From Prorocentrum cordatum (Eukaryota > Sar > Dinophyceae > Prorocentrales > Prorocentraceae): a DNA stretch of 64,000 nt. Numbering within the stretch: position 1 is the stretch's first letter; every line of letters begins with the position of its first letter. Where the stretch lies: positions 72,240 to 136,239 of the forward strand of contig CAUYUJ010016144.1 of assembly GCA_963575745.1 (NCBI GenBank), written 5' to 3'. Positions 1 through 64,000 of the stretch are shown here, piece after piece. Under the pieces are notes generated by a model. It searched no databases, was not told the DNA's origin, and saw only the letters and a list, made by a program, of their open reading frames with translations. The translations under genes were made by a program, and so were the position numbers.

Positions 1-535
<535 letters not shown>

Positions 536-708
536 GCCTCATGCCGCGCCGCAGCTCGCAGAGATGCGCAGGCCGACGCTCTGCCCGCGGCCCGGGAATG
601 CCACCGGCCCCATCGCAGCCCTGCGGCGGCGCGGGCCGGCTTGCAGAAGCGGGTGGTGTGACCCGTGGGCGCCGTCGCCGGGGCCCTGCCTCTCAGGCCC
701 GGAGGTTG

Positions 709-880
709 ACACCAGCCCCATTAGCGGCGGCGTGCCTCCACCGAGGGAGGCATTGTTCCGATCTCGGTGATGGTGGTAAGATTCCGGCTTCCGAGGTGGC
801 CGAAATCTTACCACCAACACCGAGGTCTGGGACGATCGTCCCCCCGTGGAGGCAGCTCCCTGTGTTGGTGCTGGTGCCCC
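709..880. repeat. Foldback element (long imperfect inverted repeat)
   Basis: The left arm (around 730-789, containing GTGCCTCC and GGTGGTAAGATT) pairs with the right arm (around 801-856, containing AATCTTACCACC and GGAGGCAG). The inner 29 bp of each arm differ at about three positions and pairing weakens outward to about 709 and 880. The loop is about 10 nt. The two strands therefore translate to similar peptides, which explains the overlapping spurious ORFs here. No target-site duplication was identified. Confidence 0.75.
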
Positions 881-949
881 TTTCCAAGCCTCCAACTTTC
901 CACGGCCCTCGCCAGCCACGCGCAGAGGGGGGTTCTTAGGGAGCGCGTG

Positions 950-1070
950 GGGGGGACGGGGGAAGGCTTCTCAGCAGCGCCCCTGCTTCTCGGAAGGCGC
1001 GGGCCTTGTCTATAGATGTAGAGCCGCCACCTGATAAGAAGCAGCCTCCTAAGAAGCCCTCCCCCTACCC
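950..1070. repeat. Foldback element, family C, copy 1
   Basis: The left arm carries GGGGGAAGGCTTCT, then TGCTTCTCGGAAGG and CGCGGGCCTTGTCTA. The right arm carries AGAAGCAGCCTCCTAAGAAG and CCCTCCCCC, an imperfect reverse complement. A second copy lies at about 11275-11400. Both are preceded by the same sequence, CAGCCACGCGCAGAGGGGGG. Confidence 0.7.
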
Positions 1071-1084
1071 CTTGTGCTCGCCGC

Positions 1085-2225
1085 CAACCTCGCGCGAGGG
1101 GTGGCTTCCAAAAGTGGATTCGACGTCCTGTGGTTTGCGGCATCTCGCGCCCATCGTGCGCGGGTTGGCTTTGCAGCGTGGATCCGTTGGCCCGTGGCCC
1201 ATGGTGCCTCGCGGCCCTGATACGTGGAGTCATAAGTGGGCGACGCCAAAAAACAGGGTCGTCTTCGCCGACATTGGCGCGTAAGCTGCCCGCGTAAGGT
1301 CGCGTGTAAGCGCCCTAGTCTCCAATGTGGCGTGCCGCGCTGGCGGCCCGCGTAAGCCGCCGCTTAAGGTCGCTATGTCATCTCGCGTAAGACCCTTTTT
1401 TGATCGTCGGTCAAGTGGGGTCTGACTGCCCATGGCACGTGTCCCTCCATGGCCCTGGCGCCCTGGCGCTCTCGCACGGTGAGAACCTCGTGCGCGCGGC
1501 AGGCAGTTCTCAGAGATGTCTTTTCGGCGGCACGCTGCACCTCGCGGGTGTTTCGTGTACGGCGGGCTTCCTTTATTGGGCGCATTGGTTTTCACAAGTG
1601 GGCTCGGTGTCCCATGGTCCCTGGCCGACCTCGCATGCGGGGTGGCTGTTCGGAGTGGATTCATTGGTCCATGCGCCGTGTCCTCCAGAGGCCCTCGCGT
1701 ATGGAGTGGGCTCCAGAATGGATTCGTGGGACCCGTGCCCCTCGTGGTCCTGTCGTGCCGAGTGGTTTCCAAGGGCAGACTCGAATCACCCCGCGGCTCT
1801 TCGTTGGCTCTTCCTGCGCGGTGCATTTGAAAAGTGGACTCGGCTATCCGAAACTTGTTGCCCCGTTGTTGCCCCGCCCCGCACACAGGGAGGATCTCAC
1901 TACAGGAGCGGGAGGCCCGAAGCCCACGGCCCCTCGTGAGCACCGTGCGCGTGGGGTGGCCGTCGAGCTCGGATTCCATGGCACGTAACCCCAGGGCCCC
2001 TGGCGGCGCGAGGTGGCTTTCGCAGATGGATTTGCTGGCTCGTGGCCCGTGAGGCTCGTGTGCGGGTGTGGGCTTTCAAAAGGCGGGCTCTGCGACCCAT
2101 GGCCCCATGGCTTCTTGCGTGCCTTCGTGGCCCTGTCGCGTGTGCGGTGGCATTCCGAGTGGATTCGGCGGCCCACGGACCGTGAAACCCGTGGCCCCCA
2201 TGGCGTTTCGAGGCCATCTCGCAGC
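1085..2225. repeat. Degenerate minisatellite, about 55-75 bp period
   Basis: A recurring motif of the type GTGGCTTTCnnAGTGGATTC followed by a CCCGTGGCCC(A)TGG-like segment recurs at about 1102, 1163, 1586, 1641, 1706, 1759, 1821, 1957, 2013, 2070 and 2145. Spacing is irregular. No stable reading frame runs through it, and the ORFs in all frames look like by-products of the GC-rich repeat. Confidence 0.6.
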
Positions 2226-2530
2226 AGCGCTCGCGCAGCCTCATTGAATAAAGTCGAGTTGACTGATTCAGCCCCTCTCTGCACGCTGAAGCTTGAGGCT
2301 GACGACTGAGGATCGCCACCATCGCGTTACCATTTGAGAAGCAAGGCCGAAAAGGCACAGATGCCGCGTTGGTCCAGCACCATGCGCAGACATCACATGT
2401 GCGTAGCATTCCCAACTCAATCTCCAGCGTGTCAGCATATGTTGGTTCAATACATTCTGGCCGTCTCAAGCACGATCAGAGTGGAGATGACGAGTCTGCG
2501 AGCATCTAAACATTGTGTAGACACTTTTGA
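2226..2530. other. Unassigned sequence upstream of PPR block 1
   Basis: About 300 bp of mixed-composition, non-repetitive DNA before the first PPR block. No promoter motif, spliced-leader relic or conserved ORF was recognised. Confidence 0.4.
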
Positions 2531-3001
2531 ATGTCAGGAAGCGGGCGAGGACCTGGACGAGATGTTTCTTCCCTCGAAGCAGCCATCAAGCAGTATGGAA
2601 GGACAAAGCAGTGGAGCACAGCCCTGCAATTGTTCCGTGAAGCGCCTCACCTTCGTACGAACGTCAACGCAGGTCACTACATTGCCATTCTCAGCACATG
2701 TGGAAAAGGCCAGCAGTGGCAACGGTCTCTATCACTTCTCAGCGAAATGGGTGATGCAACATGGGAATGCAATGTCATCGCCACCAACGCTGGGATCAGC
2801 GCGTGCGAGAAAGGTGGGCAGTGGCAGCAGGCTCTGTGGCTGCTCAGAAAGATGCGGGAGCAACGGCTGGAGCCGAGCGTCATCAGCTACAGCGCGGGGA
2901 TCAGTGCGTGCAGAGCAGGCGGACATTGGCAGCAGGTTTCATTGTTGTTCAGCGAGATGCGGGACGGGCAGCTGGAGCCTAACGTCTTGCATTGCCAGTT
3001 A
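2531..3001 (+). CDS. PPR protein fragment, block 1 (four repeats, likely N-terminal exon)
   Basis: Predicted pentatricopeptide-repeat RNA-binding protein, a family that usually acts on organelle transcripts. From the ATG at 2531 the frame gives a short non-repeat leader, two diverged PPR units (one with KQWSTALQLFREAP, one with GQQWQRSLSLLSEMG) and two clear units of the ISACEKGGQWQQALWLLRKM type, ending at LEPNV near 2990. The frame stays open to 3391, but past about 3001 it translates GC-rich tract and is not PPR, so the coding exon probably ends at the EPNV codons. The diverged first units and the start codon suggest this is the beginning of a gene. Whether it continues into the blocks at 6.4 and 10.8 kb is not decidable from sequence alone. 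Confidence 0.7.
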
Positions 3002-3454
3002 GAGGTGCGGGCCAGAAGTCGACGGAATCAAACGGGCCAAGGTCAGCCTGGTGGGCTCATGCTGTACTCAGGCCCGCTTCCAGGAGGCTCGCACAGACCC
3101 CAAGAAGGCATCCACGACTCTCGAAGCCGGCCACGGGAGCCCCCGAAGAGACGGCCAGAGGTCAACGAGCGCGTTCCACGACTCGCAAAGTGCCCACTCG
3201 CAAACGTCCGACGCAAATCCTGTCTTCCACGATGCAAATCCAGGCCATTTGCGAGCAGTTACTGTGCGAGTCGTGGAGCGCGCTCGTCTGAGAGAGGCCT
3301 CCGGGGCGGCCCGGGAGGCCTCAGCAGGCCCCACGAGAGGCCCAGAAGCAGGCCCGAAAAGGCCCAAGGACGGGCCGAGATCTCTCCCTGATGCTGGACA
3401 CGCCTGGGGTCGAGGGTCGGGCGGGCGCCAGAACTGATCCAGCCCATGGGTTCC
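3002..3454. repeat. Degenerate CCAAGA/GGCCC GC-rich tract
   Basis: Purine/pyrimidine blocks such as CCACGAGAGGCCC and AAAGGCCCAAGGACGGGCC recur with a loose spacing of about 10-15 bp. The same texture returns in many other places in the window. Long ORFs here on both strands are compositional. Confidence 0.5.
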
Positions 3455-3777
3455 GTCGGGCACGCCCCTTCTACAGGAGGAACCATTGTTTAGAAATAGT
3501 CCAAACATAGTCTGGGGACGATTGTCTACACATTGTTCATTTTTAAGTTTTCGAGAGTTCTTTGGTTTTTTGGGGGGGCCAAGATCCTTTAATTTCTACT
3601 TGTTCTATCCTGGGCCTCTTCCTGGCCACTAGGGGGCCAGGAACAATTAGAAACGAGCACAATTAGAAATGAGCACGATTAGAAATGAGCGACGTGCATT
3701 TTTTGACAATTTTGGAGCATTTGTTGAGTATTATTAATTTTTCGCCCAAAATCCGCCTGTAGGGGGACATGCCCGAC
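3455..3777. mobile_element. MITE-like element, family A, copy 1 (323 bp)
   Basis: Terminal inverted repeats: the left end begins GTCGGGCACGCCCCTTCTAC and the right end is CTGTAGGGGGACATGCCCGAC. The interior is AT-rich and unlike its GC-rich flanks, with an internal triplication of the type ACAATTAGAAATGAGC around 3645-3690. Related copies are at 11147-11265 and 18013-18170. It has no coding capacity, so it would be non-autonomous. No clear target-site duplication was seen. Confidence 0.75.
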
Positions 3778-3859
3778 CTAACCCAAAGGCCCAGAATCGA
3801 CCGGGCCGACCCATGCTGCCCCCAGCCGGCTCTCAGGAAGCTGCTGCAGCCTCCCACGA

Positions 3860-4260
3860 GGTATCCAAGACACCCGAAGACGGCCAAAGGATTCCTCAGA
3901 GACCGTCCAAGAGGCCTTCAAGGCGGCCCTGGAGGCCCTGAGAGGTTCGAACAGGCTCCAAGACAGGTCCTAGGTAGCAAAACCATTCGCCCCTCTTTGG
4001 GATAGTCAGCCCAAGATGGTTTAAGAAGCGGTTCCGCGGAACCAAACTGCCCCCAAGAAGCCTCCAGGACGGCTTGAGAGGGCCACTTGAAGGCCACAAG
4101 ACAGCTCAGGCGAGTCCCAAGAGGGCCCCCAGAGGACGCCGAGATTGCTCTAGAGGGTCCTTGCCGAGCCCCATGACGTATGAAGTCGCTTTCGCAGGGC
4201 ACCCCCAGACAGCCCATCAGAGGTGGCTCAGGAGGCTTCAAGAGATTGCGAAGGCCTTAC
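3860..4260. repeat. Degenerate CCAAGA/GGCCC GC-rich tract
   Basis: Same texture as 3002-3454 (AAGACGGCC, AGAGGCC, CAAGAGGGCCCC). No supported gene. Confidence 0.45.
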
Positions 4261-4281
4261 GGCCAGTGTCGCCGACCCTGA

Positions 4282-4500
4282 ATGGCGACGACGACGACGA
4301 CGACGACGACGTTCGCTCTCGGGGGCCTCTTCGGGGTAATTTAACCCCCCCCCTGGCGGGGAAGGGGTCAAAGGGAAGGGGCTTCCCTTCGACTCAACTA
4401 CAACGTTGCTCAATTTCGGTGTGGCTGGCGCGCTCGAGGAGGAAAACCCGGTGAAAGTGGGGGGAACGGCGACGGGCCTAGGGAAAAGGGGGGAAGCGAG

Positions 4501-4570
<70 letters not shown>

Positions 4571-4600
4571 AACGACCACGACGACGAAGACGACGAGTCA
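4282..4600. repeat. (GAC)n/(GGC GAC)n microsatellites
   Basis: A short (GAC)n run lies at 4286-4312 and a longer GGCGAC-to-GAC run at about 4499-4590. Acidic (poly-D) and basic (poly-R) ORFs here are artefacts of the triplet repeat. Confidence 0.9.
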
Positions 4601-4659
4601 AACGGAACAGCCTCCTCCACGCGCCGACAGGGTCGGCGGATTTCACAGGTGCCCCGAGA

Positions 4660-4785
4660 CATTTCAGAAGCAGCAGGCAGGAGCAGCCAGCAGCAGCAAG
4701 TAGCAGCAGCAAGCAATGGCAGCAACAAGCATCAGAACGTGCTGCTGAGTGGCAGCAAACAGCAGCAGCAATATTGGCCGCCCTG
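4660..4785. repeat. CAG/GCA-rich tract
   Basis: Imperfect AGCAGCAGCAAG repeats. The same kind of tract returns at 6215-6375, 8505-8760, 16440-17080 and 39600-39860. Confidence 0.6.
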
Positions 4786-4789
4786 TGAG

Positions 4790-5204
4790 GTATTGTGTTG
4801 TGTGTGCTGTGCCGTGCTGCGAAAGAGCGTGCACTTTCAGGTGATGTGTAGCCCCATATTATGATGCGTATTCCGCGCCGCGTTGCGAACGGGCTCGGCC
4901 TCTCAAGTGGTAGTTGCGCCATGCTGCATTGTTTCCGCTGTGTCATGTCGCGACCCAGCTTACACTACCAGGTGTTGCTTATTGTTTAGTGCCGTGCGCG
5001 CTGCTCTCCTCACCCGTGCATGCGACTAAGTTTGCGCTGACGTTGTTCCACGGGTCAGCCCTGGTCTCTTCTAACTTGCAGCGACCCTTGCGTTCCAGAA
5101 GGCGTCTTGTGATCCCCCTTCGGTTGCACGTGACCCTTCGCCAGAGTGACCTTTGGTGCTGGCCCAAAGCGGGTCGGGCATCGTTTTCCATGGTTATTTG
5201 GAGG
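4790..5204. other. Unassigned sequence with a dispersed-repeat copy (family E, partial)
   Basis: 5127-5185 (ACGTGACCCTTCGCCAGAGT, then GACCTTTGGTGCTGGCCC) belongs to a dispersed repeat also found at 11517-11604, 15541-15645 and 49772-49865. The remainder shows no recognisable gene. Confidence 0.5.
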
Positions 5205-5395
5205 AGACGGAGGAGGAGGAGGAGGAGGAGGAGGAGGACGACGAGGACGAGTAGGAGGAGGAGGAGGAGGAGGAGGAGGAGGAGGAGGAGGAGTAGGAGG
5301 AGTAGGAGGAGGAGGAGGAGGCGAGGAGGAGGAGGAGGAGAGGAGGAGGAAGGGAGGAGGAGGAGGAGGAGGAGGAGTAGGGAGGTGGTGGAGGA
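5205..5395. repeat. (GGA)n microsatellite
   Basis: Imperfect GGA/GAG repeat with occasional CGA and GTA interruptions. Confidence 0.95.
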
Positions 5396-5699
5396 ACAGA
5401 AGGGTGCGAAGAGAGCCGCCTCTCCCTGGTGCCACCTGTACCTGCTGCTTCATGGGATGGTCCCTGACCAGTGTCTTATGAGCTCCATGCTTTGTGGTGC
5501 GTCTCTCAGTCTGCACTCTTCAGTCTGTGCCCCCAGGAGCGCAACAGCAACGGTCCGAAGCTCGCCTCCGCACTCGGGCACGGAGACATCGCGCGTGCCA
5601 GAAGGCGTGGCCCGGGCTCGCCCTTGAAACATATAACCGTTGGGGGGTACTGAAAAAAAGAGCGGTCGGATGTTGGGCCACACGCGCGCCGAGGCCAGC

Positions 5700-5797
5700 G
5701 AGAAATTCGTGTGCTGACCTCTTCTCGTGCCTCCTTTCTCGCTCCACCCTCCTCGCTCCTCGACGCTCTCTCTCTCTCTCTCTCTCTTCGCTCCTCG

Positions 5798-5837
<40 letters not shown>

Positions 5838-6190
5838 AATATAAATATACAAATAAGAAATATATGTATGTGTTTATATACATGTATTTTATATATACAC
5901 ACACACTTTTCTCCTCGCTCCTGACTCCTCCCGTCTTGCTCGTTCTCGCTCCTCCCACCTCTCTCTTGGCCCCTCGCTTCTCCCTCTTGGCTACTGGCGT
6001 CTGCATACCCCCTCCTTCGGCTCTCCCGCATTCCTCCTCGCCTCTCTCTCTCTATATATATATATATCGATTTCTCTCTTCTCGGCCGTCGCTTCTGCTT
6101 TCTCGCTCCTTGCTACTCGCTGATCGCTCCTGTCCTCCCCACCCCAACCCACCCTTCGTCCCTGACTCCCCGCTCCCCGCTCCTTGCTCC
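5700..6190. repeat. Pyrimidine-rich low complexity with (CT)n and (TA)n cores
   Basis: Contains repeated CTCGCTCCT words, a (CT)n run at about 5765-5836, an AT-rich stretch with TATATA at 5836-5905, and a second (CT)n(TA)n junction at about 6040-6066. A similar CTCGCTCCT region lies at 8330-8500. No gene. Confidence 0.85.
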
Positions 6191-6214
6191 ACTCACGAGC
6201 TGCAGGTTGCGTCA

Positions 6215-6375
6215 GCTAGCAAGTATACCAAGACGCAGCACTCTGCAGCCTCAAGCAGCAACAGCGAACGGCAGCAGTCCGTAGCAAGCAGCGGCATCAC
6301 ACCGCAAAAGTAAGCAGTTGCAGCAGCAACATGCCGCAGGCAGCAGCACCCTGCAGCTGCAGGCAGCAACAGCAG
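6215..6375. repeat. CAG/GCA-rich tract
   Basis: Imperfect CAGCAG/GCAGCAAC repeats immediately upstream of PPR block 2. Confidence 0.6.
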
Positions 6376-6394
6376 AAGCGAGGTCGGACCCACC

Positions 6395-7312
6395 TTGATC
6401 ACGAAAGCCTTTCCGCTACATCTCTGCCTTGGCACAACGTGCCATCTCGGACACATAGCGTGGCCGGTAGGCCACGGTTCAGCATCAGTCAGCTACAACG
6501 CTGGGATCAGCGCGTGCGAGAAGGGCGGACAATGGCAGCATGCATTGTCGATGTTGAGCGAGATGTGGGAGGAGAAGTTGGAGCCCGACGTGATCACCTA
6601 CAGCGCTGGTATCAGCGCGTGCGGTCAAGGCCAGCAATGGCAGCAGGCCGTGTCATTGTTCAGCGCGATCCGGCGGGAGAAATTAGAGCTTGACGTTGTC
6701 AGCTATAGTGCGGGTATCAGCGCATGCGAAAAAGGCTGGCAGTGGCAGCAGGCCCTCTCACTGTTCGGTGAGATGTTGGAGGAAAAGGTCGACCCCAACT
6801 TCATCAGCTATGGCGCGGGGATCAGCGCGTGCCAGAAAGGTGGACAGTGGCAGTGGGCGTTGTGGTTGCTTGGCGAGATGACGAATGGTAGAGTTGGGCA
6901 TAGTGTCATCTGCTACTGTGCTGCGATCAGCGCGTGCGAGAAAAGCGGGCAGTGGCAGCAATCGTTACAATTGGTTTACGAAATGTCTGCGGCGAAGTTG
7001 CATCCCGATGTAATCACCTACAGCTCTGCGATCAGCGCGTGCGAGAAAGGCGAGAAGTGGCAGCAGGCTCTTTGGCTGTTCGGCGAGATTCGGGAGAATG
7101 GCTTAGAGCCCGACCTGATAAGCTATAACGCTGGGATGAGCGCATGCAGTAAAGGCGAGCAGTGGCAGCGGGTGCTGTCACTCCTCAGCGAGATGGGGGC
7201 GGAGAAGATGGAGCGCGACGTGACCTCTGTCCTACATTCTTGGGCCTCGCGCGTGCGAAAAGGCCTTGTAGTGAAAAAGCTGTCCCCGAGCGGCCGAAGC
7301 GCCCCAGCGTGA
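6395..7312 (+). CDS. PPR protein, block 2 (about seven tandem PPR units)
   Basis: An ORF of 305 residues. From about residue 30 it consists of seven consecutive 35-residue pentatricopeptide units with the local consensus (V/I)(I/S)YSAGISACEKGGQWQQAL followed by SLFSEMxEEKLEPD. PPR arrays bind RNA in sequence-specific fashion and in algae and plants usually act in plastids or mitochondria. The unit boundary TCAGCTACAACGCTGGG at 6489 is preceded by ATCAG, matching blocks 3 and 5, so the residues encoded before 6489 may be intron rather than protein. After ERDV near 7222 the frame leaves the PPR pattern. Wobble differences among units show this is an old coding array, unlike the near-identical 90-bp satellite. 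No targeting peptide can be assigned safely. Confidence 0.8.
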   Translation: MITKAFPLHLCLGTTCHLGHIAWPVGHGSASVSYNAGISACEKGGQWQHALSMLSEMWEEKLEPDVITYSAGISACGQGQQWQQAVSLFSAIRREKLELDVVSYSAGISACEKGWQWQQALSLFGEMLEEKVDPNFISYGAGISACQKGGQWQWALWLLGEMTNGRVGHSVICYCAAISACEKSGQWQQSLQLVYEMSAAKLHPDVITYSSAISACEKGEKWQQALWLFGEIRENGLEPDLISYNAGMSACSKGEQWQRVLSLLSEMGAEKMERDVTSVLHSWASRVRKGLVVKKLSPSGRSAPA

Positions 7313-8275
7313 TAGGACAGCTCCAGAGAGCCCCTCGGTTGCCTCAAGACGGACTCTGACAGCCCCAAGACAGCTCTGAGACGCTCCAGAGCGCGCCAGA
7401 ACGGCCCAAGAGGACCCGAACGGAGCCCCATGACAGCCCAAGACGGCCCGACGACGGGCCAGGTGCCTCCGAAAACGGCCGAACCGGACCGTGATGACGT
7501 CCCCCCGAGGCCAAAATCATGAGTTCCCCTTGGGAGTTTGCAGGCTTTCTGTGTTCTCGCTATGTCGGGCCAAGGACGGCCCCAGACGGTTCCAGGGCCA
7601 TCCCAGATCGCCCCAAGACGGTCCGTGAGGCCCCGCCAAGTGCCCCAAGACGGCCCCAGAGGGCCCGAAGATTGCCCAGGAGAAGCCCAAGACAGCCTCA
7701 TAGAGCCCCCTGGTGGCCCCCAAGACAGCCCCAAGAGGGCCCGGGGCGCTGCCCAACAGGCACCAAAGCGAGCTCTAAGACGGCCCGAGACCTCCTACAT
7801 GGCCGCAGGACGGCCCAAGAGGCCCCCGAAGGCCCAAGAAAGCCCCGAAATGGGCCCAGAGGGCCCCTAGAGGCCCCTGAGAGACACCCACGAGGGCTCG
7901 GAGAGGGGCCGAAGGGAGCCCAGACAACGCCCTTCCCACAGCCCCCAATGGGACAAGAACCCTCCAAGGACCACCCCCACATGCCCCAGAGTCTCCCAAG
8001 AGACTCCGAGGAGCTCCTGAGGAAAGTTCCTGGACCGTTCGCCGTCTCTCGAACTTCAAACGACCCCAAGCGAGCTCCAGACCCCCAAGGTAGGCCCCAG
8101 ACCACTCCGAGATGCCCCAGAGCCTCCCAAGAGACTCCAATAGTCCCCACAGAGCTCCCAAGAGCGGTCCCAGGGCCACTCCGAGATGCCCCGGAGTCGC
8201 CTACAAGACTCCGACGCAGAGCCCGAGCATGCGCCAATGGCCCCAAGAGTGGCCCCAGGGGGCATCAAAAATGAG
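7313..8275. repeat. Degenerate CCAAGA/GGCCC GC-rich tract, about 1 kb
   Basis: Dense repeats of CCCAAGACGGCCCCAGA-like words with short irregular spacing. ORFs over 180 codons occur on both strands but are Pro/Arg/Gly shadows of the repeat. Confidence 0.6.
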
Positions 8276-8504
8276 CGAGCATGGGGTCTCAAACTGCCTC
8301 CTCGCCGCGCGCGTATCGCCAAGTGATCCGCGCTCCTCGCGCCGCTCTCTTCACTGCTCGTTCCTCGCTTATCACTCCTCCTCACTCCTCGCCCCTCTCC
8401 TCTCGGCCGTCGCTCCTCGTTGAACGCCCCTCGCTTCCCTACTCTCCCTGCTCGCCCCTGATCCATCGCTCGTCGCTCCTCGCTTCCCGATCCTCTCACG
8501 CGCA

Positions 8505-8760
8505 GCAGGCTAGAAGTAACGAAAAGCAGCACCATGCAGCATTAAGCAGCAGCCGCGAACCGCAGCAGGACGCAGGACGAAGCAGGCAGCAGAGCAGCAG
8601 CGGCAGCACACGGCAAAAGCGGCAGCATGCAGCAGCACCCTGCAGCCACAAGCAGCAGCTGCAGTCCGCAGCGGCAACCAACAGCACTCAACAGCTGCAG
8701 CGCCAAGCCGCATCAAGCAGGCGCACGCAAGGACCAGCACCAGCCCGCAGCGTCGAGCAA
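8505..8760. repeat. CAG/GCA-rich tract
   Basis: Imperfect CAGCAG/GCAGCA repeats with CGCAGCAGG variants. No supported gene. Confidence 0.6.
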
Positions 8761-8924
8761 AAGAACCGTGACTATGTACGTAGTATCCTGCAGTTGTGGA
8801 TGAGAGTGAGGGGGCGGCGGGGGCGTCGGCAGTTTGCGAGGCTCTAACAAGCCCGCCGCAGGCGTCTCATTTTCATACATTCTACAACGAGCCCGCCGCA
8901 GGCGCCGATTTTTTCGTTGAAGCA

Positions 8925-9145
8925 ATGTGGGTGGGTCGCGGATGGGTCGCGGGTGGGTCGCGGGTGGCTCGCGGGTGGCTCGCGGTTGGCTCGCGGGCCA
9001 GGTCGTGGGTGGGTCGCGGGTGGCTCGCGGGTGGCTCGTGGATTGGGTCGCGGGCGGGTCGCGGGGTGTGTGACGGGGTGGGTAGCCGGTGTGTCGCGGG
9101 TGGGTCGCGGGGTGGGTCGCGGGTGGATCGCGGGGGGGACTACGA
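8925..9145. repeat. Minisatellite, about 11-12 bp (GGGTGGGTCGC/GGGTGGCTCGC)
   Basis: About twenty tandem units of GGTGGGTCGCG or GGTGGCTCGCG. It gives Pro-rich ORFs on one strand and Gly/Trp-rich ORFs on the other, neither credible as protein. The G clusters could form G-quadruplexes. Confidence 0.9.
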
Positions 9146-9222
9146 AAACAAACAAACCAACAAACAAACAAACAAACAAACAAACAAGAACAACAGCAAC
9201 AGCAGCAACAACAACAACAGTC
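9146..9222. repeat. (CAAA)n followed by (AAC/CAG)n
   Basis: A CAAACAAACAAACAAA run at about 9148-9188, then AACAGCAACAACAAC to about 9222. Confidence 0.95.
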
Positions 9223-9234
9223 ATGTTTGATTTA

Positions 9235-10010
9235 TTCGTTTCTGTTTGCTCGTGTGACCGTCAATTCGCACATCCCAAACGCTCGATACCCGCCTTCTTC
9301 GTCTTCGATCGCAACCCCCCCTTGGGGTATGCCGTCCTTGCCTGCCGCGTGCATCTAGCTCAGCCCCGAAAAACAAGGGAAGGGAGGACGGATGGAAGGG
9401 GGAGGGAGAAGGATGGAGCACTGGAGAAATTGGCAGGAGGGGGGCCGGGAGCAGAGAGAACGCGTGGCAGAGCCAGACCAGGCAGACCGGGTTTGGCAGA
9501 CCCCACGGGCAGGGTCGGGAAGGCGGGCCAAGGCTGGCCCAGGCGGCCTGGGGCCCAGGTGGGGCGACGTCCAGTTTTCCCATGTAAAAAACCAGGTGCG
9601 AGCCCCGGCGGGAGCATTTTAGTTGAAGAATTACGCGGTTACTTTTTATTATTTCGGAATCAACATCAATAGGTTTAAGATTGATCGTTCTCATTTGCTC
9701 GCGTGCCACTCATCATGTATATCCCAAAACCTCGATACCTGCCCTCTTCGTCGTCGATCGTACCCCCATTAGGGGTATATCCTTCTCACCCGCAACGTGT
9801 ATTTCACGCAGCCACTAAAACAGGGGAAGACAGGACGGATGGAAGGAAGAGACAGGATGGGGGGGGGGAGGATGGAGCACGAGAGAATGTAGCAGGAGGG
9901 GGGCTGGGAGCAGAAAACATGTGGCACAACCAGACGGGCAGATCGGGCGGGTAGACCCTAATGGGCGGGTGGGGAAGGCGGGCCCAGACGGCTAGGTCGA
10001 GCAGGCAGGT
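9235..10010. repeat. Diverged tandem duplication (two units of about 450 bp)
   Basis: 9240-9560 and 9690-10000 align in order. Shared landmarks include GCTCGATACCCGCC/CCTCGATACCTGCC, CTTCGTCNTCGATCG, GGACGGATGGAAGG, GGATGGAGCAC, GGGAGCAGA and GGGCGGG. Similarity by eye is around two thirds. A third related piece, GGTGCGAGCCCCGG followed by GAGCATTTTAGTTG, at 9593-9640 recurs at 10291-10340. Function unknown. Confidence 0.65.
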
Positions 10011-10014
10011 TGCT

Positions 10015-10240
10015 GAAGCGTGCGTCCTGCATGAATCGCGAGGAAGTGTCGAGCGATAGCGCGATTCCCAAATATATCGTGAGGATTTCCACAACTAGAG
10101 CGTGATTCCTGAAAGTCGAGGGCGCGGCGTCTGAACGAATTGCGAAGAAATTCCACGCGAGAGCGCGATTCCTGCATAAATTGTGAGGAAGTCCCGCGCG
10201 AGACCGCGACTTGGGAACAGATTGCGAGGAAGCCGGGGGC
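10015..10240. repeat. Tandem repeat, about 40-45 bp, five diverged units
   Basis: The unit core GCGCGATTCCTGCAT(A/G)AAT followed by TGTGAGGAAGT recurs five times between about 10020 and 10230 with substitutions and small indels. Confidence 0.7.
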
Positions 10241-10375
10241 CCAGTTTGGTGGCACCTCATTTGCCTTTGGTTTTTTTTGGAAAGAAAAAAGGTGCGAGCC
10301 CCGGGAGAAGCATTTATTTGAAAAATAGAACGGTTATCAGGCAGGGGGCCATCAACAATAGTTATTCTTTACGAA

Positions 10376-10510
10376 TGAGAATGCAACAACACGACGACAA
10401 CAACAACATAAGCAACAACGACAACGAACGACAACGACAACAGCAACAACAACAACAACAACAACAACAACAGCAGCAGCAACAACAACAACAACAGCAA
10501 CAGCAATCCG
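10376..10510. repeat. (CAA/CAG)n microsatellite
   Basis: CAACAACAACAG runs upstream of PPR block 3. They would encode polyglutamine if translated, but no supporting context is seen. Confidence 0.95.
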
Positions 10511-10756
10511 CACTGCAGAACCTTACTTCAGCCACGCGCCCAGGGACAGTGAATGACCGTTCGGCCCCCTCGCTCTGATGCAGGAAGAGGCGCAGCAATC
10601 AGTACCGTGCATCAGCACGCGGCAGGGAGTGGACGGGCAGACCATGAGGCAGGCAAAACGGAAAGTGCAGAACCTGGCCAAAGGATATCGGGCAACCAGG
10701 CTAGCCAACCCCACAAGCAGGACAGCAGGCTAGCAGACAGGCAGACGGGCTTCCAC

Positions 10757-11092
10757 GGTTCAGCCCCAGTCAGCTACAACTCTGGGATCAGGGTTTGCGA
10801 GAAGAGCGGGCAGTGGCAGCAAGTTATTTCATTGTTCAGCGACATGTGGGAGACGAAGATTGCGCCCGACATGATCAGCTACAGCGCTGGGGCCAACGCG
10901 TGTGGGAAAGGCGAACAGTGGCAGTGGGCACTACTGTTGCTCAGCAAGATGGCGGAGGAGAAGGCGAGGCCCAACGTCATGAGCTGTGGCGCTGGGATCA
11001 GCGCTTGCGAGAAGTGCGGGCAATGGCAGCAAGCCTTGTCGCTGCTCAGCGGGATGCTGGAGGCAGGCTTAGAGCCCGACGTGATCTGCACT
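10757..11092 (+). CDS. PPR protein fragment, block 3 (three units)
   Basis: Three 35-residue pentatricopeptide units (VSYNSGIRVCEKSGQWQQ; ISYSAGANACGKGEQWQW; MSCGAGISACEKCGQWQQ), ending with LEPDV at about 11085. The frame is open from 10553 to 11140, but the upstream part (10553-10756) has no PPR character. The boundary AG|TCAGCTACAAC at about 10770, preceded by CCACGGTTCAGCCCC, matches blocks 2 and 5 and looks like a shared acceptor. Too short for a functional stand-alone PPR protein, so it is probably one exon of a larger gene or a duplicated exon. Confidence 0.7.
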
Positions 11093-11146
11093 GCGTCTCC
11101 TGGCCGTGAGCATGCCTCAGCCACGCGCAGAGGGGGGTAGGGTTAG

Positions 11147-11265
11147 GTCGAGCATGTCCCCCTACAGGAGAATTTGGGGCAAAAAATGAAAAATCGGTTT
11201 TTGCTTATATTCCAGGCTATGTGTTACTATTTTGAATATTCCTCCTGTAGAGGGACAGGCCCGAC
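11147..11265. mobile_element. MITE-like element, family A, copy 2 (119 bp)
   Basis: Left end GTCGAGCATGTCCCCCTACA, right end CTGTAGAGGGACAGGCCCGAC. The interior is AT-rich (AAAAAATGAAAAATCGG). It sits immediately beside the family C foldback copy at 11275, separating the shared CAGAGGGGGG leader from the palindrome. TTA occurs at both flanks (TTAG on the left, TTAC on the right), a possible but imperfect target duplication. Confidence 0.75.
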
Positions 11266-11274
11266 TTACGGGTA

Positions 11275-11400
11275 GGGGGAATGGGGGATGCGTTTTAGAA
11301 GCACCCCTGCTTCCTGGAAGGCGCGGGCCTTGTCTACAGATTTGAGGCCCGCGCCCTCCGAGAAGCAGCCTCCTTCTAAGAAGCCTTCCCCCCTCCCCCT
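11275..11400. repeat. Foldback element, family C, copy 2
   Basis: Arms GCTTCCTGGAAGGCGCGGGC and GCCCGCGCCCTCCGAGAAGC, with outer GGGGGA.../...AAGCCTTCCCCCC. Homologous to 950-1070 and interrupted at its left by the family A element at 11147-11265. Confidence 0.7.
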
Positions 11401-11512
11401 ACCCCCCCCTACCCTTACCCCCTACCCCCTCACCCTCCCCCTCCCCCTACCCCCTCCTTCTAAGAAGCCTTCTCCTCTTCCCCTCCCCCACCTCCCCCTA
11501 CCCCCTTGTTCG
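11400..11512. repeat. C-rich low-complexity tract (CCCCCTACCC)
   Basis: Imperfect CCCCCTACCCCCT repeats with a second AAGAAGCCTTCTCC word. It resembles telomere-like C-rich DNA but is not the usual CCCTAAA repeat. Confidence 0.7.
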
Positions 11513-11516
11513 GTTA

Positions 11517-11604
11517 GACGTAAGAGTGACCTTTCGCCGGAGTGACCCCCAATGGGGTTTCCCGATCGTTGGGCGCGAAGCGATAGCAGCGGCCTGCGCG
11601 CCCA
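11517..11604. repeat. Dispersed repeat, family E, copy
   Basis: ACGTAAGAGTGACCTTTCGC, CGGAGTGACC, CCCGATCGTTGGGCGCGAAG and CGATAGCAGC occur in the same order as at 15541-15645 and 49772-49865, and partly at 5127-5185. No A/B-box promoter was identified, so a SINE assignment is not made. Confidence 0.6.
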
Positions 11605-12480
11605 GATTTGGCCATCCCGCCCCGTCAATTCGCGCACCAGAAGTTCTCTCTTGCCTAGGATCACCCTTACCCTTCGGTTGTTGAAAGTATGTATTATTGG
11701 ACGCCCAAGTCCCAATCTAACTACTTTGGTTGCCTTCCTACTTCAAGAGTGGAGTGGTCTTCCCTCGTCTCGTCATCAGGGGGCGGACGGAAGCCCGATC
11801 TACGTTCAACGCCTTCCTGCTTCATGTTTCCACCCACTTCTTCCGACCGACGTCTACGTCTAGCCGGTGGCTGCTGCCGCGGTCCCCGCTGCCTCGGCCA
11901 GCCACTCCGGCCTGCTCTACGCGGAACTCTTCCACGTCTGAGCGCTTCCCTCCCCCCCACTCCCCCCGCGCGGCCGCCCTCGTCCTCCTTCCTTCCTCTT
12001 GCTCTTGCACGCCAGACAATTCGCATCTCGGTTGCCCACACTGGAGCGGACTGCCTCCGCCTTCGCCGCCGACGCCATAAGAAAAGACGTGTGAGCGCAT
12101 CTCGTCGCTTGTTCCCGTGCCGCGTACAAGCGACGAGATGCGCTTGTTGAGAGCTGTTTGTATCTATGCCCTTTACCGGGCACACCTCGCCGTGCGGCAC
12201 AAAGCCGTATTTCAGTTCGACGCAGGGCATCTTTTCAAGGCCGCCGTGCGCGAGGCTTGCGCCCGAGAGCCTCTCAACGGGCTGCTCGCCAGGTCTCGGC
12301 GCAGGCGGCCAGGCGCCTAGGCGCATCGTGCCTCTCCGGCTTCTTCCTCCTCCCACTCCCCTCTGCATGTTGTTCGTTGCTTGGCCGCTGACATAACTAT
12401 CGTTACCTCTTGGTCTCGCGTCGTGGCTATGTCCACTTCGCTTGGGAGCGTGGCCCTTCAGGCTCCCAGTTCAATATCTG
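11605..12480. other. Unassigned region with a perfect 19-bp hairpin
   Basis: No gene was recognised, although overlapping ORFs run through it on both strands. It contains the inverted repeat at 12094-12144, reported separately. Confidence 0.4.
12094..12144. repeat. Perfect 19-bp inverted repeat, 13-nt loop
   Basis: AGCGCATCTCGTCGCTTGT at 12094-12112 and ACAAGCGACGAGATGCGCT at 12126-12144 are exact reverse complements. Confidence 0.9.
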
Positions 12481-12482
12481 TG

Positions 12483-12735
12483 GTTCTCCCTTCTCTTCCT
12501 CCTCCTCCTCCTCCTCCTCCTCCTCGGTGTCGGTTCCGTGTTGCCTTTTTCTCCACGCTTGCACTGCCCTGGTCATGTGGGAGCCCAGACTGACAGGCAG
12601 TCGGGCGATGACCTCCGATGCAAAGAAATCTGCACTTCTGCCGGTTATCCCGGTCCCCGGACGCGCGCGACGGCTCGCCTATGGCAGGTTGGCTTGCGCG
12701 CTGCTCCTGGCCTTTGACAGGTTCTCTCGCCTCTT

Positions 12736-12768
<33 letters not shown>

Positions 12769-12785
12769 CTCTTCCTCCCCCCTGA
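12483..12785. repeat. Two (CCT)n microsatellites
   Basis: CTCCTCCTCCTCCTCC runs at about 12495-12528 and again at 12733-12780. The 200 bp between shows no gene. Confidence 0.9.
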
Positions 12786-13090
12786 ATGTGGTGACGTTTA
12801 CTCGGCCGGCCCTGGCTCATCGATGGGAGCGGCTATGGCCCCCATGAGGGGAAGCGGATCACCGTACGCACACGACTGTTTAGGTCGTGCTTGTCGCCTT
12901 TTGGTTTTTTCTATCCGTGGAGGCGGCGGCAGTTCGAAGTTTCAGGTCCGCAGTTTTCTGCGTTGGCCGCCGCTCGCGTGCTGGTGCCGATAGCCAATGG
13001 CCGGGAAAGAGGCCCCTGGAGGGCACGGTGGAAATCTGCAGAGATGACACGCCACGTCACGCACATGTCATATCATCGCGCTGGTTGGAA

Positions 13091-13120
13091 ACAAAAAAAA
13101 AAAAAAAAAAAAAAAAAAAA
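13091..13120. repeat. A28 homopolymer tract
   Basis: Twenty-eight consecutive A residues (13093-13120) after GGAAAC. This could be the tail of a retroposed transcript, but no parent gene or target duplication was recognised. Confidence 0.9.
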
Positions 13121-14046
13121 CTGTGACCGAGTTGTGCGGCGCCGCCGGATGCCGGCAGCCCAGCGGCCCCGGCCCGGCAAACCAAGCGGGCCCGAGAGGC
13201 CGCCGGCGCAGGGTGGTTGCCCAGGACAGCCCCCCCCCCGGGCAGGCGCCCGCTCACGTCTGCCTCTGCGGGGGGGAGTGGGGGGGGGGGGGGGGGCACG
13301 CCCATGCATGCACCCCAGACCCCCTCGCGTCGCGAACGGAAAACGGCGGGAGGTTTTTCGCTATTTTCGGTCTCCAGGGACCCTCACCCAGCCTCGGGAG
13401 CGTCCAAACACGACTTGGGATGAGAAGCCTGTCCTGGGGAAGGGGTCCAGTCCTTCGGGGGTCGACGTTGTGAAAAAAACACGACGTCGGGGGTATGGCA
13501 TTGATCTGAGCTTCCAGGTCCGTCTTGGTTTCCTTGCCGTTCCACGCTGTTTGCTCGCTCCCCCCGCCTTCCAGTCCCGGTTGGCTGATGGCACCTCGTC
13601 CTTCCGCCGACCCCCCCGCCATCCAGTCCTGGACGGTTATGGCGGCCGCTGCTGGACCTTTGTGGTCTCTGAAGGCTCGTGCGGGCTTAATTGCGCGCGC
13701 GGTTGCTGTTTTTCGACCTTCTACGCCCTATCGCTGCGCGCAGGACCGCGACGCCAAGATGCACGCACTGCTCCCCCTCCAGAGACTCGGTTCGATTCCT
13801 CCGACTCGACTCAATTCGATTTCGATAGTTTCCAATTCCGATTCGATTCAACTTCGGACTCCGTTTGGTGCTCCGATTTCTCAACGGAGGCCTATTGGCC
13901 TGCCGATTTCCGCCAGTTCGACTTCTCCCGACTGGGCTGCCAATAGCCGCCGATATTGCAGACGCCCGCCCACTTTTTCCTCTAGGGGGATGCGTGGCAT
14001 GCCCATGCACGCACTGCTTCCTCCCCCTCTCGAGGAAGCGCAAATC
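13121..14046. other. Unassigned GC-rich region
   Basis: Contains a C9 run around 13231 and a long G run at about 13274-13297, then TTCGATT-rich DNA at 13780-13860. A 351-codon ORF crosses the A tract and the G run and is not credible. No conserved domain was seen. Confidence 0.4.
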
Positions 14047-14234
14047 GAAGGAAAAAAAACATGAATATAAAACTTTCGACGGTCCGCGCGGATTTCTCGG
14101 ATCCGCGCCGGAGCCCCCTGGCGGCGCCGCCCCTGACGCGCTCCGCGCGCCAGGGAGGGGGGGGGACCAGCGCCGATCCAAGAAATCTGCGCGGACCGTC
14201 GAAAGTTTATGTTTGCGCAGCTGTTTCTTCCTTC
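14047..14234. mobile_element. Foldback element, family B, copy 1 (about 188 bp)
   Basis: Arms of about 60 bp: the left carries AAACTTTCGACGGTCCGCGC then GGATTTCTCGGATC. The right is its reverse complement (GATCCAAGAAATC, then GCGCGGACCGTCGAAAGTTT). The centre holds CCAGGGAG and GCGCGCC. Related copies are at 39210-39405 and 63324-63545. Outer ends share GAAGGAA. No target duplication was identified. Confidence 0.8.
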
Positions 14235-14269
14235 AGGAGGGAAAAACACACAGACACAATTAATCGTCG

Positions 14270-14990
14270 ATTCCCCAGAAAATATGGGAAAATATGGGAA
14301 TTGGGGGGAAGACAAAAACCCAGAAAAGATGGGAAAATAAAGGGAATCCTTTTATTTGTGTGTATTTATCTGTGTGTCCTGGGGCCCCTTCATTCCTCTA
14401 GCACACGTGGATCAGCGGCGCGTGGATTAGCGAGGGGCCCCGCTTCCTCACAGAGTCGACCCGCTCCGTCTCCACACCCGACGGCAGTGGCCTCACGGTG
14501 CAGGGGGGCTTACCCTCCCGGATCCGTGGATCTGGCGCCGACGCGACAGATGCACGGATCCCTACTCGGGGTTTCTCAATATAAGCGTGGGGGGATACCC
14601 CCCCGACGGGGGTCAACCTCGCCTCGTCGTCGCGCCGCGACGGGGGTCGGAGCGCCTTCGGCGCGCGGTGACTGCCCGCCACGGGGGTCGATGTGAGGCT
14701 GTCGGCGGGGGTGACGCCCCCCCGACGCGTATTAAGAAACTCTGAGTAATCCTGGATAGCGTGCGCCCGATCTTCCCGGCCCCGGCATTCGTCTCAGGGG
14801 GTCGCACTTTGTCGTCGTGTCCCGTGCTCTTATCTCGGACGCGAGAAAGCTTGGGGCGGCTATTTGTGCATAACCGCCGCCTGTGAGGGATCGGTCGTCG
14901 GGGACCTCCACAGGCGGTGGATGTGGATATGATTGCTCGGGGCCCCCTGGTGCCTTCATGTATCCATATCCACCGCCCCCTAGGGCCTAG
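14270..14990. other. Unassigned region with CGACGGGGGTC repeats
   Basis: An AT-rich piece with ATGGGAAAATATGGGAA at 14282-14340, then GC-rich DNA in which CGACGGGGGTC or a near variant recurs at about 14600, 14637, 14678 and 14702. No gene was recognised. Confidence 0.4.
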
Positions 14991-15345
14991 GGCCCCAAGA
15001 CTTCGGTTTCCCCCCAGAGGGCCCGAAGAGGCTTCCGAGAGTCCGTGCAGAGGCCGCGGGCACTGGAAGACCACAGGGTTCCCAGACGCTCTGCTCGCAC
15101 CTCGGAATCTTTGGCCCGCAGCGACGCCGGTTCAGTTTGGCCGCCTAAGAAGGCTCAAGACGGTTCTACGACGGCGGCAGGACCGCCCCGACACGGCCCG
15201 ACTGGGCCCAGGGCGGCCCAAAGATGGGCTCAGGACGGCCCGAAGACAGCCACCAGAGTACTCTTGGGAAGTCGCCACAGAGGCCATGGCAAGCCTGGAT
15301 AAGCCCAGGACTGTCCACCCAGGCCAAGGCGAACGCGGCGGCCAC
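14990..15345. repeat. Degenerate CCAAGA/GGCCC GC-rich tract
   Basis: Words such as GGGCCCAGGGCGGCCCAAAG recur. No supported gene. Confidence 0.45.
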
Positions 15346-15540
15346 AAATCGGGGCAAGGGTGTTGTCAAGGAATTGCATGACCGTTCCCCCCCCCCTCGC
15401 TCTGCGGGGTAGACGCGGCTCATAAGTATCAATGTGGCGACAGGGAAAGTGGTCCGTTGATTTCCAACATGGGCAGCCTTGTTTGTTGTCAGGGGCCGAT
15501 TACCACGCAACCAGAGGCGGCCCGAGGAGGCACAGGTCGA

Positions 15541-15645
15541 CTACACGTAAGAGTAATAAGTAGCCCTTGGCCAGAGGGACCTCTGGTGCGGGCTCATCGG
15601 GGTCCCCCCGATCGCTGAGCGCGATGCGATAGCGGCTGCTTGTCC
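15541..15645. repeat. Dispersed repeat, family E, copy
   Basis: ACGTAAGAGTAATAAGTAGC, CAGAGGGACCTCTGGTGC, CCCCGATCGCTGAGCGCGAT and GCGATAGCGGC occur in the family order. Confidence 0.6.
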
Positions 15646-15889
15646 GAGGACGAGCCGGGCACGGGTCCCAGCCAGATCCCACCAGGCGGGCTTGCCAGGA
15701 TTCACTGAGAGCGCGCCGCGCGCCCAGGAAGCGCTGGAAAACCAGGTCGCTGGCGGAGCCTTGCTATCTGGGCGGCTGCTTGCGACGCCCCCGCCGCTGG
15801 ATTTGTCATCCAAAGGTCCACACTTCTCTCCTCTGCCTTAGGGGCCCCGTGCGTGCGAGAAGGTTCTGCACACCAACCCTCTGTTCGAG

Positions 15890-16440
15890 CCCCCCCGCCG
15901 GGCCCCACGAGTTCCAAGAGGGTACCGAAATGCCACCAAGACGGCCCAGGATGGCCCAAGATAGTTTCGAGAGGGCCCGTGATGGCCGAAGTTGGAGCCG
16001 CTCCAAGAGGCCCCCAAGAGTGCCACAGAGGCTCCAAGAGGCCTCCCAGGAGCCGTTGAACACACTCCTAGGACGCTAATACACTGTCAAATCCTCCAGG
16101 ATATTAAACGTTTGGTTTCCCAGGTTGTTCGGCATCAGAAAGCTGCAAGACGGCTTCGGAGGAGCCTCTTCGCATCCTTTCGGCCCGATTTGGGGCCTCA
16201 CAAGGCGCCTCCGAGGTAACCCAAGCTGGGCTAGGCTAACTTCCAAGCCCCCGGAGTGGCAGCACGGCCCCGGAGTGCTCCGGGAAAGCCCAAAACGGCT
16301 GCAGGTAGCTTCCAGATGGCACGAGAGGGCCCCCAAAAGGTCGCCACGACGGCCCAAGAGGCCCTCGCAGCACCCCTTGACGGCCCAGGACGGCCCCAAC
16401 AGGGCCCCAAGACGCGCCCGATACGGCCCTGACATGGCCG
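15890..16440. repeat. Degenerate CCAAGA/GGCCC GC-rich tract
   Basis: Repeated CCAAGACGGCCCAGGA and AGAGGCCCCC-like words. The long ORFs on both strands are compositional. Confidence 0.5.
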
Positions 16441-17085
16441 CACCACGGCCACCCGTATCCGCAGCAGCATTGCCGGCAGCGGCAGCCATGAGCAGACAAC
16501 AGTGGCAACCATCGTCAGAAATCAGCAGCAGCAGTCTTCGGCAGCAGCCATCAGAAGCAGCAGCAGCGGGCAACGTCCGCAAGCCGCACAGCAGTGGCAG
16601 CGCGCATTCACACCGATCGCATCCAATTGCAGCAGCACACGGCAATCAGCAGCAGGCAGGCAGCGCCAAACCGCAGCAAGCAGCGGCCAGCACCAGTCAA
16701 CAACAGGCGGCAGCATCAGCAAGAAACAGCAAATAGCAACAAGCAACAGGCAACAGCAAGCGGCATCGAGCGGACGAGAAAGCACTCAAGCCAGCACGCG
16801 AGAAATCGAGAAAACAGGCCAGCGTACAAGCAGGCAAGCATTGCCAGGCTGTTCGGCTAGCAGCCAGGAAAGTCGGAGAGCACGCAAGCAGGCAACCAGA
16901 ACTAGCAACACGCAGCATCGGCATCCAGCAGAAGACAGCAACGGCAAGAAGTGGCAGCACGCATTGACAGCACCAGCACTACGCAGCAAGCAGCAACAAC
17001 AAGCCGCAGCAAGTAGCAGCTCGCACCAGCAAGCAGGCAGTAGCAGCAAAAGCACAGCGGCACCTAACGTCAAGCAGGACTAAAC
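16440..17085. repeat. Long CAG/GCA-rich tract
   Basis: About 640 bp dominated by CAGCAG, GCAAGCAAC and CAGGCAGC words, with a 193-codon Gln/Ser-rich ORF on +. Near 16945 it contains AAGAAGTGGCAGCACGCATT, strikingly like the KWQHAL core of the PPR units. I do not call it a gene. Confidence 0.55.
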
Positions 17086-17329
17086 AGAAGCAAACGGCAG
17101 CCAGCGGACAAGCAATCGATGAAGCAAGCAACCAGGCAAACACGAAATCCGGTACCCCAGCCAGAATGCAGGGAGGAGCGTCGGGGGGGAAAGCTGCCAG
17201 GCCAGCACCGTAATTGACAGCCGCGCGCGCAGGACACCACGCTAGCAGGCAACCCGCCAAGCCAGCCCTGGTCTGTCCTACACGATCGGGGGCAGCGCGT
17301 GGTGCGACGTCCTGGTGGAAGCGCCCCGT

Positions 17330-18005
17330 GGGGCCTGCGGGGACGGCCCGCGCCTCCCGGACGGCCTACACGAGTCCGAGAGGCTTCCGAGTTCGCCGAA
17401 GGTGTCTCCGACACGGGCCGAGGACGGCCTCGAGATGGCCCAGGGTGGCGCCCAGACGGCCTCCGGGGGGCCCAAGACAGCCCCAGACGGCCCCCAGACG
17501 GACGCAATACAGTCGGGGCGCCAAAGAAGGAACCCTTGTCGTTTGGGAGGGGCTCCGTGTTCCTTAATTGTTTCGCAGCTTGCCTTGGATTTTCCTTAGG
17601 TTTTCGATACGAAATCGAAGTTCAACTTATGGAAAATAGGGGCCTCGTTCCTTATTTAAGGTTCCTTAGGTCAAGGCCCCGACTGCACTTCCCAAAAAGG
17701 CTCCCAGAGCGCTCCAAGATTACGCCCAGCAGGGCCTTCCAGAACAAGAATACTAAGTTTTCTGCTGGGTTCTCTGAAGTTCTGAGCTTGCCCGACTTTA
17801 GGGCCCTGGCAGCGTCCACGACGGCCCAACAGCTCCCAAGAGCGCCCCGGGCAGGGCCAAGAGGCTTCCGAAGAGGATCCAACGCAGCTCCAGAGAGCCC
17901 CTAGACGGCCCCAGAGAGCCCCAAGAGCCGGTGATGCGCCCAGGACGACCCGAGATGACCAGAGACCAGCCCCGAGAGGCCACCAGGGGCAGCCCCAGGG
18001 CGCTG
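17330..18005. repeat. Degenerate CCAAGA/GGCCC GC-rich tract
   Basis: Same repeat texture, interrupted by an AT-richer island at about 17550-17690. No supported gene. Confidence 0.45.
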
Positions 18006-18012
18006 GAATTCA

Positions 18013-18170
18013 GTCGGGCGTGTCCCTCTACAGGAGAAATATTCCAAAATAGTTTTAAAAGAATCGTCCGGGGGGCGATTTTTTGACTGGCCTTGATGAC
18101 TATTTGGGAGCACTTTTGAATCATTTCTGATTTTTCCTCCACTTCCCGCCTGTCGGGGGACACGCCCGAC
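18013..18170. mobile_element. MITE-like element, family A, copy 3 (158 bp)
   Basis: Terminal inverted repeats GTCGGGCGTGTCCCTCTACA and TGTCGGGGGACACGCCCGAC, followed inward by AGG on the left and preceded by CC on the right. The interior is AT-rich (AATAGTTTTAAAAG; TGATTTTTCC). It is the best preserved of the three copies. No clear target duplication. Confidence 0.85.
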
Positions 18171-18387
18171 CTGACATGTCCTCAACCCCACGAGGCCCCC
18201 CGAACGTTGGGCCCCCGGGCGCTCGTTCCCGGGAGCCCGAGGGCCCCCCTTGCGGCAGGCAGGGGCAGCGCCCGGCCGCCCAGGGCCGGGCTCGGCGGCC
18301 GGAGCTGCCCGGCCACGGGGCGCGTGCGGGCCTCGGCGGCACCCCGCCTCGGAGCCGGCCCCGTGGCCAGTGCCCCCTGCGCCGCCT

Positions 18388-18735
18388 CCAGCTCCAGCAC
18401 CGTTCGAAAGCTGGGCGAGGGCTGCTAAAACCGTGGCTGCTGAAACCGTGTCTGCACGAACGAGATGGGCACGGAAAGAACGGGTACAAAGCTCAACAGC
18501 AGTTCCTGTTCATTCTGAACAGAACTCGCTGTCCACGCCGCCGCGGCCTGTGTACATTTGCGACAGAAGGCCGCCTGCCCAACGGCGGCCGCTGTTGGTT
18601 TGGGAGAACATTTGTTGTTGGGCATCGTATCCATGTTTTCGGTACCCACGTCGGGCGTCCAAATCTAGCTCCAGCACCGTTCGAAAGCTGGGCGAGGGCT
18701 GCTAAAACCGTGGCTGCTAAAACGGCCCTCCCGGA
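18388..18735. repeat. Direct repeat pair bordering the satellite region
   Basis: CTCCAGCACCGTTCGAAAGC, TGGGCGAGGGCTGCTAAAAC and CGTGGCTGCT occur in order at about 18390-18440 and again at about 18667-18722. A related copy in the opposite orientation lies at 36400-36455, beyond the second satellite array. Confidence 0.8.
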
Positions 18736-19152
18736 AGGAAAAAAATTAGCCTGGCGAAGGACCCAACCATATGCAGTTGAGAGTACCGCAATTGTGAATA
18801 TCTTCTTCGGTGGCGCTCCCTATGGGGCCACGAGCCGTATGAGGGGTGTGCCGAAATGCGTGGCAGTGTACACAACACGAACGAAGACGATAGGTCCGAA
18901 TATGAAAGCTTGAGCGCGTGCGAGTCGGATCGCGAGCGAGTCTGATTATGAATGAATCTGCGCGCGATTGATTCTATTCGCATGAATGCGTGCATGGATA
19001 CGCCCAGTGTAAATGTATGTATACGACTGTGAACAGTTTGGGTCTGCGTGACTCTCGGTACTCGTGACTCTGAGCGTCGCCTCTGCAGGGGGCTTCCCTG
19101 GGAACCCCGACGGCAGCGCCCGCGCGCCGCGACGCCCATGTCGGCACGCCAC
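18735..19152. repeat. Left flank of satellite array 1, duplicated on the right
   Basis: AGCCTGGCGAAGGACCCAAC, CATATGCAGTTG, CTTCTTCGGTGGCGCTCCC and the later CTCTGCAGGGGGCTTCCCTG recur in the same order and orientation at 20818-21000, to the right of the array. Confidence 0.85.
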
Positions 19153-20608
19153 ACACCTGGTGTGCGGGACGCATGCGGACGGCAGCACTGGGGCCTTCGG
19201 TGGAGCTCCCTGTGGGGCCACGAAACGTGTGAGGGGTGTGCCGAAATGGGTGTGCGGGACGCATGCGGACGGCAGCCATGGGGCCTTCGGTGGAGCTCCC
19301 TATGGGGCCACGAAACGTGTGAGGGGTGTGCCGAAATGGGTGTGCGGGACGCATGCGGACGGCAGCACTGGGGCCTTCGGTGGAGCTCCCTGTGGGGCCA
19401 CGAAACGTGTGAGGGGTGTGCCGAAATGGGTGTGCGGGACGCATGCGGACGGCAGCCATGGGGCCTTCGGTGGAGCTCCCTATGGGGCCACGAAACGTGT
19501 GAGGGGTGTGCCGAAATGGGTGTGCGGGACGCATGCGGACGGCAGCATGGGGCCTTCGGTGGAGCTCCCTGTGGGGCCACGAAACGTGTGACGTGGGGTG
19601 TAGGGGTGCTCCCTATCGGTGTGATGCTGCGGGACGCATGCGGACGGTGGGGCCTTCGGTGGAGCTCCCTATGGGGCCACGAAACGTGTGAGGGGTGTGC
19701 CGAAATGGGTGTGCGGGACGCATGCGGACGGCAGCATGGGGCCTTCGGTGGAGCTCCCTGTGGGGCCACGAAACGTGTGAGGGGTGTGCCGAAATGGGTG
19801 TGCGGGACGCATGCGGACGGCAGCACTGGGGCCTTCGGTGGAGCTCCCTGTGGGGCCACGAAACGTGTGAGGGGTGTGCCGAAATGGGTGTGCGGGACGC
19901 ATGCGGACGGCAGCCATGGGGCCTTCGGTGGAGCTCCCTATGGGGCCACGAAACGTGTGAGGGGTGTGCCGAAATGGGTGTGCGGGACGCATGCGGACGG
20001 CAGCACTGGGGCCTTCGGTGGAGCTCCCTGTGGGGCCACGAAACGTGTGAGGGGTGTGCCGAAATGGGTGTGCGGGACGCATGCGGACGGCAGCACTGGG
20101 GCCTTCGGTGGAGCTCCCTGTGGGGCCACGAAACGTGTGAGGGGTGTGCCGAAATGGGTGTGCGGGACGCATGCGGACGGCAGCCATGGGGCCTTCGGTG
20201 GAGCTCCCTATGGGGCCACGAAACGTGTGAGGGGTGTGCCGAAATGGGTGTGCGGGACGCATGCGGACGGCAGCACTGGGGCCTTCGGTGGAGCTCCCTG
20301 TGGGGCCACGAAACGTGTGAGGGGTGTGCCGAAATGGGTGTGCGGGACGCATGCGGACGGCAGCACTGGGGCCTTCGGTGGAGCTCCCTGTGGGGCCACG
20401 AAACGTGTGAGGGGTGTGCCGAAATGGGTGTGCGGGACGCATGCGGACGGCAGCCATGGGGCCTTCGGTGGAGCTCCCTATGGGGCCACGAAACGTGTGA
20501 GGGGTGTGCCGAAATGGTGTGCGGGACGCATGCGGACGGCAGCACTGGGGCCTTCGGTGGAGCTCCCTATGGGGCCACGAAACGTGTGAGGGGTGTGCCG
20601 AAATGGGT
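19153..20608. repeat. 90-bp satellite, array 1 (about 16 units, AB and AAB higher-order pattern)
   Basis: The monomer runs GGGGCCACGAAACGTGTGAG, GGGTGTGCCGAAATGGG, TGTGCGGGACGCATGCGG, ACGGCAGC, a variant site, then GGGGCCTTCGGTGGAGCTCC. Because 90 is divisible by three, several frames on both strands are open for hundreds of codons. Units are almost identical except for two linked variant sites: type A (CACTGG with CCCTGTGG) and type B (CCATGG with CCCTATGG). The order is A-B-A-B, then diverged or truncated units near 19540-19740, then A-B-A-A-B-A-A-B. Near-identity at all codon positions argues for recent DNA-level amplification rather than a conserved protein. Confidence 0.95.
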
Positions 20609-20641
20609 GATGACGATGACGACGATGACAACGACGATGAC

Positions 20642-20679
<38 letters not shown>

Positions 20680-20720
20680 GGAGGAGGAGGAGGAGGAGGA
20701 GGAGGAGGAGGAGGAGGATA
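20609..20720. repeat. (GAT)n(GAG)n compound microsatellite
   Basis: GATGATGAT runs followed by GAGGAGGAG, directly abutting the array. The same structure follows array 2 at 36091-36262. Confidence 0.95.
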
Positions 20721-20754
20721 GGAGGGGAGAGGAGGCGGAGGAGGAGAGGAGGAG

Positions 20755-21010
20755 GAGACGCGGGGCACCGTCTCTTCAAAACGAGGACCCAACACCACAG
20801 GATGGTTGGGAAAAAAATAGCCTGGCGAAGGACCCAACCATATGCAGTTGTGAGTACCGCAATTGTGGATATCTTCTTCGGTGGCGCTCCCTATGGGGCC
20901 ACGAACCGTATGAAGGTGTGCCGAATTGTGCGGCGTAGCCTCTGCAGGGGGGCTTCCCTGGGAACCTCGACGGCAGCGCCCGCGCGCCGCAACGCCCATG
21001 TCGGCGCGCC
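20755..21010. repeat. Right flank of satellite array 1
   Basis: 20758-20812 (ACGCGGGGCACCGTCTCTTC then AAAACGAGGACCCAACACC) recurs at about 36269-36320. 20818-21000 repeats the left flank of the array. Confidence 0.85.
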
Positions 21011-21111
21011 CCACGCGAGGATCGCGCCCGCTTCCTCTCCTCCTTTTTCCATGTCCTTTGCCCGCGCACTCCAAAGTCCAAGGCTGCGGGCGCAGCGCCA
21101 TGCGGAGCCCT

Positions 21112-21340
21112 CGCGACTCGCACAGGTCGCCCCGAGGGGGTCGCAGTGACGCGCGCGGTTCGTCCGCTGAGCGGAACAGAGATTGCTTGCTGGCTAACTC
21201 ATAGCGCGCATGGCTCTGGCCGCGGGCGGAGCGACGACGGGCGAGCGAGGCGCTGGACAGAGCGCAGCGCGGAGTTCGGGCGACGCGCGCTGATCGCCCC
21301 GAGAGGGCCCCAGCGACGCGCGCGGAGCGTCGGCGGCGCC
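21112..21340. repeat. Subterminal repeats at the 3' side of the Helitron
   Basis: Two copies, at about 21112-21175 and 21287-21340, of a segment containing GGTCGCCCCGAG, a CAG spacer and GACGCGCGCGG followed by CGTC. The matching pair on the other side is at 32795-32955, in the same orientation on the + strand. Confidence 0.65.
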
Positions 21341-21397
21341 AGGCCGAACAGCCGGACAGCCAAGAGAAGAAGCGGCTGGGGCGGGCCGCTCCTCAGG

Positions 21398-21672
21398 TCA
21401 GGCCTCGCGGATAAACTCAGTGAAGCCGAGGTCCTTGGCGAGGGCCGTGGCCTCCCTCCTGCACCGCTTCGTGCGCGCCGCAAACTGCTCCAGCTGCTTC
21501 CGCAAGCCCGCCGGCGGCCCGGCCAGGAAGAACTCGATGCGCGGCGCCCGCATGAGCAGGAGGTCCTCGTGTCGCGTGGCGCGCGAGAGCAGCACGTAGA
21601 GCTCCAGCCACCAGTCGTCGTCCTCCTTCTTGCCGTTCCCGACCTCGTGGCGGCCGCAGTCCAGGATCACGC
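21398..21672 (-). CDS. Helitron helicase, last exon (PIF1 motif VI)
   Basis: Encodes the end of the PIF1-type superfamily 1 helicase. It begins after an AG acceptor (CGCCCAG|GCGTGATC) with VILDCGRHEVGNGKK, then WWLELYVLLSRATRHEDLLL, which contains the motif VI arginine that contacts ATP, and ends FTEFIREA with a TGA stop at 21398. Without this exon the helicase would lack motif VI. The preceding intron is about 150 bp (about 21673-21823); its donor appears to be GA rather than GT, as is common in dinoflagellates, but the exact donor cannot be fixed from genomic sequence. Confidence 0.8.
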
Positions 21673-21823
21673 CTGGGCGACGTCGGCCGAGGGAGCGGTG
21701 CGCCCGGCAGCCGACGGCCCAGGGCGGCGAGAGTCCACAGGACCGAGGTCTGGCTGCGGACTGCTCGCGCCCCGGAGGTCTCGCTGTCCCCGGAGCGCCG
21801 TTCCCCCGCCCCGTCGCCTTCTC

Positions 21824-22811
21824 GCATGGTGCGCCCCTGGCACGCCACCGTGGTGATGACCCTGCCGTGCGAGAACGGGAAGCCCGTCCGGGTGACCTTG
21901 GAGGTGCGGAAGGTGAACGCCTCCGACGTGCGGGGCTCGATGAACACCAGCGGGCCCGCGAGGTCCCTCGCGAGGCTGTCGTCGTGGCGCTTCAGGTCGT
22001 CCACGAAGGGCGCGCTCGCGTACTTCTCCATGCGCACCCAGAACCCCAGCGGCAAGCGCTTCAGGTAGATTCTCTTCTCCCCGTCTCTCTCTGCTCTCTC
22101 GACGTCGCCCCGATCCCGAGGGTCCACGACGATGTGCACGATCTGCCCCTCGGCGTCCTTGACGAGGCCGTTCTTGAGGTCGAGCGCCTCCAGGAGCCGG
22201 ATCCGCATGCCCACGTGCGCCGGGAGCAGTCCGTGCATGCCACCGGTATTCTTCGGGTTGGCACAGTTCATCATCTTGGCGGCGTCCTTGACGCTCATCG
22301 TCGGTGCAGACCTGTCGGCGGCCTGCACGAGGAACAGGGGCTTCTTCAGGACGTCCGCGTCCCGCTGAGCACGCATGTTCATCCAGCGCGCCACGGTGTC
22401 CCAGTAGGACCCGATCATGTGGCCGTTCTGGAACCTCTCCTCCCGGAGCCGGCGATCATCGGGTTTCAGCTGCATGGCGTTCCACGTGGCCCGGATGGCC
22501 GGAGGGACCTGCTTCCCCGGCTTGCGCAGGAACGCCATGAGGTCCCTGAGTTTCGGGTCCTTGAAGCGGTTGGACGCCTGGAGCTCGAAGCACAGCGGCG
22601 TGTTGCAGAAGAGCTTCATCACTGCCTGGTACTCTGGAGCGAGGTTGATGCCCGCCGCCGCCAGCTCCTCGAAGCTGGAGATGAGCGACACCTTGCCTCC
22701 CGTCGGCTTCAGCTGCAGGAAGTCCCCCAGGTGGATCACGATGGGCATCCGTCCGAAGGCGCCGCCGACCTGGTCGTACTCCCGCTCCTCCGCGCCCCAC
22801 TCGGCCTTGCG
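21824..22811 (-). CDS. Helitron helicase, motifs III-V
   Basis: Continuous frame with the upstream segment apart from a TGA at 22812-22814. It opens RKAEWGAEEREYDQVGG, then MPIVIHLGDFLQLKP (motif III, compare GDFxQLPP in PIF1), a region with ELQASNRFKDPKLRDLMAFL, and ends near 21830 with ITTVACQGRTM, equivalent to the PIF1 motif preceding the VI arginine. The gap between motifs III and V is about 275 residues, long for PIF1 but usual in Helitron helicases. Upstream it needs read-through or correction of the TGA. Confidence 0.8.
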
Positions 22812-22814
22812 TCA
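22812..22814 (-). other. In-frame TGA within the helicase
   Basis: On the - strand TACCTG TGA CGCAAG joins RSYL to RKAEWG with no frame change, between helicase motifs II and III. A CGA-to-TGA transition at a CpG is the simplest explanation. Confidence 0.8.
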
Positions 22815-25800
22815 CAGGTAGGACCGGAACGCCAGCATGTTGTACAGGTTGGGCGAGATCATGCTCACCTCCTCCAGGATCAAGCACCTGACCGCCTCCC
22901 ACGTGTCCTGTAGCGCTTTCAGCCTGCCCCCCGCGGGTATGTCCTTGTTCCTGAAGGACTGCACTCCGATGACTCCCGCCCGGTGGCAACTGACGGCCTT
23001 GTGAGCGTCCGTGGAGATGTTCGCGGCCTGGGACCACTTCGCGCAGACTATCAGCGTGGACTTCGCCTTGCCCGTTTCCACAGGGAACAGCGCGTCCATG
23101 GCCGGCAGCACGATCTCCTGCACCATGGCCGTCTTCCCGCTGCCGCCCTGGCCGAGGAGCAGGAACTGGAACGTCTTCCGCTTCGCGTGCTTGGCCATGC
23201 TGCCGTCCTCGATCTTCTGCTCCTCGTCCCACGCCACGTTGCAGGCGTTCGCGAACGCCGTGACGAACAGGGCCTGGTCGGGCTTCAGAGGGCGGCGCTC
23301 CTGCTTCCCCGTGCTCGGGTTGACCACGCCGTCCTCGAACTTTTTGACGAGGCGCTTGACGAGGTCGCTGGGCCGCTGCAACTCCTCCGACGGCCCCCAC
23401 CGCGCCTGCGCCGCCTCGGCCGGCATCGCGCCAGCACCCGCTGCCCCGACGTCGTCCGGCTCGGGGGCGTCGTCCGCGGGCACGTCCGCGTCCTTCGCGC
23501 CCCCCTTGGCGAACCTCTTTCGCTGGGTCTCCACCAGGTCCTTCAGCTCTTCTGCGTCGAGGTCGCGCAAAGCCCTGAACGGAGCGAGGACGTCTTCCTT
23601 CAGGGCGCGGGCAGCACGCCGCGGCGCGTCGGCGTCAGTCGGCCCGGGTAGCGCGCCGTTCTCCATCATCGTGGCGGCCTTCTTGAGCTCCTTCACGAAT
23701 GCCTGCGTGCGCTCGGCGGTGTCGAAGCGCAAGATCTGCCCGAGCGTCTCGGGGTCGAAGTGGTGCTCCAGGACAACGTTGGCGCCCAGCTTCGCGAAGC
23801 CGTCCTGAGCGCGGATGCCCTGGGCCTCCACCTGCGCGGCGCCCGCCCCCGAATCCTCGGCGCCCTCCCGGAACACGGGGGCCTCCGCGACCTGCACGTC
23901 GTCCTTCTGCGGCCTCTTCGGCTTCGAAGCCTTCGCCTTGGAGATGCCGTCGAAGTTGGCCGCGGTCTTCGTGGTCTCCAGGGCCAGGTACTCCTGCACC
24001 GTCAGCATGCTGCCCAGCCAGTTGCCCAGCTCCGCGCACTGGGCGCACTGGCACGGAGGCTGCACGTCCTCGCGGCGGTCGCTGCGCTTCTCGCGCAGCG
24101 CGGACTCGACTTCCTCCGTGTTCCAGATGCTGGGCGTCGCCCACGACCCGACGTCATTCCTGAGGCACTTCGCCCGGGCCGTCTTCGCCAGTTGCTCCTG
24201 GGCGGTGGCGAACGACTCCCAGCCGCGCTGGAACGGGCCCGCCACGCCCTCCCCCGCCGGCTGCGCCGGCCACTCCGGCTCGCCCTCCGGCGCCGCGCAC
24301 AGGTGCTCGTACGCGCGGAGGTAGCGCAGCTCCTTCGTGTCGTTGGGGCCGTCGGCGTCCGGCAGGCGCACTGGCCGGAGCAGCACCGACTTCATGAGGT
24401 AGTGCGTCTCCACGTTCGACTCCGCGCTCACGAACTGGAAGCCTTCGGCCTTCGGGATGCGCGGCTCGACGGCCAGCCTCTGCGTCCAGTTCCGCGCCGC
24501 CGAGTAGGAGGAGTCGAAGGCGATGTCGACGTGCAGGGTGCGACCCCCGCTGCCCTCGGGATCCAGCTCCCCGGCCGGAAGGGCATGCAGCGGCAGTTCC
24601 ACGCGGTACACCCAGATGCTGTAGACGTACAAGCTCATGTCTCGGACAATAGGGTGGTCTCCGCGGTGCATCCAGTCGTCGTGCTGGCTCAGCACTGCGC
24701 CCCTGAACTTGCCCTGCGCGAGGCCCTCGACAGTCGGCCCCGGTGCCTCGGGCACCTCTTCGGCCTCGCCTTCCCGCAACTTGTTCAGCGCCTTCGTCAC
24801 GTCGCGCAGCGAGCTGCCGCTGGCGTTCGCGATCTGGAACGCCTGGTGCGCGTACTCGATCGTGTCGAACTCCTCGCCGTCGGGGCTGACGTACACCGTC
24901 TCGCCCTCGCGCTGCACCTCGCGCCACCCTGGCATCGCGACCTGCTGTCCAGTGCCGGGGACCGCGTACGTGATCGAGGCGGCGGGTGCGCTTTCCGCGG
25001 CGTCGGCCTGGCCGTGCCGCCTGCGCCAGGACTCCGCGGCGAGGTAGATGGATTTCCGCATGAACACCTTCCAGCAACGGTGCGTCATGAAGGAGAGGTG
25101 CCCGAAGAGCATGGGGAAGACCATCTCGCTGCCGCTCTTCCAGGAGGCCCTGCGGAAGCAGGTCTCGAAGCGGGCCAGCACCTGCAGCGTGCGCTTGAAA
25201 TCCTCCTTGCGCTTTCCTGCGGCTGTCGACTGGGCCTCGTCGCCGGCGTCGCCCGCGGCCTGCGCCCCCTTGTCGTCCCACTGGCTCTTCAGGCGGCGCA
25301 CGCCGTCAAGGAGCTTGCAAAGCACGTCGTCCATGCTGGGGTTCACCTTCGTGGTGTACGAGTTGACGTAGTAGCTCGCGTTGTGGGCGCCCACGAAGGT
25401 GGCCAGCGCGTGCCGCTCCAGGTCGCGCTGGAGATCGGCGCGCGCAGCGTCGCCACTGTCCACGGCGGGGCTGTCGCGGTTCGCGAGTGTCCTGTAGATC
25501 CCGTGCCAGTCGGTGACTACGACGAGGTCCCACTTCTCCGCGGGCGTGGTGTTCAGATGCTGGAACCATCCCCAGTCCTCCCGGGCGCCCACCGAGAAGT
25601 CGGCGTAGCGCTGAGGGTAGAGGCCATGGTTGTAGCTCTTGCGGTCCTCCTCGTTCGCCGGCGGTTCCAGCTCCGACGCATCCATCCACAGGCGCGGGGG
25701 CAGCACCCGTCTCATGTCCTGCACGTCCACGTTGCACCGCGCCGCGACGAGTGCCGCGTACTTCGTGGAGGTCTCCCCGGGGTGGAGCTGGAAGGTGACG

Positions 25801-26192
25801 ATGCGTCCGGCCATGCCGTAGTCCGTCTCCCGGAATATGCCGATGCAGCCGCGCAGCGCCTTCCCGCGCGTGCGGAGTCGGCACTCTCGGGAGTCCTCAC
25901 CCTCGGTCCACGTGCACAATGTCACCAGGTTGTAGAAGTTGTGGCGGCAGATCTGCGAGCCGCGCGTCCTGTCGGAATGGTACTTGTACTTGTAGCAAGA
26001 GGGGCTGCAGACGTGGATGCCGCAGCCGATGACGAGCTCGCGCACGTCGCGGCACATCTCGCGAATCCACTCCTCGCTCGGGAGAGACTTCGCCAGGGTG
26101 CCCCCGCCGCGGTACCTCGGGAAGATGCCGGAGGCGCTGCTGGAGAGCGGCCGCCGCCAGTACCCCTTGTTCTCCGCGGCCCTCTGCTCTGT
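22812..26192 (-). CDS. Helitron Rep C-terminal half (two-tyrosine motif) and helicase motifs I-II
   Basis: About 1,125 codons open in one frame. The N-terminal part (ENKGYWRRPL...; SYYVNSYTTKVNPSM at about 25335-25380) holds the paired tyrosines and lysine that make the covalent DNA intermediate in Helitron Rep proteins. A long linker includes CxxCxxC-like PPCQCAQCAELG. The C-terminal part has Walker A LLLGQGGSGKTAMV (23121-23163), STDAHKAVSCHRAGV and the motif II-like LILEEVSMIS, where PIF1 usually has DE. The segment ends at TGA 22812-22814. The frame is continuous upstream through the TGA at 26193-26195 into the HUH segment, so these are pieces of one protein. Confidence 0.85.
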   Translation of the reverse strand, partial: TEQRAAENKGYWRRPLSSSASGIFPRYRGGGTLAKSLPSEEWIREMCRDVRELVIGCGIHVCSPSCYKYKYHSDRTRGSQICRHNFYNLVTLCTWTEGEDSRECRLRTRGKALRGCIGIFRETDYGMAGRIVTFQLHPGETSTKYAALVAARCNVDVQDMRRVLPPRLWMDASELEPPANEEDRKSYNHGLYPQRYADFSVGAREDWGWFQHLNTTPAEKWDLVVVTDWHGIYRTLANRDSPAVDSGDAARADLQRDLERHALATFVGAHNASYYVNSYTTKVNPSMDDVLCKLLDGVRRLKSQWDDKGAQAAGDAGDEAQSTAAGKRKEDFKRTLQVLARFETCFRRASWKSGSEMVFPMLFGHLSFMTHRCWKVFMRKSIYLAAESWRRRHGQADAAESAPAASITYAVPGTGQQVAMPGWREVQREGETVYVSPDGEEFDTIEYAHQAFQIANASGSSLRDVTKALNKLREGEAEEVPEAPGPTVEGLAQGKFRGAVLSQHDDWMHRGDHPIVRDMSLYVYSIWVYRVELPLHALPAGELDPEGSGGRTLHVDIAFDSSYSAARNWTQRLAVEPRIPKAEGFQFVSAESNVETHYLMKSVLLRPVRLPDADGPNDTKELRYLRAYEHLCAAPEGEPEWPAQPAGEGVAGPFQRGWESFATAQEQLAKTARAKCLRNDVGSWATPSIWNTEEVESALREKRSDRREDVQPPCQCAQCAELGNWLGSMLTVQEYLALETTKTAANFDGISKAKASKPKRPQKDDVQVAEAPVFREGAEDSGAGAAQVEAQGIRAQDGFAKLGANVVLEHHFDPETLGQILRFDTAERTQAFVKELKKAATMMENGALPGPTDADAPRRAARALKEDVLAPFRALRDLDAEELKDLVETQRKRFAKGGAKDADVPADDAPEPDDVGAAGAGAMPAEAAQARWGPSEELQRPSDLVKRLVKKFEDGVVNPSTGKQERRPLKPDQALFVTAFANACNVAWDEEQKIEDGSMAKHAKRKTFQFLLLGQGGSGKTAMVQEIVLPAMDALFPVETGKAKSTLIVCAKWSQAANISTDAHKAVSCHRAGVIGVQSFRNKDIPAGGRLKALQDTWEAVRCLILEEVSMISPNLYNMLAFRSYL

Positions 26193-26195
26193 TCA
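26193..26195 (-). other. In-frame TGA between the HUH and tyrosine motifs of Rep
   Basis: On the - strand GCGGCG TGA ACAGAG joins DDVAA to TEQRAAENKG with no frame change. No plausible intron surrounds it: the nearest GT...AG pair is only about a dozen bases. Confidence 0.8.
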
Positions 26196-27475
26196 CGCCG
26201 CAACGTCGTCCACGATCTCGCCGCCGTTGTTGCGCAGCGGCAGATCGGGGCGAATCGCCCTGTGGTAGTCGTCTACCTTGGGCTCGTAGAACCACAGCTC
26301 CTGCGGCTCCGTCTCGCCTCCGTCCCCGAGCTGCTCTGCAGTCGCCATCTCCGCGCCCCCGTCGGCCCGGAAGTACTGCTTCTCGTTGGGCCCGAACGGC
26401 AGCGGCGGCACCGTGACCCCGCACTTGTTCTCGCCCCCCTGCAGCTGCAGGGGCAGCAGCTCCACGGCGCTCTGCTGAGTGGCGACCACGGCCTGCACCA
26501 CCTGCCGCATCCACAGGTTCAAGCGCTCCTGGAAGCGCGCCTCGTCGCGCTGCAGCATGTCCAAGAGCACGCGCAGCTGACCCTGCAGCAGCCAGATGAG
26601 GATGTGAGGGTGCAGCGAGCCGCGGCCCTGAGCCTCGACCGGGCCGAAGGCCGCCGCGAGGGGGCCGAACACCGTGGGCACGCCCATGAGGTCGGCCGCC
26701 ACGCCGTCGGATATCCAGTGCCCCGAAGCCTTTCGGACTTCTCCTCGCCGCCACCCGACGGTCTCCGGGCGCAGGCCGAGGACGTGGACGAAGAACAGCC
26801 TCATCATCAGCTCGAACACCACGGCCTGGCCCACGGGGTCCGCGGTGATGCGCTGCGACATCTCGCTGAACGTGACTTGCTCCGCCTCGGTCAGGTCGTT
26901 GTCGAAGGTGTACTCCTCCCCCTGCACGATCAGGATCAGGGGCTGCTTGGTGTCTGCCAGATTCGGGGTGACGAACTGGACGGGCGGGCCGAAGCGCAGG
27001 GTATACGCCTCGCCCTCTCCGCGCAGCTCCCGCCTGTGTCCGTCGGACCCGACTTGGCCGGCAGTGGCCTGGCCCAGGGTGGCGAAGGCCTTGCGCACCT
27101 CGTTCGGGGTGTCCTTGTCCTTGAGGATGCCGTGCAGCGTGGCCTTCCCGCCCGCCTGCTGCGCCCTGAGCTGCACCTCCTCGATCATCTCCGGCGTGAT
27201 GTCCGCGCAGGCGCGAGCGGCCCCGAACGCCCCGGGCGTCTTCATCAAGGTGTAGGTGCTGTTGGTCGTCTCCGTGACTCTCCAGAAGGAGCACAGCAGG
27301 TGCACGTCGTACCAGCAGCTCCGGAAACGACTGATGGGCCTGGCCACGTACTTCTCCTCGTCCGAAGGCACATCGTACTCCATCTCCTCCCGCGTGAGAA
27401 GATTCTTGATGAAGTGCGCCACGCTGAAGCAGAGCCGAGCCTCCTTCTGCCTCTGCGGGTCCTCATCTCCGTCCG
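26193..27475 (-). CDS. Helitron Rep N-terminal half (Helitron_like_N, HUH motif)
   Basis: From the frameshift at 27475-27481 the frame reads GDEDPQRQKEARLCFS, then VAHFIKNLLTREEMEYDVPS and a Helitron_like_N domain. Landmarks are SFWRVTETTNSTYTLMKTPG, TFSEMSQRITADPVGQAVVF, FVHVLGLRPETVGW, and the metal-binding HUH core GRGSLHPHILIWLL (about 26585-26625), in which the two histidines bracket a proline. It cuts single-stranded DNA together with the tyrosines downstream. The segment ends at the TGA 26193-26195. Confidence 0.85.
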
Positions 27476-27481
27476 GGGGGG
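27475..27481 (-). other. Frameshift at a C7 (G7 on +) run between DUF6570 and Rep segments
   Basis: The DUF6570 frame reads CAG CTC CCC CCC GGA and ends at a TGA a few codons on (LGQLPPGRR stop). One C fewer restores QLPPDGDEDPQRQK into the Rep frame. It may be a true mutation or a base-calling error in the homopolymer. Confidence 0.75.
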
Positions 27482-29250
27482 AGCTGGCCGAGGCCCCAGG
27501 CGCAGTCCCCGTAGCAGAAGTCCGTGGGCCTGGCAATCGACCAGTACTTCGGATTCCACCAGCTCTCCGCCTTCCTCGAAGTGGGCACCCGAAGCCTCGC
27601 CTTCCGCTGGCCGTCTGGGCCGGGCGGTCCCTGCAAGGAGCGCGGATCGTCCTCGGCGGGAGTCCCCGCGACTCCTGCAGATCGCGCCAAGTCGCCCGCG
27701 CCCTCCTCCGCCTGACAGTTGTTGGTCTCCAGCGCCTGGACGCGCCAGTGCAGCTTCGCCATGTCCTCCCCCGGGGAGATCTTCCGACAGCGCGCGTGGA
27801 ACTCCTGGCAGAGGTCCCGCAGGCGGCCACGCCCGATCTCGTCCAGCTGCAGCGCCCTATCATCGCCTCCCTGGTCCTCGAGTCTGGACATCAGCTCGTT
27901 GGCCACCACGCGACCCGCCTGACTCTCCATCCTCTCGAGCATGCCCTGGAGCGCCGGCAGGGACGTGAGCTCGCTGACGTCGTCCATGTGGTCCTCGAGG
28001 ACGGACAGCCACTTGGTCAGCTCCTGCGCGTCCTCGGCGGCCGCGCTCATCTCTGCCTGCGCACCGGTGGTGGCCGACGCGGGACCCTGCGACTGCGCGA
28101 CGTCGTCCAGCGCCGCGTCCGTGGGGACATACTTCGCGCAGGCCAGCATGAAGTCGGGCACGCCCGGCTGCGGGGGGAACCGGTCCACGAGGTCCGATCG
28201 GCACTGCACGCCCGGGTCATTGCACACGTAGTTGTGCTGCTTCAACAACCGCGCCTGGGCGTCGCACTCCGCCTTGTCGACGCGCAACGCCACCTCCTCC
28301 CTCATGGCTCTCAAGGCCCTCTCCTGCTTCTGCTCCTCGGTCAGGGGGGCGCCCTCCTCGTCGTCGTCGGCGCCCGCGAAGACGGCCACGAACGTGTCCC
28401 TGAGCATGTCGGGCTCCGGCGGGAAGCTCCGCATCGCGTGGTCCACGTTCCCGTTCCCGAACACGATGGCGGTGCCCTGCATGGCGTACTGCAAGAACTT
28501 CTGCCTCCACGACTGCTGCTCCTGCCGGACGGCCTTGTCGGCGCCCTTGCTGGACAGGTAGATCTTCGTGGACACGACGCGGCCGAGCGCGAGCAGCAAC
28601 TGGTGCGCGAGAGCGGCCTTCCTGAGCAGCGGGCGGTGGCGGCCCAGCCAGAGGTCGTTCACCAGCGCCATGAGCGGCACCTTGGGGTGATCAGACCACG
28701 GGACTTTCCGGCAATCGTCGCAGACTTTCACCGGCACCTTCCCTTCGAGCGCCTCGGGCGGCACGCGCCTCTTGTGCAAGAGTATCTTCGTGGACGTCGG
28801 CGAGCCCTCGCAGTCGTCGTGGGGAAAGTTCACGGCCGACGACATCAGCTCGTCGCGCGGTATGAGGGGCCATCGTTGGTGATACCACTCGGCCGACAGG
28901 CAGTCCGCGAACTGGGCCCGGTCCTTTACGGTGCACTTGTCGCCGACCAGGTACTCCGAGTGGAGGTTCTCGGACCACTGCTGCATGGCGCAGCAGACGC
29001 AGGCCTGGAAAGCGCGGGGCTCCCTCGCCCGGCACGCCGCCTGAGCGCGGGCTGCCGACTCCGCCGCGCCGGCCGCCTGCAGGGGGATCTCCTCCGCGGG
29101 CCCCCCCTGCCCGATCTTGCCGGCGATCCTGCCGATGATCTCCGCGTGGAGCAGCTGCTTCTGCACCTCCGGTTCAGGCTTCGGGACGAACGGCTCGTCC
29201 ACGGGGTCGACGGTGGCGCAGCACTGGGAAATGTGGAACCTGGCAACCAC
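27482..29250 (-). CDS. Helitron DUF6570-like exon
   Basis: Begins after an AG acceptor at 29251 with VVARFHISQCCATVDPVDEP and reads about 590 codons to the C7 frameshift. VPVKVCDDCRKVPW is a CxxC segment; VPLMALVNDLWLGRHRPLL (about 28625-28680) with LAHQLLLALGRVVSTKIYL is characteristic of DUF6570, the domain that precedes Helitron_like_N in many eukaryotic Helitron polyproteins. HNYVCNDPGVQCRSDLVDRF and the acidic, coiled-coil-prone AEDAQELTKWLSVLEDHMDD follow. The biochemical role of DUF6570 is unknown. The frame upstream of 29250 is intron, not protein. Confidence 0.8.
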
Positions 29251-29382
29251 CTGCAGCGATGGCGGGGAGCACCGCCCGACCCCCAGCGCTCTCGATGCCC
29301 TTAGCGCTGGCGCCGGGAGCGCCAGCGCTAAGGGCACGTCTCCGAGGGCTGGGCGCAGTTCCCCGCCGCCCGCTCGCCTGAC
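29251..29382 (-). other. Predicted 132-bp intron containing a perfect hairpin
   Basis: Donor region GAGGAGG|GTCAGGCG at 29382 and acceptor GCTGCAG|GTGG at 29251, with an extra G either side, so the splice point is ambiguous by a base or so. Joining gives PSPTEE then VVARFHIS. Inside lies an 18-bp perfect inverted repeat (29296-29336). Confidence 0.65.
29296..29336. repeat. Perfect 18-bp inverted repeat in the Helitron intron, 5-nt loop
   Basis: TGCCCTTAGCGCTGGCGC at 29296-29313 and GCGCCAGCGCTAAGGGCA at 29319-29336 are exact reverse complements. Confidence 0.95.
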
Positions 29383-31363
29383 CCTCCTCGGTCGGCGACG
29401 GCTGGTAGGGCTCCAGCTCGCACCGCGCCACATACTGCGACTGGTACCACCGCTGCCCCCCGTGGACTCTGCCCTGGTGCGCCTTGAACGCCTCCCTGTT
29501 GGGGAACTCGGCCTCGCACATGCGGCAGGCATAATGCAGCGCAGGCGCGGGGCACTGGAACCAGTCAGAGCGATCCCGAAGGCGCGCAGGCATGGCGGCG
29601 CGCCGGGGAGGGCCGCGGTTGCAGGGTCTGCGCTGCCACGCCTCCGCGAGGTGCGCCCTCAGCGGGTTGCCGTCGCCCAGCGCGGCCGACGCGTCGCTCG
29701 CCGCCAGGCGGGCCGCGGCCGCCACGGAGGGGGCGCCGTGGGCGGAGCCCAGGCGCTCGTCCAGGAGCTCCGCGACGTGGTGCACGTGCCATTCCCCGCT
29801 CTCCAGTCGACGCTTGGCGTCGGAAATCTCGTTCTCCGTGACCCCGAGCGCTTCCCGCAGTCTCCCGGCCAACTTGTCGGGTCGATCGGGTGCCTGCAGG
29901 AACGTCGCCCATCGGCGGGTGCAGTCGTCGCCCGCGTAGACGAAGAAGTCAGGGTAATGCTTCAGCAGGTCATCGGCAGCGACCAGCGGCTCCAGCAAGT
30001 GCAGGAGCAGGAAGAGATCCCCACACAACCGGCGCTCCTCGCTGGCGGTCTGCAAGCTCTTCGCCTCCCTGCTGCTGCGGAGGACAGGGGCGGCGGCGTT
30101 GTTCTGGGCGTCCTGTCTGGATCCGTCGGCGTTGTCGCCCTTGCTCTTCGGCTTCCGCCCCTGTCGCAGTACCTCCTCCGGCTTGCAACCGCGCTTCTGA
30201 TCCTCCCTGGCCTGCTGCCTCCCAGCGCGGCTCTGCTGCTGCTGCCTCCCAGCGCGGCTCTGCTGCCTCCCGGCGCGGCTCTGCTGCTGCTGCCTCCCAG
30301 CGCGGCTCTGCTGCCTCCCAGCGCGGCTCTGCTGCCGTCCAGCAGCGCTCTGTTTCCCTCGGAGGCGGAGCCGCTTCTTGGCAGGGGCGCCGCTCCTCGT
30401 GGACGCCGCGGGCCGCTTCCGCGCGCCCGGCACGCCAGCGTCGCCGGCCCCGTCCTCCTCCTCGTCGCACTCCCCGTCGAGGCCGGGGCTGTCCTCGCCG
30501 TCCGCGTCGCCGTCGCCGTCGCCGCCCGCGCCCTCCGCGCCGTCGACGACCGGCCCGGGCGGCCACGGGCACGCCTCGGCGCGGGCCGCCCTGGAGTCCA
30601 CCTTCTCAAGGAAGATCATGCAAGGTATCTTGTGCTCGGTGCCAGGCGCCCACTGGACCACGTGCGGCCGATCGCCCAGGTCGTCTGCAGTGTACCAGCT
30701 CCCGTCCTCCTCGAAGTGAGCCACGAAGTGGCCCTGGGGGTCATTCAGGAAGTGGGATGGGACGGCTTCCGATCCCTCGGGCAGGATGTACTGCACGTAG
30801 GCGCGCAGGCGGTACGCGACGTCTTCCTCCCCCGCCCTCAGAGCCACCTCCGGGAGGTCACCCCAGTAGGGCGCGATGTCGCAGCCGCCGAGGAAGAGCG
30901 CCGCGCCGTCGCCCCGCTCCCACCTCTGGGGCACGTGGACCGCCAGCAACTCGGGCTTCGATCGCAGTCGCCCGCCCATGGAGGCGCCGCGGCGGAGCAG
31001 CTCTCGCACGTCCAGTCGCTGCGCGCCCCCGTCGAGGAAGAAGTCCTGCGGCGACAGGGCGTCGTCGCCGTCGTCTGCCCCGTCCACGAATGCCGGGAGC
31101 CTCATCATGGCCTCCTCGTCGCATCCCGTCTGGAAGAGGCTGGCGAGACCAGGCGCGTCTTCCAGGATGAACGACAGCGCCTCACTCGCGTCCGCGTACC
31201 TCCCCAGCTTGAAGTCCACCCAGTGCTTCGCGAGGAACGCGTCCACGAAGGCGTGCGGGGACCAGCGGTCCACGCGGGCCGGCGCCGGCGCGGCGCCGCC
31301 GTCGCCCTCCGCCAGGCTCGGCGGCGCCCCGCGCACGCAGGCGGTCGCCAGGGCGCGCAGCTC
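29383..31363 (-). CDS. Helitron USP-like protease C-terminal part and C2H2 finger
   Basis: Frame of the 1,097-codon ORF that ends at 29174. From about 31363 it reads ELRALATACVRGAPPSLAEG, then DRWSPHAFVDAFLAKHWVDF. YILPEGSEAVPSHFLNDPQG with HFVAHFEEDGSWYTADD (about 30700-30740) and CMIFLEK match the His box and C-terminal strand of ubiquitin-specific proteases (peptidase C19), where this His pairs with the Cys at 31618. A Lys/Arg-rich stretch (KKRLRLRGK) and four or more SRAGRQQ repeats follow (about 30235-30350), probably nuclear-targeting and linker sequence. CRMCEAEFPNREAFKAHQGR ending VH (about 29480-29530) is a good C2H2 finger, a likely DNA-binding module. The exon ends at the 29382 intron. 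Confidence 0.75.
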
Positions 31364-31513
31364 CTCGAGAGAGGGTGAGAAACCCAGGCCGACTGCCTCC
31401 CATACCCCGCCCTGTCCACGCGCCAATCGTCTCCCCTCCCCTGCGGAGGGAGGAACCCCAAAAATCAACCGGGGGCTGTGCCGGAGTGAAGACATCGACG
31501 AGATTTCCCCCAC
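31364..31513 (-). other. Probable intron inside the USP-like domain (approximate limits)
   Basis: Between LILQDAG in one frame and ELRALATAC in another. A GT-like donor (GCGGG|GTGGGGG) and a CTCGAG|GAGC acceptor are the closest candidates, but the codon phase does not fit perfectly, so the limits are uncertain or a further indel is present. Confidence 0.4.
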
Positions 31514-31790
31514 CCCGCGTCCTGCAGAATCAGCGGCTCGCCCTGGCCCTCCGCCCCCAGGAACGCGGCGCGCGCGGCGGGGCAGTGGAGGAGGCACTGC
31601 AAGGGCGCGTTGAGGTAGCAGGTGTTGCACAGGTTCGAGAGGCCGGGGTATGGGCGCTGGCCGCCGCGCGACCGATGCAGGGCGGGATGCCTCCAACGGT
31701 CCTCGTCGTGGACGTCGTTCCCCTCGCACCAGTGCTGAGGGAAGCATCCGCAGTGCCTGCTCTGCGCCCTCGGCACGCTCATCCTCCAGC
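31514..31790 (-). CDS. Helitron USP-like protease, catalytic cysteine segment
   Basis: SRHCGCFPQHWCEGNDVHDE, then PYPGLSNLCNTCYLNAPLQC followed by LLHCPAARAAFLGAEGQGE. This is the Cys box of ubiquitin-specific proteases (family consensus GLxNLGNTCYxNSxLQ); the nucleophile is the second cysteine of NTC, codon 31618-31620. The usual NLG is NLC here. The segment is in a different frame from both neighbours: a one-base shift near 31.78 kb joins it to the upstream DERAEGAEQ segment, and an intron or indel near 31.5 kb to the downstream one. Recognition rests on the Cys box plus the properly spaced His box 900 bp downstream. Confidence 0.75.
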
Positions 31791-32467
31791 CTCGATTCCC
31801 GACCGGCCTGCACCAGCGCGTCGATGCGCTCCTTTAGGACCTGGGCCGCTGGCTGCAGCCTGCTGGCCCCCCTCCACCTCTGCCACCTCCTCGCCAAGTC
31901 ATCCTCGGGCCCCCTTCCGGGACGCTGGCGCCGTGGCCAGCGGCCGCGCTCACTGTGCCAGGCCAGAACGTCGCGGAACGTCGCGGCCGCGACGTCCCGT
32001 CGACCTCCCGCTGTCCGAGGAGTCGGGCCCCGGCGGCGAGCAGTCCCGGGAGTCTGCCGGGGGCGCCTGCCCGCGGCCGAGGCGCCCGGTGTCTGCGGAC
32101 CTCCCTGCTTCGGGCCCGATGCCGGGGTGCCTCTCGGCGCCGGGGAACCGCGCGGCGACGGCCCTCGTTTCCCTCTCACCCGGCGCCGAGGCGGGCAATC
32201 CTGCTGGCGCCGCGGCGTCTGGGGGCCATCGCTTGGGCACTGCGCGTGCTGTGCTCGCAGACGGCGCAGCTCAGCGCGCCGCTCCGTCTCCGGCATCCGC
32301 AGGAGGCAGACCTTGTCCGCCGTGGCCGCGGCGAAATTCTCGCGCGGCGGGCCTCTGATGGAGGGCTCGCCCGCAGTCCGCAATCTCACTGTAAAGGTCA
32401 CTGTTCCGCCTCGCTCATTCTTGTCCACATTGATCCGACATCTCGTCCCGCTGCCCTTGGGAGGCAT
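31791..32467 (-). CDS. Helitron N-terminal segment
   Basis: ATG at 32467 (MPPKGSGTRCRINVDKNERG). A strand-like beginning (GTVTFTVRLR) is followed by a long Pro/Arg/Gly-rich region and then a more ordered stretch, TFRDVLAWHSERGRWPRR with DDLARRWQRWRG and VLKERIDALVQ, before the frameshift near 31.79 kb. No known domain is assigned. It may be a DNA-binding helical region typical of the N-termini of dinoflagellate Helitron proteins, which is an inference. Confidence 0.55.
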
Positions 32468-32794
32468 CCGGGGGGGATTGACCCGGCGCGGGGCAGGGGG
32501 CCACCCGCGCGAGCTGGAGTGTCTCCGACTCGGGGCGATCGCCCCGCGAGAGGGGTCCCGTCCACGAGCGGAGGTCGTCTGTCAATGGGCGCGTCGGGCG
32601 CGTGCCACGGAGCGCGGCGGCGCCTGCTGCTCGGGCCATCAGGTCTACGGATATGGAATCGTAGTCGCCAGGATTCCGCGAGGCAAACCCAGATGTCCAA
32701 CGTCTGAAATAGACTACAGCGGGCGACATTTGAGCGCGCTGGGCCCGTCGACGACGACCAGATGCATCGGGAGCTCTGAGCGGGGCGCGCAGGA

Positions 32795-32955
32795 GTCCCC
32801 GCGACGCGCGCTGGTCGCCCCGAAGGAGTCTCAGCGACGCGCGCGGATCGTCCGCGGCACTGAACAATTGGAAAGACGCGCGGCCGACACTGAGCGCCGG
32901 ACACAGTGCACTGGAATGTCTGCGACGCGCGCCGGTCGCTCCAAAGGAGACTCTT
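32795..32955. repeat. Subterminal repeats at the 5' side of the Helitron
   Basis: GACGCGCGCTGGTCGCCCCG, then AGGAGTCTCAGCGACGCGCG and GATCGTCCGCGG at about 32803-32855. A partial second copy (GACGCGCGCCGGTCGCTCC) lies at about 32925. They match 21287-21340 in the same order and orientation. Confidence 0.65.
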
Positions 32956-33105
32956 GCATGCTTGGGTGTAGCTTGGGAGCCTTAGTTTTTTACGCGCAGC
33001 ACGTCGGCGCGAGATTATCGACGACGTTCTATGGAAAAGAATAATTTCGCAAGTCGCACGCGCGATATTTTTTTCACGTCGCCATAGGACACCCAAAAAA
33101 AGCTT

Positions 33106-33145
33106 GAGACCCCCGTCGTTTTGGTATCAAAACGACGGGGGTCTC
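33106..33145. repeat. Perfect 18-bp inverted repeat, 4-nt loop
   Basis: GAGACCCCCGTCGTTTTG (33106-33123) and CAAAACGACGGGGGTCTC (33128-33145), loop GTAT. It lies about 150 bp outside the outer Helitron repeats. Confidence 0.97.
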
Positions 33146-33261
33146 GCAGTCGCGTTCTCGCGGTGAGATCCGAGCGAATCAATAAGACGTTCGCATCAAA
33201 TTGAAAGCGCGTTGTTTTCCGCACCGCCTGGTTTTGCGCTGGACGGTCGCTAAGAATTCAA

Positions 33262-33535
33262 GCGCCCTTCAGGACACAGGCGCCTGGGCGTAGCAAAGAC
33301 GCAGATGGCGACGACGAATCGCGTTGAACAAGATTGGAAATTCGCGATAGTGACGTCCTTCAGGGCACAGACGCCCGGACGCAGCAAACGCCGATGGCGA
33401 CGACCATTCTCTTTGAACGCGAGCCCGTTTTTGAAAATTCGCGATAGTGACGCCCTTCCAAACACAGACGCCCGGGGCGTAGCAAACGCCGACGTCGACA
33501 ACGACTCGCTTTGAACAACTTCCCGCCGGGCGTCC
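33262..33535. repeat. Tandem repeat, about 90-97 bp, three units
   Basis: Units start CGCCCTTCAGGACACAG (33262), CGTCCTTCAGGGCACAG (33353) and CGCCCTTCCAAACACAG (33450). Shared inner words are GTAGCAAACGCC and AATTCGCGATAGTGA. Confidence 0.85.
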
Positions 33536-33536
33536 G

Positions 33537-33950
33537 CGCGCGCATTTCGCGGAGGACGGGTCGGAAACAGAAAAAAAGTCGACACCAGATAAAACAGAAA
33601 AAAACACATAATTTCCCCCTCCCAGATGGCCCATTGCAAGTACCGTTCCCGTGTCCCGTCGCGCGTCCGCGCGCGCATCTCGCGGAGGACGGGGCGGAAA
33701 CATGAAAAAAATCGAAACCGGCAAATTCAGAAAAAGCCCATAATTTCCCTCCCCCAGACGGCCCATTGCAAGTACCGCTCCCGTGTCCCGTCGCACGTCC
33801 ACGCGCGCATTTCGCGGAGGACGGGTCGGAAACAGAAACAAATCGGAACCAGAAAAAACAAAAAAAAACCCATAATTTCCCCCTCCCAGACGGCCCATTG
33901 GAAGTACCGCTCCCGTGTCCGGTCGCGTCCGCGCGCGCATTTCGTGGGCT
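33537..33950. repeat. Tandem repeat, 132-133 bp, three units plus a partial
   Basis: GCGCATTTCGCGGAGGACGG recurs at 33540, 33673 and 33805, and a variant at 33937. Each unit contains CATAATTTCCCCCTCCCAGA and GCCCATTGCAAGTACCG. The period is divisible by three or nearly so, hence the long spurious ORFs. Confidence 0.9.
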
Positions 33951-34375
33951 TGGGAGGATTGGGGAGGATTTGGTTGGATCTGGGAACATTTTGAATGGAT
34001 TTGAAAAGATTTAGGTGTGTTTGGGAAGATTTGGAAGGATTCGGGTGGATTGGGGGGGATTCGGGTGAATTTGGAAGGATTGGGGTGGGTTTGGGTGGGT
34101 TTGGGTGGGTTTGGGAGGATTTGGGCAGGTTTGGGAGGATCTGGGTGGATTTGGGAGGATTCGGTTGTGTTCGGGAAGATTTGAAAGGATTTGGGCGGAT
34201 TTGGAAGAAGTGGGCGGGTTTGGGAGGATTTGGAAGGATTAGGTAGACTCCGGGCAGATGTGGGAGGATGTGGGTGGGTTTGGCAGGATTCTGGTGGATT
34301 TGGGAGAATTTGGGTGGGTTCGGCAGGATTGGGCGGGTTTGGGAGGATTTGGGCGGGTTTGGAAAGACTTTGGAA
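33950..34375. repeat. GGATTTGGG minisatellite (about 10-12 bp)
   Basis: Roughly 35 units of GGATTTGGG(A/T)(A/G) with variants GGGTTTGGG and GAATTTGGA. Strong G/T strand bias, G-quadruplex-prone. Not the usual TTTAGGG telomere repeat. Confidence 0.9.
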
Positions 34376-34708
34376 GAAGATTCCCCAAAAGCGGCGCGGC
34401 CCTAAAGGATTCCCCAGCCCTGGCGCGGCCCTAAGGGATTGGACCACATCCCGATCTAGGCCATTGTGACGAGGAAGAGGCCTGCTGGACCAGATCACGA
34501 TCTAGTCTAAAGCAGAGGAGGAGTGGGCGGAGGAGGAGGAGGAGAGAGGGGAGGAGGAAGAGGGAGAGCCTGCCTACCGCGGCCGCTTGCGAGCGCGCTC
34601 TTGGGGCGCGCTCGGCGTCGTCGCCGCCGACGGCGGCCCGGGCGTCGCCGCTGCCGGCGGCGGCAACCCCAGCGCCGCCGCCGCCGTCGCTGCCCCGACC
34701 GTCCTGCC

Positions 34709-36087
34709 CACGAAACGTGTGAGGGGTGTGCCGAAATGGGTGTGCGGGACGCATGCGGACGGCAGCCATGGGGCCTTCGGTGGAGCTCCCTGTGGGGCCA
34801 CGAAACGTGTGAGGGGTGTGCCGAAATGGGTGTGCGGGACGCATGCGGACGGCAGCACTGGGGCCTTCGGTGGAGCTCCCTGGGGCCACGAAACGTGTGA
34901 GGGGTGTGCCGAAATGGGTGTGCGGGACGCATGCGGGCAGCACTGGGGCCTTCGGTGGAGCTCCCTGTGGGGCCACGAAACGTGTGAGGGGTGTGCCGAA
35001 ATGGGTGTGCGGGACGCATGCGGACGGCCATGGGGCCTTCGGTGGAGCAGCCACGAAACGTGTGAGGGGGGCCTGTCGACGTGGAGCTCCCTGGATGGGG
35101 CCACGAAACGTGTGATGGGCCTTCGGTGGGGTGTGCCGAAATGGGTGTGCGGGACAGGGGTGTGCCGAAATGGGTGTGCGGACGCGCGGACGGCAGCCTG
35201 GGGCCTTCGGTGGAGCTCCCTGTGGGGCCACGAAACGTGTGAGGGGTGTGCCGAAATGGGTGTGCGGGACGCATGCGGACGGCAGCCATGGGGCCTTCGG
35301 TGGAGCTCCCTATGGGGCCACGAAACGTGTGAGGGGTGTGCCGAAATGGGTGTGCGGGACGCATGCGGACGGCAGCCTGGGGCCTTCGGTGGAGCTCCCT
35401 TGGGGCCACGAAACGTGTGAGGGGTGTGCCTCCCTATGGGGCCACGAAACGTGTGAGGGGTGTGCCGAAATGGGTGTGCGTACGCAGCGGGAGCGGCAGC
35501 AGCACTGGGGCCTTCGGTGGAGCTCCCTGTGGGGCCACGAAACGTGTGAGGGGTGTGCCGAAATGGGTGTGCGGGACGCATGCGGACGGCAGCTGGGGCC
35601 TTCGGTGGAGCTCCCTGTGGGGCCACGAAACGTGTGAGGGGTGTGCCGAAATGGGTGTGCGGGACGCATGCGGACGGCAGCCATGGGGCCTTCGGTGGAG
35701 CTCCCTGTGGGGCCACGAAACGTGTGAGGGGTGTGCCGAAATGGGTGTGCGGGACGCATGCGGACGGCAGCCCTGGGGCCTTCGGTGGAGCTCCCTGTGG
35801 GGCCACGAAACGTGTGAGGGGTGTGCCGAAATGGGTGTGCGGGACGCATGCGGACGGCAGCCATGGGGCCTTCGGTGGAGCTCCCTATGGGGCCACGAAA
35901 CGTGTGAGGGGTGTGCCGAAATGGGTGTGCGGGACGCATGCGGACGGCAGCACTGGGGCCTTCGGTGGAGGCAGCCTGGGGGTTCGGTGGAGCTCTGTGC
36001 CGAAATGCGGGACGCATGCGGACGCAGCCATGGGGCCTTCGGTGGAGCTCCCTATGGGGCACGAAACTGTGAGGGGTGTGCCGAAGT
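34709..36087. repeat. 90-bp satellite, array 2 (scrambled and truncated units)
   Basis: Same monomer as array 1, but many units carry internal deletions and rearrangements (34990-35180, 35395-35500, 35950-36060) and A/B variant sites are mixed within units. About fifteen monomers. It ends in the same (GAT)n(GAG)n and unique 55 bp as array 1. Confidence 0.95.
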
Positions 36088-36090
36088 GAG

Positions 36091-36325
36091 TAATGACGAT
36101 GACGATGACGACGATGACAATGACGATGATTATGATGATGATTGATGATGATGATGATGATGATGATGAGGAGGAGGAGTGAGGAGGAGGAGGAGGAGAG
36201 AGGAGGAGGAGGAGGAGGAGGAGGAGGAGGAGGGGGAGGAAGCGGAAGAGGAGGAAGGAGGAAGGAGACGCGGGGCACCGTCTCTTCAAAACGAGGACCC
36301 AACACCACAGGATGGTTGGGAACAA
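36091..36325. repeat. (GAT)n(GAG)n microsatellite and duplicated unique segment
   Basis: Microsatellite to about 36262, then ACGCGGGGCACCGTCTCTTC, AAAACGAGGACCCAACACC and ACAGGATGGTTGGGAA, which matches 20758-20812 after array 1. Confidence 0.9.
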
Positions 36326-36369
36326 CTTCCCGGAATGAGGCGCGGCACGCGAAACAGTCCACGGGCTTC

Positions 36370-36455
36370 TTCCCGGAAGGACGAAGACAACTTCCTGGAG
36401 GTCGATTTTAGCAGCCACGGATTTAGCAGCCCTTGCCCGGCTCCGGCACCGTGGG
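36370..36455. repeat. Inverted copy of the 18.4/18.7-kb repeat
   Basis: Read on the - strand: GGTGCCGGAGCCGGGCAAGG, GCTGCTAAATCCGTGGCTGC and TAAAATCGACCTCC. Compare CCAGCACCGTTCGAAAGC, GAGGGCTGCTAAAACCGTGG and CTGCTAAAAC at 18667-18722 on +. Confidence 0.7.
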
Positions 36456-36549
36456 CGTGACGAGAACGCGCGCCCACGGGCTGCTGGGGCTGGTGAGCTG
36501 GTGGCCACGCCAGTGCTCTTCGAACGGGGGCCGTGGGGCGCGCAATTCG

Positions 36550-36720
36550 GTTTGCTGTGCGCAAGACTGCCCAAGAGAGCCCCACGACGGCCCAAGCGGC
36601 GCCCAAGACGACCCAGGATGGCCCAGAGATGGACCACTAAGAGTCCAAGGTGCATCCCAAGACGGCCCCAAGAGCACTCCCAGAGAGCCCGAAGAGCCTT
36701 TTCAACGGATGCTACAACGC
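36550..36720. repeat. Degenerate CCAAGA/GGCCC GC-rich tract
   Basis: CCAAGACGACCCAGGATGGC-like words. No gene. Confidence 0.45.
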
Positions 36721-36882
36721 ACCCCGCTATTGTAGCGTCCGTCCGGTGTTTTCTGAGGGCTCTCTGGGGGCCGTCTTCGGGCCGCCAGGCTCCTCGGCTA
36801 CATCATCTACGACATATGTCAGCCAATAGGCTGTCGCCGTCTGTCGGACCCGCCGCATTCCCCTGGCAAGGCACCTGCGGAT

Positions 36883-37135
36883 TTGATCCACGCGTGCGCA
36901 CTGGTCTGCTACAACGCCGGGATCAGCGCGTGCGAGAAAGGCATGCAGTGGCAGTGGGCATTGTCTCTGCTCTCGGAAATGTGGCAGGATCAATTGAAGC
37001 CCGACGTCATCAGCTTCAGCTCCGGGATAAGCGCCTGCGGGAAGGACGGGCAGTGGCAGCAGGCGCTGTCGATGCTATGCGACATGCGGGAGTGCAAGGT
37101 AGAGCCCAACATCACCTACAGTGCCCGCATAATGA
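36883..37135 (+). CDS. PPR protein fragment, block 4 (two units)
   Basis: VCYNAGISACEKGMQWQWAL with SLLSEMWQDQLKPD, and ISFSSGISACGKDGQWQQAL with SMLCDMRECKVEPN: two adjacent 35-residue PPR units. The frame runs from 36883 to 37476, but beyond NITYSARI it has no PPR features. The start is unlike the other blocks (GCACTG|GTCTGCTAC rather than AG|TCAGCTAC). Likely a fragment or single exon. Confidence 0.65.
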
Positions 37136-37329
37136 AGACGGGCATCCTTCCCGAGGGTACCCGTGCATCCTTGCCTCCTCGGCCCATCCCTGGCCACTTT
37201 CGTTGGCCGCGCCCCGCTGGAAGAGCTTCGGAGTGGGCGTCCGAGGCCATCGCATCCTCATCCTGCGTCCTTGTTGTGCGGGTGGACTGTACCGGGCACT
37301 GCGCGTGCCCGCGGAACAGTCGGCTGCGC

Positions 37330-38005
37330 CCGTCCGGGCCCGCGGCGGCGGAGCCGGCGCGGGCCCCCTCTCGTGGAGCGAGACACCGCCCTGGCCCGGG
37401 GAGAGCCCCGCGAGGGCCCCGAGGGGCCCCCTGCGAGCGCTCCTCTGCAGCGCAAGAGGGCTCCCAGACGGCCTGAGAAGGCCCCCACCAAGTTTCACCA
37501 GGCTCCGAGATGGCCTCCGAGAGGGCCACGAGGACGTAAAACTATTTTGATAGTCTATGGATTTTGATCCACACTTCCTCTTTCGATCGCTTCTGCGGCC
37601 AAAAGACCCAACCCACCCCGAGAAGCCTCCGAAATCGTCTGGAGGGCGCCCAGGTAGCTCTCAAGACAGCCCCTACGGCGGCCCCAGAGACTCGTAAGAC
37701 GGCGTTGGGCAAGACAGCCCCAAGGGAGGCCCAACAGGGCCAACTCTGGAGCGCTCCCCCCTCCCACGGCCAGCAAGCCCCCAGGAAGCCCCCCAGAGGC
37801 TCCCAGGCGGTCTCCGGGGCACTCCCCAGAGGTTCCCGAAAAGGTTCCAGCAGCTACCTCGAAACGGCGTTGACATGCTCCTACAAGACCCCAGCTCACT
37901 GGAACAAGTGATACCCCACGAGCTCCTCGAAGGCATCCAGCAGCTCCCACCGAACTGCTCCGATAGGCTCCGAGAAAGCACCAGCTAATTAGAAAAAGCC
38001 ATACT
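37330..38005. repeat. Degenerate GC-rich tract
   Basis: GGCCCC/CCAAGACAGCCCC words and CCAGCAGCTCCCAC-like segments. ORFs here are compositional. Confidence 0.4.
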
Positions 38006-38237
38006 CTACACCAATTGGGACACCTCTCGCGCGGGAGGGGGTGCAAAAAATAGCTGTCCGATCCACCCGCGGCCACCTGGGAACGCCGTTTCTGCGATTC
38101 TTCCCGCGCTGAGCGTGTCCCAAGAGGTGTGAGGTGCGGTTGTTGTCCCATCATCTTGGGCCTCCTCATTCTCCTTTCCGTCGTCGCTCGCCTCCGTCAC
38201 AGGCGCTTCCGCCCGCGGAGTCGGAACCGCACGATTT

Positions 38238-38480
38238 CTCGGAGGGGGAAGAGGAGGAAGAGGAGGAGCAGGAGGAGGAGGAATAGGAGGAGCAGCAGCA
38301 GCAGGAGCCGAAGGACAAGGACATGCCAAGCACGAGGAGGAGGAGGAGGAGGCGGAGGAGGAGGAGGAGGAGGAGGCGGAGGACGAGGAAAAGCCAAGCA
38401 CGAGGATGAATAAAGGAGGAGGAGAAGGAGGAGGAGGAGGAGCTGCTGCTGCTGCTGCTGTTGCTGTTGCTCATGCCCCT
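38238..38480. repeat. (GAG)n and (GCT)n microsatellites
   Basis: GAGGAGGAG with CAGCAGCAG interruptions to about 38440, then GCTGCTGCTGCTGTTGCTG to about 38470. Confidence 0.9.
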
Positions 38481-38610
38481 AGATCCGCTGCCGCTGATAC
38501 TGCTAGCGCTGCTCTGGACGCCGTCAGAATCATCAAGCAAACAGCGCACCCTGACGCAATGAGTAGCAGGAAGGGTACTCAGACCATTGGCATCCGTGGA
38601 CGGTAGTCCA

Positions 38611-38970
38611 CGGGCCAGCCCTAGTCAGCTACAACGCTGGAATCAGTGCTTGCGAGAAGGACGGGCAGTGGCAGCAAGTTCTTTATTTGCTCAGCGACGT
38701 GCGGGAGGCGACAATTTTGCCCGACGTGATCAGCTACAGCGCTGGGATCAGCGTGTGCGAGAAAGCAGAGCAGTGGCAGTGGGCAATGTCGTTGCTTACC
38801 GAGCTGCGGCAGCAAAAGCTGGAGCCCAACGTTATCAGCTACAATGCTGGGATCAGCGCGTGCGCGCGAAGCGGGCAGTGGCAACGGGCTCTGTCGCTGC
38901 TCGGCGGCATGTACCGCGAGAAGGTGGAGCAAGACGTCATCTACGCTAACACTGCTGGCAGCCGCGCTTG
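38611..38970 (+). CDS. PPR protein fragment, block 5 (three units)
   Basis: Preceded by CCACGGGCCAGCCCTAG|TCAGCTACAAC, the shared boundary. Units: VSYNAGISACEKDGQWQQVL, ISYSAGISVCEKAEQWQWAM and ISYNAGISACARSGQWQRAL, the last ending MYREKVEQDV near 38940. The frame then continues to 39478 across a GC-rich tract and a foldback element and is not protein-like. The first in-frame ATG (38687) falls inside the first PPR unit, so translation must start upstream in another exon, or the block is an exon relic. Confidence 0.7.
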
Positions 38971-39209
38971 CCAGATGCATCGAGACGGGCTGTGCGGTTC
39001 CGCCCGTGCCGCGCCACCGGCCTGGGCGCCCCGAGGCCCGTTGGGTCACTCCGAGTCGGCCCCGAGCGGGCCCCGGAGCCTCGGGGACTGCGCCCGAGAA
39101 GGCCCAAAGAGGCCTCACGACGCGCACGGGAAGCCCCACGAGAGGCCCCGAAGAGGCGCAGGGAGACCCCGAAGTGCAAGAAGAAATGAAAAGCGCGTGG
39201 TCCGAATAC

Positions 39210-39405
39210 AGGGGAACAGAAAGTGGCATAAACATAAAAAACTCGGAGGTCCGCGCGGATCTCTCGGATCGGCTGGGTCCCCCCGGCGGCGCCTCCGGCG
39301 CCGCCCCTGGCGCGCTCCGCGCGCCAGGGAGGGGGGTCCAGCGCCGATCCGAGAAATCCGCGCGGACTTCCGAGTTTTGATGTTTATGTCACTTTTCGTT
39401 CCCCT
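39210..39405. mobile_element. Foldback element, family B, copy 2 (about 196 bp)
   Basis: Left end AGGGGAACAGAAAGTGGCAT, AAACATAAAAAACTCGGAGG and TCCGCGCGGATCTCTCGGAT. The right end is the reverse complement with a few differences (CGAGTTTTGATGTTTATGTC, ACTTTTCGTTCCCCT). The centre is GC-rich with GCGCGCCAGGGAGG. Confidence 0.85.
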
Positions 39406-39599
39406 AGAACATGCTATTCGGCACAATGTTGCTTCAAAGGGTGTCGCACGCCCTCCGAGTGCCCCAAGAAGCTTATGACACAACCCCAGGTAACCCCAAG
39501 GAGGCCCCAGGTAAGCCACAGAGTGTTCCAAGAAGTTTCTAAGACGGCCCCTCAGAGGGTGCCAAGACGGCTCAAAGGGACAACGGAGAGCCCCGATGC

Positions 39600-39690
39600 C
39601 CCAATGCCCAGCCAGCAGCGGCAGGCAGCAGACAACAGCAGCAAGCAGCAACAGCAGCAGCAGGCGGCATCTGCAAGTATGATTAGCGTT

Positions 39691-39753
<63 letters not shown>

Positions 39754-39860
39754 GCAGCGGTACGCAGCAGCGGCAAGCAACAAGCAGCATCACGCAGCAG
39801 CAAGCAGCAGGCGGCAGCCGCAGCCAGAAGCAAAAAAACAACAAGCCACACTCAGCAGCA
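39600..39860. repeat. (CAG)n microsatellite and CAG-rich tract
   Basis: An almost pure CAG run at about 39693-39752 flanked by imperfect CAGCAA/GCAGGC repeats. Confidence 0.9.
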
Positions 39861-40206
39861 TCAGGCGGTAGCAGGCGGTGGCGAGCGGCGAGGGAAGCGG
39901 TCAGGCAAGCAGGAAGTTGGGGAAGCAGGCCAGCATGCAAACGGTCAAGAAGTTGCCAGGCCACCGGGCTCGCAGCCGCGCAAGCAGGAGGGTACGCAGA
40001 CCGTCTTTGGCAACCACGCTGCCCACTGCATCCCACCGACACTCACACACTGTTTTGTTCGCTCGGGAGGCAGGTGTCAAGGCTCACGCTGGTATCAATA
40101 TCTTGTGTGGTCGCCGGGATGTCCGCTCCCCTCCGTTGCACACACCCCAAGCGACAAAAAAGATCTGGGAGGTACGCAAGCAGGCGTGCGCTCCTCACCC
40201 CTGCAC

Positions 40207-40407
40207 TCGGCGGCGAGCCCAGGGAGGAAGTGAGAAGGAATAGGCCTTCTCAGAAGGCCAGGAAGTCCCCCGGCCTTTTGAGAAGTGTTCCAAGCCTCCC
40301 CCGAAGGCACAGAAAACTCCTCAGAAGGCCTGTGGGGCTTCTGAGAGGCCCAGCCGCCTTCTGAGAGGGCCTTCTCCTTCTCACTTCCCTCCCTCGGTCG
40401 GCGCCGA
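40207..40407. mobile_element. MITE-like foldback element, family D, copy 1 (201 bp) with 5-bp target duplication
   Basis: Left end TCGGCGGCGAGCCCAGGGAG, GAAGTGAGAAGGA, AGGCCTTCTCAGAAGGCC. The right end, reverse-complemented, is TCGGCGCCGACCGAGGGAGG, GAAGTGAGAAGGAGAAGGCC. Direct repeats TGCAC flank it at 40202-40206 and 40408-40412. Confidence 0.85.
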
Positions 40408-40562
40408 TGCACGCACGCAAGCTTTCGAGGAAGTTGGTCCACGGGCCAGCCCTGGCCTGTTCTGTAATGCCAGGTGCCGCGCATACAAGGGGCCCAAAAA
40501 AAGATCCCAGAAATGATCCTCCTCATGAGAAGTATTTCATTGTTTGCCAAGGAACAAAACAA

Positions 40563-40584
40563 CAATAACAACAACAACCACAAT

Positions 40585-40679
<95 letters not shown>

Positions 40680-40733
40680 AGCAGCAACAACAACAACAGC
40701 AGCAGCAGCAACAACAACAACAACAATCATTTT
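40563..40733. repeat. (AAC)n-(ACG)n-(CAG/CAA)n compound microsatellite
   Basis: A pure ACG run at about 40588-40678 flanked by AAC and CAGCAACAA repeats. Confidence 0.95.
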
Positions 40734-40959
40734 ACCCTCATGCGCGAAGTTTCCACACGAAGCATGCGACCATCATCATAACCATCCCCATCATGGAGAA
40801 CTATTGTTCTATAGCGGGGTCCGTTATTCCCATTACCAGATCTCCCACCCAATGAGGTCTTGCAAACACCTCCTCCGATGAAGTTCGACATATCCCGCCT
40901 CGAAAACGGCATGCTCGCGCCTTGCTGCGCCGATGCGAGACCGCCAGTAGAGCCCCAGC

Positions 40960-41690
40960 CAAAGGTAAAGCACCAGGAAGTATCGAGCGACAGGATTGCC
41001 TTGGTGGGGATGGGGGCTGTCGGCGGCGAGGCAAGGACCTGGCCCTGAGTAGAAAGGGAGGAAGTCTCGAGCAGGGCCGCTGTTGTTGATGGGAGCGGCG
41101 CCAAAGCTGACGAGAGTAGGGCGCTAGTCCAGCGTAAAACAAAACGCAGTCTCGATCGGGAACGCTAGTTTTGTTGGGACGGCGGTTGTCGGCGGCGAGG
41201 AGGAACACCGCCTCGAATAAGAAGGGAGGAAATCTCGAGCGAGGGCCGTGGTTTTGTCGGGACGGGGGCTGTCGGCGGCGAGGAACAGCACCGTCCTGAA
41301 GAACAAAGGAGGAAGCCTCGAGCAGGAGCGGTGTTCTTGCTGGGAACGGCGCCAATTCAAAAGAGAGTATCCAGCGTAAAACGGGAGGAAGTCTCGCGCT
41401 GGAGCGCTGGTTTTGTCGGGACGGCGGCTTCCGGCGGCGAGGAGGAACACCGCCTCGAGTAAAAAAGAGAGGAAGTCTCGAGCGGGAGCGTTGTTGATGC
41501 TGGGGGCGGCGCCGATGAGAGAAAAACTAGCGCGCCAGTCAAAGGTAAAACGGGAAGAAGTTTCGAGCGGTAGCGCTAGTTTTGTTGGGATGGCGGCTTT
41601 CGGCGGCGAGCAAGAGCATTTGCCCTGAGTAAAAAGGAAGAAGTCTCGAGTGGGATCATTGTTGTTGTTGGGGGGGCGTTTTGGCGCCCC
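40960..41690. repeat. Tandem array, about 80-85 bp monomer, about nine units of two alternating types
   Basis: GGAAGTCTCGAGCG or a variant recurs at about 40976, 41060, 41145, 41228, 41311, 41390, 41473, 41555 and 41640. One monomer type then continues GTTTTGTTGGGACGGCGG, TCGGCGGCGAGG and AACACCGCCT; the other continues GTTGTTGATG(C/G)TGGGAGCGG and CGCCAAAGC. They tend to alternate. Confidence 0.8.
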
Positions 41691-41699
41691 CCTAAACCG

Positions 41700-42640
41700 C
41701 TCGAGCGTGAGCCTCACCTTCAATGAAAATGTAGCCAGCGCCAGGCGAGAGCGTCAAAGCGCTTGGGGGGTCCAACCATAACAACTGTTTCGAAATTAAC
41801 ATTCAACAGCAGCAACAACAACAAGAATAACGAGAACAAGAACAAGAACAAGAACAACAGCAATACTAAAAACGAGCGGGTCCCCCCGAGGCCTGAGACT
41901 ACGAGGCCAAAGGTGGTCCGCAAGTGTCCCTTGGGCGCCTTGACGGGCCGCTTGGAAGTTTCGTTGGCACTGGCTGGCGGTCTGAGGGTTCTCTTGGGAG
42001 CTCTTCCCAACCATTACGTGGTAGTGGCTCCTCGTTTTCGAATGGCAGCGCCCCGCGTCATCCCTCCTCCTCCCCCCCTCTTCCCCTCCCATCCCTGCGT
42101 CTGCCCTCCGCAGGTCCATGCCGGCACACTCTTCAGACGCTGCGTGGCTGCTCCGTGGCCTGAGGTCCAGAGCAGAGTCTCCCGTGAGGGAACTTCGCCC
42201 GGCCATCGGTGGCGTCCCACACAGCTCCACGGTGCCCCCAGCGACGCCCCCGCGAGCCAAGGGACACCACGAGAGCCCCGAGCCGCCCCACGAGAGCGTC
42301 GAGGGGCTTCAGAGATCATCCAAAGCGCCCCCGAGGGGCCCCGACACGGCCCGGGAGAGGAATTTGGAATTTGCAAGGGCTGTCAAATCCCGAAGGATGG
42401 CTCCAAGATGTCGTTGACCTTCATCGCCATCATCCGTACCACTTATCTTTGCTGCTTCTGAGCCAGCCTTTCTCCTTCGTTTCCCTTCTCCCCCTCCTTC
42501 CCCTTCTCTCGCCCTCCTCATTCCCATCATGATCATCATTTTCGCCCGCCTCAGCCTCGTCCTCCTCCTCCTCCTCCTTTACATCCTCCTCATCCCCCTC
42601 CTCGTCATAACCATCAACAAAATAAACGTCATTGACATCG
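41700..42640. other. Unassigned region with short microsatellite and GC-rich tract
   Basis: AACAAGAACAAG repeats lie at 41805-41870, a CCCCGAGAGCC-type tract at 42240-42400 and CCTCCTCC runs near 42560. No gene was recognised. Confidence 0.4.
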
Positions 42641-42720
42641 TAACCATTATCAACAACAACAGCAGCAACAGCAACTACGATTACTACTACTACATCAGCA
42701 GCAGCAGCAGCTTCATCGAT

Positions 42721-42751
<31 letters not shown>

Positions 42752-43370
42752 GCAGCAGCATCATCATCATCATCATCGTCATCGTCATCGTCATCGTCAT
42801 CATCATCAGCATCAGCATCATCATCATCATTACCATCAGCATGATGAACATCAACATCAACATCATCAGCAGTAGCATCGTCGTCGTTGACATCATCATC
42901 ACCACCATCATCATCAGCATCATAATGGCAATCTGCATCACTATCGTTATCAGCATCGTCGTCGTTATCACCATCATCAACATCATCAGCATCACCATCA
43001 TCATCAACAACAACAGCAACAGCATTATCCTCAGCATCATCATTCACACCATCAGCAACAGCATCATCGTCGTCGCCATCATCATCAGCAGCAGCATCAG
43101 AATCATCATCAGCAACATCATCATCGCCGTCGTTCTCATCCTCATCAGCAGCAGCAGCATCAATAACATCAACAACAACAACAACGTCATCACCATTATC
43201 AACATCGTCATACTAATCATTGGCATCATCAGCAGCAGCATCATCGCCGTCGCCATCATCATCATGATCAGCATAATCATCGCTACCATCATCATGATCA
43301 GAATCAGCAGCATTGTCGTCGTCGTCATCAGCAGCATCATCTTCAGCATCGTCATCGCCAACCGCAGCAA
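42640..43370. repeat. Long imperfect (ATC)n/(CAT)n/(CAG)n microsatellite
   Basis: About 700 bp of CATCATCATCAG-type triplets. It generates a 314-codon Ile/Ser-rich ORF on + and Asp-rich ORFs on -, neither credible. Confidence 0.95.
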
Positions 43371-43753
43371 CAAAGAACAACGGCAACAACAAGATCATCG
43401 TCATCGTCTTCTTCGTCATCAGATTGTCCCTCGGCTTTGGAGACGTCCAGGAGGCTCTGGAGGACGACGATGACGAGGAAGATGAGAAGGAGAAGAGGGG
43501 CGGACAAATGGGAGGGGATGAGGAGGATAAGAAGAAGGAAGGCAGGGCCAGAGCATAGCACCAGTCAGGGAACGAAGGAGGGATCGGCAGACAGGGGCAG
43601 CTGAGTTTCTCAGGAAGCCCTGGAAAAGAGACCCTGTCTTCGCACGCCTTCCCTCCTTCGCATTCCACTTGCAGTCTTCCCCTTGTTGGCAGCAGATATC
43701 CTGGCCACCAGCTCCATAGGCCTGCCTCGGGCTTCCTCTACCGGTCCACACCA

Positions 43754-44707
43754 GTCAGCTACAACGCTGGGATCAGCGCGTGCGGGACCTGCGGGCAGTG
43801 GCAACAGGGACTGGCGCTTCTCAGTCGGATGTTGGAGGCGAAGCTGTGGCCCGGCGTTGTCAGCTACAGCACCGGGATCGGCGCATGCGCGAGAGGCAAG
43901 CAGTGGCAGTGGGCCCTGTCGTTGCTCCGCGACGTGTGGGAGGCAAAGCTGCAGCCCAGCGCCACCAGCTACGGTGCCGGGATCAGCGCGTGCGCGAGCA
44001 GCGGACGGTGGCAGCTGGCCTTATCGCTTCTCGGCAGCATGGATCAACAGAGGGTAGAGCAAGACACCAGCAGCTACGTCGCAGGGATCAGCGCATGCAA
44101 TGCAGGCAGGCAGTGGCAGCTTGCGCTGGCTCTTCTTAGTTGGATGGTGGAGGTGAAGTTGTGGCCCGATGTCGCCAGCTACAGTGCTGGGATCAGCGCG
44201 TGTACGAGTAGCGGGCAGTGGCAGTGGGCCTTGTCGTTGCTCAGGGAGATCCGGGAGGTGAAGCTGCATCCCGACGTCATCAGCTGCAACGCTGGGATCA
44301 GCGCATGCGAAAAAGGCGGTCAATGGCAGCATGCTTTGCGGCTGTTGGTTGTGATGTGCCAGGAGAAGTTGAAGCCTGATGTCATCAGTTACGGTTCTGC
44401 CATTAGCGCGTGCGACAGTCGAAGGCAGTGGCGGCAGGCTCTGTCGTTGCTCCAGGATATGCGGGAGCAGATGGAACCCGACATCGTCAGCTACCGCGCT
44501 GCGATCAGCGCGTGCGAGGGGGCTGGGCAGTGGCAGCAGGCGTTGTCGCTGCTCTGTGCAGTTCTGTTGGAGTCGCCCCTCTGCTGCGCAGAAGTGTTTC
44601 AGACGACTCCCCCCCTTTCCCAAGAAAGCATCATGCGCGTCACATCCACAAGCATCACGTTCGTGGATGGCGCTGGGCCGCGAGCTGATTCCCTGCGACT
44701 GCTGTGA
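43754..44707 (+). CDS. PPR protein, block 6 (about nine tandem PPR units, likely 3' end)
   Basis: The longest PPR array here. Units run from AG|TCAGCTACAACGCTGGG at about 43757 (VSYNAGISACGTCGQWQQGL) through VSYSTGIGACARGKQWQWAL, TSYGAGISACASSGRWQLAL, SSYVAGISACNAGRQWQLAL, ASYSAGISACTSSGQWQWAL, ISCNAGISACEKGGQWQHAL, ISYGSAISACDSRRQWRQAL and VSYRAAISACEGAGQWQQAL. A short non-PPR tail follows (CAVLLESPLCC to DSLRLL), then TGA at 44705. The internal GTG/ATG near 43829 is inside the first unit, so it is not a natural start. The divergent wobble positions argue for a maintained protein. Probably an organelle RNA-processing factor. Confidence 0.8.
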   Translation, partial: VSYNAGISACGTCGQWQQGLALLSRMLEAKLWPGVVSYSTGIGACARGKQWQWALSLLRDVWEAKLQPSATSYGAGISACASSGRWQLALSLLGSMDQQRVEQDTSSYVAGISACNAGRQWQLALALLSWMVEVKLWPDVASYSAGISACTSSGQWQWALSLLREIREVKLHPDVISCNAGISACEKGGQWQHALRLLVVMCQEKLKPDVISYGSAISACDSRRQWRQALSLLQDMREQMEPDIVSYRAAISACEGAGQWQQALSLLCAVLLESPLCCAEVFQTTPPLSQESIMRVTSTSITFVDGAGPRADSLRLL

Positions 44708-44905
44708 CAGAAGTGACCTCGCCGGCATCCAGCTCCAGCTCCAAGTCTGCACACCCTGACTGCATCCCTCCACCGTGCTGCCACTGCTCCTCTCCTCGGC
44801 GTGCGGCACTTGGGTTGGACCTGGCGCGCGGGGTCTCTGCGTGTCGCTGGTTCTTGGCCGCGAAGCGTGGCCTTGTGGAGCCGCCCCCGCTGGGGCCCGC
44901 TCTTG

Positions 44906-45014
44906 GTGAGGAGGAGGAGGAGGAGGAGGAGGAGGAGGAGGAGGAGGAGGAGGGAGGAGGTAGGAGGAGGAGGAGGAGGAGGAGGAGGAGGAGGAGGAGG
45001 AGGAGGAGGAGGAG
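44906..45014. repeat. (GAG)n microsatellite
   Basis: GAGGAGGAG with one GGTAGG interruption. Confidence 0.95.
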
Positions 45015-45170
45015 GGGGTCGACCTCGAGTGGGGGCCGGCACTTCTCTGGTTCGGCCTGCGGGGCCCCTGCAGAGATTACCCAGGCCAGCACTTGCCGGG
45101 GCATGCTCACGACGAGCGAGCGGGGCGCCGAGGAGAGGGCCACGCCTTGGTGACCAAGGGCCCTCTCCAC

Positions 45171-45369
45171 TGGCGGCGAGCGAGGGGGGGAAATGAGGAG
45201 GAGAAGGCCCTCTCAGAAGGCGGCCGGACCTCTCCGAAGCCCTCGCGCATGCTGAGAAGTTTGTTGCGTCGTCGGGGAAGGCTTAGAAAACTTATCAGAA
45301 CGCCGTGGGACTTCTGAGCCTTCTGGGAAGGCCTTCGCCTTCTCGCCTCCCCCCTCGCTCGCCGCCGAC
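45171..45369. mobile_element. MITE-like foldback element, family D, copy 2 (199 bp) with 5-bp target duplication
   Basis: Left end TGGCGGCGAGCGAGGGGGGA, then GGAGGAGAAGGCCCTCTCAG. The right end, reverse-complemented, is GTCGGCGGCGAGCGAGGGGG, GGCGAGAAGGCGAAGGCC. TCCAC occurs at both flanks (45166-45170 and 45370-45374). Just outside the left end, 45132-45168 forms a further hairpin (GGAGAGGGCC / CCTTGGT and complements). Confidence 0.8.
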
Positions 45370-45469
45370 TCCACCCGTGCAACTGCTAGAGATGTCAGGC
45401 TTTCCAGGCCACCAGTTGCGGCGGGTGTGAGGCGAAGCGCCCGGCCCGCCGTGCCGTCACGCCTGGTGG

Positions 45470-45860
45470 TGTCGAGAAGAGGAGCTGGCCGTAATGAAGA
45501 GGAGGCAGGGGAGGAAGCGCAGGAAGAGGGCGAGGAGGAGTGGGAGAGGGCAGAGCACGCGGGGAATGGAGGCAGAGGTGGAAGGAAGGAAGGAGGGAGG
45601 AGGACGCAGGAGTAGAGGAGGAGTAGGAGCGTGACAGGGAGGGTGACGACGGCGAACTAGTGGAGAAGGGGAAGGGGGAGGATGGGGAGAGCGAGAACGA
45701 TCAGGAGAAGGAGAAGGAGAAGTAGAAGGATTTAGGGGGAGGAGAAGGAGACGGAGAATGAGGAGAAGGAGGGGGGAGGAGGATGAGGAGGCGGGGCAGG
45801 GGGAGGGGGAGGAGCAGGAGGAGGAGGAGGAGGAGGAGGAGGAGGGAAAGAAGCGGCAGG
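45470..45860. repeat. Purine-rich (GGA/GAAG) low-complexity tract
   Basis: Imperfect GGAGGAGAAGG repeats across nearly 400 bp. Confidence 0.85.
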
Positions 45861-47387
45861 CGGACCCCCCATCGCCCGAGAAGGACCAAGCCGACTCGAT
45901 CGATCCGCCTCCTTCCACGTCTCGTCATCGTCCTCGCCTCCCTCCTTGTCCTCACATCAGCAGCACCCCCATCGTCAGCAACAACATCACCGTGATCGTC
46001 TTTCTCTCCCTTTCCCTCCCGCCGACCCACCCCACACACCCTTCCTCCTCATCCTCACCTCCCCCGTCATCCCTTCCCCTCCCCCCTCCCACACGCCCCA
46101 TCCCCTTCCCCCGGAGGAGAACCAGGCGGAAGATCGGCAGGCAAAGGGAGCTGGTGAAGCACATCGCCGCGATCGCAGGGGCGGACGCATCGATGGCCGC
46201 GTGGAGCTACACGGGCTCGACTTTTGTTTTATCCTGATCGATGGCCTGCCCATCCCTCCGTATTACTCGGTATTTCCCGCCTCGTTCTACAATCCCATCC
46301 ATATATCCCCAAGCTCTTCTTTCTGCCACTTCGCTATCTTCCCACTATATCATGATTAATTCCCTCGCTATCCTCTTCATCCATCTCCGCATCATCTCCT
46401 GTTATCCATGCTGTGGTTGTCCTGCTTCAGCACAACCACAGCACATAGTTTACATCCACATGTCCATCGCCACCATCGCATTATGATCATATCTGCTGTC
46501 CCCTGGTTGTTATACCGAGCTCGTGGTTGCCATGCTCGCCGTCGTGATCCTCGCATTCTCAGCTGGACCATCCTCATCGTCCTCGTCCTGTGATGCCCCC
46601 CAAGCATGACATGCAGAGCATCGACAAGGCCGCAATCGTCCCACATACCATCGTCGGCGCCGCAGTTTGATGTGAAGAGCATCGTTGTGTCCGCTATCAC
46701 CCGACTACGACTGCGATTAAGTCTGGATGGTAGAACTAGCATTGGCACTGACACTCCGACCACCACAACTACCAGCGCCAGTTATACTGGCAGTCCTGTT
46801 AGCTGCGCGATTCAAACGATCGGAATCACCACTGGTAATACTGGCCACCCTACCCCATCCCAGACAGTGAGTTTGTGCGTAGCACCGCACTCCCAGGGTC
46901 AGGGCCATATCACCACCACATTCGTCGTCCTCATTATCACCATCATTATCATGGGACTCATCCTCACCAGCCTCGTTACCATCATCGTCATCACAGTCAT
47001 TTTTTTATGCGTACTCATCATCATTATTCTGCTCTCTCCACGTGCCCCTACTCGTCCTCAGCCTGCTCTGCCCAGCATCATCAAACTCCCCGCTCACTTT
47101 CTGCTCCGAATACTCGTGATCGTTCCCCTTCTCTTTATCCTCCGCCTCCTCCTCCTCCTCTTCCTCCTGGAACCTAGAGACTGGAACCTGGTGGCGTGAG
47201 AAGTCGTTGATTGACGCCCCCCTCCTCCTCCTCTTCCTGCTCCTCCTCCTCCTCATCCTCATCCTCCATTCCTTGTCCTTGTGAATAACTCCTCCATGTC
47301 GCACCCCGAGGCCGGTCGGAAGGGCGGGCCGGGCGTGTTTCTATAGATTTCCTTACCAATTATAGGCCTCAAGCCTAAAAATTGACA
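45860..47387. other. Unassigned pyrimidine-rich region
   Basis: Contains CAGCACCCCCATC, CCTCATCCTCACC, TCATCATC and CCTCCTCCTC words with no sustained reading frame showing protein-like codon structure. No gene, RNA or transposon feature was recognised. Confidence 0.4.
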
Positions 47388-47810
47388 ACAGCTTCACGGA
47401 TGGAGGGCGGGTCGCATCCAAAATGCAGTTCTCGCCGCAGCGCCGCGCGCATTCGCTTCGAACGCTTGTAAAAGCTTCACGGATGGAGGGCGGGTCGCAT
47501 CCGAAATGCGGTTCTCGCCTTAGTGCCGCGCGCATTCGTTTTAAACAGTCGCAAGGGTTTCATTGATTGGGGGCTGGTGATTTTCATAATGTGGTTCTCG
47601 ATTCAGCGCCGTACACATACGTTGCGAAACTTATTATCAAGACTCTCATGGATTTAGGGCGGCTCCTTTTCAGAATGTGACTCTCGCTTTAGCGCCGTGC
47701 GCATTCGTGTAGAATCTGCAAGGGCTTCACGGATTGAGAGCGGCTCCTTTTCAAAATGCGGTTTTCGCTTGAGCGCCGCGCATACTCATGTGAAAATGTT
47801 CACGACTTTC
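47388..47810. repeat. Tandem array, about 83 bp, five units
   Basis: Units begin GCTTCACGGATGGAGGGCGG (47390 and 47473), then diverged starts near 47557, 47641 and 47724. Each contains AATGCGGTTCTCGC(C/T)T and AGCGCCGCGCGCATTCG. Divergence increases along the array. Confidence 0.85.
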
Positions 47811-48120
47811 ATTGTTTCCCGCGGCTAACGTAACAGAGCTGGTATTTTGGAACGGTCCAGGATTGTCAGGGCACATCAGTTACATCAGGGAGGAATGGCG
47901 TTATGGCGCGATTCTGGATCGTGAAGACGCAAGAGTCAGGTTGACTCGTGGCGTTGAAGTCCTGAGAACGGTGTTTTGGCACGCTTCCATATTTACACAC
48001 GGTTGTCCCCCAACGGGACAATTCCTTCAGTGGGAGTGAGTTTTTGCAGGGCCTATTGTGAGGGACTTGGAGGGAGGATGTATTCCAGCATCGTTGGGGA
48101 GTCCTGGGTTTACACTGGTC

Positions 48121-48220
48121 TTCCTCCTCCTCCTCCTCCCCCTCCTCCTCCTCCTCCTCCTCCTCCTCCTCCTCCTCCTCCTCCTCCTCCTCCTCCTCCT
48201 CCTCCTCCTCCTCCTCGTCA
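48121..48220. repeat. (CCT)n microsatellite
   Basis: About 30 CTC triplets with a few CCC interruptions. Confidence 0.97.
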
Positions 48221-48975
48221 TGACACCCCTGCATCTGCACCCCCGCATCTCCATTGTCCCGTCCCTCTCCCTCCTGTCCTGCTTCTTCTTGGCTTGTTTC
48301 TCCTACTTCTCCTTCCTCGTCATCCTCGCGCCACGCAGCCTCCTGAGGAGCTACACGGGCTCACTGCTGCACAACCACTCGTTCTTTGTCCGCGGCGATC
48401 CTGGGGCCCCAGGAGTATGCAGAGCGAGGGTTCCCCCTCCCCCCCAGGTGGCAGTCGGAGGAGGGAGGGCCGGAGGGACGGAGGCAGAGGGCGGGCGGGA
48501 GGGAGAGAGGGTGCAGCTGTGCCGCTGCAGAAGACTCCCCAGGCAGGAAGAACACTCCTGCGACGAGCTAGGAGAAGAGATGAAGCCCCGGCCCCCTCCA
48601 CCCGAGATGATGAAGATGGCCTCCTGGCTCCCTCGAGTGAGCAGTCAAAGCCCCACTTTTGCCCCCGGGGTCAGGAGAAGAGGGAACTGTTTCATTGCGA
48701 ACCCTGCGGCACCGAATTCGAGTCAAACGCGGCGCGGCCCGCGCCAACTACGCAGGCCCACGTTCCTTCCTGCTCCACCCAGTGCCAACTCACCATCCTC
48801 CGTCACCGCTGCCGTGCACGGTGTCAAGATGACAGGGAGTGCGAGTAAGAAGGTCCGAGGGGAGGGGCAAGGGCTAGGCTTCACGGCAAAACGTCGACAT
48901 CACCATCAGTTTGAACAATCTGATTTTGTTGCCCCCTTGCCTATCCGTCGTCGCTGTCGCGCACGACTACAAGAT
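48221..48975. other. Unassigned region
   Basis: Pyrimidine-rich then mixed GC-rich DNA. No conserved protein or RNA feature was recognised. Confidence 0.35.
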
Positions 48976-48976
48976 G

Positions 48977-49765
48977 TCAGAAAAGAAAGGGTTCAATCAA
49001 AAACGAAAATTTCCCAACAGGTCCTAATATCCCTGCAACCGCGTCACGATATTTTGCACACTGGCCGCGTCGCTCGAGAAAGAAACGTGTGACTGCAGCA
49101 GCCGTCCAATCGAAATTGCGACTACATTGCACGGAGCATACACTATGTGAGAGCCGTTGCTGCCCGCCAGAGATCTGGTGCACCAGGCACCACCGCAGGT
49201 AGCCAATGCAGATCGCGCAAGCGAGCACCGTGGTGATGCATTGTCGCCCCAGAGAGCTTGCATTAGCGCCGTGTCGCTCGAGGGCTTGGCACTGTCGCCC
49301 CCGGGAGTGTTCATGCGTGCTTCGGCCGATGCGCTCACGTCGCTCACTTGCTCCCTCCAAGAACTTCAATTGATCGTGCAATTCGTTTTTCACAATCTCC
49401 TACCGCCGCTGCTACTGCAGTGGCTACTGCTGCTCGTTCCAAGGTGCCCAGGCATTCTTCGAAGAGCAACGGCTCCTCCAGGTGATGCCGGACACCAAGC
49501 TTGACCTCCGAGGTCTTCTCTTTGAGCTCGGGCATCATCTCGATGAGCGCAGTTCTGGACCTTCTGCTTTGGCTCCTTCAAGGCGGAGCTCGACGAGCCC
49601 AGCTTGGTATCGACCTGCTTCGACTCGTAGGTCACCAGCGGCCGCTTCGACACCCGAGCGACGGTCTGGTGAACCAGCGGCTTGTCTAAGCTCTTTCAGG
49701 CGAACCTTCGCTCCATTGACCGTGCAGTCGGCGCCCACCTTGGCATAGCTCACATCCACTGCCTC
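48977..49765 (-). pseudogene. Possible decayed coding region, function unknown
   Basis: Protein-like but frame-broken segments follow each other on the - strand: SWQEAVDVSYAKVGADCTVN (near 49750), then SKRPLVTYESKQVDTKLGSS, then LKEKTSEVKLGVRHHLEEPL with CEKRIARSIEVL, then SALATCGGAWCTRSLAGSNG near 49200. The order and even composition suggest one ancestral reading frame with several frameshifts, but no family is recognised. It could equally be chance. Confidence 0.25.
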
Positions 49766-49771
49766 CTGCCA

Positions 49772-49865
49772 GCTACGCGTAAGAGTGGCCATTCGCAGGA
49801 GTGACGTTTGGTGCTGGCCCACCGGGGACCCCCGATCGCTGCACCCGATGCGACAGCAGCAGATT
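49772..49865. repeat. Dispersed repeat, family E, copy
   Basis: ACGCGTAAGAGTGGCCATTC, GCAGGAGTGACG, TTTGGTGCTGGCCCACCGGG, CCCCCGATCGCTGC and GATGCGACAGCAGC occur in the family order. The most complete copy. Confidence 0.65.
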
Positions 49866-50192
49866 TTGTGCGTGAGATCGGCCCCCCCTCCGCGACCACA
49901 CGAAGGCCGCGCACCACGGGCCACTCCTGCCCAGGTCTGCTCTTGCGTGCAGCCGACCCCTGGACCGGGCCAGGGGTGCTCGCGCCCAGTGCCCTGAGCC
50001 GCTGGTGCCTGCGCTGTTCCACGATGGCCCGCCAGCATGCCGGCCGGCGGCCTGCTTCCACAGCGCGCGGCGGGCGAGGCCCTTGGCCTCGTCGAGGGCC
50101 GCTGCGCGCGGCGTGCGAGGAGGCCGTCCCACTAATCGGCGGGCGGCCGAGTGCCTCCATGAGCAGGGGGTCGCGGCGAGGAGGACGAGGAT
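49866..50192. other. Unassigned GC-rich sequence
   Basis: Overlapping ORFs in several frames with no recognisable domain. Confidence 0.35.
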
Positions 50193-50437
50193 ATGGAGAA
50201 GGAGGATATGGAGGAGGAGGATATGGAGGAGGAAGAAGAGGAGGAGGAGGAAGAGGAGGAGGAGGGGGAGGAGCAGGAGGAAGAGGAGGAGGAGGAGGAG
50301 GAGGAGGGGGAAGAGGAAGGGGAGCAGGAGGAGGAGGAGGAGGAGGAGGAAGAGGAGGAGAGAGGAAGAGGAGGGAGGAGGAGGAGGAACAAAGAGGAGG
50401 AGGAGGAGGAGGAGGAAGAGGAGGAGGAGGAGGCTGT
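50193..50437. repeat. (GAG)n microsatellite
   Basis: GAGGAGGAG with GATATG at its start and AAGAGG interruptions. It abuts the direct repeat at 50437. Confidence 0.95.
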
Positions 50438-50612
50438 GTTAGAATGTAGCGCTGCGACTGGGTAAGAAGGATGTGGGTGTGTATAGGTCAGACGGAAGTC
50501 GTTACCGACGCCGTTTGGCTTAAATGCACACTCCGTCGATTGCCTTGCAACAAACGTCATCAATCCATTATCATGCAAATCCTCTTCGGGAGTTTGCATG
50601 GTAGCGGAGCGA
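50437..50612. repeat. Left direct repeat bounding the lower-GC block (candidate LTR-derived)
   Basis: TGTTAGAATGTAGCGCTGCG, TATAGGTCAGACGGAAGTCG, TTACCGACGCCG, AAATGCACACTCCGTCGATT and CATGCAAATCCTC match, in order, the copy at 62847-63012 at about three quarters of positions by eye. The TGTTAGAA start is typical of Ty1/copia LTR ends, but no matching CA end or target duplication was found. Confidence 0.6.
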
Positions 50613-51376
50613 GGTCGATAGCGGTAGCAGCGGAAGCTCCCGCACATCCAGGAGACCTGCGCCCTGGGATCGTGATCTGTGATTCAGCTTGAACCCAGCG
50701 ATGTTCGATGAGTTTCGAGAAGCAGTTTATCATGGAGGCCGCTAAACTTGTATGAATGTAGCCCCAAGAGTGACTCGTGCGGGAGTGAGAGAGTTCATAG
50801 ACAAAGAAGCGGCTGCAGGAGTAAGAACTGTCACATATGAGGAGAGCGATGGACTATTACTCATGACTCAGATAGTGAATTTCCTGTTCCTGCGCATCGT
50901 CAATCGCACACACATGTACACAGCGGGAGAGGCCAAGAAACCGCAGCTGACATTCGAAAGCTTAGAGGAAAAATGGACGCACAAAAGAACACGATGGGCC
51001 AGGTCATCAAGATAGCGGAATCAGTTACTGATAGTTTTTAATGTAAGAAAAAGACAGAAGGACAGAAGCCGGCTAGCGAATATAAGGCCACGCAGCGGTT
51101 TAAGACGTTCGTGGGAGACAAAAACAAGTCTCGCGAGTGAAACGAAAGTTGCTAGACGCATTGGCAAAGGTCAATCCTCACTATCGCAAAGCGATTAAGG
51201 ACAGAGGAGGCAAATTTGAAACGATGGACGAAACGCTACACGACGCAGACGGTGATGACGTGGTCTGGATCTTCAATGGGGGGTTCACGGCAGCGGAATA
51301 CACTAAAGCTAAGTGTGTGGGGATTTGACGACAGCGATGGTCTTCGCGATGGCCACGCTGGAGGTGCCCAGGGCAC
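50613..51376 (+). pseudogene. Lower-GC block, left part: possible decayed coding sequence
   Basis: Base composition drops relative to neighbours and matches 54.2-62.8 kb. Two short protein-like frames on +, EFIDKEAAAGVRTVTYEESD (50752-51015) and LLDALAKVNPHYRKAIKDRG with DADGDDVVWIFNGGF (51137-51328), are separated by stops. They could be gag-like remains of the copia-type element, but no family is recognised. Confidence 0.3.
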
Positions 51377-52966
51377 CTATGAAGAAGGGGAAGCGCCGAG
51401 GGAGAAGTTCCCGTGGGCGTGGCGTATCTGCACGATCATGGAGTCCAGCAGGCAGGCCCAGTCGAAAATCTCCTGGTCGGAGGCCTTGCTGCGCCGTGTC
51501 CCACACGGCCAGAACAATCGTCGCGGGGGTGCGTCGGCAGGCTGACGAGCAGGTCGCAAGTCACGGAGCCCGCAGCACTCCCAGGCCAGATGATCCAGCG
51601 CCCCGTGGGGGTGTAAACAGAGGGGACAACCATCCGCAGAAGGAAGGCCAGCAGCCACAGCACGCGCCATAGGCGATGCGATGGCACCCGCAAGCACCCG
51701 CACCGACTGTCTGGGGTTGCTGCTGCAGCAACCCGCAATGGCCTTGATCCTGCGCTCGTCGCACGCGCGGCGATCGATGCCGTCGTTCTTGAGGTGGCCA
51801 GCCTCGCGGCGGTTCCCCTGGATGAAGCACGCGAACTGGTGGTGGCGCCATCCTTCGCGGATAAGATGGGCGAGCTCCTGCGGGCGCCTCCAATCGCGAT
51901 GATCTTTGTTGAGAGGAAAAGAAAGCGCGCCGTCGGCGCCGCCACAGTGCTTCCAGGTCCACGGCGTCGCGCTACGAGCCCAGCCAGTCCAAGACAGGCG
52001 GCGGTCGATCTCGAAGGCGAAGCCGCCCTTTTTCCAGTCGAGCTCGCGGGCGAAATTCGACATGCCGCTGACGTCTTTGCTGACCACGCGGGCCAGCGCC
52101 GCGACGGCATCCTGCTGCACGCGACAGGCGGGGCACAGTCTATGACCATAGAGTAGGCGTCGCAGTGGTGGATGGCTCTGAAGAGGAGGCCGTACCACAC
52201 GCAGCACCGCACCACGCAGGCGCGCGGCGTCAGTCCCCAACAGCTTCTGCTCGATGAAGCCGTATGAGGACTTGCTCAGGGGGCCCGCTGCAATGAGGAG
52301 GCCGCGCTTCCTGGTGTCGCGTGGGAGGCAACGGGCCTCGGCAAACTGGGTCGCCGCGGCCTCGACACACTTCCGTTCGCACGTGGCGATAGGGCGGTTC
52401 TTGCCCCCCGTCATCATGGAGCCCAACGAAGGGCCGACGGCCCCGGGGCCGACGCCGCGCCGACGAAGACGGCGTCGCCCAGCAGGGTCGCGATGCATCC
52501 ACGGGGTCTTGCCTGCATCCCCCCTCAAGCCCAGCCGCGCACTCCACGAGTCCCAGAGGGCACCCGCGCGGAGCATGGCGTCGAGGTCGAACGACTCCCA
52601 GCTCCTGTCATCCAAGAACATCTGGAGGCGCACCTGAGGAAAGTCCTGGCGGATCTGGCGGCAGGGCGCCAGCGGGGCCGCACAGGGGGCCAGCGGGCCC
52701 CAGGGGTCGCCCCGGGCCAAGGGCGCCGCGACGAGCTCAGCCTTGGGCGCCGCAGCACCCGCGCATTGCAGCCACCGACGAAGTTGACGGCACCAGTTCG
52801 CGAGGGGCATGGCGGCCACAATACTCGGGAAGCCCAGACGTTCCATAGCAAGGACAGCAAGACGCGGGTCGAGCATGTCAAGGGCGAGGGGTAGTCTCTC
52901 GAACAACAAAACAACCAGACGAGGCAGCCACCGCCGCAGCGACTGCGCCCTGGGGAGCTTCAGCAC
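51377..52966 (-). pseudogene. LINE-like reverse transcriptase, palm and C-terminal region
   Basis: An open frame of 529 codons. N-terminally, ERLPLALDMLDPRLAVLAME matches the RT block with the first catalytic Asp (usually FD). GDPWGPLAPC corresponds to the GxPxSP block, and VRLQMFLDDRSWESF holds the catalytic aspartates in the LDD position. A thumb-like region follows. The C-terminus has LCPACRVQQDAVAALARVV and CPLCLHPHGALDHLAWECC, a Zn knuckle typical of non-LTR element C-termini, then RLFWPCGTRRSKASDQEIFD. The frame is interrupted just upstream, so this copy is broken. The TGA or equivalent 3' end is at 51377. Confidence 0.75.
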
Positions 52967-52989
52967 CTTGACGGGCGCCGATCATACAG

Positions 52990-53868
52990 TCATCCCACCG
53001 AGTAGCTTGCCACTGGCGGGAGTCGTCGCTTCTGGCTCTGCAAGAGGCCCAGGCGCAGGACGCTGAGAGGGCGCGTGTCAGTGGTGCCGAGGACGTTGCC
53101 AGCATCTGTCGGCTCCGGTTTCGGGAGGTGGACCTGCTGGTAGCGGGGCCAAGCTCCATTAAGAACAGCAAGCGACTCGAAGCCATTACATAGATGGGCA
53201 AAGGAGTCAGGGCCACACTCGGCGTCACAGAACTCGCCCCCACTCCACCCATCTGGGCCTGGAGCAGACCCAGCTTGCCTCCGCGTGGCCACGATGAGGT
53301 CGCAGCGGTTGAGGTCGCCCCACTCCTGCGCTGGCATGGGGGGGCACTGTTCCAAGGCGGCCCGCCACTGATCCTCGGGCGGGCGAGCCGGCATGTCCAG
53401 GGGCTCCACGGGCGAGGTGGCCACCGCGCCGTCGCGCCTGAGGACGATGTCCTTTGGGGTAAGTCCACGAGGCCATGTGAAGGCCGCCTTGTCGGAGGCC
53501 AAGAGCTTCCTCTTCCAGCGATCGACGCGGCCCCCGCGGCGCTGCACCTGGAGGTCGGCGAGGTGATTCTGCAGGTCATCGGCCGCGCGCCTCAGCTGCT
53601 GCACACGAGCCAACTTTCTCGGGTAAGAGAACTGATCAAGCTCAGGAACATGGACACGAAGCTCCTTGATCAGGCCCCGCGCCTCGGCCGCCTTGGACTG
53701 CCCGCGCCCTCCGAGCCTGAGCAGGCGACGGGCGCGGCCAAGCACATGGGCAATCTTGCGCCCCTGCATTGAAGACTTCCAAGAGGCTCGCGCCGATGTC
53801 GGCGAAGGCGACAACTGGGTCGAACCCTTGGGAGGGGGCGAGCGCATGGGGGCGGTCGGCGGCAGCAT
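52990..53868 (-). pseudogene. LINE-like reverse transcriptase, N-terminal (fingers) region
   Basis: An open frame of 292 codons immediately 5' of the palm segment but shifted in frame. AFTWPRGLTPKDIVLRRDG leads to the hallmark AGSAPGPDGWSGGEF (PGPDG block), then GAWPRYQQVHLPKPEP and TDTRPLSVL, the usual LPK...RPIS block. After RPLSVL the frame reads LGLLQSQKRRLPPVASYSVG and stops, with a frameshift or small deletion before the palm segment. Confidence 0.75.
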
Positions 53869-54240
53869 CGAGATTCATCCGCCCCCTCCGCTGTCCCCTC
53901 GGCTCGTTGATCATGCAGTTAAAGATGGTGGCCCGCACCCTCATGCGGGCCTCCACTGCGTCACCGGCGTCGGTCGACCTCGACGGCCTTCAGGAGGGCG
54001 TCCTGGGCCGAAGACAACGTGGCTTCCAGCGACTCCTGAAACCCGTCCCAAATGCGGTCGGCCCACTCCTGTGCGTTGGCAGCGCCAGGCTCGAAGGGGC
54101 AGGTGACGCGGTCGAAATAACCAGCAGGGCCAGAGTCGCCATCGCCAAACAGGAGGAGGAAGACAGCAGAGGAGAATTTGAAATCAGCGAAGATACAGCA
54201 CACTAGGTAGACGAAGACACGCGGCACATATCAAATTACA
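53869..54240 (-). pseudogene. Possible 5' part of the LINE-like element
   Basis: QEWADRIWDGFQESLEATLS with SAQDALLKAVEVDR on the - strand (53961-54100) looks like helical protein just upstream of the RT and in the GC-rich part of the block. No endonuclease domain was found. The composition changes near 54.2 kb, the probable 5' limit of the insertion. Confidence 0.4.
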
Positions 54241-57200
54241 GGTTAGGTGGAGTGGAGCCCAGGGGAAAGTTGAATGGACCCGCGAGGGACATGGGTTGCA
54301 AGCGCATAAACAATATACAAATGACATTCCGCAGTGATCGGGGTTACCCCGTCTGCAGAAATTAGCTTCGCCGCGAGCCCCGACAAGCTGGGTTAAATTG
54401 GCGACGCGGCCACCCAATTAGAACAATGGGCGGCGTTGGGAACCCAGTAGAAGGTCCAGCACACTCGTTAAAAATGCCCGTCAGAATCACAGCGCCAATA
54501 ACCGCAATGACGCACGCTGGCGACTGGTTCGAGGGATGGCACCGGGAGTTCTTCAAGACTCCCGGCCCACTCACGCTTGAAGACGACCAAAATTGCACGT
54601 TCATGTGTCCCCGCAAGGTTACAAGTGCTGTAAAGAGAGACACATCGCGGCTCAGCGCACAGGAAACAAATAAAATAGAGCAGCACAGGGGGGCACGGCC
54701 CGAGCCGGAAATTCACGGAGGACCACCCAGGGCGCGGAGCATATCTGGGGCAGCCAATGCCAGGATGTCATGGGGGGAATGCACCCGGCCATCCACTGGG
54801 GCAAGACGACAGACCCAGCTGCAGTACCGGGCAAGAAAGAACACCAACGAAATGATAAAGCCAGAATTGATCCAAGATTATGGAAAATAGGCGCGTCACA
54901 GTGGATGCGGCAGTTGCAGCGACTCGCAATCCAGGACACGCGGGAGCTTACAAGTGGACAAGAATTCGCAGCAGAAACATGCCGACGCGCAGCTGGTGAA
55001 AGCCCCCAGCGTTAGACACGAAATCAACGCAGCCCCTAAGAAAAAAATCCAGAACCGCATCAGACAGCGGCCATTACTCTTGACTCCAGCGCGCGCAAGA
55101 CTGCTTGGCCCCCGAACGCTGGAAGTCACTCCCCAGTTACACCCACGGAGGCGTCGCGAGCTGGCAAGCATTACAGCGCAACTACCGGACGGTTATCATA
55201 AATTTCGGACACAGGATCATAGTGGGAGACAACGAACGAGGAGGCCGAGCGAGCATGCCTATGCAAGTGGCAGACGTTTACAAAGTGTTAGGTTTTGCTC
55301 GGGATGGCCGAGGCGGAAAACCGAATCGCGCTCGATCGCGACGCGAGGGGGGCGCCCTTGCAGTTACATGAAGCTCAAGGCATTTGGGCAGCGAAGGGCG
55401 GTCCACGAACGCGGCGGCGCGTTAGACCTTGGAAAGACACTCACTCACAGATAAGGGAGGTTCTCCGAAACGCCGAAGCCCGCAAGTCCCACGCAAACCT
55501 ACCCCCTTCTCAGGAGTTGATGACGAGGGAGATGATGGGGGGCGGGGGCAGCGAGTTAAGCGAAGTGGAGAATACGTTCGTAACTGAGGAGATGGAGGCA
55601 TTCAATTGAGGCATTCAAGAGAGCACAATGCGACTGAGGACCCAACTAGGAGGAAGTGGAAGTTCATAATACTACACATCGCCCATCGAAGTTCGCGCCC
55701 CCATGCGCCCGAGGGAAAGCTCACAGAAGGAATCGCTCCAAGAAAATTAAGAAGCCGATCTCCGCGGACTTCACGCGGTAAAGGGAGAGAGAGGTGAGGG
55801 GGAGGATGAGGACAGAAGACATGCCACCCTTGCAATGCATTGCAGAGACGCCAGGTTAATTCCAACAACATAGGGAGAGCGATTGAAATAGTGCAGGGAC
55901 AAATCAGAACAATGAAGAGTGCGTGAGACAATGAGTACCAAGCAAATGTTGGCGATAATCGCGCTGCGATTCCCTTGCAGGCGCCACTCGCTGCACCGGC
56001 GCTAAGCAAGTTTGTGTTGGGGGGTGGTGGGAAGGCCGCGCATGAGCGATGCAGAGTTTAGCCAGCAGTTGCCGTCGTTGTGAATGTGCCACGCACTTCA
56101 AAAATTACCATAAGGGTAGCTGGGAAGGTGGCGCGCCCTTGGGAATTTTCAAAGGCAGCCAAGAACTCGCCATCGGCGCCCCTCACCGAGCCGCAAATCG
56201 CAGGAGTACATGAGAAAAGGGGGCGAGGAAGAGACGTGGAACGTCGACGAGGTTACAAACATGAATGGGCAACCCTGGCAACCCGATCCCAACGCTGCAG
56301 GGAACGGAGTTTCATCGAGAGTGATCATACCCATTTTGAGGAAACCTCAGAGCGACGGCAACAGCAACGCAAAACCCATCGCTGTCAGGGGAGTGTTTCT
56401 TAAAGTCCGCGCACCTGGCCATGGAACCCTCGCCCAGGCGTCACGGCTGCAAGGCCATAGTGAGGGGGGGGCATCAGCCATGAGCCGCACAGCCAGTAAT
56501 ACCGAGCGCATGTCATCGGATGGCCAGAGCAGCAGGATGACCCGAAAGTTCAAGGGTGGTTGACCCCAGCTCATCTTCGACAAGAACCACAAACCAAAGA
56601 AGAAACAGGCCCCATGCTCAATAAGTGAGCACGCGTGCCGGAGCTCATTGATGCGTGGACGGTAAAGAATCAACAGGTCATGAGACAAGTTTGCACGTCC
56701 CCAGTAGGTGGCCGCCGACTAGCATCAAAGGACGGGAGGCAAAATTGGCACGCACGCCGGCGCGTCTCGCAATTTTTGGATAAATCTGAGAAGTCCTAGA
56801 AATTCGTGACATGTGGAAGGGACTTGGACAACCAGAATTAGGATAAGAATGGACAGGATGGAACGAATCTGATTTGGAGAGAGAAGACCTAACCGACGAA
56901 GATATGCTTCCAACCCCAAGGGCAGCGTCATCAGCGACACCAGCAGCTAAGAAGTCGAGAGGATACGGGCCGGGAGATTGATCCAGCAGACGTACCCGCC
57001 GAGAGCACGTAGCATTGGAGTCGGACGACGAGATAATCGGCGAAATCAAGCAGGGCCAACAGTCAGTGGGCCCCAGTGGAAGAACACGTCGGTTCGCCAG
57101 TTAGTCCGGATACACAAATGCCCAAGGAAGTCAGCGAAGTAGGAAGAGCGGCCAGGCTGCATGGAGAAGAACAACGAGAAGTCCAGAAACATGTAAATGG

Positions 57201-58850
57201 AGTACACTCTCTTGTTAGAGTACCTGGCAAGGCAGACAAGATGGGACCCGTGCCCGGGCCAGCCATGGATTTGACTACAACCGAGGAGCACCACAAACCA
57301 AGGTGCCCCAACAATGAGGCCACGAGAAAGACAGCGGAATATATAGTTCAAAGACAAGGAGAGCTTCTATCAGTGGCGGGCCCCATGCGTTGAGTTCCCA
57401 GTGGGCTACAAGCCTTTAACGCCAAGAGGCTGGGAGGAGACAAAGTCCGGCAAGTGTTCGACAGTTGCGCGATGCATGTCAACTGCACCGGTGAGCCATG
57501 TGAAACTAGACCGAAACGCGGCCTACAGTTGCTGCTTCAACACCCTGCAGGAGGATCAAGTTGGCACTCCAATTCCGTCCAAAAAGCGCACGAGCACCCC
57601 GACGCCAACGCGCATGCGTGGGGCATGTGCCAGCACGACGTAAGTCAAAAAGCCGACGCGATTCATGACCAACAGTAGTCGGATTCGATGGTGGCCAGGC
57701 TTCGCGCGCAGAGGTCCCCGCCGACATTTGTAGTTGATCGGGGGGGGAAGGACCAGGAGAGCTGAGGTGTACCCGGGTAAGTGGCGTCGCGCCACACTCA
57801 CCGGGTTCGTCAGGAAATTGAGTAAGGACGATTGAGCGGGGCGCTCAACCAAGACCGACGAAGCAGACTCACCACCCGAAACAGGAGCACAGAAGAGATC
57901 AATGAAAACAGCCAGCTAGATCCAGGAGGAGTTATTGAATTAGAATGCATTTGGGAAAATGCGAAGCCCAGAGGTTGATGCTGCATGGAACCCAAGTGCT
58001 CATGTGGAGCCAGTGTGTCAGGCGCATAACCGCTGATCTAGATTCTGGCAGGTTGTTGAGAACAGGCCAGTTGATGGAATTCCAGGCAAGGAACCACGAT
58101 GATAATTCAGAGGAGGCCCACGGGACATCGAAGCGGACTCCAAGTACCCCATGATGGGAGACACGCAGCCACAGGAATGGGAGTGCACCACATGTAACCT
58201 CCTGGCTTGGTCCTGCACTCCAGGGGCGCGCGAGGCCTGCAACGACGCGGGGGGGCATACTGCCAGTTGAACCCAAAGATGCGCACGTTGTCCGTCATCG
58301 AGGCAATGGGGAAAAAAAAACAGCCTGGGGCGACGCGTCGGGAGCCGAGTTAAAACCAGAGCTAATGAAGAAGATGGAACATGTCGTAGAAGCACGGCGC
58401 GCACGACACAGCGAGGGAAGAGGCAGGATGCAACTCAACTGGCAAAGGGCCTGTTTGCGCAAGATTGATTGATGTCCGTCGAGGAGATAGACCCAAATCC
58501 AGAGCGCAGATCCCGACTCGCGGCCCGGCAAGTTGAAGCCAACCCCAGACGGGAGAAAGCATTCACAGACTCTCCGCCACCCGAGGTGCAGAAATTAGAA
58601 TTCGCCATGACCGTGAGAGGGTGAAGACGTCATGAAAGAGGCGAGGGAGAAATGGAATGGAGTTAGCATTCATCGACGCAGAGAGAGCGCAAGTGTGCGC
58701 AAAACCTACATACATATACATACATATGTTGGTGTGTGTGTGTATATATACGCATTGATAAGCATTCGCTGAGATACCCGACGAAGATCATTTACCAGGT
58801 ATCTGCGGCCGACTGGTGGAGCCCACGCACGCAATCAGGGATGCCGCCAG
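54240..58850 (+). other. Lower-GC block, middle part, no recognised gene
   Basis: About 4.6 kb of near-balanced composition without microsatellites or CCAAGA tracts, in sharp contrast to the rest of the window. Many short frames but nothing long. It should hold gag, integrase and most of the RT of the copia-like element if that reading is right, but I could not identify these domains. 58150-58230 contains WECTTCNLLAWSC, a cysteine pattern that may be chance. Confidence 0.4.
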
Positions 58851-58879
58851 CAATGGGGAAGATTGTTACATGGGGTTTG

Positions 58880-59110
58880 CTAAGAAAATTGGATTTGACA
58901 GTGGGTGGGCTCCGCCATGCGCACGCAAGCAGAAAACGGAAAAGATGTGGCCAACAGTCCACCGGGATGTTTTGCATAGTTTGGTAGCGATGCTGGTTTA
59001 GATTGGCTTGAAGGGGAGACACACAATGATTTTGAAGTCAAATTAAGAGGGGTTCAGATTCAGGAACTCGGTGAGAAGAGCACCAGTCTATACGACTACG
59101 CAAGGGGGTG
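58880..59110 (+). pseudogene. Ty1/copia-like reverse transcriptase remnant (post-catalytic part)
   Basis: GSDAGLDWLEGETHNDFEVK followed by LRGVQIQELGEKSTSLYDYA matches the segment downstream of the copia RT active site (family pattern GS...LDWLE...FEVK.RG...). Immediately upstream, KDVANSPPGCFA then TAG then FGSDAG sits where the HGDD active-site box is expected, so the catalytic motif is destroyed and followed by a stop (58977-58979). Confidence 0.65.
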
Positions 59111-59960
59111 ACGGAAAAGAAACACGAGGGGCCACGGCACGACACTGACCAGAGACAGAGTTGGAGCTGGAGAACAACACAGGCAAATCCAGCGCGCCAG
59201 GTAAAACGATGGTTATCAACGAGGGCGATGAAGGGGAGTGATCTCAGCAGGACACAGCATCAGGCCATAGCGGCCCGGCCCAATTATCTGGCACAGGAGA
59301 GGTCCGACATGGAATATGCCGTCAAAGAATTTGCCGGGCAATTGGCACAACCAACCAATGGAGCTTCAGCAAGCCTGAAGAAGGCGGGGAAATATGTTAA
59401 GAAGCAGGGCGTGTATAGTTAAACGCGCAAGGATCAAGCGTTATTCCAGGAACTTGTGATAGGGACGGATGCAGATGAAGCTGAGTGCAAGAAGAGTCGT
59501 AAATCTAACACTGAGGGAGTAGTTGTGTGGGGGAAGCACCTCAAAAAATCTTGGAACACCACGCGAATCGTCATGGCCATATCATCGGGAGGGGCAAAGT
59601 ATGATGGAACTGTTAAGAAAAGATCCATGGATTTTGAATTCCTGAAGCTTTTTCGGAGACTTCGACATCGCCACTCAGCTGGCTATCAAGGGCGATGCGA
59701 GCGCGATCGCTATAGGCAGCAGGAGGGGGCAAGGAAAAGTAACACACTTTGAAGTTTGCCTACCTTGGCTACAGAAGAAAGTTCGGAGAGAGGATCGACG
59801 TAGTAGCTGAGGTCGGCACTGATGACAACGCGGCCGACGCACGGACGGAGCACGCCAATGGCGACGCGCCCATCAAGCACATGCGGGCCACGAACCAAAT
59901 AGCTTTACAAGGAAGACACGGTAGGGCCCGGCACAGAGTGCTGATGTGCCGCAGCTATTG
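59111..59960 (+). pseudogene. Ty1/copia-like RNase H region, decayed
   Basis: In order on +: IAARPNYLAQERSDMEYAVK with EFAGQLAQPTNG (59270-59370); an in-frame TAA at 59420; GTDADEAECKKSRKSNTEGV, VVWGKHLKKSWNTTRIVMAI and SSGGAKYDG, the copia RNase H core (usual form TDADWAG...RKSTSGGVVMWGKH...SST...AVSSGEAEY); a frameshift near 59655; AIKGDASAIAIGSRRGQGKV with THFEVCLPWLQKKV; another frameshift near 59792; then VVAEVGTDDNAADARTEHAN, equal to the V.T..N.AD..TK terminus of copia pol. Strong match in order and spacing with several disabling changes. Confidence 0.8.
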
Positions 59961-60083
59961 GCGGCATTAATAACTAATCATTCACATCCTGATCTCCTTC
60001 TTCTCCAATTCTGAATCACCTACGCCACTTACTCCGATTTGCGCCACGACGAGCGGGGGCCGACAGGAGCTGGTAATCGGAGC

Positions 60084-60500
60084 CCGCCAGGTGTTAGTGA
60101 CCTGGGGGGGCCGGAGATTACCTTGCGGATCGATGGCAAAGCCGTGGCGTTAGAGGGCTTCGACAAGGGCGTCGCGTTAGCTCAATCTCTCGACCGACTG
60201 GACGACCAGACAAGCACCCTCAAAGCCGTTGCCCACATGCGCGACGGCGCCAGCGCCGCGGCTACCAAGTTCTCGAATGAAGAGAAGGCGCTCCACGACA
60301 AGATTAAGCAGGACATTGCGATGTCAACGATCGCGCGTAACGACGCGGCTGGGAAGACCTGGCGAGCTCGAGACCCACGTCGAGGCAACAGACGCCAATA
60401 TCGAATCTTCACATCGCCTCAGGACCACGGACGACCAGGCACGCGAGATTACATATTGGAAGACCGCGGGCAACATGGCACCCATCGTTGAGTTTCGGGG
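60084..60500 (+). pseudogene. Decayed ORF, coiled-coil-like, unknown function
   Basis: LRIDGKAVALEGFDKGVALA, QSLDRLDDQTSTLKAVAHMR and SNEEKALHDKIKQDI in one frame. After a frameshift near 60360 another continues LETHVEATDANIESSHRL with TTDDQAREITYWKTAGNMAP. Together they resemble one helical protein. Not assigned to a family; could be a second ORF of the element. Confidence 0.35.
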
Positions 60501-62846
60501 GCCCCTAATCGCGGCGGCGACAGCACCGCGCGGTGAATCGGTGGGGGTTCGGGGTCACCGCGCGGTTATGGCACTCGAGTCCCCCTGGCGACTGGGGCCT
60601 CCAGGGCCCCAAAATGGCGCGGTGACGGACCCTGCGGCGAGGTCTTTGCGGATTTCGAGGTCGCCTCCGGGTGTGTCACCACGCGGTTTGGGGACCCCCA
60701 AGTTAATTATCGCGACGAGTTGGCGATAGAGTGCAGCAGTTCCCCGAACCAGCTCATCGCCTCACCAGAGCCGCGGCGTCTTCCGCGTTAGGTAGGATAT
60801 CCAGTCGGGCGTACTCTGTCCCCCATGGCGCCTTAACCGATGCCACTGTCATGGACCCCGCGGTCGGCGCCAGGCCGTTTTCTCCACCTCCACCGCAGGC
60901 GCTACCCAAAGCGACCGCGGAGCAGATGGCCGGGCGCGCGCCGACCGCGCCCACTGCGCCAAAGAGTGAACCAGCGATTAAAGCAGCTCCTCAAACAAGG
61001 CACTCCCGCCCGCGACAGCAGAGGCGGCCAAGGAGGAGCCCGCCAAGAGGGACAGATTTGTTCGCAAAATCTCGGAAGAATTGAAGGCACATTCCCGGAG
61101 CCGCCCGCCCAGCTGCGCCGGCGCCAGCGGCGGCGGCGGGTTAGCCAGCGGCCCGGGCGGGAGCGGGCTAGCACCTCCACCAGTCGGAGCAGCCAGACCC
61201 CTTAACGCATCCCCCCACTCCAGAGGCGCTAGCAAAAGCCAAGGTCATTGGCATACTTTGCAAGCACCCTCAGCCTCAGTAATGCGCCAGCGTGATTAAA
61301 GAGGGCGACGAATTGCGCGACCCCAACGCGTCGCTCCAGACCCCGGGCGCCACTGTGTCTGAATTCTGGCTGCGCGGTTTTTCTGACGCAGCTTCTACGG
61401 TTACCGGAAAGACGGTAGCCAGGCACGCGATTTTTTGGACCCTACGGGGTACGTCAGAGGAAGATTGCCTGGTGTTCATATCCAGTTACGAGCGAGCTCT
61501 GTTACAGGGACGCCTACAAGACGTTGCCGCAAGCGTACTTGGACGGGGCACCCGCGTGGCGGAACGAGTCAACCGGTCACCGCCTGGTGCCTCATGGCGA
61601 GTGGGTCATGCATGTTAGCAAGATCTAATCCAAGTTACCAAAAGACCGCCGATGACCGTGGAGCGAGGGATCTGAATCCGTCCTTCAACATGTTCGGTTA
61701 GAGCGATTACCACAACGATCCCCACCATAACGCTCTCAGGACGCGGGTCTCCATTCAAGCTGCTCTTGACATGCAAGAAGATGAGTTGATCGATATGTTT
61801 AGTACCATCCTTGGAATGCTGTTGCCTGGTCATCCTATGATCCTCGCGGTTGAAGTTAACTACAAGGAGTCGCAAAGCAATCAGTGTGAGATCAGCAATT
61901 GCATTGTTATTGTGCGATTGGTGACCGAAGAGTTAGCCGAATTCTTGTTCAGATTGGTGGATTAGTTGGTGATTTGTTTCGAAAGGTCCGATACCCCCGA
62001 GCGGTGAAATATAGATGGGCCGCGAGCTCCACGCGAGGCCCCTGATACGCGCTGGTACCACGCGCAGCTCAGAGTCGAGCGATCGCGTACCCACCGTGCC
62101 ACTGGTGCTCTTTACCATGCCTTCCCTGTGGACAATCCTGGAGCGCTACGACGAGGAAGGAAGCCGTTCGCTGGCAGGCTTGGTTACTGGCGTTCGATTT
62201 CGACTTTGGGGTTAAAGGTGGCAAGTGGGTGGCTGCTCCGAACACCAGCAGAGTGCTCCTCAGGATGATGAGACGTATGCATGCGGACATATTTGTTTTA
62301 CCTGCGTACCCCAGATCGCAGTAAGCCGTTTCGGGATCACCATTACAGTTGCTAGGCTAACCAGGAACAGCATGATGTGGCCGACCTGTCAACAGCCATG
62401 TGTGATCGAGGTGATGCGAACAAGTTGCCCATCTTCAGGTCCGACTACATTCCAGAGCGCGTTGGGCTGCGCGACGGCCGTGCGACCACCCCACCGAGGT
62501 CGGCCAGCGGCTATGACCAGCGCTAGGGGGTTATCGTTATATGTTCTCCTGCTTGCTAGCGGTCACCACTACGGAAAATGACAAATATTCTGCGTAAATC
62601 TGCATTTTGCGACAGATGAAATAGCGTCTCACGTGTTAGGAGGCCCCTTGCGCGTTTACGCTCAGATCATGGTCGCCTGTTGCGTGTGCCAGTATGCACA
62701 TTCGCAATGCCATGTTTGATGTACCTCGCTGGGTTGGAAGCTCGGGTTCTGTCTGTTCTTCCTTGTGCAAAATCATCCGCCACCCGGTCTGTTTGTTGCT
62801 TACTTCTCCCCCGTCTCTACAGTCGGCTAGTTGGCCGAGGGGGGGG
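60501..62846 (+). other. Lower-GC block, right part, no recognised gene
   Basis: One longer frame on + (61292-61618) includes TVSEFWLRGFSDAASTVTGK, not recognised. The rest has short frames only. The block ends at the direct repeat at 62847. Confidence 0.35.
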
Positions 62847-63012
62847 CGTTAGAACGTAGCGTTGCGGCTGAGTGAGAAGGAGGCGGTTATGTATAGGTCA
62901 GACGGATGTCGTTACCGAAGCCGCTCGGCTCAAATGCACAGTCCGTTCATTGTTTTGCAACAGATATAATCGATCCGTTCTCGTGCAAATCCTCCTGGGG
63001 AACTTGCAGGGT
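62847..63012. repeat. Right direct repeat bounding the lower-GC block (candidate LTR-derived)
   Basis: CGTTAGAACGTAGCGTTGCG, TATAGGTCAGACGGATGTCG, TTACCGAAGCCG, AAATGCACAGTCCG and CGTGCAAATCCTCCTGGG correspond to 50437-50612. On both copies the - strand reads EDLH(D/E)NG and GND(F/I)RLTYT, but I attribute that to shared descent of the repeat. Confidence 0.6.
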
Positions 63013-63105
63013 GGAGGCGGGAGGAGGAGAGGCGGATGGAGGCAGGAGGGGAAGATGTGGAGGCGGAGCGGGGGCAAGGAGGCACCAGCTCCGCGCACCT
63101 TTCGG

Positions 63106-63323
63106 GCCCCAGCACGATCCTTCGTGGTGCCGCCTGTTCACCACGGTCAGGATATGGCTGATATCGCTCTCCGCTCTCTGGACGGCCTCCCTGGCGCTCG
63201 CCGCCCTCGCGGCCCTGCGCGGCAGGGACACGCGCGCGAGGAAGCTCGCCTGGTCGTCCCTGGCAGTCGTCCCGCTGTCGGTAGCCATGTGCGCCCACAA
63301 TTTGTGGCTCCCCGTGTACCTCT
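63106..63323 (+). CDS. Multi-pass membrane protein, upstream exon (partial)
   Basis: WCRLFTTVRIWLISLSALWT followed by ASLALAALAALRGRDTRARK is a strong transmembrane helix with a positively charged cytoplasmic-type loop. LAWSSLAVVPLSVAMCAHNL with WLPVYLSKDKG is a second. The frame is open upstream to 62906, but that part is GC-rich repeat, so the true exon start is unknown; the limits given are approximate. The frame does not continue into the exon at 63552, and the family B foldback element occupies the interval. Confidence 0.55.
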
Positions 63324-63545
63324 CAAAGGACAAAGGGCGGCATGAGCACAAATGTTCGCAGGGTCGCGCGGATTTCTTGGGTCGGCGTTGGACCCCACTC
63401 CCCGCACCAGTGGCGGCGCCTCTGGCGCCACCCTCCGGCGCTCTCCGCGCGCACTTTGGAAACTTGCGCGGGAGAGATCCAGCGCCGACCCCAGAAACCC
63501 GGGCGGACCTCCGAAAGTTGATGCTCGTGGCGCTTTTGTTCTTTG
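63324..63545. mobile_element. Foldback element, family B, copy 3 (about 222 bp), lying between two coding segments
   Basis: Left end CAAAGGACAAAGGGCGGCAT, GAGCACAAATGTTCG, GGTCGCGCGGATTTCTTGGG, TCGGCGTTGGA. The right end, reverse-complemented, is CAAAGAACAAAAGCGCCACG, AGCATCAACTTTCGGAGG, TCCGCCCGGGTTTCTGGGGT, CGGCGCTGGA. Its position between two exons of one membrane protein suggests that it is an intron, or lies in one. Confidence 0.8.
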
Positions 63546-63551
63546 GATATA

Positions 63552-64000
63552 ATGACCTCGTACGACGGGTCGTTGGACTGCGAGCAGTCGCCGACGGCGA
63601 ACATGATCGAGTGCGCGGAGCAGGCTCTCGTGCAGCTGTTCATACTGGCGGTGCTGGTGTACACCATGTGCAGGGCCAGGGCGCTGGAGTCCACCAGTGC
63701 CGAGCGGCGGCCCATGCTCACCATCTCGAGGTATTTCGTGGCCTACACGGCCTCTTACAGCCTCTGGATCGTTGCCCGCGTGCCCTGGGCCTCACAGTGG
63801 GCTGCGGACTCGCAGGCCTGGAGGCTGTTCGTGTCGGTGGCCTGGCGGCTGCTATGCCTCAACGGCGCGTTTAACTTCGCGGCGCTCTGGCTGCACGCGC
63901 GCGAGGCGGCCCCAGGCGTCAACGACGCACCTCGGCACGCGGGCTTCTTGGACGAGCCGCTCGTCGAGACACTGGAGGTGGACCGCGTGGACCACCAGCG
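63552..64000 (+). CDS. Multi-pass membrane protein, downstream exon (runs off the window)
   Basis: An open frame from the ATG at 63552 to the end with no stop: TSYDGSLDCEQSPTANMIEC, then three hydrophobic segments, ALVQLFILAVLVYTMCRARA, SRYFVAYTASYSLWIVARVP and WRLFVSVAWRLLCLNGAFNF with AALWLHARE, ending FLDEPLVETLEVDRVD. With the two helices upstream this makes at least five membrane segments, compatible with a receptor- or channel-like protein, but no family is recognised. Codon use is strongly GC-ending (GTG, CTG, GCC), typical of an expressed dinoflagellate gene. The 63552 ATG may be internal to the protein. Confidence 0.7.
   Translation, partial: MTSYDGSLDCEQSPTANMIECAEQALVQLFILAVLVYTMCRARALESTSAERRPMLTISRYFVAYTASYSLWIVARVPWASQWAADSQAWRLFVSVAWRLLCLNGAFNFAALWLHAREAAPGVNDAPRHAGFLDEPLVETLEVDRVDHQ

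Follow-up and report, generated by a model that had tools for sequence, protein, structure and literature searches.

The question raised by this locus is whether a module resembling ubiquitin-specific proteases (USPs), on the minus strand of the window (the whole stretch of 64,000 nucleotides of Prorocentrum cordatum DNA that was analysed), belongs to a Helitron, and what it could do for such an element. An earlier note had described a Cys box and a His box upstream of Rep and helicase modules on the same strand and both were found as described, ~900 bases apart and in different frames of the minus strand. In the window translation the Cys box NLCNTCYLN starts at 31635 (-), with the catalytic Cys codon at 31620-31618 in agreement with the earlier assignment, and the His box GHFVAHFEEDGSWYTADD starts at 30733 (-), with the His codon at 30730-30728 and the first Asp of an Asp pair at 30685-30683. 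Motif patterns for the two boxes each gave a single match in the six-frame translation of the window. The Cys, His and Asp/Asn of the USP triad are present in order, the Asp after the His box being presumably the catalytic one, as in USP7.

Profile searches gave the same assignment. A C19 fold had been proposed from the boxes and was open to refutation by the lack of a USP profile match; the Pfam UCH profile (PF00443, cut-off 23.9 bits) matched the Cys ORF significantly (5e-7, 30.0 bits), and the joined USP halves at 3.2e-9 and 37.2 bits. The His half alone had no UCH match in Pfam. Against a profile made from the USPs of five distant Helitrons (P0026, P0027, P0028, P0031 and P0034), two of the 927 window ORFs that reach 40 aa stood out, the His ORF at 44.2 bits (E 8.2e-13) and the Cys ORF at 35.6 bits (E 3.5e-10), while the next-best ORF had an E of 0.3. 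The His-half exon reached 48.8 bits with this profile, against a maximum of 5.9 among the 1,011 shuffles listed of 2,000. Similarity to relatives begins 5' of the range first noted, with an ATG at 32467, and the features of the element are as follows.

21398-32467 (-): span with Helitron polyprotein similarity, from the MPPKGSG-frame ATG to the helicase end (tblastn of P0014, P0010, P0017, P0020, P0028 and P0031, ordered from 32467 to 21396)
31742-32467 (-): basic N-terminal region (MPPKGSG...), to which P0014 residues 1-233 align; common start in P0002, P0004-P0006 and P0019
31522-31740 (-): USP Cys-box exon, frame 0 (Pfam UCH 5e-7)
31364-31521 (-): probable GA-AG intron of 158 nt between the USP halves, join LILQ/ELRAL as in NCBI model P0009
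30557-31363 (-): second USP exon, with a QQD-like box GRYADASEAL and the His box GH..W..ADD (distant-Helitron USP profile, 48.8 bits)
30205-30360 (-): basic repeat linker with SRAGRQQ repeats (translation; relatives have similar basic repeats)
29462-29533 (-): weak C2H2 zinc finger (zf-C2H2_4, 15 bits, below the cut-off of 27)
29251-29377 (-): probable GC-AG intron; NCBI model P0008 uses the identical join PTEEGQ/VVARF
28225-28686 (-): DUF6570 domain (PF20209, 9.8e-10)
26595-27140 (-): Helitron_like_N, the N-terminal part of Rep (PF14214, 8.3e-14)
26612-26592 (-): HPH (HUH) motif (window translation)
26193-26195 (-): in-frame TGA in the Rep part, where relatives read through
25347-25373 (-): Rep tyrosine motif YYVNSYTTK (window translation)
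21566-23153 (-): SF1/PIF1-like helicase (motifs; aligns with P0028 and P0031, both matching Pfam PIF1)
23153-23130 (-): helicase Walker A GQGGSGKT
22877-22860 (-): helicase motif LEEVSM
22812-22814 (-): in-frame TGA in the helicase part, where P0020 is open
22727-22704 (-): helicase motif GDFLQLKP
21586-21566 (-): helicase motif SRATRHE

The predicted polyprotein runs from a basic N-terminus through the USP, a basic repeat linker, a C2H2 finger and DUF6570 to an HUH Rep nuclease and a PIF1-like helicase. The marks of a Helitron (RepHel) are present, namely an HUH Rep with HxH and Tyr motifs and a PIF1-type SF1 helicase, which in relatives lie in the same protein. Window ORFs of the helicase region matched Pfam only through AAA_19 at E 0.02; the PIF1 profile (PF05970) was matched in P0028, P0031 and P0030. 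P0022 has a C2H2 finger at the equivalent position, likewise under the cut-off (17.5 bits). Helitrons end in 5' TC and 3' CTRR with a hairpin and insert between A and T; an inverted-repeat scan of the window yielded no ends that could be assigned. A perfect inverted repeat (18-nt arms, 4-nt loop) at 33106-33145, 5' of the Helitron reading frame, is possibly an element-end or regulatory hairpin. The coding region is flanked by two arrays of one 90-base satellite in equal orientation (~19033-20590 and 34700-36050, both (+)), which in one frame reads CGTHADGS.GAFGGAP.GATKRVRGVPKWV, with GAT/GGA microsatellites after each array. Two long ORFs at 36757-39478 (+), with repeats like VSYNAGISACEKDGQWQQ, resemble a pentatricopeptide-repeat gene.

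An alternative join of the USP halves, from a GT donor (31513) to an acceptor at 31431, would add ~20 residues; the P0009-type join is preferred. The probable GC-AG intron that separates the C2H2 finger from DUF6570 holds a palindrome of two 17-nt arms (29335-29297). The available text on the P. cordatum genome describes introner-rich introns and a gene prediction adapted to GC and GA donor sites (PMC10666404), with which the putative GA-AG (31521-31364) and GC-AG (29377-29251) introns are consistent. Alignment with relatives revealed frame changes near 31740 and 27480 in the window copy, and NCBI model P0008 bypasses the Rep-part TGA by means of a dubious intron. With two frame changes and two in-frame stops the window copy is unlikely to work. 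Some of the lesions could be assembly errors, and other copies exist that are free of them.

Whether the USP belongs to the element was best seen in relatives. A protein search with a long translation that contained the USP half matched nine P. cordatum gene models, a set biased to USP carriers because the query included that half; one of them, P0008, shows 100% identity with the window across 63% of the query. A search with Rep only (P0011 residues 640-1900) gave 30 relatives, 15 from P. cordatum, one from Effrenium voratum, one from Adineta ricciae and 13 others. In nine of the 30, precomputed Pfam matches show a single predicted protein with USP (UCH), DUF6570 and Helitron_like_N. P0028 and P0031 add PIF1 to UCH (profile positions 2-241 of 254), DUF6570 and Helitron_like_N, again within one predicted protein; relatives reach up to 74.7 bits against Pfam UCH. 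Two of the predicted proteins have 3,177 and 3,262 aa, and P0031 fills 9.5 kb of a contig, transcript or genomic, of 9,966 bases. A USP on a gene separate from Rep, the outcome that would have told against the proposal, did not turn up; the relatives' predicted proteins fuse the two.

The distant-Helitron USP profile matched 19 of the 30 Rep relatives (weakest E 2.6e-4, with Z set to 1000), five of which had been used to build it and pass Pfam UCH independently. At least 400 residues precede the DUF6570 block in 20 of the 30, a limit set after the data were seen, and these are the 19 carriers and the rotifer protein, so that, of the 20 relatives that extend far enough upstream, 19 have a USP at the equivalent place. 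The remaining 10, with short upstream sequence or no DUF6570 block, gave no convincing USP match (P0024, with 373 residues upstream, 2.8 bits). The rotifer protein P0037 (A. ricciae, E 1.1e-5) carries DUF6570, Helitron_like_N and PIF1 with no USP match and possibly represents the outgroup architecture. It could be argued that the Helitron adjoins an ordinary host USP gene, or captured one by accident and carries it as a decaying passenger, since Helitrons capture genes, catalytic positions are lost in some copies (P0009) and the window copy is broken. This is very unlikely given the equal placement in 19 of 20 relatives, at Rep identities down to 34-36%, the in-frame fusion in predicted proteins and the retention of triad residues in a USP exon whose two versions are otherwise 57% identical. 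The USP is instead read as part of the Rep/PIF1 element.

Ten of the 19 carriers include the Cys-box segment, all with the Cys, and 18 have the His; Cys, His and Asp/Asn occur together in P0010, P0014, P0022, P0026, P0027, P0028, P0031 and P0034. The first Asp behind the His box has been lost in P0009, NNC replaces NTC in P0005 and P0006, and no His box was recognisable in P0019 by the motif pattern. The change from NLG to NLC beside the nucleophile had been called unusual. Gly is indeed replaced across the P. cordatum family, but Cys is one of several variants: at the x of NLxNTC other Prorocentrum copies have C, F, R, L or T, and several distant relatives have G, so that NLC is a drift within the family, outside the triad.

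The relatives' structure models, although of middling confidence, matched USPs (USP30, USP35, USP46, USP2, USP21 and Ubp8 of SAGA), and the viral structure library yielded mainly USP-annotated proteins. Among viral contigs 32 stretches matched a pattern and none was confirmed. Fold matches also included splicing-factor and tri-snRNP chains (rows 10, 32 and 40), which we take to be Sad1/USP39. These chains, together with the replaced Gly, would suit a pseudo-USP that binds without enzyme activity, like the splicing factor USP39/Sad1, a reading made highly improbable by the relatives in which Cys, His and Asp/Asn occur together. We infer that the Helitron USP would be catalytically active, act on ubiquitin and protect its element.

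The age of the association was examined with a Rep tree of 28 of the 30 relatives (quick method, midpoint root; P0019 and P0037 omitted for short overlap), which comprised a fully supported group of 19 rows, a group of eight (support 81) and P0035 as a long branch. USP carriers were found on both sides: the smaller group holds P0026, P0027, P0028, P0031 and P0034, the larger one the P. cordatum family together with P0020, P0021 and P0022. Effrenium belongs to the Suessiales and Prorocentrum to the Prorocentrales. The USPs of P0026, P0027, P0028 and P0031 score 122-391 bits among themselves against at most 55 with any solved USP (P0031 47.9 bits; P0026 54.9 bits, with USP46). The Effrenium USP scores 41-61 bits against the four other distant Helitron USPs, which is about the score of P0026 against solved USP46, so that its shared origin rests on position and its score alone is no proof. 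The simplest reading of these sequences is one old acquisition, with the USP long established in a group of dinoflagellate Helitrons. The USP noted earlier does belong to a Rep/PIF1 element, but it is no capture by this element alone, since carriers fall into both groups of the Rep tree and Effrenium has the domain too.

Two versions of the second USP exon were found among the nine family-A models, with 91% identity within A1 (P0008-P0013), 89% within A2 (P0014-P0016) and 57% between them, whereas A1 and A2 are 92-94% identical in DUF6570, Rep and the subsequent segments. P0010 and P0014 thus carry sharply different USP exons on nearly identical Helitrons, the exon being half as similar as the remainder of the protein would predict. 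The USP exon tree separated A1 from A2 with full support and a long branch; the Rep-part tree showed no such division, although the Rep part did not reject a topology that unites A2 in a single clade (p-AU 0.259), so that one long branch is as possible as an exchange. The exon would appear either to have been exchanged with another lineage or to change very fast, and in either case, beside a stable Rep, it points to conflict with the host or module exchange between elements.

From these comparisons the locus is best read, with a probability of about 0.7, as a damaged copy of a P. cordatum Helitron encoding a single RepHel polyprotein, with a USP old in its dinoflagellate group that most likely deubiquitinates in cis against the proteasome. 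Since the USP is fused to the transposition enzyme, its local targets would be RepHel and proteins at the element: acting in cis on the transposition complex, it may cut ubiquitin from RepHel itself or from host proteins present where the element replicates, thereby shielding the complex from the proteasome. Dinoflagellate chromatin has few nucleosomes, which makes deubiquitination of chromatin a less attractive role. That ubiquitin removal helps these elements, as first suggested, is plausible; protection from the proteasome is the role suggested for Helitron VTDs (viral-tegument-like deubiquitinase domains) by the authors who described them (PMC9741609). The presence of the USP in related elements, including one from an algal host in a different order, suggests that its carriers profit from resisting cellular protein disposal. 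Processing of the polyprotein in which it lies, or of a ubiquitin-like modifier, is an unlikely alternative role for the USP. The great length of the protein (3,177 and 3,262 aa), the basic linker behind the USP and the habit of viral deubiquitinases of often processing polyproteins as well (PMC9741609) would fit such a role, but the fold matches are USPs, and the only polyprotein proteases matched in the viral library, and those weakly, were papain-like ones of nidoviruses. For the preferred role in deubiquitination, the effect of ubiquitin on transposition becomes testable with an enzyme, a Cys mutant and natural variants that are set by sequence.

Deubiquitinases on rolling-circle transposons are known from two other classes, and among the open-access papers searched none was listed that describes a Helitron with a USP; Helitrons are not mentioned in the available text of a dinoflagellate genome review or of the P. 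cordatum genome paper (PMC10666404). OTU cysteine proteases, named in the earlier note, are in print as an additional ORF of Helentrons conserved across families (PMC4067079). OTU Helentrons resemble the present element in combining Rep and helicase with a cysteine protease of the ubiquitin-pathway type, but they carry it as an extra ORF, whereas the dinoflagellate protease is of the USP class and lies in the Rep polyprotein. An OTU-bearing identity was rejected, Pfam giving no OTU match in the 12 relatives scanned or in window ORFs. The further class in print, the VTDs of animal Helentrons, includes zebrafish domains that cleave ubiquitin, and the hosts named in the available text are vertebrates, insects, cnidarians and molluscs, with dinoflagellates not among them (PMC9741609). 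VTD Helentrons are alike in having a deubiquitinase inside a transposon ORF and differ in its class and in a C-terminal AP endonuclease (PMC9741609); Pfam gave no endonuclease family in P0028, P0031 or the scanned window ORFs. The mainly USP-annotated matches in the viral structure library do not by themselves tell against a VTD relationship. The dinoflagellate USP would be a third deubiquitinase class for Helitrons, in a distant eukaryote lineage and inside the Rep polyprotein. It is a tentative extension that rolling-circle transposons acquired deubiquitinases at least three times (OTU, VTD and dinoflagellate USP), that escape from ubiquitin may be a general need of Helitrons, and that the Prorocentrum USP exon may have been exchanged or driven faster than Rep (57% versus 92-94%), as in conflict with a ubiquitin ligase. 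With the cellular USPs (USP30, USP35, USP46, USP2, USP21 and SAGA Ubp8) the Helitron domain shares the fold and the Cys, QQD and His boxes, but at 14-27% identity over aligned structures, and it is shorter and fused to transposon modules.
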